A stretch of 64,000 nt of DNA, taken from assembly GCA_003833135.1 (NCBI GenBank), contig QZLH01000224.1, positions 1-64,000 of the forward strand, written 5' to 3'. Under the pieces are notes generated by a model, which was not told the DNA's origin, did not search any database, and saw only the letters and a program-made list of their open reading frames with translations. Below, one piece after another: positions 1 through 64,000 of this stretch; position 1 is the first letter of the stretch, and every line of letters starts with the position of its first letter. Position numbers and translations under genes: made by a program. This DNA is from Oehlia diaphana (taxonomy: Eukaryota > Glomeromycota > Glomeromycetes > Glomerales > Glomeraceae).

Positions 1-35
<35 letters not shown>

Positions 36-53
36 TTTTTTTTTTTTTTTTTT
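1..53. repeat. A-run followed by T-run (homopolymer palindrome)
   Basis: About 31 A are followed directly by about 22 T, so the stretch can fold back on itself. It lies at the window edge, so its full extent is unknown. It could be a true low-complexity tract or an assembly joint. A similar T/A block lies at 37280-37319. Confidence 0.8.
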
Positions 54-3000
54 ATAAATAAAAAAAAAAGTATGAAAGCACAATGTTTCACATTATTGGT
101 TTATTTCATACCATTGTACAGTACATAATTATAAAAAAAAAAAAAAATTTACATACATGTGGCGATTGTACTTTATATTTCTTTCTGATATTTTTTAATA
201 AAAATATTATTGATCAAAAAGATAACAACAAAAATAAAAAAAATAAAAATAAAAAAAAAAATTTTTATCATTAAAATTTGATTGGTTATGAGATAAAAAT
301 TGCATTATCAATGAAAAAAAAGGTACAATAAATAAAATATCAATAAAAATACAATAATAATAACTTTGAAAAACTGCGGGATATTTATTTACCGTAGATC
401 GTAATCTGATTTGTTGTTACTGCGTAAATTTCAAAATTTTTTTTTTTTTATTTTATTTTATTTTTATTTATCTTTTTTTTTAAAAAATATTGGGTAAAAA
501 AGTAAACCACCGAAGTAAACAATGAGATAAGGAAAGTTGTTATCAAAAAAAGGGTAAAGGGTTTTCAGCAATGTTTTACAATTTGTCGATTATGTTGATT
601 ACAAAAAATTTGCCAAAGCAAGTGAATTTTTGTAACGTTATAAAAAAAAATTTTAATTTAAATCAGCTGATGAAAATCCATTAAAGAAAATATATTTTAT
701 AAAAATTAAAATTGTTTAAAAAAAAAAAAAAAATGGTTTAACTTTAAATGATTAACGGAATCGGTTTTTTCCCCGTATTAAAAAAAAATTATTCTCAAGC
801 AATTGCATTTGTTTGTTATGCGTATTATGTTGTAATATATAATCGGTAAGGTCGTAAAGGTAAGTTTGGAAAGTCTTAAAAAGTGAATTAAGAAAAAAAA
901 TATCTAGACCCTCCGAGATCCGAATTATTGTAATTTCCTATATAATTATTATTTTGATGACAAATCGGAAATTTTTTTCGAGACAAAGGAATCAATCGGG
1001 AATCTTATTTATATTGTTATTATTTAAAAAAAAAAGACCCTTTTATTTGTGAAAATCATCAAAAAATCCGAAAAGACTTTTTTACCACGTGGATAAAACC
1101 AATAATAACCGAAATAGATATTTACCCGGTGAAATTTGTTACATTAGCTTACATAATAATTTGATAAAGAATTATCCAATTATGGATAACAATCTTATCA
1201 TAATTCAGGCCAAAATATCAATTATTTTTTTTCGAATCATATGAAAATATGTTGATTCCGCATATTTGTTTACAACAACTAATAACCTCCCAACACTTCT
1301 TTCTTACATTATTATTTAAAAAAAAAACAAAAAAAAATAATAATATTTATCGGTCAATCATAACCATTATTATTATTAAATATGAAAGGAATCATTCAAC
1401 ATTCAACTATAATACTCTTTTCATATTCATTATTATTTATTTTATTTATTATTTTTTTCTTCTTTTTTATTCTTCTTTTTCAAAATATGGATTATTTGTT
1501 TAAAACCTTGTTTCCAAATTGGTTTCATTACTTTTTTTTTTTTTTTTTTTTTTTTTTGATATAAATGATATTGTATTTTATTTTTAACTAATTAAAAAAT
1601 TAATAATAAAAAAAAAATATTTTTTTTTTTCTCACGATGAAAATTAGTTGAAATTCCATACTTGGGAATTGAAAAATGTGGGGTACGTGGATGTTTATGT
1701 GTTACCTTTGAATTATAAATCACATGACCATAAAACCTTCTTTTTTCCCTGCTTTCTAACCTACTTATTTGTATATATGGAAATAAAATAAAAAATTTTT
1801 TTTATGTAAAATCAAGGGATCATCATTACATTTTTCAAAAAAGGTACAATTCACAAACAACTTTAAAGTTTGATTACGGATAAAATCTTGGGAGGGTTTA
1901 ATTTCAGGACCCCCGGAAAAACTTTTGGGTTAAAGAATTTATCAATTACGTAGTATATATATCATATCATTTTTTTTTTTTTAATGAATACTTATTAAAA
2001 AAAAAAAACAAGTTGTCATCTTTATGTCATAATTCATATTTTATCACTTAACTCTTAAAATTATGTAGTGTATCCATCTATTCATCGAAATATATATTCT
2101 AATTAAAAAAAAAAAAAAGCTTGTCTGTAACCATTATTTTATTTATTTATTTATTTATCAATTATTCTTATTATTATTGTTATCTTTTTTTCTTTTACTT
2201 TTCTTTTTTTTTTCCTCGTCACACTTATTTTATCTTATCCCTTTGTTTTCCTTATTTTTTCCAATCACCAAAAAACCATATGACATATTTATCGAAATTT
2301 GACGTAAAACGTGTCTATTAAATACATATTTAAATTAATTTAATTGGATGTCCCAACATCAGGTATAAATCATGAACGACTCAGTACCTTATTATTTATA
2401 TATTTGCAAAATTTCATATTTTCGAATGAGCCGAATGAGGCGAATGAGGCAAAAATGATGATGTTTACTTAATAATAATAAATAATTTTAAAAATCCCCC
2501 CAATTTTCTTTGTGTGTAATAAGTAAGTAATAGGACAAACTTGGTAAAAAATTTATGCACAAAAAAATTTCTTTTTTATTCCCGAATTTTTTGTTTCAGA
2601 ATAATTTATTTTTATTTTTTTTTTAACATACAGAAAAAGGATATTTTTTGTTTCAAAAAAGATATGGCGTTCCAAAATTTTTATAGAAAAAAACAGGTTT
2701 TTTTTATATGATCTGAATAAAAGTCATCTGACTTTGACCTTTTCAACGTGACTACATAAAAAGATCCTATCTAGGTAAATTTTGAAAGAGAAATAACGTT
2801 AAACAGAAAATCTACTTGGTCTGTGCTTTTTGTTATATTTGGTAACGTAAATAGGTTTATATATATATATATATATATATTTTACGCTAATATAATTTAA
2901 TTATATATAATATCTTTTGTGTTTATTATGCAAGTAAATTATTTCTTTTTAAAATTAAAATGTCATTGAAAATGTATGGCAACACGAAAAGATTGATTAT

Positions 3001-3235
3001 TATGTCTTTGAAAATGTTTTTAATGTTTTTATGAAATAGTTACTTGTAAATATTGTGATAATGTGATTTATTCCATTTTTTCACATGGTTGTAATTTTTA
3101 TATTAACCATTAGAAATTAAAAGATTATTGTAAATGGAAATTGGAAGTTGAATGAAATTAAAAATAGGAATAGTATTAGAAGAAGATGGTACTTGGAGAA
3201 AAATTTAATAAGTATACTCGAAATTTGATCGTTTC
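54..3235. other. AT-rich intergenic DNA, no gene seen
   Basis: Long A and T runs and short simple repeats (for example a TA repeat near 2860-2880) fill this stretch. The open frames here translate to Lys/Asn/Phe/Ile-rich low-complexity strings without any domain, and I see no convincing splice-linked coding exons on either strand. Confidence 0.6.
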
Positions 3236-4520
3236 AAGACTTGGTATTAGAAGGGTAAATTGAATTAGAGGATAAACGAAATTAAAGATAAATGGAATTA
3301 AGGATAAATTGAATTAGGAATTAAAAAGATAAATGGAAGAGGATAAATGGAAGTAGGTAAATGAAAGAGGATAAATGGAGTTAAAAGATAAATTGAATTA
3401 AAAGATAAACGGAATTAAAAGATAAATTGAATTAAAAGATAAACGGAATTAAAAGATAAATGGATAAATGGAATTAAAGATAAATGAAATTAGGAGATAA
3501 CTGGTGAATGGAATCAGAAGATAAATGGAAGAGGATAAATGGAAGTAGGTAAATGAAAGAGGATAAATGGAGTTAAAAGATAAATTGAATTAAAAGATAA
3601 ACGGAATTAAAAGATAAATTGAATTAAAAGATAATCGGAATTAAAAGATAAATGGAATTAAAAGATAAATGGTATTAAAAGATATATGGAATTAAAAGAT
3701 AAACGGAATTAAAAGATAAACGGAATTAAAAGATAAATGGAATTAAAAGATAAATGGAATTAAAGATATATGGAATTAAAAGATAAATGGAATTAAAAGA
3801 TAAATGGAATTAAAAGATAATGGAAGAGGATAAATGGGAGAAGATAAATGAAAGAGGATAAATGGAATTAAAAGATAAATGGAATTAAAGATAAATGAAT
3901 TAGAAGATAATGATGAATGGAATTAGAAGATAAATGGAAGAAGATGAATAGAAGAAGATAAATAGATGGAAGAAGATAAATGGAAGTACACAGTGAAATT
4001 CGATATACCGGAACCTTGATATAACGGAACATAAGTAAGTCTTGATATCGAAATTGGAGTCTGGAACGGATTATCATAATCTATAATTTACCCTCGATAT
4101 AACGGATTTTTGACATATTTTACTTTACTAATGGAATGGATGGTTCCATTATATCGAATTTCACTGTGTAGATAAATAAATGGAAGATAATTAATACAGT
4201 ATTAGAAGATGAAGATAAATGGATTTAAAGATAAGTAGAATTAGGGCAAACGCTTTTTATTTTATTAATGTTTACACAAGAGTATACAATAAAATAAACA
4301 AACAAGAAAACACTAACTAAAAATAAAGCTATATAGAACAAGATAAGCGGAATTAGAAGATAAATGGGTTTAGAAGATAAAAAGGATAAATGGAACTAGA
4401 AGATAAATGGATTTGGAAGATAAATCTTAAATGGGTTTTAAAGATCAATGGAAAACAATTGAATCTTAAATGGATTTAAAAGATCAATGGAAAACAATTA
4501 GTATTAGAAGATGCTTGGTA
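3236..4520. repeat. 17-bp minisatellite (GATAAATGGAATTAAAA), degenerate at edges
   Basis: Dozens of imperfect head-to-tail copies of a 17-bp unit, with variants GATAAACGG, GATAAATTG and GATATATGG. The array is most regular at about 3370-3870 and decays outward. A longer block is itself duplicated: the phrase GGAAGTAGGTAAATGAAAGA occurs near 3349 and again near 3541, an offset of about 192 bp, so there is higher-order structure. A small inverted-repeat element (3987-4170) interrupts the array. Confidence 0.85.
3987..4170. mobile_element. MITE-like element, 19-bp perfect terminal inverted repeats, TA flanks
   Basis: The left end CACAGTGAAATTCGATATA (from 3989) is matched exactly, in inverted orientation, by the right end finishing at 4168. 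A TA dinucleotide flanks both sides, as expected for TA target duplication in Tc1/mariner/pogo-class transposition. The body is about 180 bp, non-coding, and contains two copies of GATATAACGGA. The terminal sequence resembles pogo/Tigger-type ends. It sits inside the 17-bp minisatellite, which makes the insertion boundaries clear. It is non-autonomous, because no transposase frame is present. Confidence 0.8.
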
Positions 4521-5402
4521 TTAGAAGGTATTTATTACTTGGTGGTGAGATATTTATATTAAAAAGTATTTGGTATTAAAAGATTAGTTGTTGTTTTTAA
4601 CCAGTTTGGTAAAAATTGGGTAGATAAATTAGTAAGATTAAGAATTTAAAGACATACTGAACGTCTGAACGTATATATTTTAATATTATAAGATAAATGG
4701 ATGAATTATTAGATGACAGGTTATCTTACGTGTTTTTTTCCAAAACTTAACTTTAGATTCGAATGAAAACAAATGATAGATTAGGCTAGTCATAGAATTA
4801 GGTGTGTTTGGGATTGAAAGGCGATCGTTTCTTAACTCACAAATCTAATGTTTATATAGTTAAAATTATCTTTACCGAATTCGAAATGTCCGAAATTAAA
4901 TTTTATTGTTACAGAAATTTTATTGAAAATCCGGCCCATTTTTACAACCAATTAAAGAACATTTTTTCATAATTGCGCTTTAAAAGTCTTAACAATGTAA
5001 GAAAATGTCGAATAAAAATGCCACGTATAATTATTATTGACGTTCATTTGATATTGTTTACGAGTTATAGTTGTATGAAACGTAAAATTCTGGATCACAA
5101 AATCTGTAAATTCTATTTATAGTAATTATAGTCCACTTACAAAGGGATGTGTGGGGAAAAAAGCTTTATCAACAATAAATCAGCCACTTTAATGCATCGG
5201 CATAATCATCTTTTTCCCATCATTAAAAAAAACCATCCCCTTGCGGCTCATACATACAAAGACTTCAAACATCTGTAACATTTGGTTATTACTTATTTCT
5301 AGGTTTTTCGTCTTTCAGCTAATTATTTAGGATTTTGTAAATTTTTTTTCCAACTGGATTTTAAACATAAGTCTTTTTTAATAATATTTTCTGTCTTATA
5401 AT

Positions 5403-8231
5403 ATGGCTGACGAGTTTGATATATACAACGATAGTAACTTTGATGGAGGAAATGGAGATACCGTATGTCAAGAAAGATTATTTTATCCCTAGATTTAGTC
5501 TCGAAAGGATTTACCAAACCAAGTTTTGAGTCTCAACTTTTTTTTTTTTTTTTTGATCTTTTTAAAAAACTAAAAGCAAGTAGATTTGTATGCCGAGATT
5601 TTAGATGATGAAAGTCGACCAGCTAAACGTAAAAGAGATAACGACTTAGATTACAGTGTTTCTATTTCTGACCACCATCATGGTGATCATGAAATCAAAG
5701 ATGGTGATGATGATTTGTTTGCTGATTTCGGGGAAGGTGAAAAGGTTCGTAATTACTTCACAGCGCAGCTGGTTCCTATGTTTCTATTTTAAGTAGCTGT
5801 ATATGTATACCTGAACTGCGCTGTGATGTATTAAAAAGGATGGGTGGAAATTTGTTAGACTTCTTCGCATCTTTACAATGTTTTTTCTTTTTCTATTCAT
5901 TTCTTCAAATTGTGCAATTATACGTTTTCGATTCTGTTTGCATTTGTCTGCACTTAATTGTTTTAATATTAAACTTTTCCTTTACGGTTCAAGATTATTT
6001 TATTTTGATAGTTTGTCATTATAAATCATTTGAAAATATCTGTAATCATAGGAGGAAAAAAAAAAAAGAAAAAGATTGTATCTTATATAAGAGAAAAGAA
6101 AAATCATGACAAAGTAAAACTATCAAAAAGAAAAATTGTATATCAATCCAATTGAACCCGGAATCAAAAAAAAAAAAAAAATAAAAAAGTTTCAATGAAC
6201 TTACAAGATCTTGTTTTTTTTTCCCTTTTTCTTTGTTCCTGTCTCCAAATTAATCTCGTCATTCATTTGAACGATATTTGCTCAATTCCTCATTGTCGAT
6301 TTTTAAAATAGGGTTTTGAAGTGAAAATGGAAGGTTCCGAAGACGATTCAAAGTCAAATACACAAAATTCCACTCTAGAAGGTAAAATATAGTGTGCATA
6401 TATGTAACATTTTATACATTATGAAGGGATGAACGAAAAAAAAAAGAATGCACTTTATTTTTTTTTTTTTTATTTATTTTTTTTTTTTAAAGAGACGATA
6501 AAGAAATATGTTTTTCGTTTAAATAATGCTTATTATATAGGTCATGACAATGCTGTGCCACGAGTTTCTTCTGCAAATAGTGGTATGAGTCATCAACTTC
6601 CAGATCGTAAACCAGTAGCAAATGCCACAAACGCATTATATATTGGTGATTTGAATTGGGTAAATCAAAGGATTTTTTTTTTTATAAAGATAATTTTTTT
6701 TTGGTCTCCTTTATTTTGTGTAAGATATGATTTGTTAACTTTTCTTTTTTCTATTAAATTTAGTGGACTACGGATGAAGATCTTAGGAACGTTGCTCGTG
6801 ATGTTGGTGTAGGATCGGATGTAACAGAAGTAACCTTCTATGAACATAAAGTAAACGGAAAATCACGAGGGTAAATTTTATTAATGAACGGTTATTGATT
6901 TTAATTAAACATAATGATCAATGTTTAACAATATACTGATTGCATTTCACATTTTATTTGATAGAGTTGCTTATATGGAATTTATTTCATCAGAGTCGGC
7001 AAGTAAGGTTAAAGAGAGAATGGAGGCAGTGTTAGTTATTAATTTCATTGGTTATTCTTGATTTTTTTATATCATGGATCATCATTGAATCATTTATTTT
7101 TTATTTTTTTAGTGAAATCACGGGTAAAAAATGTCTCGTCAATTTTACAAGTTCAGCAAACGGTAATCCTTTTAAAACCGTACCGAAAGGTATGAAATTA
7201 TTGTATCTTTTATTAAAATTATTTTATTCTTTATTAATAATTTATGTATTCTTTTTATTTTATTTTTTAATAAAAGAACCTCCACCAAAAGCTGCTCGTC
7301 AAGCAATGCAACAGCAAGCTTCTGGAGGTCAGCGAACATCCACGAATCTTCCTGTACGTCCTGCAGTTATGAGACCAAGTGGGATGGAATTTCATCATCC
7401 GCGTGGTGGTTTCCGAGGAGCACCCGAACCAAGAAATTTCTTTAATCAAATGAATCCATATGGTGCTTTTGCTTCAGGCCGTGGAGGTTATATGAATGGT
7501 TTCGGTGGTGTAGGAGATGCATCTGCATTTGGAATGAATCCTATGATGACAGCACGTGGTGGAATGATGGGTATGCGAGGACAAGTTCCTGCTCGTCGTG
7601 GAATGATGGGTGGACGAGGAGTAATGCGTGGAGGATACAATGAAGATTTCAGTATGGGAGGTGGTTTCAGTGGAGGTAAGCATTAAAAAATTCAAAATAA
7701 ATATTTAATGAAAAAATTTTCATCTATGAATTCACTATAATTAGCACCAACCGGACCTGCAGGATTTCCTGCACCACATTTTAATCCAGCATTCTTTGAA
7801 AGTGGATATGGAGGCTCGGATGAAACAGTACCCGTAGCGCCACGAGGACAAAGGTATTTCCCCTCCCAATAGCCGCCATGGTTTCCGTGATGAGGATGAT
7901 CTTTTTAATTAGACTCTTAATAAAATTATTGACCTTTTAAATAAATTATTAAATATATACAGAGGGTATGATAAAGCGCACCATGGAATAAAAAGAATTC
8001 GTGATGATGAACATGGGCGCATGGATGGGCGAGGTAGCCTAAAAACGTGATATTTAATCAAACTTCTTATTCCTTTTTTTTGTTCTTATCTCCTTTCCCC
8101 CTCTCCCTTTTTACTTTTCAAGATAAAAATTATTATTATTTTTTTTTTCTTTTTTTTTTTTCTTTTCTTAATTCTTCCATATATTTTTAATAATGATTTA
8201 TTTCTTCTTTGTGTCAGATCATCGAAAATGA
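5403..8231 (+). CDS. CPSF6/CFIm68-like RRM protein (pre-mRNA cleavage factor I large subunit)
   Basis: Likely nuclear mRNA 3'-end processing factor of the CFIm68/CPSF6 type. The acidic N-terminus ([12 protein letters not shown]... then [10 protein letters not shown]) resembles the CPSF6 start. One RRM follows, with RNP2 ALYIGDLNW and an RNP1-like NGKSRGVAYMEF. The tail is Gly/Met/Arg-rich ([25 protein letters not shown]), then a short basic end and stop at 8229-8231. Exons from the second on: about 5581-5744, 6312-6381, 6541-6659, 6764-6870, 6965-7030, 7113-7189, 7277-7675, 7745-7853, 7963-8033, 8218-8231, all phase-compatible (about 419 aa). The first donor is a problem: the good-looking GTATGT at 5463 breaks the frame, while GT at 5467 keeps it. 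The 567-nt intron after residue ~76 is the longest in this gene. Function is by family resemblance. Confidence 0.82.
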
Positions 8232-10337
8232 AAAAGATTGATTGTATTACTAACTTAGAAGTTAATGAAAACCAAAGAAAAAAAAATATACATATAGACG
8301 ATATTTTTCTTTAGACTATATTGTAAATGTTTAGCTCAACCCCTTTATTATTTTTTTTTTTTTTATTCAATATTATATAGAATAAAAAACCACAATGCAT
8401 AAATTTGAATTAAATAAAAATATTCATATTATACAAAAAATTATTCAGAATTTTTAAGTTAAAAGATTAAATAATGGTAAAAACAAATTGATAATTAAAA
8501 GATTCAAAATAAGATTTAAACAAAACATTAAAGATTTAAATAAGATTCAAATCAAAACTTTAAAGTTTCAAATAGGATTTTAAATATTTAAACAAAATTT
8601 CAAAAAATTCAATAATATTCAAAATTAATAAAACTCAAATAAATATTTAAAATAAAAATTCATAATATTCATAGAAATTTTTATATTATTTTTTAAAAAA
8701 AACTTTTTTATAATATAATTTTTATTAAATAAATAATATTATAATAGTAATTATAAAGTAAAATACATTATATTAATTTTAGGAATAAAAAAAAAAGTTA
8801 TTTATAATTAAAAATTTTAAATAATAATTATTATTTAAAGAAAATTTTAAATTTACTTGTTAAAATTATTAAAAGTATTAAATTTAAATACAATTATAAT
8901 TATCATTAAATTGATTTTTTTACGGTAATAATATAAAGTTATAATTATATAGAGATTTTTTTGTATAATTTTTTATAAAATGAATTATAAAGATTATATG
9001 AAGGAATTTTATAAATGTAATTATATAATATGATTATATAAATAAATTTTAGTAAAAATTCAATTAATTATAATTAATTAACATAATAAATTAAAGTAAA
9101 AAATTCAATTAATTTAATTTTGTTACCTATAGCATTTTTAATACTTTATTAAGATAAAAATAGTAAACTACAAATACTGAGTAAACTACATAAGATCCTA
9201 ATTTATTGAGTACTAAACTACTCATCATCTTACAGCAAATCAATTAATTTAATTATAAATAATTAATATAATAAATTTAAGTAAAAGTTCAATTAATTTA
9301 ATTATAATTAATTAATATAATAAATTTAAGTAAAAATAACTTAATTATAAATTAATTTACACAATAAATTTAAGCAAAAATTAACTTAATTATAAATTAA
9401 TTAATACAATAAATTTAAGCAAAAATTAATTTACTTATAAATTAATTAATACAATAAATTTAAGCAAAAATCAACTTAATTATAAATTAATTAATACAAT
9501 AAATTTAAGTAAAAATTCAATTAAATTAATTCACAATAAATTTAAGTAAAAATTAATTTTACAAAATAAATTTTATTGTGAAAGAATTCTTAAAAAATCT
9601 AAATAACAATGGTTTTATATATAATTAAAACTATACCAATTATATATACTTTAATAGTTATATTAGAAAAAATAACATAATCTTTTTAGGTAAAGATATT
9701 CTGCATTTATGTTTGATAATATTTCCAGGTTAGAAAAATAATTTAATCTAACCTTTTTAAAAATATCTATTTTTTGTATTTTAAATTTGGTAAATTTGAT
9801 TGGATAAATCTTTTAAAAATCGTATTTTCGGCCAATTAAAAACCTTCGTTTAACCTTTATTTTCTTTAAAGAATCAAATAATATTGTTAAATTATATTTA
9901 TCAATCTGTGTTAATAAATCTTAATTAAACTTGGTTAAATTATAAATTATAAAATATACTTCTAGTTAATCCAAAAATATGACATTCTAAATTAATTGAT
10001 AAAACTTTTTCGTAAATACTTCCTTATACAGTCTAATAAGTGTAGATCATGATTCAGGCTTCGTCACACAACCTTAAATGTTCACAGTTCACACGATATT
10101 TTTCTGGATGTTTCCAGCGCGAGCCAGGTGAAAAAAAACAATGATTATTGGCTATTCATTTAACACAACCAAACCACCGGAGTAGAATTTCCCAAATATT
10201 ATCTTTCAAAAAACTCCGTTCGTTAACATTTATAAATATTTAAATTTTTTCCAAGAATATTAAAGTTTTTTTTAAAAAAGTTGTTCTTTTATATTTTATC
10301 AAATATATTAAATAAATAATATTTGTCTAAATAAAAA
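8232..10337. other. AT-rich intergenic DNA with 3' UTR, minisatellite and Cdc37 promoter
   Basis: The first part should hold the 3' UTR of the upstream RRM gene. The remainder is very AT-rich, includes the 45-bp tandem repeat listed separately, and ends in the 5' region of the Cdc37 gene. No coding potential was found on either strand. Confidence 0.6.
9240..9570. repeat. 45-bp AT tandem repeat, about seven copies
   Basis: The core AATAAATTTAAG(T/C)AAAAAT recurs at about 45-bp spacing (near 9322, 9367, 9411, 9456 and 9501, with looser copies on both sides). Each unit also carries TTAATTATAAATTAATTAAT. It is non-coding and contains almost no G or C. Confidence 0.75.
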
Positions 10338-12049
10338 ATGCCTATTGACTATAGTAAGTGGGATAAACTTGAACTTAGTGACGACGACGACTTTGAATGT
10401 CACCCTAATGTGGATAAAGCGTCTTTTATTCGATGGAAACAAGCGGACATTCATCAAAAACGCGAGGAAAGACGTCGAAAAATTGAAGCTCTTAAACTTG
10501 AGACCTCAAATAACGTAGTATTACTTAAACGTATTGATGATATGATACAACAAATAATAGAAGGAGGAGTTGAAACTTTTTTACAAACAATTGAGAAGTT
10601 ACGAGAAACAAATAAAAAGATAGCATCCGAAGCAAAAGAAGCAAAAGATGAAAAAGATGAAAAAGATGAAAAAGATGAAGAATCTTCAGAAGATTCTTCA
10701 CAGAAAGAAGAACAGCTTGCATATCCAACTTTTGATCAAATGATGGGTGTTTTATTTGAAAGAATTCAAGATGAAGTTAAAAATGAAAGTCCAGAAAAAG
10801 TTGGGGAACAATTAAAAAATAAATTAATTGAACATCGTAATAAATTAAGTCAAAGACAAAAAGAAGCTAAACAAGAATTGGAGAAAGAAGAAAGAGAAGC
10901 TAGGAAGAAAATTACCATGGATGATATGCATACTGGATTTGATAAGTCGGTAGGTAATTTTTGTTAATCAAAGAATTTTCCGATTGTCTATATACTAATA
11001 AAATTTGTATATAATTTATAGTCTGTTAGTAAAGTCGCTAAAATTGAACCACCAAAACCTCAACCGAAAAAAACAAAAAAAAAAGAACAAGTTGTCGAAG
11101 TCTTAAATCCTAATGCTCAAATGAAATCACTTGATGATAACGAGGTAAATTTACAAATAATTTTTTTTTACTTTAAATTTTTGATAATAAAATTTAAAAT
11201 TTTAATAGAAAAAACAAGCTGAGGTAGATGAAAAAGACGATGAAAAAGAAGAAAGTGATGATGATGAGGAAGAGGAGCTTTTGACATCAGATCTTGCGAA
11301 AGAATTCGCAATGATTAAAGATTACGATAGGAGTTTCGAATTTATCACAAAACATCCTGAAGTCGTTTCTCAAGAGATAGTTGATCAAATTTTAGCAGAG
11401 GCATTCCAATCTCAATTAAAAGGAAAAGCCAAGTATGCAAAACAAGCTGTACATCAAGCGTGGTTATTACAGTACTGTCAAAAGCTTGGAAAAGATGGTG
11501 TTACACTTTTCTTCAAAAGGTATGTTTGAACCTTTATAAATTAAATATTTTATTTTATTTATTTATTTTTTTTTTATTAGGATAACTTCACCAAACCCTC
11601 AAGCACGTGAAGTTTTCATGAAGGACGTGAATGAAACCTATGACCGTATTCGTGAGCGTTGTCAAATTATGGCAGCAGAGAAAACTCAAAAGCCTCAACC
11701 TGCTAAACAAGTAGAACAGATTCAAATTGAAGTGACAGATCCTAATATGTCGCTTAACGTTCGTGTTCCAGATGAAAATGCTGCAGATGAAGAAGGAAAA
11801 AGGAAATATCAACTTTTTAAAACTTTACCTGAAGATTTCCAGGCAGCTTTGAAAACTACCGAAATAACGAAAATTAATAAAGTTTTAGGCGAAATGACTG
11901 TTGAAAAAGCTGAACATGTTTTACAAGTCTGTGGAGATGCCGATATTCTTTCAATTGAACCAGGAATTATTGATACAACGCAAGGTGAAGTTGTTCCGGG
12001 ACAAGAGATCGACAATGTGTCACATGATGATAGAAAAGCGGATTTATAG
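10338..12049 (+). CDS. CDC37: Hsp90 co-chaperone Cdc37
   Basis: Cdc37 delivers protein kinases to Hsp90 in the cytosol. The N-terminus MPIDYSKWDKLELSDDDDFE is diagnostic: it carries the YSKWD motif and a Ser14 in an acidic CK2 context (SDDDD). A coiled region and HPNVDKASFIRWKQADIHQKREERR follow. The middle contains a DEKDEKDEKDEE acidic repeat, then the conserved Hsp90-binding core (DLAKEFAMIKDYDRSFEFI, RIRERCQIMAAEK, KYQLFKTLPEDFQAALKT). Four exons: 10338-10949, 11022-11144, 11209-11519, 11581-12049, giving 504 aa, the usual size. The start is the first ATG after AT-rich leader sequence. The KDEKDE repeat (DNA near 10650-10680) could vary in length between strains. Confidence 0.97.
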
Positions 12050-12587
12050 GAATAAAAAATAATTATGAGAAATTGGACGTTAGATAAATATAACAAATAT
12101 TTTCTTATGTATATTTTTTTTGATTATGTAAATTATTCTAGCAAAATTTATTCATATTTATTAAACGGTTTCATTTTAAATGCTTTGTGCTAAAATGTAT
12201 TTTTGGTTTGACCATCCTATAATACATAATAAAAACGTCGTAATCGATATTTACAATTGGATGATTAATAGCAGCACTATACGCCGCATTAGTTTTTAAT
12301 CCGCAATTTTATACCAATTTTTTGATATAACAGATAACTGATAATACTGAACTTCATAATCACGTGAAAATTAAGTTAGAAGTTTCGATATCATTCTAGC
12401 GATTTTTGGTAACCAAAATTTGCCAAATAAAACGCCTCATGATGAATTTATCACATAATTTTTAGAGATAGTCATACCCTAATTCAAACATAAATAGAGC
12501 GAAATTTTGCCTTCTCTCACATCTTCGTTTTCACTTTATTGTAAAAATTAGAAGAAAAACCCTGCTATTTTTTACTTTAAATAAAAA
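12050..12587. promoter_or_regulatory. Cdc37 3' UTR and promoter of the small Stm1-like gene
   Basis: No coding sequence was found. It contains a CACGTG box at 12361 and a CT-rich stretch (CTTCTCTCACATCTTCG, about 12511-12527) shortly before the next start codon, typical of fungal leaders. Confidence 0.55.
12361..12366. promoter_or_regulatory. CACGTG box (TCACGTGAA context)
   Basis: A palindromic E-box 222 bp upstream of the start codon at 12588. CACGTG is the classic site of Cbf1/USF-type bHLH factors. It belongs to a recurrent set in this window. Confidence 0.5.
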
Positions 12588-13048
12588 ATGACTCGTACAA
12601 AACAAAGTACCACTCCTCATGCTCTAGTTAAGGACCGCCACCTTCAAAGGTAATAAGCGCGGTTAGTCGCGTTATTTGTGCTTCATTATTATTTTATGAC
12701 AAAATTTAAATTTTGATATATATATTTAGGAGCGGAACAACGGATCCAAGAGGGAATCCAAAAAAGGTTTATATTTAATTTTTTGAATTCATGTATTTAG
12801 TTTATAATGTTAATAATTATTTATGCTTTTGTTTTATACAGGAAGGAGGAGGTCCTCATAACTGGGGAAAACCCACCGATGTACTCGCAGAACTGGATGA
12901 ACATTATGAATTTAATGAAGAAACACCCAAGTACAATAAAGAAAAAGTTCAAGACACGAAAGCTGCAGATACTAACAGAGAAACCGGAAAAATACAAGTT
13001 GTGAAGCCGGAAGAATTTGAAATTCTTCATCGTGCAACCAACTCTTAA
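12588..13048 (+). CDS. Small HABP4/PAI-RBP1 (Stm1/Stf2/Tma10)-like protein
   Basis: A 101-aa hydrophilic protein from three exons (12588-12649, 12730-12766, 12842-13048), all in frame. It begins MTRTKQSTTPHALVKDRHLQ and contains RSGTTDPRGNPKKEGGGPHN followed by WGKPTDVLAELDEHYEFNEE. The pattern Arg-Ser-Gly...DPRGNPKK..G...HNWG is the hallmark of the HABP4_PAI-RBP1/Stm1-type motif and also recalls yeast Tma10/Stf2, which begin MTRTNKW and carry an NWGKP. Such proteins bind ribosomes or RNA in dormant or stressed cells. The exact subfamily is uncertain. No signal peptide or membrane segment is present. Confidence 0.82.
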
Positions 13049-13301
13049 TTTCGTAATAGCAAAAGCAACTATCTATGTCTATTATAGTATAAATTTTTGG
13101 CGTAAATTGCAAATTATCTCCACATAGTTTTCACACTAGACGTACTTTTTTGTAACATAAATAAAATATTTTTCAACTTTTTACATATGAAGCATAAAAA
13201 CGATAAAATTTTATTTTGATAAATAATTTTGTTAAAAATTTACAAAAAAATATTACAACTAATTCATAATTACTTAAGGTCAATTTAGATGACTTTTTTT
13301 G

Positions 13302-16254
13302 TCATACAGCAATTTTCATACCTACATCAACAACATCATTAATTGGAATATTCCAATTTCCATATAATTCTCTTGAAATATTTTCCATGAAGACGTAACA
13401 GTTGATTAAAACTTTTTTCCCATAAAAAGCACTTGGTTTAGGTTGAAGAGATTGTCGATCAAGGATATAAGTTACATGATTTTCAGGATTTGAGCTTTCT
13501 GATAAATCTTCACAATTTGGATCGATTTTACGAATTTCTTTAATCATTTTCGTTATAAATTCCTCTCCTTGAGAAACAACTTCCATATAACCATAACGTG
13601 CAATTACACGATAACAACCGTTATAACGAACTTTTTTCACAATTAAACGATCATCATCGCCAACAAAAGGAATTGCAAGATGACGTATACTGATGAATAT
13701 GAGAATTTTTTGTACCGCAGGAAAATGATGTACAAAATGTTTAAACGTAAGGGGAACACCATATCCTGCTCCATTATAAAACATTCCAATTCCCGGCAAT
13801 CTACTAACTTGATATCCATTATTTGAAAGTTGAAGTTCACCACTTTTTAGTTTTTTAGGTTCGATTGAAGATACTGGATTTCTTATTATAATTTCATCAT
13901 CATTTCCAAGTTCTGAAATAGATTTTTCGTTATCTGGTATTGATGATTTGTCATCAGGATCGGCAAAAATGTTTTCAAAGGTTGACTTTGAATCGAGCTC
14001 ATGTTGATATTTAAGATTTGCACCCCATCTCCAAATCAACATAACACTGGTAAGAATTACCCCGAATGTTAATGTAAACCAACCACCGTTATGAACTTTA
14101 AGAAGGGTAGAACTCAAAAATGCCATATCAATTACACCAAAAATCAAGAAGAAAACAATAGAAACTATAATCGGAAGTCCCCAAACAACATGGATTGTTA
14201 TAGATAAGAGAATTGTTGTAATAAACATCACCGAAGCAACTGCGACACCGTAAGCGATAGTTAATTTAGCGGATGCTTGGAAAGCGAAGCAAACTATCAC
14301 AACAGCAACCATAAGGATGTAATTAATCTGTAAAAAATAAAATTATTGTCAACACTAAATTTTGGTATCAAAAATTACTTTTAATTAATTACCTCAGGAA
14401 TATAAATTTGTCCTTCAATTTTCTTTGAAGTGTGTACAATCTAAAAAAAAGCAGAGAACATTTTAATTCAAATATTACAAATTTATCGAATGATTTCATT
14501 TCGGTTAAGGACGTACTTTGACTCTTGGGAAAGAATCTAATTGCATTGCCTGACTTATTAATGAGAATGTGGCAGAAATCATCGCTTGAGAAGCAATGAT
14601 TGTCGCTAAAGTTGCTAGGACAAAGGTGATCCAATAAATAAAAGGGTTGTTCGGTACCGTATTATAAAATGTGTTTGAAACAAGTGTATTATCCAAAGTT
14701 AAACGAGCGGCTTGCCCAAGATAAGCCAAAACTAAAGAAGGATAAACAATTAGTGGAAAAGAAAGTTGAATAGCAACGCGATTGAAGTGGCCTAAATCAG
14801 CATATAAAGCTTCAACTCCTGTTATGGATAGCAAAACTCCACCGAGAGCTTCGAATCCCGTTCCTTTATTACGAATAAAATAATCAAATATATAGTATGG
14901 ATTGAACGCTCTCAAAATTTTTGGATCGAACGTAATATTCCATATTCCAATAGATGCGATTGCCACGAACCATAAGAAAACGATTGGAGCAAATAAACCT
15001 CCTACTTTATTTGTGCCAAATTGTTGAACCGCAAACAATATAATAAGAATTCCGCTTTTTATTTTATAAAAAAACAAGTCAGTTGATTTAAGCCTTCGTT
15101 AATTTATTTGTGTAAAGCTGTTAATTCTTACCAGCTAATGTAAATAATAGCTCCATGTGTTGATGGAGATGCAACTGCAATTCCCTCTACTGCGGATATT
15201 ACAGATATAGCTGGAGTTAACAAACCATCACTCATGATTAATGATGCACCAAGTAAAACGACGATTGTCAAAAAATTTTGTACAAATTTGTGGCGTTTTA
15301 TAAAATTCTGATTTTCCTTAGTACTATGAGTTGACATGGACTCGTAGTTTACGATTGTAAGATCGTCAGGTCTTTGCTCATCGTGAACACTTAGACCTGA
15401 ATTTCTTTTAAAGTAATTATACAATAAATAACTTGTAAGATTAAATAAAAATTTATATTTAAACGAAATTTTCTTACCTAAACAACAAGGAATAAAGAGC
15501 AAAAGTACCACCCTGTCCATTATCATCTGCTCTCAAAACGATAAAAATATACTTGATCATGGGAACGATAGTCTAAACGATTTATGAATTAATAAAAATA
15601 GCAAAAGTATTGAAATATATCTGTCGTGAATCATACCAATGACCAAATAATCAGAGAACAAGCACCTAAAAGTTAATCGATACAAATAATAAATAAAGAA
15701 ATATAATTTATTTTCAATAGAACAAGAAAATCAAATAATATATACCAACGATATCACGGTTATCTTTAGGTACATCTGGAAAAATTGCCGTATACACGTA
15801 TAAAGGGGATGTACCAATATCTCCATAAATCACACCTTTTGATGAAGAAATCATAAAGAATTAAAAGCTGATCAAATTTTTTCGGATTCACATGTATATT
15901 TACCAAGAGTTCTAAAAGCCATTATCAAGGTAGTCATGATTCCAATGTCCTGAAATAAATACCGATATCAACGAAACTCTATAATAAAAGTAAAAATCTT
16001 TTTCATCACACCTTTTTTGCCGTTTGCTTATATTTGTATATAAGTTCTTTCGATGACGTAGTTTGCAATTTTATATCAAAATTATTCGTCATATTGATAA
16101 ATTTGGTCCGATAAAAAAGACACTGAAGAAGAAAAAATAAAATAAAAAACTTTTTTAACATATTTATAATTTTTACTTTTTTTAAATTTTGATCCGATCC
16201 GAAGGCCCACCAATCCTTAATTGTGGACGTTGATTTTTGCGAATCACATTCCAT
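13302..16254 (-). CDS. HAK/KUP-family potassium transporter
   Basis: Plasma-membrane K+ uptake protein of the KUP/HAK/KT family, about 777 aa. The diagnostic motif [20 protein letters not shown] is present, followed by [32 protein letters not shown], and [18 protein letters not shown] before further membrane segments. The C-terminal third is hydrophilic ([20 protein letters not shown]). Ten exons from the 5' end: 16177-16254, 16012-16122, 15904-15949, 15746-15835, 15637-15665, 15478-15572, 15132-15404, 14517-15054, 14393-14440, 13302-14327; the sum is a multiple of three. One exon is only 29 nt. The start could be ATG 16254 or, less likely, the downstream in-frame Met in exon 2 (MTNNFDIK). 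A fungal HAK may work as a high-affinity K+ or K+/H+ system; affinity cannot be read from sequence. Confidence 0.95.
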
Positions 16255-16914
16255 ATGGAATGAATTTATAGAATGTCCATCGAAATTAACCGTTTATTAA
16301 GTTACCAAATCTGTCATTATTATATTTACGAGCAATATTGCATCATTATGCCCATCGTGATAAATTAAATGAATAAGATGATCATTTTAAGTTAAAGTTT
16401 CGTTCTTATTGCATATGTGTTCTTGTACACATGTGAAAATAACTGAAAACAATGTTTATGTAGAATTATTATTATACTCAATTTTTTTTTTTTTAAATTC
16501 TTGGCATTAAACCAAATAATTAACCTGTTTTTGCAGGTAATCATTTATATATAGATGATTGCCTCTAAACAGCCTAGTGTTGCGTTGATCGGTTAGAACT
16601 TGATCACAAAAATTAATTTTGAGTTGATCAAGATGGTCTTGACCTACATTTTTTTGGCGATACATAAAAACTGGTTCGTTGATCATTATGTCAAAATTTA
16701 TTGGTATCAAAAAATTATATAGTTCATATAGAACGTTACAACGTACAATAGTTACTAAAAAATAACATTCATATACATTAATATTAAATTTATTTTGTAT
16801 GAACTCCCTCTTTTTAACATTAAAAAGAAAAATACAGTAATAAAAATAATAATAATAGTAATAATCATAATAAGTAACAACCCTAATAATAAATAGTAGT
16901 GTAATTTAAATATA
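16255..16914. other. Intergenic: KUP promoter and pirin 3' region
   Basis: AT-rich sequence between the KUP start and the pirin stop, both genes being on the minus strand. A 67-codon frame on the minus strand (16507-16710, MIPINFDIMINEPVFMYRQK...) is more balanced in composition than its surroundings, but I cannot connect it to any gene or family. Confidence 0.5.
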
Positions 16915-18019
16915 TTACAATAATTCTGTCACACCATTGGCAATTGATGAACGCCAGTTTTTTGCTCTTTCAAAGCCATTTGTATTTTTATCATAATCAA
17001 ACATTGTTTGAAATATTTCTTCTTCCGAGTTCATCACGAAAGGTCCGTAATTTACTATAGGTTCCTAAGTGGGGGGGGGGGGAATGATTTTGTAAATTCT
17101 TGTAAATTCTAAAAAAACTTTTTTTTAAGAAAAAAGAAAATAAATATTTACCTTTAATGGTTTTCCCGTAAACAGTACAAATCTCAAATCTCCATCTTTT
17201 GCTTCTACAGAAATATGATCTCCATTATCATCTAAAAATAATGCACTATGTTCTTCGCCCTTAAATTGATTTCCACCAAAATAACCAATCCCATTTAAAA
17301 CATATATAAATCCTTGATGATCTTTTGGAATGTTTTGTATAATCTTTTTTCCTTTTTCAAGTTTAAAATCCATAATCATTGTAGGAGTTCTTGTAAATAC
17401 TGAACTTTTTACTCCAAAGCTTTCTCCCGCAATAATTTTTACTTCAATTCCAGGTTCAGGTTTTGCTCTTGGAATATCATAATCCTTTAAATCTTGATAC
17501 GCAGGTTCAATCATTTTATGTTCTCGTGACAAGTTGATCCAAAGTTGAATACCGCGAGAAGGCATATTTGAGGCAGGCATTTCAGCATGAATAATACCAC
17601 GACCTGCTGTCATCCATTGTACGTCGCTATAATATGATAGTAAAAAAAAAAATGAATATAAATAGATTTTTTTTTAACAATAATTAAAAAAAATTTATGT
17701 ACCCGGGTCCAATTAACCCTTTATTTCCGCCAAAATCTTCATGTGCAATTGCACCTTCTAATAGATAAGTAACAGTTTCGAATCCTCGATGGGGATGATC
17801 CGGAAATCCGGCTGGCGGAGTAACTTCAAATATATCACACAACAAAAATGGATCTAAAGTACTTGATCCACCTAAACATCTTCGAACCGTTGCACCAGCT
17901 CCTTCAGATCGAGTCTAAAATTAAAACTTAAGAAGTTAGTAACGAAATCTAATCATATCTTCTCTATCAATATTATCTACCTTTGCAAAAAATGATCTTG
18001 TAATATTTCTAGCTGCCAT
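16915..18019 (-). CDS. Pirin family protein (cupin)
   Basis: Bicupin iron protein, 291 aa. The N-terminal metal site is complete: FPDHPHRGFETVTYLLEG supplies two His, and GRGIIHAEMP supplies the third His and the Glu. The C-terminal cupin half follows (GFIYVLNGIGYFGG, LFLDDNGDHISVEA, RFVLFTGKPLKEPIVNYGPF). Exons: 17981-18019, 17703-17914, 17152-17626, 16915-17064. Pirins are nuclear redox-sensing co-regulators in animals and quercetinase-like in some microbes; the role here is unknown. The last intron contains a 12-C tract (plus-strand G run 17071-17082) acting as a polypyrimidine tract just before its acceptor, unusual in such AT-rich DNA. Confidence 0.96.
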
Positions 18020-18696
18020 TTTTTTTTTTTTATGTAATTTTAAAAGAATTGGAATCTTCGCATTTTTATATAAAAATTAAAATGTCGATCGCTAAATATT
18101 TTACGATTAGAAATTATATTATAAATTATTGATTAGTCATCTTTTAATAATGACAAATGGATGTATTTGTCACGTGATTATTAAACAAATTTGATGTAAG
18201 AATTAATTTTTTTTATATTTACTGTATATTGGCATGCATTTCGTAAAATTTTTTTTCGAACTTTCTCACTGCCTTTGTGTTATTTGATTCCTCTAAATAC
18301 ATTTTATTTATTATACAAATTTCAACAAATCGATGAAAATTTTTTTACCATTCTCAAACGTCCACGTGCGTTCAAAGATAAAATTATAATTAATAATAAC
18401 ATTTACTCCATATTATTAATTAACTGCTGACGAAGAGAGATGGAAATTTTGTTAGAATTATAATAAAAAGATCAAAAAGAATAACCAGATAATGACATTT
18501 CTTATAACAATGTTTTAGTTAATATATAATTAAACGTGAGATCAATATAATTATTCCATACTATTATATAATTTATGAGTAAAAATAAATAAACATTTAT
18601 TGATATATTTCATATTTGAAATATTCAGGACATTGAATTATAAAAGGTCAATTTTTTTAATTTAAAATCTGTCCCCATAAATAGTATTATTATATA
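18020..18696. other. Pirin promoter and I78 inhibitor 3' region
   Basis: No gene was found. It carries a CACGTG box at 18171, 152 bp upstream of the pirin start codon. Confidence 0.5.
18171..18176. promoter_or_regulatory. CACGTG box (GTCACGTGATTA context)
   Basis: An E-box about 150 bp upstream of the pirin start codon. It shares the extended form TCACGTGAT with sites at 20028 and 48010. Confidence 0.55.
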
Positions 18697-19061
18697 TTAG
18701 CCAAATTTCACATTAGTAATCGTACTTGAAGTGTCGATATAAACATTCAACCTAAAATAAATAACACAAACAAATAAATAAAAAATAAACTATTTATTTT
18801 TGATACATTCTTTAATATATACCTTTCTGGTTTAAAATCCATGGTTACAAGGGCACTTGGAGGAATAACTCTATGTCCAGCAGGCAAATCGGTTTTACGA
18901 ACAACCTATTTTTAAAAGTATTAAATAAATGAGAAATTTTTAGATTTTAGTTTTTATATATTTACCTTATCTTGTTCTTCAGATGCAACTGACACATTAT
19001 CAAGTACGAATTTCTTGCCAACCAATTGAGTTTTCCACTCTTCAATAGATTTATCTGTCAT
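18697..19061 (-). CDS. Peptidase inhibitor I78-like protein
   Basis: A 77-aa protein in three exons (18966-19061, 18823-18905, 18697-18751). The second half matches the I78/potato-inhibitor-I-like fold pattern: LPAGHRVIPPSALVTMDFKP then ERLNVYIDTSSTITNVKFG. The reactive loop of this family lies in the P-x-x-x-V-T-M-D-F segment, and family members inhibit subtilisin-type serine proteases. There is no signal peptide and no cysteine, so the disulfide seen in some secreted members is absent, suggesting an intracellular inhibitor. It is divergent with the CHY-finger gene (232 bp between start codons). Confidence 0.85.
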
Positions 19062-19293
19062 TTTTTAATATTTTTTTAGTGAAAATAAGAGTCGAAGAGA
19101 AATTCTTATATACACTAATTTGTCATAACCCCCATAATCAATCATTTTCATCATAATGATGCATTCATGCATTTTCAAATTAAGTTAGTCTCAAAAATTG
19201 ATCTGCATAACTGCATTAATCTGTATTGGTCTGTAAAAAACTATAAATTTGAGAGTCGAAGAAATAAAGCTTAATAATTTAGTATTTTACAAG
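19062..19293. promoter_or_regulatory. Bidirectional promoter of I78 inhibitor and CHY-finger genes
   Basis: The two start codons face away from each other across 232 bp of AT-rich DNA. No other feature was recognised inside. Confidence 0.5.
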
Positions 19294-19806
19294 ATGTGCA
19301 AACATATACTTAACGCTCAGGTATATAGTGTAGTTATTTTCTTTATTTTACCTTAAAGATCTATTTAATAACGTTAAGTATACTTTTAACAAGGTTTCGA
19401 TTCGTGCGCAATGCTGTCAACGTTGGTTTGATTGTGCCGATTGCCACGCGGAAGTATCAGATCATAAACTAAGTAAAACTCTTGAGATGGTCTTTGCTTG
19501 CAAAAAATGCAAAAAATGTTTCCGCAAGGATATGGAGAACTTTGATGAAACGGATGAATATTGCCCTCATTGTGATAATCATTATGTGTTGGATGCAAAG
19601 ACTCCGTCATTCGGAATTGGAGTCGAGGGTGAAGATCCAAGGAAAGATAACAGGTTAGAGATTTTTTTAAAAAAAATTTTTATGTTAAATTATTATATAA
19701 CTCATTATCTATTTTCTTTATATACAGAATGATTAAGGATGAACGTTTAAAACAAGATCCTAACAAGAGTATTTTCAATCAAGACTTTTCATATAAAATG
19801 GGTTAA
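19294..19806 (+). CDS. CHY-type zinc-finger protein (Hot13-like)
   Basis: A 121-aa zinc protein with three exons (19294-19320, 19394-19653, 19728-19806). It has the CHY-finger series: C-K-H near the start, then RAQCCQRWFDCADCHAEVSD, then FACKKCKKCFRK, then YCPHCDNHYVLD. The C-terminal tail (about 40 residues, DPRKDNRMIKDERLKQDPNK) is charged. In yeast the comparable small CHY protein Hot13 works in the mitochondrial intermembrane space, helping small Tim and Mia40 redox cycling. The first exon encodes only nine residues but supplies the first Cys and His, so the ATG at 19294 is favoured. Confidence 0.9.
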
Positions 19807-20174
19807 ATAATTAACTACATAATTTGTAATTCTTTTTTTTTATATAATACATATTGCCTTTAGATATACTAATTTATTAATTTGTTAATTTATTTAATTT
19901 ATTGAAATTATAGAAGTAAAAACTGAGATTAGTAAAAATTAGAAATTTATTGTCATAGAATATCATTTAGTTGATAAATTTTATAATTAAAATAAATATA
20001 TTTTTGGTGCTTATTTTACTATAAAGTCACGTGATAATCTTGTATTATTGTGAAAGCGGGTAATTTTAAACAACTAAATATTAGTCTTTATTCTTGGTGG
20101 CTTGTAATTATATTACGAAACCAAACGCGAAACGCGCATAAGCTCTTTAGGAAAGTCACCAGAATCAATTTATC
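19807..20174. promoter_or_regulatory. CHY gene 3' UTR and SMC3 promoter
   Basis: AT-rich, with a CACGTG box at 20028. A 63-codon frame at 20050-20241 runs across the SMC3 start and looks like chance. Confidence 0.5.
20028..20033. promoter_or_regulatory. CACGTG box (GTCACGTGATAA context)
   Basis: An E-box 142 bp upstream of the SMC3 start codon. Its flanks match the pirin-promoter copy. Confidence 0.55.
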
Positions 20175-26226
<6,052 letters not shown>

Positions 26227-27349
26227 TTGTGAATACAAAATTCCAAATAAAATATAATCATATTATTATTTTAATAGGAACTTTCAAAAATTATATAACA
26301 TATGAATTTACTTTACATATGTGATATATTTGCGCTTAAATTAGTATACAGTAATTCAGATTTTTATGAAAGTAATGGCTTAATTTCAGAATCTGCCAAC
26401 TTTAACAACTATCATTAATCTTTGGTTGGTAGTTGATTGTGTGATCATTGCCTATTAAATTTGTATTTTTAATTACCATTTTATTCTCCTATGAAGAAAA
26501 AAGAAGGTTGGTGACTGGATCATTTTACATTTTAAATGAGAAACAAATGGGTCATTATTAAAAGTATACCCTTTTTACTTGTTACATTTTTTCATTCGAG
26601 AATAGATAATACAGTTAATATCATTTAGTACAGAAAGAAATAGTATTTCATAGCCAAAATTTAATATGTATTATTATACCTATTATATCTGAATCTTTAA
26701 AAATAGAGCAGTATAGTATTGTAATAATACAGGGTAAATAGATTTTAAAATTGGGAATAAATTATAAAGAACCTATTTCCTATTTCTATAATTCTCTTTT
26801 TTTTCAAAAGTAAATATTTAAAATCTAAAAAAATATTAATTAATAAAAAATTACAACCAAGCATGATAATTAGGAAAATTCGATGAAATGCCATAATTTA
26901 AGTTTTTGAACTAATAAATAATTTGTGGATTTTTTTTAAAAAAAATATAAATTCGTTACATTTTCATATAAAATATATTTGTGAAATTTAAATGATTAGT
27001 TTACTAGATATATCTGATTCTCACGCAGATGCATTCAATAAATACTTTTGTAAACTAGAGAAGAAAATAATTACGTGTTATTAAAATATTCTTGGAATTT
27101 GAAGATTAAAATTGTTTTTATTGGCATTTTTTTATGGATCATTATATATTACGATATTTATTAGTAACAGAAAGTTTAAATTTAGAGTCAAATTTTCAAC
27201 GGTGTTGGCAAATATCGAGGAATGGTATTTAATTTAGTCATTTTTTTTTAAATATGTTACATAAATACCAATTATTTATTTGATTATTTCGTCTGCAATT
27301 TATCAGCGCTAAAAAAACCCATACAATAATCATATCTATTCTATCAATA
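26227..27349. other. AT-rich convergent intergenic region
   Basis: Lies between the SMC3 stop and the stop of the large minus-strand gene, so it should hold both 3' UTRs. No coding exon, RNA gene or repeat was recognised. Confidence 0.55.
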
Positions 27350-30300
27350 TTATCGGAGTTTCATAAATATAAGATAACATGCCTAAAATATAAATATACG
27401 TTAGCAACTTCACCTTTTTAAATAATATTAATTGATTAGATTGGCACTTACATGAACAATTGATAAATGTTCTATTTTGTCGTCTTCGTCCAAAATGCAT
27501 TGTTCTTCTATATAATCATCTTTTTTTGTGATTTTTTTCTTATCTTTGGCATAACCTTCAGGCACTGTTACCACGAGTTCTTTTAAAGGCATTTTATCTT
27601 CTCCAACAGAATTATTTACATCTTCCATAAAAAGCATACTAAGTGGCCATAATTTATTATCTGAAGTTCTTACATCTTGCCCTCCAATGACAAAAAATCC
27701 CGATGGAGGTAATCTTTCGTATGCTTCTTTTGCTAAATGTTTAATTGCTGTACGGTAAATTGGTATAATTTGTGAGGTGAGAAGATTATTGGGAATATGC
27801 GGTACAACAATTAATGCTGTTGGTACCGGTGGCGGCAATGGCATACTGTGTAATATTTTTTCAAGATGAGAAATGTCATCAGATGTTTCTCCAAGGTCAC
27901 ATTTTAACCCCTATTAAATTTAATAAAAACAATTACATTAAGTACTATATGTATTTTATTAATTTAAACTAAATAAAGTTTTATTTACCAACGAAAGTAA
28001 CATTTTTTGATTTTCCTTGATTCTCTTTTGCCTAATACGCTCATATTCTGGCATATCTTCTTCATCATTGTCAATTTGATCTATAAGTTTCCAAAAAAAG
28101 TAAATAATGATATCAACCACAAATAAGAGAAATAAAATTATAAAATTGCAAAAGATTACCTTCAAACTTAGTTAATTTGTCGCTTGAATCGTCATTAGCT
28201 ATATTATTTGGCTAAAAAAAAAAATAATAATTATCATCATATTTAACATAATAGTAAACCAAATATTACTTTTACATACCTCCATATTATTAAATTTTAT
28301 CTGAATTTCTTCCCAGTTGGCAAAATCTCTACCAAATCGTTCAACCTATATGAAATTATTTCTTAATATTTATTTATTATCATACTATTTTTCACAAAAA
28401 TGTATCAAGAAAATTATATACCATTCGTGAAGTACAAAGTTGAACAAAACTATGTGTTCTTGTTGGTTTAAAAGTCCAAGTTGTACCCATAACAACACTT
28501 TTTCGTGCAATAGGCAGGACTGGAATTTCTCGAAGATTTCTTGAAAATATCACCGTACCTGATAATGTTGACTCATCTGAAATTCAAATAGCATAGATTT
28601 TTTTTTATTCTTCGTGACAGTAACATGTTTTGTTATTGAAAATATAAACCGAGTCATACCAGGTGTTACCAACATTCTATTATTATGTGCTTTATCCACT
28701 TTCTTAAATGTTGCAATAAATTCATGTGTAAACATTAGAAAGTCATACTGTACACAAAGATATGTCCCAAGTCCAAACGCTTGGCAATATCTCTGACGTT
28801 TTGCAACCTTTTATATTAGAAAAGGAAAAATAATTTTTGAGTACTTAAATTAATTTACAAGAGAAAAAAATTTTTTTTGCATCGAGAAATTACCAGCTCT
28901 TCTAATTCAAATCCCTGATCTATGTATTGGCGGAATAAATTGAAACTGACTGGAACATAAAAACAATGTTCTCGATTATCCCCAATTCCTAAAGTAACTC
29001 TTCTTCCGGGCTTTAACAGCCTTTAAACGTGTATATATAAGGATGATTAACCAAAGAATTCATCAAAAAAAACCTAAATGACTTAGATTACCTCCAAGAT
29101 TCATCAATAACTTTACTCATTTCTATAGCAAACTCTTTCGAGTTTGCAAATCTTGATAAATCACCGTCAATATGTGTTGAATACTCGACACTAATTAAAT
29201 GAGATAATTAGAGGTATAGCTAGAAAGAAAATTATAATTCTAATTGAATTTACTTTCTTACCAGTTTTTATAAGGCGGGTGGCTTAATATATGGTCATAA
29301 GATTCAACTTCAAACATTGGTCCTGACAAATTTCTAGAATCAGCTTGAAGTATTATCGGTCGATGTTCAGCCGTGATGTCTCTATTCGGTGGTATCGCGA
29401 AAGAGCAATTACGTTGTGACAGAGCAACTGCTGCCTAATTATAACAAAAAATAGTTATGAAATAAATAGATAAGAATAAAATTATGCTATTATCAAAAAA
29501 ATTTTAAACAAAAGATAGCTTACTGGGTTAATGTCGACGCCAACAAGTCTTTATAATTGAAAGAAGTTTATAAATGGTGAAATTATTTTAATAAAAAATA
29601 TAATGCGTATATAATTTTTACCTCCTTCCAAGAAGAAAAGATTCAATAGCGTCCGTTCCTAAAATATTTAAAATACGTATATTTTAACATAATAATTATT
29701 TTTTAAATATCATTTTGATGATAGCCAACCTCTTCCTAGGAAATTTGATAATACTTTTCCATTCTTCTTTGTGAAGCGAAGTAATGCTCTAAAATATTCA
29801 GTTAAATTATGAACAATAAAAACTAATCTGGCCCTATTCCTATTAAGGAGTAGCTTACCTGCGGACAGTTTGTGGCAACCAAGTACCATGATAATCGGTA
29901 CCGCTGTGAGTAGCCCCTAATTTTGATTAAAGTTAACAATGAATATCCAAGCCGTGAAATTTCTCGAACAACTTACATCTTGGAGCACGACCCGGAATGT
30001 CAAAATAGGAGCTATCAAAAGATAAAGAAAATAGTTGATTCTCCACAGGTTCATAACTATCTAAGTACATGGCCTGAGATTCAAAGTCATCGAATTTTTT
30101 ATCAGAACAGAAATTTCTCGTTAAATATGGTTGGTACGAATAATCTTCGCTTGTAACCAATAATTTATCTTTCTCTTGAGGTTCTCCCGTATTGTTATTA
30201 ACTAAAACTAATTCAAAACAATCTTCACACATAAGTACTCCGTTATATCCTATTAATTAAATAAAAATTAAAGTTATATAAAAATTATATGTACCATAGA

Positions 30301-33300
30301 ATATTAGAAATTACCTTTCCTCCAACGAGAAGATTCTTCCGCCCAACAATATGAACATTGAATTCGTCCTCCTTTATTTTGTAGCGAATTTTTAGATTTC
30401 TTCCGCATTCCTAATGATATTGAATTGTAAATCAAAAGTCGATTTATCATTTAATCAGGTATGATCATGATTTACCTGCATTACGAGCTTTTTGATTTGC
30501 AACAGCAAGTGTTGCTTGTTTTGTGATTTGAGCATCTTTGATTTTCTTGACAGCTATTAAAATAATTGAGATTGCATTATTATTATACTAACAATAAGTA
30601 AATACAGTGGCTACATACATGTTTCTTCAAATTCATCTTTTTTGTGCTCGTGTTCAGGAAACTTTATTTCAAAGCACTAAATAATATTTTATTGTAATTA
30701 AAAATTTAAATATATGTAATATATATATTCATATTATAGATGATTAATTACCTGTAGACACAAATCAAACGATGAGAAAAAATTTGATTCGCATGGTCTA
30801 CATGTCATCCATTTGTCTTCTTGTAATTCACATGAACACACATCACATCGATAAACTTCATTGTATAATTCTAAAAAAAGGAAAAGTTATTAATTTCAAA
30901 AATAATGATATATCTGAATATTAAACATTTGATTTTACCTTTTTGATTATAACGTGCTTCATGACTAGGACAATAGAAAATAACGCCCATTTCAAAATGT
31001 GAAAGCGGTTTATCCGTACACGAAAGATGATAACTTTTAGCACATTTAGGTTCGAAACATCCGATCGTAGCACCACGTTCCTTACATTTACCACATTTCT
31101 AAATTATCATAATGAATTTGAGAAATTCTTATTTCTATTGATAAATTATTAATGCAAATGTATAAACTTATACCATGCTTCTGCCCCTTTTCCAAGCTAA
31201 TGTTACATTATACCATTCATTAGATTTTGTGAAAAAAACTTCTGGCGAATATTTCGCGCATGCATAATGAGACCAAAAAGTCTTTTGCTTTTCACCATGA
31301 CGTGTGTAGGTATTAGAAACAAAAGGATACGGAGCTATAAAACCACCAAGTTGATTTGTGTCATCGTCATTGCAAAAGCCGCATATCTTACGCATATTCC
31401 ATGCTTGTAAATAAAGATATCCCATATCAGTATCTAATGGCACTTTGTCGCTCGTTATATCAAATTCCGGTTCTTTATATGTGGTATCAAAAACATCTCT
31501 TTCAAAAGTTTTAACAACTTCACCCTTGGAAGACATTTTAATTGCTTCATCGTCAATGACCGATTGAACGGCAAAAGAACAACGAGGATGTTCGTGATAA
31601 TTTGGAAATTGATGCGCGAAACACCTGATTAGAGGAATCAAATTAATAACTATAACTTAATTAAAGTATATAGCAAGAAAAATCTCTTACCATACACAGA
31701 GTTCAAAGCTTTTATAATCGTTGCCCTCCGATCGCGACTCACAATAAGTACAATAATACCTAGGGAAACATTCATTAACATTCATTTCGTAAATTATTCG
31801 CTTTAAGAGTCAATTTGAAATAAAAGATTCACCTGAATTGTTTAATTACTACATTACATTGATCGCAATATATACACCATTTATCATTGGCTATTTAAAA
31901 AAAAAAATTAAATTATTATTATTCAACGCTGAGATATTGTTCATATTCACTAACCTGTTATCAACCTTCCATTAAGTGCACCATTTACAACAAATTCCAA
32001 ACGATAATCATCATTCTCAACTTTGTCTTTCTTTTTCTTTAAATCTTTTTTGGTCTCCAAAGAAGTCGTTACAGATTTGACATTCTTTGCAACTTCTTTA
32101 ATTTCATTTTTTGTACATTTTTCACGAAGTCTTTCGCTGCTAATATCGATCCATTCATCGTAAAATGCTGGGACGTCATCATAGTGTATTAGTACTCTAC
32201 AACCTTTAGTTTCAATGATTGTTGCAGGCACCCATTCCTTCAATCTATCTCGTACTTCAATTTGGTTTCCTGGCTTAAAACGATATTTTAACTTAGCAAG
32301 GACATCAGAATTACTTAATAATTTGTCATTACGAAGGCTACGACGTGTATCTCGTCCGATATAATATTCATTCCAATCAAATGATATTGTAGAATCTGTC
32401 GAATGATCACTTTGCTGATCAGGTAAACTTGAATCAACATCAACTTTAATATTAGCTGTTTCGGTTGAATCCATTGACTTTGTTACTCTATTTGATTGAG
32501 TTACGGTAGATGACTGTATTGTTCGTTTCAAGTTGCTTCTTCTTCTTTTTTGGGGTTTATATATTATTTCTCTCTGTTTAAGCGTTTCCTTATCTAACTG
32601 TTCCAGTGCTTTTTGTGCTTCTATTATTTCTTCAAGTGTCATGTCTCTCATTCTCTGACTTCCCGCTGGAATCCATTCGTCGAAATAATCACTCCAGCCA
32701 TCAAAGTGAACCCGAATACGACTATCTTCAACATCTACCATCGTAGCTGGATACCATTCACCGTCACGACTTAGTACTTTGACGCGTTTGTGAAGCTCAA
32801 AACCATATTGACCACCACGTTTAAAACGAAACGTAGCGTCATCACCAAAAAGTGACCTACAATAAGTACACAAATCAAGACTACCTATTCTTTGCACATT
32901 TAAATGCGCAATTTTACATGATTCGCATATTTTTTCCTTGGATGATTGATGAATTTTCTTGCGTATCGGAGTCTTATTATTATGTCTTACAGTCCTTTTA
33001 ATTTTAGGCATTTTTACCTCAAATTCATCGTCACTAGAACTACTGAGAGAGTTATAATGTGATTCGGAAGCGCTAAGAGATTGTGATGATGATATTGATT
33101 CAGTGCAACTACTTAAAGAATCAGAATCAGAATCTGGTACACTACTAAGGGATTCAGAGTCTGAACCCAATATTTCCTTTAGTTTATATGCGTTCAATTG
33201 ACGTTCTTTATCAATATCACGAGAACATACGGAATCTTTTTTCGGTTTATCATCAACATTATCAAATTTTGGCGAACTCTCGGACGTGGAAGCTTTAGTT

Positions 33301-36300
33301 TGATTCTGGTCTTGATTAGACTTATTTTGCCTATTATCTGCATCATCTGATAATTGATTTTCTTTTTGAACTTCATTTACTTCATCTTCCGATAAGGCTT
33401 TCAATCTTCGGCTTTCTACAGATATCCATTCGTCAAATCTTTTACCCCAACCATCAAAGTGAACTTTAACTCTGGATTTTTCTACATTTACTATTCTTGC
33501 AGGATACCAAATTTTATCTATATTAAGTACTTGAACTTTTTGATCTAATGTGAAGTCATGTGCAAATGCTTTGATTCGTGTTAATTGAGGTGCAAATAAT
33601 GGCACACATTTTGTGCATAATTCAAGAGCACCTACTTTCTCTAATTTATCAAAAATGTTTTCGCAAGAATTGCATTTTTTTTTAACAACATTCGTGGGTG
33701 ATTTTGGACGAGAATGAGAATTATTTTTCTTTTGCTTACGATCAATAGATTTCTTTGTTTGAGACAATTGTACTTTCGGTGAACCGCGTACTTTTTTTGT
33801 ATTATCACCAGAACTCGTTTGTTTTTTCGTGGGCCTCTTTTTCGTACGCTTCGATTTTAACGAAAAATCTGTTTGAGGATCTTCTGTAACTGTAGTAATA
33901 GATATAGATTCTCGTTTTTCAATTTTATCAATTAAGTGTTGTTTAATCATTTCATAATTATTTTGTGAAGAATTCTCCTGTATTTCAAGAATTTCTTCAT
34001 CACTCATTACTCTTAATCTTCGACTATCTTTCGATACCCATTCGTCATATTTTGCATCCCAACCATCAAAACGTACTCTAACTTTGGTTTTGTCCATTGC
34101 AATGATTGTGCCAGGATACCAAATACTATCAACATTAAGAACTTTAACACGTTGATTCACAGAATAACCCTCAAATTTTGCAAAAGCAAGATCTCTAATA
34201 CTTCGACGTGTAAATATAGTCCCAGAAAATTTATCTTTTTCAATTTTAGTTGAATTATTTGAAGAATGATTAGGATTTTCTTTATCATCACATGTAACTT
34301 GAATAGTTTCTTCGGGTTTTAATCTTAATTTTGCATAGCTGAAATCCACTTTTGAAAATGAATTAGTTGATTCGGCTGTTGAATCAACATCCGGATTCTC
34401 ATTACCGGTAAGTTTAATATCAGAATCTTCAAATTCTGACGAGTCATCTACAATTATAAATGATTCTTTAGGACTTTGAATATCTTCAGAATTGTTTTTC
34501 AAATGGTTAATAGGAAGACTTTCTTTTAAGTCATTCCCTGCTTTTTTATCAATAGGTATGGCAAAATCATCATTAGTTACATTAGTAGAAGTGAATGAGT
34601 CTTCGAGTGTTTCATTAACGACAGGTGTATCAGACTCGTAGCTTAATTTTGATTGATTACTTATTTTCTCATCTTTTTCCCGCTGAATTTCATTTTCTGA
34701 ATTTGAAATTATGTTCGTACTTTCATTTCTTATAATTGGACTTAAAATCGGCGTTGCTGAAATTTCTGGAATTGAATTTGATGAAACAAGTGAATTTTCT
34801 TGGAACTCATTATTAGAATTAAGTAAGTTATTATTTAAACTAGAATCAGCAATTAATTTTGTATATTTAGTTAACTTTGACTCCAAATTAATTGTCTCAT
34901 TCGCGTTTAATGACGCAAAATTAGACACTACTATATCATTAATAGTTTCTGAATTATTAATAATTGGATTAGAATTATAGTAAGAATTTTCTAAAACAGT
35001 ATTAGAAATAGTTATTGGTGGATCATTAATGTCTTTTTCCTTGATAACCATATCATCTAATTCCATATTATCGCACGCAACTCCACTATCCCGGCGACTA
35101 GAATTTTCATTCTGAGAAAGTGAATCATCAAAAATTATACTTTCACTGGAATCAATTATATTACTATAGCTATCATCATTAACAACTTCCAAAATATTAC
35201 TTATACTCTTAGAACTAAGCATATCTGTATTAACTTGTTGCAATATCTGAATATTCTCTGATGAGGTAGAGTCATGTACATTTGGAATTGAATCGATTTC
35301 CACATCCAACTTGATTTTCTAATAGGATAAAATAAATAAGCTTTTAAAAACACGTTATTCAATCACCCACAAAGTAATTGAATAAATCTTACCTTTTTTA
35401 TACCAAATACTTCATAATTCTCATCATCTGCTAAAAACGATTTAGAAGAATTGTTATTTAATCGATTGATCTTGTCCTTGCTAACTCTTTCCTTTAAGTT
35501 AATTTCGATTTTGTTTACATTTTTTTTCTTTGTAAATAGTTTACGGCCATCATTTTCATAAATGTGAAATGATTTTGTTAATGAATCATTAGATAAAGGA
35601 ACGGTCGATGACCTTTCATTATCGGAAGGTCGGATCCGCTTTTTAGACTCATTGTCATTCTGCTTTATGAATTCAGATGATGGTTTTGGAATAATTTGAT
35701 CGTTAATAATATTATTCTTCGAATGTTCAACGACCTTTTTCTTTTTGTTTCTTTTACTCTTTTTAGCTTGCGTTATCTGAATAAAGAATATTCATTTATG
35801 TATTGTTATTGACGAAAGAATTTATTTTAACAAAATAATTTTGTTTACTTACATTTTCAACATTCTCAACATTTTCATTGTTATTATCCGTTGGGTAGGT
35901 AGGGAACTGCGGAATTATAGCTTTATGGAAATCGTTAGGCTGAGTTCCATGTTGATAAAAGTGTTGGACTGGCCGTTGCGAAGGAAAATATTGACAGTTA
36001 TTAGGTTGCTGTGGATAAGAATAATTAGGTACTGGATGATGCGAATATTGCTGCGAAAAATGATAAATTGGATAAGGCTGTGTTCCGAGAGGAAACATTT
36101 GGCGATTCTGCCTATCAAATTGCTTTGGGGCGTATTGACACTCCTAAAATTAAGGATTAATAATTTAAATTTATGATAAATTGTTTTTGTATTATATCTA
36201 TTTGAAGTATATACCGTTGAATTTGTGATCGACCAATTTGAATTGTTGTTATTATTTGGCGCGTGCCATGTTTGATAACCTGAATGCGAGTTAAAACGTG

Positions 36301-36699
36301 GCGAAGCTGAATAACTGTTGCTTTTCAGATTTTGGTCTGAGCTGTACGCATATTGATTATTTGTAACTTCATTGTGGCGGATGAATCCACGTTTGTTCTT
36401 CTTAAATTTATCATGTGATTGATTTGGTGGTCGAAAATAAAGAGGAGGATTGATCTGATGTGCATTATTGAAAGTTGATACAATTGGCCGTTGTGGGAAG
36501 TAATTTTGAGGAGGCGGTGGCAATAAATGGTGAGGATTTACTCCTTTATTAGAGTAAATAAAATTAATAATCAAAATATTTATTTAACGATTTTCAAATA
36601 TACCAACTTACCGGGAGGAGTTTCAGTTCTATTTAATTGCCAGTTAGAAGTTGAAGTTACTTCGACATTTTGTTCAAAATTCTCATAAGGGAGATACAT
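27350..36699 (-). CDS. Chimeric chromatin-reader / N6-N4 DNA methyltransferase-like protein (about 2,470 aa)
   Basis: One phase-consistent multi-exon chain runs from ATG 36699 to TAA 27350-27352. Residues ~1-240 are Asn/Pro/Tyr/Gln-rich and ~240-750 are disordered and acidic. Then come four Tudor-knot-like repeats in one 3.4-kb exon (core WYPxxI...V(R/H)FDGW...DEW), two preceded by CxxC...CxxC knuckles. Cys-rich fingers (CIYCDQC, YYCTYCES) follow, then an extended PHD (KICGFCND...WSHYACAKYS...KCGKCKERGATIGC...SYHLSC), another Cys-rich finger (YRCDVCSCELQED...CRPCES), and a GATA-like finger (CSYCWAEESSRWRKG...CEDC). Last is an amino-methyltransferase: motif I KVLSNFLGRGTDAIESFLLG, RLVGVDINP, motif IV DHILSHPPYKN, then WRLLKPGRRVTLGIGDNREH. 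The reader modules imply chromatin targeting; methylation of DNA adenine or cytosine N is inferred from the family. Start position is uncertain. A gene split between reader and enzyme is possible, but every junction checked keeps frame. Confidence 0.85.
27440..29920 (-). other. Amino-methyltransferase module of the chimeric protein
   Basis: About 540 residues over many short exons. The order is: target/adaptor start THSGTDYHGTWLPQTVRRAL; SAM-binding motif I NFLGRGTDAIE and acidic loop VGVDINPAAV; DITAEHRPIILQADSRNLSG; catalytic motif IV SHPPY (codons at plus 29270-29284); CVEYSTHIDGDLSRFANSKE; and WRLLKPGRRVTLGIGDN. A later segment (SGFFVIGGQDVRTSDNKLWP then LSMLFMED) looks like a second, perhaps degenerate, Rossmann-like half. 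The arrangement resembles bacterial N6/N4 DNA methylases (motif I before motif IV, beta-type order) more than eukaryotic MT-A70 enzymes, whose motif IV is DPPW. Confidence 0.82.
30945..31640 (-). other. Extended PHD (ePHD) finger of the chimeric protein
   Basis: Two exons encode the pre-PHD knuckle (CGFCND), the conserved HYACAKYSPEVFF segment, then AWKRGRSM / KCGKCKERGATIGCFEPKCA and KSYHLSCTDKPLS...YCPSHEARY. The Cys/His spacing and the GATIGC...C...YH..C core are typical of ePHD modules in chromatin regulators. Confidence 0.85.
32119..34178 (-). other. Four Tudor-knot-like repeats
   Basis: Repeat 1 (34004-34178), VNQRVKVLNVDSIWYPGTII...VRVRFDGWDAKYDEWV; repeat 2 (near 33400-33560), VQVLNIDKIWYPARIV...VKVHFDGWGKRFDEWI; repeat 3 (near 32635-32805), VKVLSRDGEWYPATMV...IRVHFDGWSDYFDEWI; repeat 4 (32119-32280), IEVRDRLKEWVPATII...VLIHYDDVPAFYDEWI. 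This pattern matches Tudor/chromo-barrel modules of PHF20/MRG/Tip60 type that bind methyl-lysine or nucleic acid. Repeats 2 and 3 each follow a C-x2-C...C-x2-C knuckle. Repeat 4 is the most divergent and loses the Gly-Trp. Confidence 0.85.
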
Positions 36700-37279
36700 G
36701 GTTTTTGACTTGTTGAAAGGGTTTCCGCGTCCTTAAAAGTAAATAAAAAAAGAAATATGAGCAAGAAAGGTTTTTACGCTAAAGCCTTATCAGACGCTCA
36801 AAGTTCCTGAAATTTCGTTAATACATACTGGTAACACTCTTAAAAGGAATTACGCGTCAGAATACGGAAGAAGGTTTGTATTATATAGAAATACTTTTGG
36901 TGTTTACACACTTGACTGTCGCTGTTGTATATCGCTAAACCCACGTATAAATTTCTTATAGAGGTTTAACCAGTCGAGAATGCAAAATTCGGCTTGAGGC
37001 AGCACGAGAATTGCACAAGGGGAATCAAAGAACTGACTGGACTGGTTAAATAAGGGGGGAGGGTGGTTCGTTCGCAAATTTCGAATCATTTTTTACTATA
37101 TAAATAAAATGCCGGGTAAATGTCGTGTAACTTTTAACTGTAAAATTTTTTTAATCAATCGTACTTTAACGGCTTTTATAAAAAAAGCTACCTCACGCGT
37201 GAATACGAGGCTCTTTTTAAATTTTTTAATAATGGTAATTGACTTTTCATCTGATCCATTGTTGCTACCCAATCCCGGG

Positions 37280-37319
<40 letters not shown>
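37280..37319. repeat. T-run followed by A-run (homopolymer palindrome)
   Basis: About 16 T followed by about 24 A, directly after CCCGGG. It can form a hairpin. It resembles the block at 1-53 in the opposite order. Confidence 0.75.
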
Positions 37320-37414
37320 CCTGAAATAAGGGATATTTGTAATAAATTAATTTTTTTTTTATATTTAGTGATTTATTTTTAGTTTATAACGCTATACAAA
37401 ACTGATGCTTGTCT

Positions 37415-37420
37415 CACGTG
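37415..37420. promoter_or_regulatory. CACGTG box (TCTCACGTGATG context)
   Basis: An E-box about 715 bp upstream of the proposed start of the methyltransferase chimera. It has the TCACGTGAT form, but it is too distant to assign with confidence. Confidence 0.35.
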
Positions 37421-40400
37421 ATGACATCTCTGATAAGATCCATCCCGTTGGTTAATTAATTTGATCCCTTCCAATAATTAAAATAATTAATGCACAAACT
37501 CTTCAAAGCAAACATAAAACTTTAAAATGATTAATTTATCCCTTTAACATATTTGAGCTTTTTAATATATTTGAAATAATAGATTTGTTATATTAATCAA
37601 TATTAATCAATAATTGCACTTAACTCATTTAACTGTTTAGTTCGTCAATTAGTAAACAAAATGAACTAATTAGTAAAATATAAACACATTTTTTGATACA
37701 TCAAAATTCTTTGCAATTGATAAATTAAACTATTATATAATACAACCTTTCAAATAGTCATCCTTTATATTTATAAGTATATTTACATTAGTTCAAATTA
37801 CTAATATTAAGAAACCTTTTTTTTAAATATATTATATTCCATAATAAAACTTTTTTTTTTGGCATATTTATTATATAAAAATACCTATTTACTTGCTAAT
37901 TCAAAATTTACTAACTAATAAATTTAAGTAACCTTTTAAATTTTATTTTATAAAAAAATTTTATAAATTAAAATTTTGCATATTATAATTATAAATATAT
38001 ATTATTTAGTTAATTATATTTTAATAAAAAAGTAAATCCATTTTATTAAAATTTTTAATAATAACAGATAAAAATTTGCAAAAAATTGAACAAATATATA
38101 TAAATTCAAGTAAAATACTTGCAATTTATGAAAATAAATTTGATTTTATATACCAATATATTAATATTTTTACTTAAAACTATATATAATTTGTAAAATT
38201 CAAAAGTAATTTGTACTTTGCAAATTTGCAAATAGATTTTATATACTAGATAATATTCATTTACTGAGTAACAAATATTACTAATAAATATTTTACTAAA
38301 TAAACTATTTATTAATAATAAAGTTTTATACATTTGATTTAATTAAAATAAATTATAATTTATAGTAATAAAATTGTATTTCTAGTATTAATAAATAATA
38401 AGTTAAATTTGTCTAATTTAAAATATTTGTTAATATCATATTTTTCCAAAATTAGTCACCTTGTTTTTACAAGGATTTTAATTAAAAAACTTGAAAAAGT
38501 GCTTAATTTTAGAAGTTTTTTTACTAGTATTTTATATAAAAATCTTTTTACAAAGTTTAAAAGTTGGTAAAGATGCTATATTTCAGAAAGTAACTAATTT
38601 TGGAAAAATATGATATTAAAAATATAATTTTATTATTATATAAATGATTTTAATAAAATAATTATAATGAGATAATTTTTTTTTTTTTTAATTATTAAAC
38701 TAAACTTTTTTAAATATTGATAAATATTATTAGTGATAATAGTCAAATGCAATAGTATCAAATAGTGCAATATAGGAATTTTATATATATATATTTAGGC
38801 AGTTATAAAGCTATATAACTAAGTATGAAAATATAAAATAACCATTTTTTAGTTCTCTGAGTTCTGTAATCTAAATTTAATAAACTATAAAATTACACTA
38901 AAATAAATTATATTACCATTATAAAAACATCAAAAATAAGAGAGATAGTATAAAGAATTAAACTCTATAATTCTATCATAAAATTTCTCCACTTATTAGC
39001 AAATGATATATAAATAATTATAAAATCAATATTTTTTTATTTTGAGTTTCATTTACTAATAAATATGCTTATTTGATAAATTACTGCATAAAGAATTAAT
39101 ATGTTCTGAAATAAAAATTTATAAGCTTTGTATTTTAAGCAGTTATGATAATCCATCTGATTTTATATAAATATATTAAGTCTAATTGATTATACTTCAA
39201 ATTTTTTAATATAACTAATTTGCTGTTAAACTGTTATTATACATATTAGATAAATATACATATAATCAGTATGATTGTTAAATATTATATGTAACTTAAA
39301 TTGTAATCTAAATATAAATTACTAAATGTTACTATTACATAAAAAATAATTATTGTATAAATTATATAGTAAATTTTGATAAGTTCAGTTACTGCTGATT
39401 AACTTAAATTAGTAAAAATTAAAAATTACTAAAATCTATCAATTCTATCAATTTTTTTTATTTAACTGATTTACAAAATTTAAAAAAATTAGTAATACTA
39501 AATTTTCAGTTCAGATAATTAATATTTTAGTACCCTTAATTTTTTTAAAGATAGTTTAAAGAAAAATGCTGAAATTCAAAAAAAAAAAAAATTAAACTAA
39601 AAAAGAAAAGTCATAACTTTCAAAAAATCCAAAAAAAAAAATTGAGTAAAGAAAAAAATAAATACCAAGTTTCTATCTATTATATTAATTCCTTAAATTT
39701 AACTAATATAAAAAAAGTTTGCTTTTCAAATAACTATTTCTATTTTAACTTATACTTTGTAAAAAAGACTTTTGCAATACTTTTAAAATAATGAGAAAAC
39801 TTTACAAATATATATATTTAAAGTCTAGCTATTCAGTAGGATCCCACTTGAGATTTTCAGAAAAAATTTTAAATTTTACCAGTGATCCTATTGGTTAATT
39901 GATCTAAAAAGAAAAATAATTATAACAACTTAATGTAATATTTTCTTTTTAGGTGTAATTTATCTATATATAATAAGATTTTTAAAAATTCTTAATTATA
40001 AATTTTACTTTAGATTTTTGGTAACCTATCTTATAAGTAAGTGTGGTCCAGTTGAAGTTTTACAGAAGTAAAAAACCTTTAGTAAGAACTATTCCAGTTA
40101 ATTAGCTTTCTAAAATTAAAAGTTTTAAGTTCAAATAAGTTTTAAAAGAATTTTCTTAAAGTTTATACAAGTAAATAGTATTTTACAATTACTTAGATGA
40201 GAAAAACTTAAGCTTTTCTTCTGCTAAAAAAATGGCCAAATGATTAGCAAATAAGAAATGTAATTAATCCTTCAAAAAAAATATTATTTATTAATAATAA
40301 AATAGTAATTATTGATAATATAATTATTAATAAAATCAATGAAATTTTTTATTAATCTAATTAAAATATAAAAATTAATTTTTATTTTATAATAGTTTAT

Positions 40401-41004
40401 TATAGTTTTAGTAAAGTTTAGCAGGTTTAATATTTATAATAATTTTCTCAAATTTTATTTTTCTTTAAAGTTTTACCAACTTTTTAATAAGATTTAATAT
40501 AGGGTTAACAAATTTTACTATTTTAACATTTTGCTAACTTGCCAAAATTTTTTAATTCTTCTAGTAAACTTATTTGTATTTTTTTGTATTTTATAAAAAT
40601 TAATTCAAGTATTGTAAAAATTAAATTACAAATATTACAAATAGTAGATTCTTAAATATCTAATATATAATTTATAACTAATTTAGTACTAATAATTTAT
40701 ACTAAAATTGAGCTTTTTTAGTTTTTTATAATTAATAATTAGATTTAAATATTTTCATTAATTGTTCAAAGCAGAGTGAAAAAGTATGCAATATTTATTT
40801 ATCTCATATATGATTTACATATAATATAACAATCAATGTATTATGTATATACTTTATTTAAATTTATATTATTAGTTCAGAATTAGACTTAATTAAATTT
40901 TAGTTTAACCTTTATAAAATGTATATAATAAATTTAGTTGTTTTTAAATTTTTCTTCATGTAATTTAAGATTCATTACTAATAATAAACAAAAAAAACAT
41001 GATA

Positions 41005-41165
41005 AGGGAACTGTCAGATATTACCTAATATTACTTTAATATCTAGGTAAGATATATTATAATATTAATATTATATATATAATTCTTTATAGAGTATTGT
41101 ATATAACCTAAGATCTTTAGTTACCCCTCTTTCCTAAAATATTAGGTAATATCTGACAGCACCCT
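41005..41165. mobile_element. MITE-like element, about 28-bp terminal inverted repeats
   Basis: The left arm reads AGGG, two bases, then CTGTCAGATATTACCTAATA; the right arm is its inverse, ending CTGACAG, two bases, CCCT. Twenty-two bases are perfectly complementary (41011-41032 with 41138-41159), plus the outer AGGG/CCCT. The 161-bp body is AT-rich and non-coding. No clear target duplication is seen. It could alternatively be a stand-alone large palindrome. Confidence 0.65.
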
Positions 41166-41693
41166 AAATGAAAATATAACTTATATTTTGTGTAATTTAG
41201 TTCATTACTATTAAATTTTAATGCAAAATTGTGGCAATTTCCAGGGTCTGTACTCTGTACTCTTAATGATATACTTTTTCATTTGAAAAACAATGCATTA
41301 AAAAATGTAAGAGTGATTGTCTGAATAAAAGTGATTAATTTCAAGATTAAATTTTATTTTATTTTACAAATAGTCTAAAATTATATATTATTTGGTATTT
41401 AAAAAAACTTTAACAATTAAATTTGAAATTATTGCAAAATATAAAAGATTTCACTGGAAAAATGTGCGGCGTGATGCCAACAGTCACCGTTACCTAGTAG
41501 TTATAACAAAAAACTAAATGATTTTTTGCATTTTTAAATTTTCATTTTTTTTATCGTAAATTATATAATTTAGCGTCTTCTGTGAGAAATGATTAAATGA
41601 TTACATAATTTGTTTTGCAAATAAACGCGTCACAACCGTCACACAATATATATACTCGTGTTTTTTTATTTTTAATTTTTTAATATATAATAT

Positions 41694-43919
41694 ATGATGT
41701 CTGATAACAATTACTTCAAGAATTGGAAGTTTTATATTATTGATGCAAGAATACCAAAAGACAAGTTGGAAACTTGCAAGAAACGAATACTTTCTCATTG
41801 CGGACAGCTTATAGATAATTTTGATAACGCTGATGTTATATTGACTCTTTTTAAAACTCCAACACGAATAGTGCGTTATGTGTCTCCAGAAACGCGCAAA
41901 CCTATATGTTCTATTGATTGGGTTGAAGAATGGTGTGCAATAATATTTATTATCTTTAAAAGAATGTTTTAAAAAAAAAACTAAAGGATTTATCTTTTTA
42001 GTGAAACAGCTAGAATGAGAGTGCCATATGATGGTTTTTTGATAAATATGAAACCCAAACCACTTAACGAATCTTTTGTGCAGAACAAAGCTTATCAGAG
42101 TGAATCAACGAACAGTGATGGAGGGTAAATTGTCTAAATCTTAAATATTTATTCCTTTTAACTGAATTTTTTAATTTTTCATAGGGATTCTTCCGATTCA
42201 GGAAATAATTTTACAGACGAAGAACTAAGTTCAGATATGGAATGTTTGTATTTCTTATAAGTTTCGAGCAAAATTGTGTAAAGTGAAAAATCAAGGTTAT
42301 TTTTAATTTTTTTTGATTGAACTATAGTCGATTTAGATCCTTGTTTCATTAATACAAAATACGAATGTCTTCGTCCTACACCTCTTAAACCCAAGTACAA
42401 TCAATGTCTCGTGGAATTGCTAGAAGTGATAGAACATGCACGTGAGTTAAATGGTGAAGAGAGAAATGCATTGAGTTATCGTCATGCGATTGCAGCACTA
42501 AAGGTAATTTAAATAAACCAATAAATATAATAAGATTAACTTATAAGATTCGGTTTAATTAGGCTTATCCACGTAATATTGAAAGCTACGCAGAAGCTCG
42601 TAAAATAATAGGTAAGGGAAATATGCTTTTATTGTTATTGAAGATTGACTTAAGATATAAAATGAGTTTCATCATAGGAATTGGTCCGAAAATCGGAAAT
42701 CATATAAAAGAATTTTTAACAACAGGTTATTAGCACATAAATCTTTATTTTAAAATTATACATGATTAGAATTTATTCATTATATTGAGTTATAGGCACA
42801 ATTCCTGAAGCAGAAGAAATTAATGCGAGTGAAAAATACCAAACTTTGGATATTTTTTCCCGCGTTTATGGTAAGATTGATAGTAGTCAGTTTAACGCGA
42901 AATGAACTCCACTCATATATATGTTAATTTCCAATTTTTTGAGGTGTTGGCTATAAAACAGCTCGGAAATGGTACCAAAAAGGATATAAGTCGATAAGAG
43001 AGTGCATGAAGGATCCATATTTAACTCATGTTCAGAGATTAGGTTTAGAACTATTTGATGATTTTCAGAAAAAGTAGATAGAAAATAATATTTTGAAGAA
43101 TTCTTTTTGTCATGAAATTTAATTAATTGAAATTTTAGGATGTCAAGACAAGATATACAAGAAATACTAGATATTTTGAATAAAGTTATTAAAACCATGT
43201 ACCCAGATTGTATGATTACTCCTGTTGGAGGATATCGTCGCGGAAAAGAATTCAGTGGAGATTTAGATGTTGTCGTATCACATCCTCAAGAGACCGTTGC
43301 GAATAATTTGTTAAAGGATATAGTAGAAATACTTATAAATAAAGGTTTGTAATTTGTAAAATTTGTAATTATTTCAACTTAATTGATTTGGACATCTATT
43401 TAGGACACCTGAAACATAAACTTTTTTATGGGCAGCCAAGCGCAAAAAATAAAAAGGATGTTCCGAGCGAACTTATATCCTCCCATAAAAATATCATGGA
43501 CAACCTTGATAAGGTATAAACTTATGTTTGTTTTTTACAATAATCTTGTTAACTCTTTATTTAAAATTTTTAGTGTTTTTGTGCTTTTATCCAACCAAGT
43601 ACACGAATATGTCGGCAAGTTGATCTTATAATAGCTCCTTATTCCCAATATCCAACAACTGTTCTTGGTTGGACAGGTATATTGTCTTGTCGATTTCATT
43701 AAACGCGCATTAAACTAATTTCGCTATGATAATTTAGGGTCGAAACAATTTGAACGATCGATAAGAAATTTTGCAAAGAAAGAAAAAAAAATGACATTTG
43801 CGTCACATGGGCTCTTCTTAAATGTTGTTCCAAGAAGACGCGTCTGTGTAACTTCTGAGAAAGATGTCTTCGATATTTTAGGAATACCTTGGGTGGAACC
43901 TGAAATGAGAAATTGTTAA
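41694..43919 (+). CDS. Family X DNA polymerase with N-terminal BRCT (Pol4/lambda-like)
   Basis: DNA repair polymerase for gap filling and end joining. An N-terminal BRCT domain lies in exon 1 (YIIDARIPKDKLETCKKRIL...PICSIDWVEE). A Ser/acid-rich linker follows, then the 8-kDa/HhH region (YRHAIAALKAYPRNIESYAE, GIGPKIGNHIKEFLTTG), a second HhH (VYGVGYKTARKWYQKGYKSI), and the palm: VGGYRRGKEFSGDLDVVVSH with two catalytic Asp, and RQVDLIIAP with the third. It ends ...GIPWVEPEMRNC. About eleven exons. The exon 1 donor is probably GTGTGC at 41933, replacing the usual BRCT Trp-Cys with a Cys join. BRCT plus lyase domain suggests Pol lambda/mu/Pol4, active in nuclear non-homologous end joining. Confidence 0.93.
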
Positions 43920-45865
43920 TTTATTAGGATGATATATAATGTTCCATCACTTCAAATTTTGTAACAGTAGTTAACTAGTTTATAAAGAATCGTGTATATT
44001 TACTAAATTTTATTGTATTTATCTATTTATTAATTTATTACACTATTGATTAAGTATTATGTGTTTCAAATTGGTCTTGTCTAAAAAATGCATGTTCTTT
44101 GTAGATAACTAGTTATACATAATATCATCGTCTAAATTTCTATATTTAAGTGCCTGAGGTAACATTTGAAGTTAACTTTGCAAGAAATAATCATTGGGAC
44201 GCTATAACGCTATACATATCCGCACCTTACATTATCGTAGATCCGTAGCCTTGTCGGTTTTACATATTCATGTTCGACAGAGGATGTTCTTTTCCAAATT
44301 GATGACGTTCACCACATTTAGTTCATTCTCAAAGAACATTAAAAGCCCACAGACAATTTAATGATAAAAGAACCACGTGTCAAATAAAGACAAATATGGC
44401 ACTATACGGTACGGAGTTTTCATTAATTACAAAGAAAATTTGGCGAGCATAAACATATACACCTTTCATTATGTAATTATGTAGAAAAAAAAAAATACTG
44501 GGGAGTAGAAATTGTTAGCTATTACAAATAGCACGAGAACCTTTCCTTTTATTATAAAGAACACGAGTCAATTTTTTTTTTACGTTCATTCTAACTAGAA
44601 TAGTATTGTTACGACATTGTTCACTGTAAAGGAAATCGAGATTTTAAAACGCATGCTGAACCTTATCTCAGATTTATATGTTGATAAAACTTTCCACGTT
44701 GTTGTGTTGTAATACTGCATGGTTATTACATAATATCAGATTTCACGTGGAAATCTGCGTAAATTTATGTAAGCTTGCATAAATGAAAAATATATTCAAC
44801 TAGCGTTCTTAAAGCAATAGATAAATTTAATAGAGTCAACTCTACAAATGCATTACTTATAAATGCATTCCCTTCCTAAATGCACACTTTAGTTCAGTTC
44901 CAAGTATATATGACCTCTAATTGTAAATGCATACTCTTTGTAATTGCACACTTTTTCTGGTCCCGGGGGGGGGTGGGGTGCATTTATAGAGAGTTGACCG
45001 CTTATCGGAATTGATACTACTATCATATATAATTGAAAATTGGCAATCACTAAAAATAAATTTAGGCTTAATACAAATGCTCAAAATATTGAAAATACAA
45101 AAGAAGCTTTAAAAGGTTGCAATAGTATAGCTAAGCAAAAATTTGCTTTAACCGTCCATCATATATGATATTTTGGCGGATATTATGGATAAAGCAATTA
45201 ATGATGTATTATTGCTAAGATTTTTTATTAAACAAGATACAAATCAACAAAAAAATTTTTTATTCAAATTCTAAATGATAAAAGCTAACTTAAATCACAA
45301 AATAATTTTTTTTTTAAAAAAAAATATAGATTTATTTAATATGAAGTTAGTAAGTAAATGAGATAATTCAAAAAAAAAAAAAATATATATATATAAATTT
45401 TGAATAATAAGAATTATTGCGTAGCATACGGATGTGCAATGCAACAATGTTGTGTATGGCATTTATTCCAGAATAAGAAATGCATTATGTAGTCTCCTTT
45501 GAAACTCCTTACGAAATCATAAATAGCAGAAGTATAAATATTGACAATTATAAAAATTGCCATTACAACTGCCATATTCTCTCAATAGTATAAAAATAGA
45601 AGAAATATAACTTCTTAACAACCTAATGGTTACAATTCTTTGGAAATTCAGGTTATCAGGAAGAGATTTTTTTATCTTTGAGAGCAGAAATTCTTTCCCA
45701 GTTTTGGCATTTCTAAAAGAAACGTGTGTGATGTTAATATTTTTTTATCTAAGTTGTTAAAATTCAATCAATAAATATTCGGAATTTACCCCTCCGCGTC
45801 AGCACGATTCCCAATCTGAATTATTGTAATTTTTAATATCCACAAGTTGTGGCAGAATCCAATAA
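43920..45865. other. Intergenic region with an inverted-repeat element
   Basis: No gene found. It separates the polymerase from SMG9 (convergent) and contains the element at 44836-44998, a G-rich run, and AT-rich simple sequence. Confidence 0.5.
44836..44998. mobile_element. Possible MITE with imperfect inverted ends (GTCAACTCT...)
   Basis: The left end GTCAACTCTACAAATGCA is mirrored at the right by TGCATTTATAGAGAGTTGAC, differing by a small insertion. The interior repeats ATGCA motifs five or six times and carries a run of nine G (within TCCCGGGGGGGGGTGGGGTG). No coding frame or clear target duplication was seen. Confidence 0.5.
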
Positions 45866-47936
45866 TCACATATCCCTTAACTTATGCGAAAACTTTACAT
45901 AATCTATAATAAACTCGGATTTACGAACTAAATCCCAAGCTTTCATAGCACTTTTAAACCTGTAATTAAAATTGTTTCTTTAATACATAAATTATTAATT
46001 AGAATCTGGGAAAACCGATTTTACCATTCTTTTTCAGAAATTTGTCCCTTTTTGCCACTTTTTTTTGGCAATTCAAATATTTGATTTCTCATTGATTCTG
46101 CGAAAACTAAAAATGTATCTGCATTTGGATATTTAGAGCCTGTTCCTTTTCCCTTAGGATGAAGAGGCTGACTCTCAAAAGGTAGAAGAAATAAATTTGG
46201 CATTAGATATTCATCAGAACGTTTATACATAGTAAAGGTTTTAGCCAGGGAGACCGTACCTACTTATTAAGACATTAGAAAATGCTGCATTACTAAACCT
46301 GCAAATTATTCTAAAGGAATTTATAGTAATTGTAATTTACCAAAAATTTTTAAATTGGATTCTTGAAACATTTTATTCAACATATCACACACGAGATCAT
46401 ATCTAACTGTTGTAAATTCGGTAGGAGATGTTTTGTTGCATACCAAAACTGATTAAAAAACAACAAGCAATAAACGTTAATATTTAATTAAAATAATTTG
46501 GAGTCAGATTTGAGTTAGCTTACCGATATCAGGATAATATTCGACTCCATTATCACTCGAGGTCAACGATGGTATTGTTGGGTATTCTGGAATTCTATAC
46601 TTCAACATTTCAGCTTTTTTCAAAAATTCCCATGTAGCGTAATCAATACTTTCAGTAACAACCATAACAACGTTACAAACAGAATACAGAAACAAAGCAA
46701 GTTGTAGAGACTAAAATTTTAAAAGATTATTAATAAAATTAATGCCAATACTTTTAATTGATATATTCTAAATTTAGTATTAACCTGTAACTCGAGCCAA
46801 ACCTCAGGTGTTATATTATCAGGAATATAGTCATTTCTAATCGCATGTTCTAAAACTGAGAGACTATAAATCGGCTACGTAAAAAAATTAATTTGCATTA
46901 GATAATTTAAATGTGATATTTTAATATTATTAAATATGCTACCTGAGCATCCAAAAGAACTATTTTTTCAGGAGTGACATGAATATCAATTCCAATTGTT
47001 TCGTGACTTGCAAAATTAAGGGTATCAATCGATTGACTCGAAAACGCCTGATATTACGAGAGATTTAATAAAGGCTCAAAAATACTAAAGTGAAAGATAA
47101 TTATTATGCAATAACTATACATTCTGTGGATCTTGGCATAAAGTAGAAATAACGGTGGATTTTCCTGATCCTTGCGGTCCGAAGACACCTACAACGAAAT
47201 GACCAGGAAGATCACTTAGGATCTATAATTATATTAATACCGATTTCAAGTTAATATGTCCTTAGAATAGTGGAATAAATTGCATTCGAAAATTACGCTT
47301 ACATACTTTTAGCAACCAACCTTTAAGACAGATTCATTATTAAATATTCCTTTTTCATTTACCATTTTAACAAATGGTCTTTCGAGAGATTTTCCTCGCG
47401 TGCCAAAAAGTTTAGTCTCAGCACGTGAAATATTGGCCGAAGTAGCTCGATTAAATAATACTTCTTCCCGAACTGGTGTCGTGCTGGATAACCGAGTTTG
47501 GGGAGAAGTTTCTGCTATTGGCTTTGTCGTTGTAAGTTGAGGAGGACTAGTTGTTTGAGAGGAAGTAGTTGTTTGAGATGAACTACTTGGTTGAGGTCTA
47601 CGTTCTAGAATGACGGGTGCCTGATAAAAAGATTTGGGAAGGTGATCTGGTGTTGGTGTCGTCAAAGATCCTGAAGGATGATCCTAACATGTAAAGAATT
47701 TCAGAAAAAACTTGAATAAAAAAACTAGATTGTAAAATAAAACGGCTTCTGTTTAATACCTTTAGTTTTCTTTCGCGTCTTCGACCCCCTCCCTCTCCAC
47801 GTGCACGATCTCCTCTTCCACCTTCTCTACGTCCTCCTTTGGGATGACCATTACCACTTATGTCACGAGCACCTCTTCCGGATCTTCCATCTTCATTGTG
47901 CTCTTCTGTATCGCGGTTGTTACCTCCTTTTGCCAT
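45866..47936 (-). CDS. SMG9: Nonsense-mediated decay factor SMG9
   Basis: SMG9-type partner of SMG8 and the SMG1 kinase, which phosphorylates Upf1 during nonsense-mediated decay. The N-terminus is Gly/Arg-rich (MAKGGNNRDTEEHNEDGRSG, GGRREGGRGDRARGEGG) and then Ser/Thr/Pro-rich, both disordered. The G-like domain follows: FVVGVFGPQGSGKSTVISTL (intact P-loop), VTPEKIVLLDAQPIYSLSVL, LQSLQLALFLYSVCNVVMVV, GVEYYPDIVLVCNKTSPTEF, and GTVSLAKTF. The end is EKEWFKSAMKAWDLVRKSEF. These segments match animal SMG9 in order. Start codon 47936 opens a 59-codon first exon (47760-47936). It is divergent from Gtr2/RagC. An SMG1-complex member implies a metazoan-like NMD branch absent from budding yeast. Confidence 0.9.
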
Positions 47937-48261
47937 AGGAATAATGAAAATTAAACAACAAGAAAGTTGATATAAAGCGATATCAAAGAATTCAATCTTT
48001 TTGATAGTTCACGTGATAAATGTATCGTTTCGGAATTTATATATTTGTATCGGAAAAATTCCCGAAATCGATCTTTTGAACTACTACTTTTGCTATGTCG
48101 GTATGTCCTAACCAACATACCTTTAATGCTATTTATTTTTTTCCAAACTTATAACATTTATATTTCCTTTAGCACTCTGAAGATGAATATAGTCTCCATA
48201 CAAGTCATATTGGGTATTGTAGTTCTTCAAATTTCGAAAATTATTAGTTTACCCTAATTTA
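47937..48261. promoter_or_regulatory. Bidirectional promoter of SMG9 and Gtr2/RagC
   Basis: 325 bp between two divergent start codons, with one CACGTG box at 48010-48015, 74 bp from the SMG9 start and about 250 bp from the Gtr2 start. Confidence 0.6.
48010..48015. promoter_or_regulatory. CACGTG box (TTCACGTGATAA context)
   Basis: An E-box in the SMG9/Gtr2 divergent promoter. Rag GTPases feed TORC1, and MITF/TFE-type factors that bind CACGTG regulate Rag genes in animals. A parallel here is speculation. Confidence 0.55.
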
Positions 48262-49845
48262 ATGGATAATTTTTATCTTAGCAATGATGTGTCTGAAGAT
48301 CCTGTTCAAGACCATCGACCGCGATTATTGATTATGGGTCTAAGGAGGTGGGTAAGAAATATCTAAGGTAAACTTATTTTCATTCAAATGTCTGTTAAGA
48401 AGAAATTCTGATAAATAAATTCATAGGAGCGGCAAATCCAGTATTCAAAAAGTCGTATTTCATAAAATGGCAGCTAACGAAACCTTATTCCTTGAAAGTA
48501 CCAATAAAATTATTAAAGAGAATATCACGTAATTATTCTCGGTTTTTTAACTAATTTTTTTTTTTTATTTCGAAGTATGCTTTGTTTGATTTTAACTTTT
48601 AAAATATGTAGATCATTTATTGATTTTCAAGTATGGGACTTTCCTGGACAAATCGATTATTTTGATACAGCAACTTATGATTCAGATGTCATTTTTGGAG
48701 AGTACGGAGCGTTAATTTTCGTAATCGATGCGCAAGTAAGTTCATGTCCTTGTGTTTATAAAATTATTAATCAAATGTGACAATAATGACGTCTTTTAAA
48801 TCCAGGACGATTATATTGAAGCTCTCAATAGATTGCATCAGACTGTTTTACGTGCTCATGAAAAAAATAAAAATCTCACTTTTGAAGTATTTATACATAA
48901 AGTTGACGCTTTGTCCGATGAGTTCAAAATCGACACACAACGCGACATTCAACAGCGTACTACAGACGAATTAGCAGATGTTGGATTAGAAAATGTTCCT
49001 TTGTCTTTTTATTTAACTAGTATTTATGACCATTCAATCTTTGAAGCTTTCAGCAAAGTTATTCAAAAATTAATACCTCAGTTACCAACTTTGGAAAATT
49101 TGTTGAATATTTTGTGTGCGGTAAGTTATTTATTTGTTAATATTATTAAGTTCAAAGTATTAAATTGACTTGGGTTGAAAATTTATTAGAATTCCGGAAT
49201 AGAAAAGGCATTTTTGTTTGATGTCAATTCGAAAATTTATATTGCTACCGATAGTTCTCCTGTTGATATGCAAACTTACGAAATTTGTAGTGATATGATT
49301 GATGTTATTATCGATATTTCTGAAATATACGGGTACATGATTTGCTAAGAATTATTTTAGTAGGTTATAATAATTACATAAATTTGAATCTTTTCATACT
49401 GACATTATTGTTAATTCTTTCAACAGTCGTACGACTTCTTTTCATCAAATTAACGACGAACTATATGGAGATGATCAAACACAAGTCGAAACCAATGGGA
49501 AGGCAGGAAATTACGGTACAACTACTGACACCGCAAACGATGCGGCGTCACTAATCAAGTTAAACAACGGAATGGTACTATGTCTCAGGGGAGTGAACAG
49601 GTATATATATTCAAATTCTTATTTAAAATATTAATCAAGAAACTCGTGACTAAACGATCAAATTTAGATTTCTTGCATTGGTTTGTCTCCTTCGATCCGA
49701 TAATTTCGAAAAGCATGGTTTAATAGATTATAATTTTCAATGCTTTAAACAAGCAATAGCAGAAGTATTTGAATTAAAACGTCGTAGTGCTGAAAGATTG
49801 AGACACGAAGGAATGAGACTTTCAGGAGAGGGGGATAATTTTTAG
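48262..49845 (+). CDS. gtr2: Rag-family GTPase Gtr2/RagC
   Basis: RagC/D-type GTPase that dimerises with Gtr1 on the vacuole or lysosome to signal amino acids to TORC1. The G1 loop is split by an intron: LLIMGLRR + [15 protein letters not shown]3 is [20 protein letters not shown], and G4 is [12 protein letters not shown]. The C-terminal roadblock-like region follows ([50 protein letters not shown]). The end is [17 protein letters not shown]. The start at 48262 gives [20 protein letters not shown], a typical short acidic leader. Confidence 0.96.
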
Positions 49846-50452
49846 TTCATATAAGCTAATTTCATGTATCAAAGCATAGAATCATTATTTATTTAGCTAA
49901 TGTAATATTATTTATTAAACATTAAATTATTATTTTAAATAATAAATAGGAAACTAAACTAAGCGTTGTAGTTAACATGCATAATCTATCAGTAAATTTA
50001 CACGACAAGATGTAAATCACGTTGTAATCTTAATTGGCCTGATTACATTAACTTTGATTGAATAAAATAACTCTGGCAAAATGACAATAAATGTTTCGAA
50101 ATTATACTTTTTAATTGTTAAATATTTATTAATTAATAAGGACTGGTATCTAACTTTATGACGAATAATTTTTTTTTAAATTAGAGTTCATAATAATGGT
50201 AATACCAAGGAAAGAATTGTTATAAATTAGCTATTTAACAATCAATAAAAATAAATAAATAAAATAAAATAATAATCATATTAAATCTAAAGACAAATTA
50301 TAAAATTAAATAAGTATAATTGATAGTGAAGTAAGAAAAATATAATAAACACACCTTGAAACCTCAACCACTACAATACACTTCAAGAGATATTCATAAA
50401 TGTCATCAAATCAAATTTTCTTTACCTTGATATATTTAAATGTAATGTTTTT
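49846..50452. other. Convergent 3' region of Gtr2 and the WD-repeat gene
   Basis: AT-rich, no gene seen. It presumably holds two 3' UTRs. Confidence 0.5.
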
Positions 50453-52740
50453 TTAAGAGGGTCTTATCCAAAATTTAATATGTCCCTTTCGGCAGGTTGT
50501 TATGATGGAATCTTCACGAAATGTTATTGAACATAATGGATCAGAATCAATTGACTTTGCCTGAAATAATTTATATCAATTAGACATGTATTAGTTATCA
50601 TAAAACGCAATCCTATAACTCACCATAACTGGTTGTAAAATAGCCACTTCTGATCTGGGTAAACACGGATGAACCGTGTTTTTTGTAAGTTCATGTTCAA
50701 CTATATTTCGCCTTAACGCGACTGTAGTTGCATGTGATTGCGATGCTAAACTAGCCCTACGGTGACTACCCGGCTAAATACAAAACCAAGGTAAGAAAAA
50801 TGTCACGAAGAAAATAGAATATACCAAATAAAAAATAAAAATAGGAAAAAGACATAAATTACATAAAAGATGTTTGGAAACAATATCAACATACGCTCTT
50901 AGGCTTGTGTAACGCGCTCACACTGAAATCCCACAATAATAATTTTGTGTCCTCTCCTACTGAACCAAAGCGATAATTACGTTCGTCACATCTCCAGGGG
51001 TCAAAAGACACCCCAGTTACCCAGGACTGATGTCCTTGACATCGTGCTACAATACGTTGTTCTCGAAAAGCCCATATGGTAACCAGGTCATCCTGACCGC
51101 CCGTCAATACATACCTACCATCAGGACTCCAACATACACACAAGAGCCCACCAAAGTAACTACTGTATGTATCGTATAAACTAAAATTTAAAATAAAATT
51201 TAAAAAAAATTATATTTCAATTATTTAACTTTATGATTTATCTTGTAAGATTTGTAAACTACATACGTTTCTTGTACAAAATCTATTATTCGTAGACAGC
51301 CATCCACGGACACAATTGCAACATGTTGACAATCAGGAGAAAATGCAAACGCTAATATTATAAACCAAAATGTTAATTTATAGGTAATACATAAATAATA
51401 AATAAAATTTAAAGAAATTTTACCTGTTACGGATTTCTTCGAAACTTGCCAATGTGATACAGGATTATGCTTAGCATTTTTAGATGGTCGTGATACACGG
51501 AATCTTTAGATGCGATCCAAAAAGATTTTATTATTACTTCAAATTAATAAGATATCATGCGATGTTATTATTAAGATACATTATTATTTATCTATATTTT
51601 ATTTAACTTAAACTATTCACTAACCCACCTTTCTTCTTCATTTCCTGTAGATGCAGTAAATGATTGATCATCTTTTTCTTTATCATATATAATTATCGAT
51701 CCATCTGAATAAGATGCCATAAAGAGATTTTCAGATCCTGGCATCCATCTAACCATAGTAACAGATGAATTATTTATTACTCCCTACGGAGGATATAATT
51801 TTCTCAGAAATTAAATAATAACTAGATCTATTAAAATTATTAAATTTTTGGAAAATACCTGCTTGTTAAGTCGATCATATTTATTACATAGCGGATCGAA
51901 CCAAATAATGTCACCAGATGAAAATCCGATAATAACATCCAAATGGTCACAAGAGCGGGTAAGCTGATTCACATCATGACATATTGGATGTGCCTTGGTA
52001 AAGATTACCCGAGACAAAGGTTCCTGACAATAAAAATAATTTTCAAGGTGTGTGTATATAATGGTACATAATGCAACTTCGACACAACTTCAATCCAATA
52101 ATACCTTTGGCTTTGTCAAATCAGTCCAGCAAAATGTCCGTCCCGAGTTAAAAAATAAATATGTATCTTCATTCTGTCGGTTCGCTAATATCTTTGTTAA
52201 ATTATCATTCTGAATAATTTTTGCCACAAATGATGATGTCGTCTTGGTAATATTACTCCTTGCTTTTTTTCGCTTTACAGGATTGAAAAATGAAAACATA
52301 TCATCCTCCTTCTTTCCCTCGATTGATGTTGGAATTGATCCATTACTATTCAAGCTATTCAAGGGAGATTTTAACATCGGTGATAATTGGTTTGTGAAAG
52401 TAAATCCAATACTTTCCACAGTTGGTGATAAAGGTTCAGAATGTGATTGTAACTTTTCTAAATCTAAAGAATCGTCCATATCAACCACTAGTGTGTTTTC
52501 TGTACCAGAAGATCGATTAATAGCAATTTGTTCACCAACGCGATCAACTGCAGCAACAGTATTTTCTCCATTGGATGAAATTGGCTGAGTTGGGTATTCT
52601 TTGTATTTAACCGAAACTACAGAAACTAACGTCCCACCGGTCAAATTTGGTGCGCTAGTATCAAGTATAATGTCGTCTCTTAGAGTATACTGTCCTTCTA
52701 CAACTAAAAAGCCTTTACATTCGTTCGAAGTGGCTGCCAT
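50453..52740 (-). CDS. CreC/WDR20-like WD-repeat protein
   Basis: WD-repeat protein of the WDR20/CreC type. CreC partners the deubiquitinase CreB in fungal carbon-catabolite repression, and WDR20 activates USP12/46 in animals. The N-terminal 212 residues are extended and partly disordered, ending [20 protein letters not shown] then [22 protein letters not shown] units follow: [40 protein letters not shown] with the CreC/WDR20 mark [53 protein letters not shown]; and [14 protein letters not shown]...[17 protein letters not shown]. The last exon reads [24 protein letters not shown], then TAA at 50453-50455. First exon 52105-52740; at least seven exons. A CACGTG box lies 288 bp upstream. Confidence 0.92.
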
Positions 52741-53245
52741 TTAAAGCTAACAAGCGTAAGCTGGAGATTTAAAGTTTAAAAAAAATATGAGTTCTCAGAA
52801 ATGTGATCTACCGTTTAAGATTGTCGACTTTTCTAATGATTTCTATTTAACCTATATTTTTGCACCTAAATGAACTTTTAAAAAATTTCAGTAGATTTTT
52901 CAACTTATTGTTTTCTAATGTAAATAGAATATTAGAGATCATAAATTTCGTTAATTTAAGAGGATTTAATTTATTTGTTGAATCACACCACAATTATATT
53001 ACACATGCTACGTACATGCATGTAACCCACGTGATTAACCAAAAATTTATTTGTAAAAAGTCCTTTTAGAAAATTTATCTTCAAGAATATGAAAGTTTTT
53101 TTTTAAAATAATAATAAACTATTTTTTTATATTCATAAAATAATAATAACAGGAATCATTAAGTCTTCGTTTATTTTACATTGCAGAAATTTGTAATTTT
53201 AAACATCACAACCACACTAATAAAATAATGAATGGGATAATAATT
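52741..53245. other. WD-repeat gene promoter and NAC-alpha 3' region
   Basis: AT-rich; the frame at 52860-53069 looks like chance. It contains a CACGTG box at 53028. Confidence 0.5.
53028..53033. promoter_or_regulatory. CACGTG box (CCCACGTGATTA context)
   Basis: An E-box 288 bp upstream of the WDR20/CreC-like start codon. The right half shares CACGTGATTA with the pirin copy. Confidence 0.5.
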
Positions 53246-54244
53246 TTATGGAAGCTGTACGGACTAAAATAGAAATTAGTTTAAATAATAAATTTGATAA
53301 GTATAAATAAAATTAGGTATTACTGTAAACATATAAAACTTACCATAATAGCATCAACGATATCGTTATTATGATTCTTCAGCGCTTTTATTGCTTTAGC
53401 TCGGGACACATTCTAGAAATATATATATATTTTTTAAATTTTGCTATATAATATAAACGGGTGAATAATAATAACAACATACAGCTTGTTGCATGACCAA
53501 TTCGACATCCTTAGCCTCAACATTAGATTCATCCATATTCAAATCTTCTTCATCGTCGTCTTCATCAGCAGCTGCTTCATCTATCTTAATGGTATCTTGA
53601 GCAGCAGAAGAGGCCGCAGTTTCGGCAGCTTGGAATTGTTGAGCAGCGTTAGCTTGAGCTTGAGAATTAAGATCCTCGACTTTAGCTTCGCCGAACACAA
53701 TGTAGCAGTCAGAATTGGGGGATTTATAAACATCAGGATTAGAAATGACAAGGAGGATCTAATATTAAAATAATTTGATCAATCAGTTTGATCATAATAA
53801 TTTAAAATAATTTATACTGATGTTTGTCGGAATCACGCAAAATTAAACCAAACAGCTTAAATATCTTCATTGTTATTTAATTAAACATACGTTTTTTGGC
53901 CTTCGGATGGTAACACGATTGATTCCTGGCACCACTTTCAACCCTAGCTTCTGCATTTGCTTGCGAGCCTTCTTTTCTCCGCGGCTCTGAATTTTGGAAA
54001 TATCAGCTTGAGCAATACCAGGGGGAACAATACCTTCCTCCTCTAATTCTGGGATATCTTCATCAGAATCTTCCTCTGATTCAACAACTGTAGTAACAGT
54101 AGAAGTCTTTTTAACACTGGTAGACTCAATTTCAGAAATCTGTTTTGAAGAACTCTCTATTTTAACTTCTTCTTTTGTTTCAGAATCAATTTCTTCAATT
54201 TTGATTTTCTCGCTGGTTTCGCTTTTTTGTTCTGTGCTGGCCAT
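53246..54244 (-). CDS. EGD2: Nascent polypeptide-associated complex subunit alpha
   Basis: NAC-alpha, the ribosome-bound factor that shields nascent chains together with NAC-beta. The acidic N-terminus is long ([20 protein letters not shown]). The NAC domain spans [33 protein letters not shown] / [20 protein letters not shown], and [15 protein letters not shown]. An Ala-rich linker, an acidic [16 protein letters not shown] stretch and a C-terminal UBA-like helix set ([33 protein letters not shown]) complete it. The last exon encodes only SVQLP and stop (53246-53263). The acidic leader is longer than in yeast Egd2. Divergent from the carrier gene. Confidence 0.96.
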
Positions 54245-54484
54245 TATGTTATAAAGGAAGACTTTTTAACGGTATCGTTGATTTACTATTATTTAAAAAA
54301 ATTTTAAAGTGGCTTTTTCACAAATTTCCCGATGACGATTGATAATCTGGAAGATCTGTCGATCAACACATGATCATTAAAATTCCCGATCTGATTTGCT
54401 GAGCAAACTTAATTTATAACATATCTATAATAAGCAAATTCCATCAAAATTCGACTTTTATCGAAATTGAAGAGAATAACAGAA
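54245..54484. promoter_or_regulatory. Bidirectional promoter of NAC-alpha and Rim2-like carrier
   Basis: 240 bp between divergent start codons. No known motif stands out apart from AT-rich stretches and TGATCATTAAAATTCC. Confidence 0.5.
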
Positions 54485-56037
54485 ATGGCTGTTATAACAG
54501 CAAATAATCAACCAACTTTAAAGTTTCCCGCACAAACCTCTGTCACACCACAATCAAATTCTACGCGAAGACAAGAAACGAACAAGGCCTGGCTACATTT
54601 TGTGGCCGGAGGGTCAGTACCTCGTCAGTACCTCTCTGTCTAAATGAAATAACCTGGTAATAAATACTAATTTTCTATTTTTAAATTCAGTATTGGGGGC
54701 ATGTTTGGAGCAACTCTTACTTCGCCTTTGGACGTTGTTAAAACGCGTTTACAGGTATTTTTTTTTATACAATTTTTTTTGTTTTAAACCATCTAAACAT
54801 ACGCTGTTTTGTAATTAGTCAACATATTATCAATCAAACATGCCATATTCTGGTCGAGCAGCTATCCCAATTATAGGACATTTCGTACAAACTGGCAAAA
54901 TTTTAAAGTATGAATCTTATTATAAATTTTTTATTTCCATGATTTTTATTAATTATATTGATTTTTATTCATCCTTAGAGATGTGCGTCACAAAGAAGGA
55001 TTTAGTGCATTATTTAAAGGGTTAGGTCCAAATCTGGTTGGAGTTATACCATCTAGGTATTTATCATGAATTTAATGTACTTTGTAAAATAAATTATTAA
55101 ATTTTATATATTTTTTATTTTAGATCAATTAATTTCTTTACGTATGGTAATGGCAAGAGAATTTTAACGGAATTGAACGGAGGGCAAGAAACTTCATGGA
55201 TTCACTTGTCAGCCGCGCTTATAGCAGGTTTAATTTAATCTTTAAGTTAGTTTATTTCCATCATATTATTTAAGAAATTCTACAAATAGGAATTACCACA
55301 TCAACATTAACAAATCCAATATGGCTTGTAAAAACTCGAATGCAACTTCAATCATCTTCAATTACTGGATCATCACAAGTTTCTATTAAATACAAAAATT
55401 CTTTTGATTGTGTTAAAAAAATAATTCAGGAAGAAGGTGTACGAGCATTATACAAGGGACTTAGTGCATCATATTTAGGTATTAACTGTCAGGAAAATAT
55501 TTAAATAATTCATATTCTCTAATTCCATAACCAATTCTTATGATGAAATAGGTATTACTGAAAGTACTATACAGTGGGTGACATATGAATATTTTAAATT
55601 GTCACTTGCAGAAAAACGAAAAAGTAAACATATTGAATCTGGAAACTTGATGCAATTTAATAGCAAATGGCAGTGGTTTGACAAATTAGCTGCTGCTGCC
55701 TTATCAAAACTTATTGCAGCTGCTATTAGTTATCCTCATGAAGTATGTTTTATACGATTTGAACCAAAGAAACATTCAATTTACATAACTTATTCTTTTA
55801 ATCAATATTTAAATTCAAAAGGTCATTAGAACTCGTATGCGCCAACTTCCTGAAAATGGTAAAGTTAAGTATAAAGGACTTATCCAATGCACTAAGACAA
55901 TTTTTCGAGAAGAAGGTATTGCAGCAATGTATGGTGGTATGACTGCTCATTTAATTCGAGTAGTACCAAATGCCATTATCATGTTCTTCTGTTATGAGGC
56001 AATTTTACACTATGGCGGAGCTAATAAAATTAAATAG
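54485..56037 (+). CDS. RIM2: Mitochondrial pyrimidine-nucleotide carrier (Rim2/SLC25A33-36 type)
   Basis: Inner-membrane carrier with three repeats. The signatures are SPLDVVKTRLQ, NPIWLVKTRMQLQ and YPHEVIRTRMRQ. The Trp in the second signature (PIWLVKTR) is typical of the Rim2/folate/NAD/FAD branch. Repeat tails read FSALFKGLGPNLVGVIPSRS, VRALYKGLSASYLGITESTI and IAAMYGGMTAHLIRVVPNAI. The N-terminal ~40 residues (MAVITANNQPTLKFPAQTSV) are polar. Yeast Rim2 exchanges pyrimidine triphosphates and affects mtDNA; substrate is inferred from subfamily only. At least eight exons, consistent in frame. Confidence 0.9.
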
Positions 56038-56225
56038 CCTAGTTTGTGAAATAAATGAATTAAAAACATATTGTATTAAACAACTAAAATAGAGAAGAAT
56101 TATTCTGTCTGTTCTATTGTATATATATTGTAATATCATCGATACATATAAAAAAAACTATATAATATGCATCATTATTCTGAATTAATGGAAATTTGAT
56201 TGCAAATATTTATTAATAATAAAAA
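56038..56225. other. Convergent 3' region of carrier and PBG deaminase
   Basis: 188 bp, AT-rich, between two stop codons. Nothing else seen. Confidence 0.5.
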
Positions 56226-57381
56226 TTATTGTCGTGAAGTTTTCAATTCTTCCAATATTCTATTTGCTCCTTTTTCTATCAAAATTGCGGCAACCTCTCT
56301 ACCAAGTTCATTTGCTGCCTCGATTCCATCCTCATCAACGTTTTTTTGAGCTTCAGCTTTAATAACTTCTGATCCATCTAGTTTTGCTACTAATCCTAAT
56401 AATTTTAATTCTCGTGTTCCATTTTGTGTCTCTATGAATTCCGTATTAACACCAATAGGAACACTGCATCCGCCTTCTAAAGTGCGTAATAGTGAACGTT
56501 CTGCTGAACATCTTAATCTTGTGTCTTTATCTTCGAGCACGGACAGTAGTTCAATAATTTGTTTATCATCAACTCGACATTCTACAGCTAACGCACCTTG
56601 CCCAACCGCATATAACATAACATTTGATGTAAAAATCTGAGAGATCCGATGTCTCATTTCTAAACGTTCAAGACCTGCTACAGCTAAAACAAGAGCAGAA
56701 TACGGTCCATTTGGATCATCTAATTTTGCAAGTCTTGTATTTCTAAGAAATTATAATCGTTCTTAAATTTGTATAACTAAAATAACAAATAATAAACAAA
56801 TTAATTTAAAAAATGGCAACTTACAAATTCCCTCTCTTCATATTTTTGCATTCAAAAAGATTATAATATTAATAATTATTAAACAAATTAAAACATTTTT
56901 ATTAAAAATAGAAATAAATTCATACAACGTCCTGAAATACTAAATCCGGGAAAGCAGCTTTCAATTGGGCTATTCTTCTGGTACTGCCAGTACCAATTAC
57001 ACTACCTTTTGGCAGTTCATCCACTGACTTGTATGATAAACCTTCTTTAATGACGAGAGCATCTCTAGGATTTTCTCGTTTTAAAACAGCTGCAATGGTC
57101 ATTCCCTCTGGAAGGGTAGTAGGTAAGTCTTTAAGGCTATGAACAACTAAATCTACAATTTTATTTTGTAACGCTATTTCAAGTTCTTTGGTAAATAAGG
57201 ATTTTTCACCGATACGAAATAAAGGTTTGGAGAGAATTTGGTCACCGATCGTTGTCATGCTTGTGATGGGAAACGAGTGGTCAGGAAATGAAGCTTCCAA
57301 CAGTTGTTGTACATGTTTAGTTTGAATTAAAGCCAGTTGAGATTTACGACTACCTATTGTAATCTCAGAACTCGAAGCCAT
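56226..57381 (-). CDS. HEM3: Porphobilinogen deaminase (hydroxymethylbilane synthase)
   Basis: Third common step of haem synthesis: joins four porphobilinogens into hydroxymethylbilane in the cytosol. 327 aa. The start MASSSEITIGSRKSQLALIQ is followed by TKHVQQLLEASFPDHSFPIT, the catalytic-Asp segment LVVHSLKDLPTTLPEG, substrate-binding arginines in GTGSTRRIAQLKAAFPD, VRGNLNTRLAKLDDPNGPYS, and the dipyrromethane-cofactor Cys in LEGGCSVPIGVNTEFI. Exons: 56926-57381, 56825-56835 (11 nt) and 56226-56742; together a multiple of three. The tiny exon encodes the RGN of the conserved RGNLNTR motif. The stop (TAA) follows TSRQ. Confidence 0.97.
56825..56835 (-). other. 11-nt microexon of PBG deaminase
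   Basis: Minus-strand AGAGGGAATTT lies between an AG acceptor (ATATGAAG) and a GTAAGT donor, in phase 0 in and phase 2 out. It joins GTT to A-AAT-ACA to restore VRGNLNTRLAKLD, the highly conserved motif. Skipping it would shift the frame. Confidence 0.9.
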
Positions 57382-58346
57382 TATAAAATCTAAAGTTCGA
57401 ATCGTGATCTGCGTAATCGGGAATAAAATAGTAATGCAATAAAATGCAATGCTAATTGCAAATATGGTTAGCAGTCAAGTGAATTGTCTATCCATTATTT
57501 GGAGACTAAAGCCGGAAATCGGAAGTTGACGGCCAGTCATCCATTTCTGGTTACATCTTTGGCTTCTGTACCCTTATAAATTACAACATATCACAATCGC
57601 TAAATCGCGGCGTTATAAATGTGATATACGAGAACTTCTCTTTATATGTAGATCATGTCAAAATCATCCCATAGTTACTAATAAATCCTGAATCCCATTG
57701 GTTTAATGCAATTATACAACAGGAAATCACAATTTTATTTTTTTCTTTTATTCTTTTTTTTTGCACAACAAACAACTAATCAGGAACTCATTAAGTCCTT
57801 ACAGTTGATAACCAGACGTTGACTGCTTCAACAAAAAGTTCTTACTCTTGTAACTTTTCTTTAGCGGAAAATACGTCTTCCTATTAACTTTTTTTAGACA
57901 TTGGTCTTTCGTTCCTATTTCGAGAGTCTATACCTTAATTAAACTAATTGGTCCGTCTTCGAGGCCAACGAGAATGTCTTGATCATAAAAAGAATTGGTT
58001 GGTGTCCACGACTTCCTTGCCGTGTTTGCGTCAATCCCTTTTTCTGATCTGGCGTATGGTGACAACGAATGCACAAGCACTTTCTTCTTTCAACTTTTCT
58101 TATATTTTTAAATACCATATATAATATTATTTATCAATATTGTTTTATAATCCTTATAATTTCTATTTCTATAAAAAAATTAACTAACCTGTGTAATATA
58201 GACTCTAAATATTTTATAACTTTTTACATCTATCTAGTACCTCTAGTACTCGGTTTTTTTTATTTCTATATATTTTTTTTTTACCAAAATTTCCGACAAT
58301 CTCACTAGAAAGTGTCTGTGCAGAAAAATTTTGCGCTAGACAAAGA
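57382..58346. promoter_or_regulatory. Divergent promoter/leader region of PBG deaminase and R3H gene
   Basis: 965 bp between divergent start codons. The first ~650 bp are less AT-rich than other gaps (for example CTAAATCGCGGCGTTATAAA near 57600) and may carry leaders. A low-complexity frame at 58069-58308 looks like chance. No RNA gene was recognised. Confidence 0.5.
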
Positions 58347-61300
58347 ATGTCAAAGAGCTTGTCCCAAAATATGGTAAGAATTTATTCTCTTCTTACAAAC
58401 ATGGCGACTTACCTTGAAAGTCGACTTTTTTTTATTACAATTTCTAATTAAATATTGTTTATAAAGCCTTCTTTTGTCAAGTCCGTTTCTGAAAACTCAT
58501 CTCCTATCAATAATGTTATCGTCGATGATTCTTCAACAAATACAACTTCGACAACCGAGGTCAAGAAGATTGTATTGTTGAAACGAAATCCAAACAATAA
58601 CAATGTGACCAATAATAATAATAGTCCTACGAATAATACTGTAGGATCTAGTAATGTTGTTCAATCGTATGAATTATTACCAACTCCTAATAGGTCTGCT
58701 ACATCATCACCAAGCCTTGAAAGTGAATTAACTCCAGAACAAGCCGCACATCTTGGTGAAATCGATTTTAATACAGGTCTTGATGGGTTCTTGTTGGCTG
58801 CTCTAAAGAACCAAAAAGACAGACTATTTCTCTTAAAATTAGATCAAGAAATGGAACGGTTTATAAAAGAAAAAAAGTATGTAATTCTTATTTGATGCAT
58901 GTATTGTTTATTATTTAATTGTTTTTTTTTTATTTAATTACAAACTGTTTAAATCTAATTTAGTCGAACACGATTAGAATTTCCGCCCATGAATTCCTAT
59001 CAAAGACTTATCGTTCATCGTGTTGCACAATATTTCAAATTATCGCATGTCGTCGATACTAGTGGAAAGGCTGTTGTCTTATATAAGTCTGCAGAAACTC
59101 AAATGTAAGTATTTTTAAGAAATAATAAATAATGCACGCTATAATTATTATTTTTTTCCTAACATTATATTTTATTCGTCATTAGACCTATTCTTAGATT
59201 TTCTGATCTTCTTGAACAAGAGGAGGAGAAACCTGAAAAATCCGTGAAAATCATGAGACGACAGCAGACGCACCCTCAAGGGCAACTGAGATCTACCGGA
59301 GATTCAGATAGTAACTCTGAAGGTGAACGCAAAATTTTAACAATTGAGGAACGAGAAGCTGCATATCAAAAGGCTAGGGCAAGGATATTTAAAGATTTAG
59401 AACAAAAAAATGGGGAGAATGAGCAAGATGACACAGAAGGATCTATTAATTCAAGTCCTAGTGTAAAAAATTCCAATATTATAACTACCAATGATGCCCA
59501 GAATAGTGATTCATCCCCTTCCAATAAACCCAAAGTGAATCAACAACAAAACAACAAAAATGGGAGCAATAATAAAAATGGTAAACAGTCACAGCAAGGT
59601 AATAGGACCGTCGGAAATAACAAAAACTCTAATAATAAAAATAATGGAAATAGCGCAAAGAATCGGCAGCAACAGCCAGCAAGAATACAGCCTTTTCCGT
59701 ATAATCCTCCAATGTTTATGAAGCAAGGACGTCCAATCCCGAATTTTCCTGGACCACCACAAATGATGCATTCCGGACACTTTTCTCCATTTTTTGGTGC
59801 GCCCATGAATATGTATGACGTTAATATGTTGCATATGCAACCAATTTTGCCACCCGATATGCAGCCGCACATGTCGAATCATTATATGCCTGATTGGAAT
59901 GCACTTGGCCCACCTTATGGACGCCCAGGTGTTAGAAATGTATGGGGGTCTGAATCGTTTAATGGTCCCCCTCAAGAAATAAATGGAGGTTCATCTTTGT
60001 TCAATCATCAACAAAATAATCCAAATTCATTTTTACCTCCCCGACCAGCAGCATCGCAAAATGATACAAATTTTGTTCAAAATCAGGCTCAAAATAACTT
60101 AAAACACATGTATCCACAGAATCCTTACGCACAACCCGTTAGTGAAGCCAATCATATAGTGGCTTCTTCCGTGTCATCAGGTGATGGTAATTCAAATAAG
60201 TCTTCATCGACCCGCGAAGGTACTACTTCTCTTATTTCTCCTCATTCTGGGTTTGATGGTGATAATTCTATTTGGACTAATAAACTTCATCGGGGAATTA
60301 CGCCAGGAAACGAAGGAATTAATGAAAATAAAATGAATGATCGCCAGCCAGAACAGAAAAGAACAAACAGAACTTCGTTTAATCCTCAATCTCAACAGCG
60401 TGACGTTCCGGTATATAATTTATCATAAATGTATTTTTGAAGTTAGGAAGAATAATAAATTATTCTAACAATTTTTACATTGCCATCAACATTATATCTA
60501 AAATAGTTATTTAATTCTGTCTGGAACAATCCCCCTGATTCCCAAGTTTTTAATCAATCGCAGACATCGAATGAGTTTTCAGTTCAGAATGTGCCAGGAA
60601 TGCCAATAATACCTCCCCACATGTATCCAGGAATGATACCTTCTCCAATGTCAGGACAGCCATCGGGCCCACGTCGTAACAATAATGGTAATCAAATATT
60701 TCCAGGACCGATTCCTCAAGAATACGTGAATATGCAGCGCATGGTGCCACCACCTATTATGGGATTTGCACCTCAACCAACACAACCAAATATGACAACA
60801 GGTGCAATAAGACCTCCAAAGTCATCGGAGCTATTTGATCCAAACAATCCAAACAATCCAAACAATCTTAACAATCTTCCTACCTCAACTACAGCCCCTT
60901 ATAATAAAGCTCCCGTTGCATCATTGCCAGCTAACAACGCAATTCAAGTATCACCTGTTCCGCCTACATTTGTATCATCACTACCCCCAAGACCTACTCA
61001 GCCAGCTATGTCATCCAAGGTTGTTTCACCATCAGGTAATAATAATTCTTCTTCAATGCCATGGTCTGGAGGATCAACGACAAGAACAAAGGTAACGACA
61101 TTGCCACCAAACCATAATAATTCTAATAATCGCCGTAAGAATACGAACGATAACAATAACAATAATGCTAGCAATAATTCTGTTGTGGATGGTACTATGA
61201 TGCGTTCTCTAAGCCTTTCGTCGAACAGTTCTCAGCAAAGCAGAAATCATCATAATAATCATAACAATCATAACAATCATCACCACCACCACAATCGAGC

Positions 61301-61916
61301 ATCGTCCACATCACCATCGGGTAACAATAATAATAGCAATAAAAAGAACAATAAAGACGGTTCACTTCTATTTGACTATTCTATGCAAGTACCGTATGAA
61401 GGTGTTAAACCAAGCGAAGGTAATATAATAATTTTATTATTACTAATTTGGTGATGTTATATGATGTATTGAAAATAATGCCCTTAATTTTTAGCCAATG
61501 AACCACAAAAACCAAATCATATACTTGAACTTTACGATTTTGCTGAATCTGATGATCTTATGGACATTGTATTATTGAATGCGACCATCAAGCGCGTTAG
61601 TCCCTCGAATAATTCACCGAACAAAAAGCCAACTATTCTTGCAATTTTCAGGAATGCGCGCGAAGCGAGCAAGGCGGTTCAATCTTTCAGGGGGGTTCGA
61701 TTTAAAATTAAAACATGGGAACCATTGGTGAAAACAAGCAATGGGAGTCCTCCAACATCAAGTGGACAAGTTCTCGCTTCGACAATAAATTTATCACCAA
61801 CATCAAATACATCAACAAATAACAAAACGAACATTGAAGGTAACTATGAAAAACATCATCAACAATCGTTGATGAATGTTTCTCACGGAGTTACGTTAAG
61901 TGGGAGACAGCAATAA
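58347..61916 (+). CDS. R3H-SUZ domain RNA-binding protein
   Basis: A 1,045-aa protein in six exons (58347-58373, 58467-58876, 58964-59104, 59186-60410, 60507-61419, 61495-61916; sum divisible by three). After a disordered Asn-rich N-terminus comes the R3H domain: SYQRLIVHRVAQYFKLSHVV carries the R-x3-H motif. The SUZ-like segment is EEREAAYQKARARIFKDLEQ. A very long low-complexity region follows, rich in Asn, Pro, Gln and Met (NNNKNGSNNKNGKQ; HHNNHNNHNNHHHHH). The last exon starts with a folded-looking segment ILELYDFAESDDLMDIVLLN ... LAIFRNAREASKAVQSFRGV that may be an RRM-like module. R3H-SUZ proteins (Encore/R3HDM class) bind mRNA or single strands; specifics are unknown. Confidence 0.9.
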
Positions 61917-62533
61917 TTCATTTTCTACTCATTCAAACCATAAAAAAATAATAATTTTTAAATCATTTCAATCATTTATTCTACGGAAGAAAACAACTAA
62001 CTAATTAGGATCCTATTACGGCGTTTTGGGAATGCTATTTTATTCAGTAAATATTCTCTTTATTGTTTTAAAAATTCATTTTTTCAATAGTTGTAAATAT
62101 TATGTAGTTTTGTATCTGGCAGTAAGATTTTTTAGAGGAAGAATTGAAATGATTTATTTTGTGTTATTATTAAAAAAATACGGGTATTATCAAAAAATAA
62201 ATTCATGTACAGAAGGCATATCAGATTATTAGATATGAAGTGATGATCGATTAATATTGGTTATACTTGTATTTTTCTTTTTTTTTTTTTCTTTGTACCT
62301 CTATACAAAAAATTTGACTAGTAGGCATATATTATCATTATCATTAAGTTAATTATTTTATCGTCTATTTGAAAGATAAAGCATAAATAAAAAAAAAAAA
62401 AATATTTTAAAATCAAATTAAATTATGAGTAAATATTTATTTTTATTACATAAAGAAATAAATGTGACAAATTTCCCGATAAAATTTCCGCAAAGTATAA
62501 TTTTATTGAATTTAACGGTAAATCCACTACAAC
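61917..62533. other. Convergent 3' region
   Basis: AT-rich, between the R3H stop and the stop of the unrecognised minus-strand gene. No gene was found; small frames at 62026-62232 and 62425-62610 are low-complexity or antisense. Confidence 0.5.
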
Positions 62534-63806
62534 CTATACTAAGTTTTTTTTCGAACGATTTAGCTTTACCTTCTTCTTTGAATGATCATCCTCATCATCA
62601 AAATTATTAATTAATGAGAATTTTTTTATACCGTTTGTTTCTTTAACATTACTCTTTTTGCTGTTATTATCTTTATGTTTTAAAGAGTCAATAAGTTTAT
62701 TTCCAAATTTATTTGCTGGTGTAATCAGAGCTGGTAAATCATCAATATTGTTACCAGAAGACTTTGATCGATGGTTACGTAAAATTCTAGATGAACCAGT
62801 ATTACTAATGATTAGAGGTATTTTTGATGACGAGCTTGAGTCAAGACGCGTTGAACTTCTAGTCCGTATTTTTTCGGGAGTTTGTTTAATTGGACTTTTT
62901 GGTGAAAAGGAGGAAGAATTAAAATTTTGTCTGACTTCTGAAGAACATGAAATTGAAACTTCATTCTGAGGTGGATTCGTAATAGGGAGAAGTCTTAAAA
63001 AGTCATCAACTTTTTGTATTGAATTTATTTTAGAAATATAACTATTTCCTTTTTGTGTTTTTTGGTAAGGTGTAATGTTTGGATTTTTTTGTGAAGAAGT
63101 TAATTCGTGTGTTGATTTATCTGATACTGAAGAAATAGAATCTTAAAAATAAACTTGTATTAGTTCTATTTTAAAAATGGAAATTAAATGCTTAATAATA
63201 TTACCATTTGAAGAATTATCAATGAGAGTATAAACAAAATCATTTGAATCGCCTCCTCCGCTAAAAACTCGTAATTTATCTACATATTTTAAATACCTGA
63301 AAATTAAATCACACTAATTAAATATCTTAAAAAAGCTATTTTTGTTATCTATATGAAATAGAATTTGAGGGGAGAGGTTTAAAAGTAAAAGCACCTAATT
63401 TAGTAAAAAGAAATACCTACAAGTCATCAAACATGCGTTGACAACTTACATCTTTCGCATTTTCATGATACTTTTGGTACCTAAATATTCCAGAATATAA
63501 AGAATATAAAAATGACTAATTTCAGAACTAAATTAATTACAGAAATGTTATCAATTCAACTTTAATTCGAGAATTATATACAGGGACTCAAATGATTCAC
63601 TTTGGGATACCCGCGAATTTTGTTCTTCGGGAATATCGCCGAAAAACTTCACATATCTACATCGCAATTATTGTAATATAACAGCCAAAATTAGAAAAAT
63701 ATCTTACGCGACACAAATAAAATTTTACTTTCTTTTTTTTGTCTACGTACAACTCGTCAAATGACACGTGTCCTGTTGGAATACGACGTCTATACAATGA
63801 GTCCAT
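62534..63806 (-). CDS. Unrecognised protein with three F-x2-LY-x-K-[YF] repeats
   Basis: I do not recognise this protein (about 300 aa, five exons). It starts at ATG 63806 (MDSLYRRRIPTGHVSFDELY). A triple motif opens it: SFDELYVKFFGD, SFESLYQKYHEN, MFDDLYLKYVDK. Each copy is split by an intron at the same place, inside the Leu codon before Tyr (phase 2), so the exons seem duplicated with their introns. The rest is one large exon encoding a Ser/Asn/Lys-rich, probably disordered tail (SISSVSDKSTHELTSSQKNP, KIRTRSSTRLDSSSSSKIPL, DDHSKKKVKLNRSKKNLV) with a basic, NLS-like end. No membrane segment or signal peptide. A nuclear location is a guess from the basic tail. Confidence 0.72.
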
Positions 63807-64000
63807 AGAAAGAGAAGAAAAAGGTCAATAACTAAAGTTATCCTGTTCGGGTGCATGTACCAGAATTCCTTAAGGTTACACAAAATATTCCAGTAACTGT
63901 AATTATGAAAATAATATTACCTGTCTTTGTGTAATAACATTGTTTTATTATGCTTCGATTTTAAATAAAATTATTTATTGAAATTTTAACATATTATTGC
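63807..64000. promoter_or_regulatory. Upstream region of the unrecognised minus-strand gene
   Basis: AT-rich sequence reaching the window edge, likely promoter and leader. Nothing else seen. Confidence 0.4.

Follow-up and report, generated by a model that had tools for sequence, protein, structure and literature searches.

The window, a 64,000-nucleotide stretch of contig QZLH01000224.1 from Oehlia diaphana (Glomeromycota), raises the question whether chromatin-reader modules and a prokaryote-type amino-methyltransferase (MTase) can be parts of one eukaryotic protein, and what such a protein would modify. The initial annotation had placed a single frame-consistent gene at 27350..36699. Hand-splicing on the minus strand reproduced these bounds exactly: 28 exons, separated by 27 GT-AG introns that are 60 to 89 nt long, give an uninterrupted frame of 2466 aa, from the start ATG at 36699 to the stop at 27350.

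Gene model, reader modules and fungal relatives

The gene model is not a product of chance, since the Funneliformis geosporum protein P0160 matches it along its whole length (BLASTP across residues 1 to 2466, with 70.2% of 2534 columns identical). In the 108.8-Mb genome the protein query found seven exon matches, all in one locus; the PF01555 and PDLC03376 profiles gave no match against the Oehlia genome, presumably because introns split the gene. Pfam matches to the whole protein were MBT (9.6e-25, four stretches), zf-HC5HC2H (3.1e-9) and N6_N4_Mtase (2.2e-6). The domain order is four MBT/Tudor-like repeats, Cys knuckles, two ZZ-like fingers, an extended PHD finger (ePHD), a GATA-like finger, the N6/N4-type MTase (D1) and a degenerate second copy of it (D2). 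The Tudor-knot-like repeats, Cys knuckles, ePHD, GATA-like finger and MTase motifs I and IV of the initial annotation are thus all present, by Pfam or by sequence pattern, and the coupling of reader modules to a prokaryote-type amino-MTase in a single gene is borne out by the spliced model and Pfam; the two ZZ-like fingers and D2 had been missed. The features are as follows.

27350..36699 (-), whole coding region, 28 exons, 2466 aa; spliced one-frame model, ~70% end-to-end identity with P0160
34002..34166 (-), MBT/Tudor-knot-like repeat 1, aa 749-803; Pfam MBT
33594..33674 (-), Cys knuckle 1, CxxC...CxxC, aa 913-939; sequence pattern
33390..33554 (-), MBT/Tudor-knot-like repeat 2, aa 953-1007; Pfam MBT
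32847..32927 (-), Cys knuckle 2, aa 1162-1188; sequence pattern
32637..32801 (-), MBT/Tudor-knot-like repeat 3, aa 1204-1258; Pfam MBT
32115..32279 (-), MBT/Tudor/Agenet-like repeat 4, aa 1378-1432; best Pfam Agenet stretch 1381-1427
31573..31876 (-), ZZ-like zinc finger 1, aa 1491-1545, across three exons; sequence pattern
30949..31383 (-), ePHD, aa 1609-1728; PF13771 3.1e-9 at 1647-1724, N-terminal limit from the Cys pattern
30629..30847 (-), ZZ-like zinc finger 2, aa 1740-1787; sequence pattern
30212..30357 (-), GATA-like zinc finger, aa 1835-1861; sequence pattern
28697..30004 (-), MTase domain D1, aa 1931-2169; PF01555, PADLOC type II MTase 3.6e-41, Rossmann MTase model of the relative P0003
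29642..29745 (-), motif I NFLGRGTDAIE, aa 1974-1984, intron-split; sequence, [NT]F.GRGTD in 134/155 relatives
29264..29284 (-), motif IV SHPPYKN, aa 2050-2056; sequence, SHPPY in 142/155 relatives
28972..28983 (-), GDNR motif, aa 2103-2106; sequence, GD[TAI]R in 80/80 prokaryotic relatives
27353..28499 (-), degenerate second MTase copy D2, aa 2208-2466; hhalign E 7.6e-7 against a profile of D1 plus prokaryotic relatives, predicted model
27668..27685 (-), GGQDVR, the D2 counterpart of GDNR; hhalign alignment, sequence

Repeats 1-3 contain GW, which is absent from repeat 4, and the Agenet/Tudor-like Pfam models fall on the same repeats as MBT. Among 28 chosen relatives, ePHD was found in 28/28, the MTase in 26/28 and the MBT repeat in 20/28 at E <= 1e-3, and many zinc-ligand columns are invariant in their alignment (A5). 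The ZZ and GATA labels denote a Cys pattern plus weak Pfam matches in relatives (ZZ 1/28, GATA 3/28); several Cys columns of the second ZZ-like finger are conserved in A5.

Of 8000 candidates scored against the 548-aa C-terminal part of the protein, 40 matched. For a 1343-aa query, scoring covered 271 residues (aa 1843-2113, which run from the GATA-like finger to beyond GDNR), and 145 of 1498 candidates matched, 120 of them listed. All named eukaryotes among the matches listed are early-diverging fungi: Glomeromycotina, Mortierellomycotina, Mucorales, Endogone, Umbelopsis, Kickxellomycotina and kin, together with Basidiobolus, Neoconidiobolus, chytrids and Paramicrosporidium. No Dikarya, animals or plants occur among the named rows (40 matches in the former search, 120 of 145 in the latter), 12/40 and 4/120 of those listed being without organism name. 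The closest match listed is again P0160, 94% identical in the scored 271-residue part. Functional names are rare among these matches; one reads 'DNA methylase N-4 [Mucor ambiguus]'. Judged from predicted proteins, the reader-MTase is a conserved family across many early-diverging fungi; it is probably ancient, and D1 would already have existed in a remote ancestor shared by these listed fungi. As members exist in Mucor lusitanicus (P0223) and Rhizopus microsporus (P0214), the question of function is directly testable.

The reader-MTase family of early-diverging fungi is thus real, conserved and apparently undescribed. The initial annotation's statement that no protein of this architecture was known agrees with the literature searched, a search outside which lay the reviews Iyer 2016/2011 and Mondo 2017; the architecture itself turned out to be shared by many early-diverging fungi. 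The two papers found to join PF01555, fungi and methyltransferase do not describe the protein in their accessible text (PMC8885841, PMC12344493).

Methyltransferase domains and prokaryotic kin

An HMM check of the MTase part with PF01555, as the initial annotation had proposed, gave 52.7 bits for the 548-aa C-terminal part and 28.3 bits for the whole protein, both above the cut-off of 26.7. For D1 alone, the PADLOC type II MTase model scored 3.6e-41; PHROGs and NCBIfam searches yielded weak or generic matches only, the best NCBIfam rows being CcrM (5.5e-4) and TIGR01177 (0.0017). The Pfam scan produced no row at E <= 1 for PF05063 (MT-A70), the motif being SHPPY rather than DPPW, nor for PF02384 (MetB), and no C5-MTase row; PF00145 is the C5-MTase domain of C5 DNA methyltransferases (DNMT). 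Searched against PDB as a single sequence, D1 ties the modification methylase 2zie with tRNA Trm11/TrmN, while profile A3, which consists of the window's D1 and seven archaeal relatives and is hence mostly archaeal, gave 5.2e-21 for 2zie and 1.6e-7 for tRNA Trm11. The fold resembles Trm11/TrmN, enzymes that combine THUMP with a DPPY-type MTase; no THUMP row appeared in the Pfam scan. In alignment A3 the motif order is GxG, xHPPY, GD.R, with HE towards the C-terminal end, as in HPPY-type MTases of Dam/DpnII loci. SHPPY is found in 28/28 relatives of A5, and in the 13/155 eukaryotic relatives without it the stretch itself is missing, these being fragments or gapped models.

Only one row of the 548-aa search, P0037, proved prokaryotic; it falls in a large group in which all rows with a name are archaeal. 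Scanning prokaryote genomes yielded 347 relatives that tblastn confirmed, and the best 80 of these were taken, from Campylobacterota, Patescibacteria, Bacillota, several archaeal phyla and others. These loci were picked by two peptide patterns and by likeness to the fungal protein, so that the counts given for them do not amount to a census. All 80 carry xHPPY (42 THPPY, 34 NHPPY, 2 AHPPY, 2 IHPPY), and 77/80 have HE within the last 45 residues. DpnII-type nuclease ORFs lie in 35/80 loci. Where at least 2.8 kb of upstream sequence was available (55 loci), a Dam-like D12 MTase was found in 45, a DpnII-like nuclease in 27, both in 26 and neither in 9, of which eight are archaeal; Dam and DpnII were counted with small HMMs whose training sequences came from 8 and 6 of the same loci. 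Pfam checks of neighbouring ORFs returned D12 in 8/10 tried and DpnII in 7/10 tried. Of ten more neighbours, mostly from loci without DpnII, three had nuclease or defence domains; the remaining seven had housekeeping or unknown domains or none. In one locus (L066) the Dam-like D12 MTase lies downstream instead of upstream.

The unusual HPPY motif in the nearest prokaryotic kin and their frequent Dam/DpnII neighbours make an accessory MTase of GATC restriction systems the most likely ancestor of the fungal MTase. Acquisition from bacteria in particular, as initially proposed, is not what the trees favour. In a quick tree of 109 rows, which carries a long-branch warning and has 28/105 inner branches starred, the 20 eukaryotic rows form one clade (SH-aLRT 100); in a careful tree of 52 rows, 12 fungal rows stand opposite all 40 prokaryotic rows on a long stem (100/100). 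The fungal clade thus lies outside both bacterial and archaeal relatives, and neither is favoured as donor. Among viruses, 13 pattern matches gave no confirmed relative. Phages and plasmids were also considered as donors and rejected. With an Arcobacter HPPY enzyme as tblastn query, 89 phage records were returned, four of them covering at least 80% of the query and all below 60% identity (at most 34% in the best 15 of 89); the same query returned 845 plasmid records, all below 60% identity, the best with 55% in Fusobacterium.

The C-terminal part D2 aligns with the MTase profile with an hhalign score of 53.4, compared with at most 19.5 in 30 column shuffles, 11.1 on reversal and 13.5 for a DpnII control. 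The PPY-type and GxG motifs are absent from D2 in 111/111 sequences examined, and G.[QKM][DN].R is present in 105/111; a structural search with D2 returned nothing at E <= 0.001. The profile comparison identifies D2 as a decayed MTase copy that lacks the SAM and catalytic motifs and keeps other signatures of the enzyme. An active MTase paired with an inactive one is known from METTL3/14. In METTL3/METTL14 and MTA1/MTA9 the two are separate chains, whereas D1 and D2 are in one, which would make D2 an independent case of such pairing. Should D2 act as a partner to D1, the protein would to our knowledge be the first eukaryotic amino-MTase with a pseudo-MTase partner in cis.

Proposed function and competing explanations

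We favour, with a probability of about 0.58, a nuclear chromatin-directed amino-MTase in which readers dock, D1 methylates and D2 serves as cis partner, of HPPY/GATC-system descent and old in fungi. The Tudor/MBT repeats, ZZ-like fingers and ePHD would dock the protein on marked nucleosomes. D1 would hold SAM via NFLGRGTD and, judging by its motifs and kin, transfer a methyl group to the exocyclic amine of a base in nucleic acid, DNA being the most likely substrate and SHPPY the putative active site. D2 would be a non-catalytic partner in cis that shapes the substrate site. D1 itself would derive from the HPPY-type MTase family, bacterial members of which often stand beside Dam and DpnII; homology and context are observed, and the timing of the capture is our suggestion. 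The protein may thus write a DNA mark in early fungi, although the role of DNA base writer given to it by the initial annotation remains one that we infer. The accompanying premise, that adenine methylation is prominent in this lineage, did not hold for the nearest studied fungus, Rhizophagus irregularis, whose methylome is high in 5mC and low in 6mA according to the available part of its description (PMC8298701).

As target base, adenine N6 ranks slightly above cytosine N4. It is the natural guess because many prokaryotic kin belong to GATC systems, in which DpnA methylates ssDNA (PMC3573125, available text); DpnA also carries the name adenine-specific in PDB. That the same protein methylates DNA to 4mC, a product known from bdelloid rotifers and Marchantia, is rather unlikely, and the GATC loci of the bacterial kin and the absence of an SPPY motif from fungal D1 speak against it. 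It would fit the captured bacterial 4mC MTases of rotifer and Marchantia (PMC12344493, in its accessible portion). In Mucor, moreover, both known 6mA patterns are accounted for by other enzymes, symmetric 6mA being lost with Mta1 or P1 and an asymmetric motif with MetB; therefore any 6mA role of the reader-MTase there would be small, conditional or masked. The mta1 and metB genes were deleted in a laboratory strain of Mucor, and a mta1 metB double mutant is not described in the accessible text (PMC11258239 for these Mucor data). A further point for 4mC is a name. The archaeal relative P0153 (59% identical to the archaeal P0037) is called 'Modification methylase MjaII', and MjaII is an m4C enzyme. 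This name was most likely transferred by similarity, and P0153 is itself the MTase of a locus (L084) with Dam and DpnII; the available part of a survey of archaeal restriction systems does not mention MjaII. The methylomes of S. acidocaldarius and C. bescii were set aside as m4C anchors for want of an established sequence link to the family; the C. bescii enzyme is called alpha-class in the text at hand.

A chromatin-associated RNA MTase, acting for example on nascent RNA, snRNA or tRNA and using its readers for location only, is unlikely. The tie of DNA and tRNA enzymes in the single-sequence PDB search suits it, and profile A3, which favours 2zie, is mostly archaeal; with that profile, however, the best DNA MTase leads Trm11 by ~13 orders of magnitude, family models group D1 with type II DNA MTases, the prokaryotic family sits largely within restriction loci, and RNA-linked Pfam rows (PUA_4, Tudor-knot) fall only on the Tudor repeats. 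We regard it as improbable that the protein is a reader or scaffold whose MTase no longer works, as might be read from the decay of D2 and from a His in motif IV in place of the usual D/N/S: the same HPPY is present in all 80 prokaryotic relatives and SHPPY is invariant in A5, which argues for retained catalysis in D1. Finally, two neighbouring genes wrongly joined would be very hard to reconcile with an identical join predicted in distant fungal genomes and with exons that continue across it with short GT-AG introns in the predicted gene model. Returning to the chromatin-directed enzyme, if active it would be a conserved DNA-mark writer in lineages with few and newly found amino-base writers, and in a single chain would couple a DNA mark of prokaryotic type to histone marks. 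More tentatively, and at somewhat less than even odds, it would be a third amino-base machine besides MTA1c and MetB, an ancient capture from a GATC system with readers, HPPY MTase and decayed twin, through which histone marks set 4mC or 6mA.

Relation to known methylation systems

Many eukaryotic captures of adenine MTases are reportedly listed in a 2016 review by Iyer and colleagues. Histone-reading modules and a DNA MTase also share a chain in DNMT3-type 5mC enzymes; these are C5-MTases, unlike the fungal protein, which shows no C5-MTase Pfam row. DpnA and M2.LlaDCHI, accessory MTases of DpnII-type systems, partner Dam and DpnII in one locus, as the HPPY enzymes do in many bacteria. In Lactococcus pSRQ700, which we take to be the LlaDCHI plasmid, the accessory MTase of the DpnII-type system carries DPPY ahead of the SAM motif. 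This is the reverse of the order in the HPPY enzymes, which thus occupy a similar position but are circularly permuted relative to it; fungal D1 does not show the DPPY-before-SAM order of DpnA and M2.LlaDCHI.

The bdelloid rotifer N4CMT likewise unites, in a eukaryote, a chromatin reader with an amino-MTase of PF01555 type and prokaryotic origin. In the accessible text of its description it is permuted, with the catalytic motif SPPY ahead of the SAM domain and one C-terminal chromodomain, and has been found in bdelloids only, without eukaryotic homologues (PMC8885841). In contrast, the fungal protein has motif I followed by motif IV, SHPPY, four Tudor-like repeats and an ePHD, carries D2 in tandem and occurs in many fungal lineages; it is not classed as an N4CMT orthologue. 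The proposal of a design independent of N4CMT is thus upheld by motif order, motif and modules.

Amino-base writers of early-diverging fungi also include Mucor MetB, of the PF02384 family and prokaryotic origin, and the MT-A70 proteins Mta1/Mta9, and none of metA, metB, metC and mta1 is the reader-MTase gene, judged by the Pfam families given in the available text (PMC11258239). MTA1c, as far as the text at hand goes, also pairs an active with an inactive MTase, unlike the fungal reader-MTase in separate chains. A review from 2026 on 5mC and 6mA in fungi names MTA1c, MetB and METTL4 as 6mA writers, and 4mC, Tudor and PF01555 do not occur in its accessible part (PMC13297926). Elsewhere in the Oehlia genome, MT-A70 gave seven exon matches on four contigs and N6_Mtase was matched at three places, for which endobacterial contamination is possible; therefore the reader-MTase would come on top of those.

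HPPY methyltransferases in Dam/DpnII loci

The family of HPPY methyltransferases related to the fungal enzyme includes bacterial and archaeal members among the best 80 of 347 relatives (loci L008-L087). In many Dam/DpnII loci of this set the DpnA-like position is filled by an HPPY methyltransferase; the two enzyme types are circular permutations of each other. Both Dam and DpnII are absent from eight of the ten archaeal loci with 2.8 kb of upstream sequence (again among the best 80 of 347). In the Micrarchaeota locus L039, a divergent DpnII-like ORF lies upstream of the HPPY gene. Further defence-type genes, namely a PDDEXK_11 nuclease, a TOTE primase-helicase and GmrSD, adjoin HPPY genes or lie close to them.

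L039:4804-5913, ParB_N/HTH protein immediately 3' of the HPPY gene
L017:3387-7033, defence-type
L020:1400-3061, defence-type
L008:4753-5991, defence-type

Eukaryotic relatives and genomic surroundings

P0024, P0033 and P0036 are divergent family members combining the methyltransferase with zinc-finger or ePHD parts, and their branches are long and deep within the eukaryotic clade of the tree. Near the studied gene in the window lie ordinary fungal genes:

10335-10967, Cdc37
13302-15098, K+ transporter
17125-17673, pirin
56226-57474, porphobilinogen deaminase
59163-60428, SUZ-domain protein

N6_Mtase, the Pfam family of MetB, matched three places in the window's genome (L104-L106, contigs C1563, C76 and C1280). 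The frames there are unbroken and 244 to 494 aa long, and these places could represent fungal MetB or endobacterial contigs.
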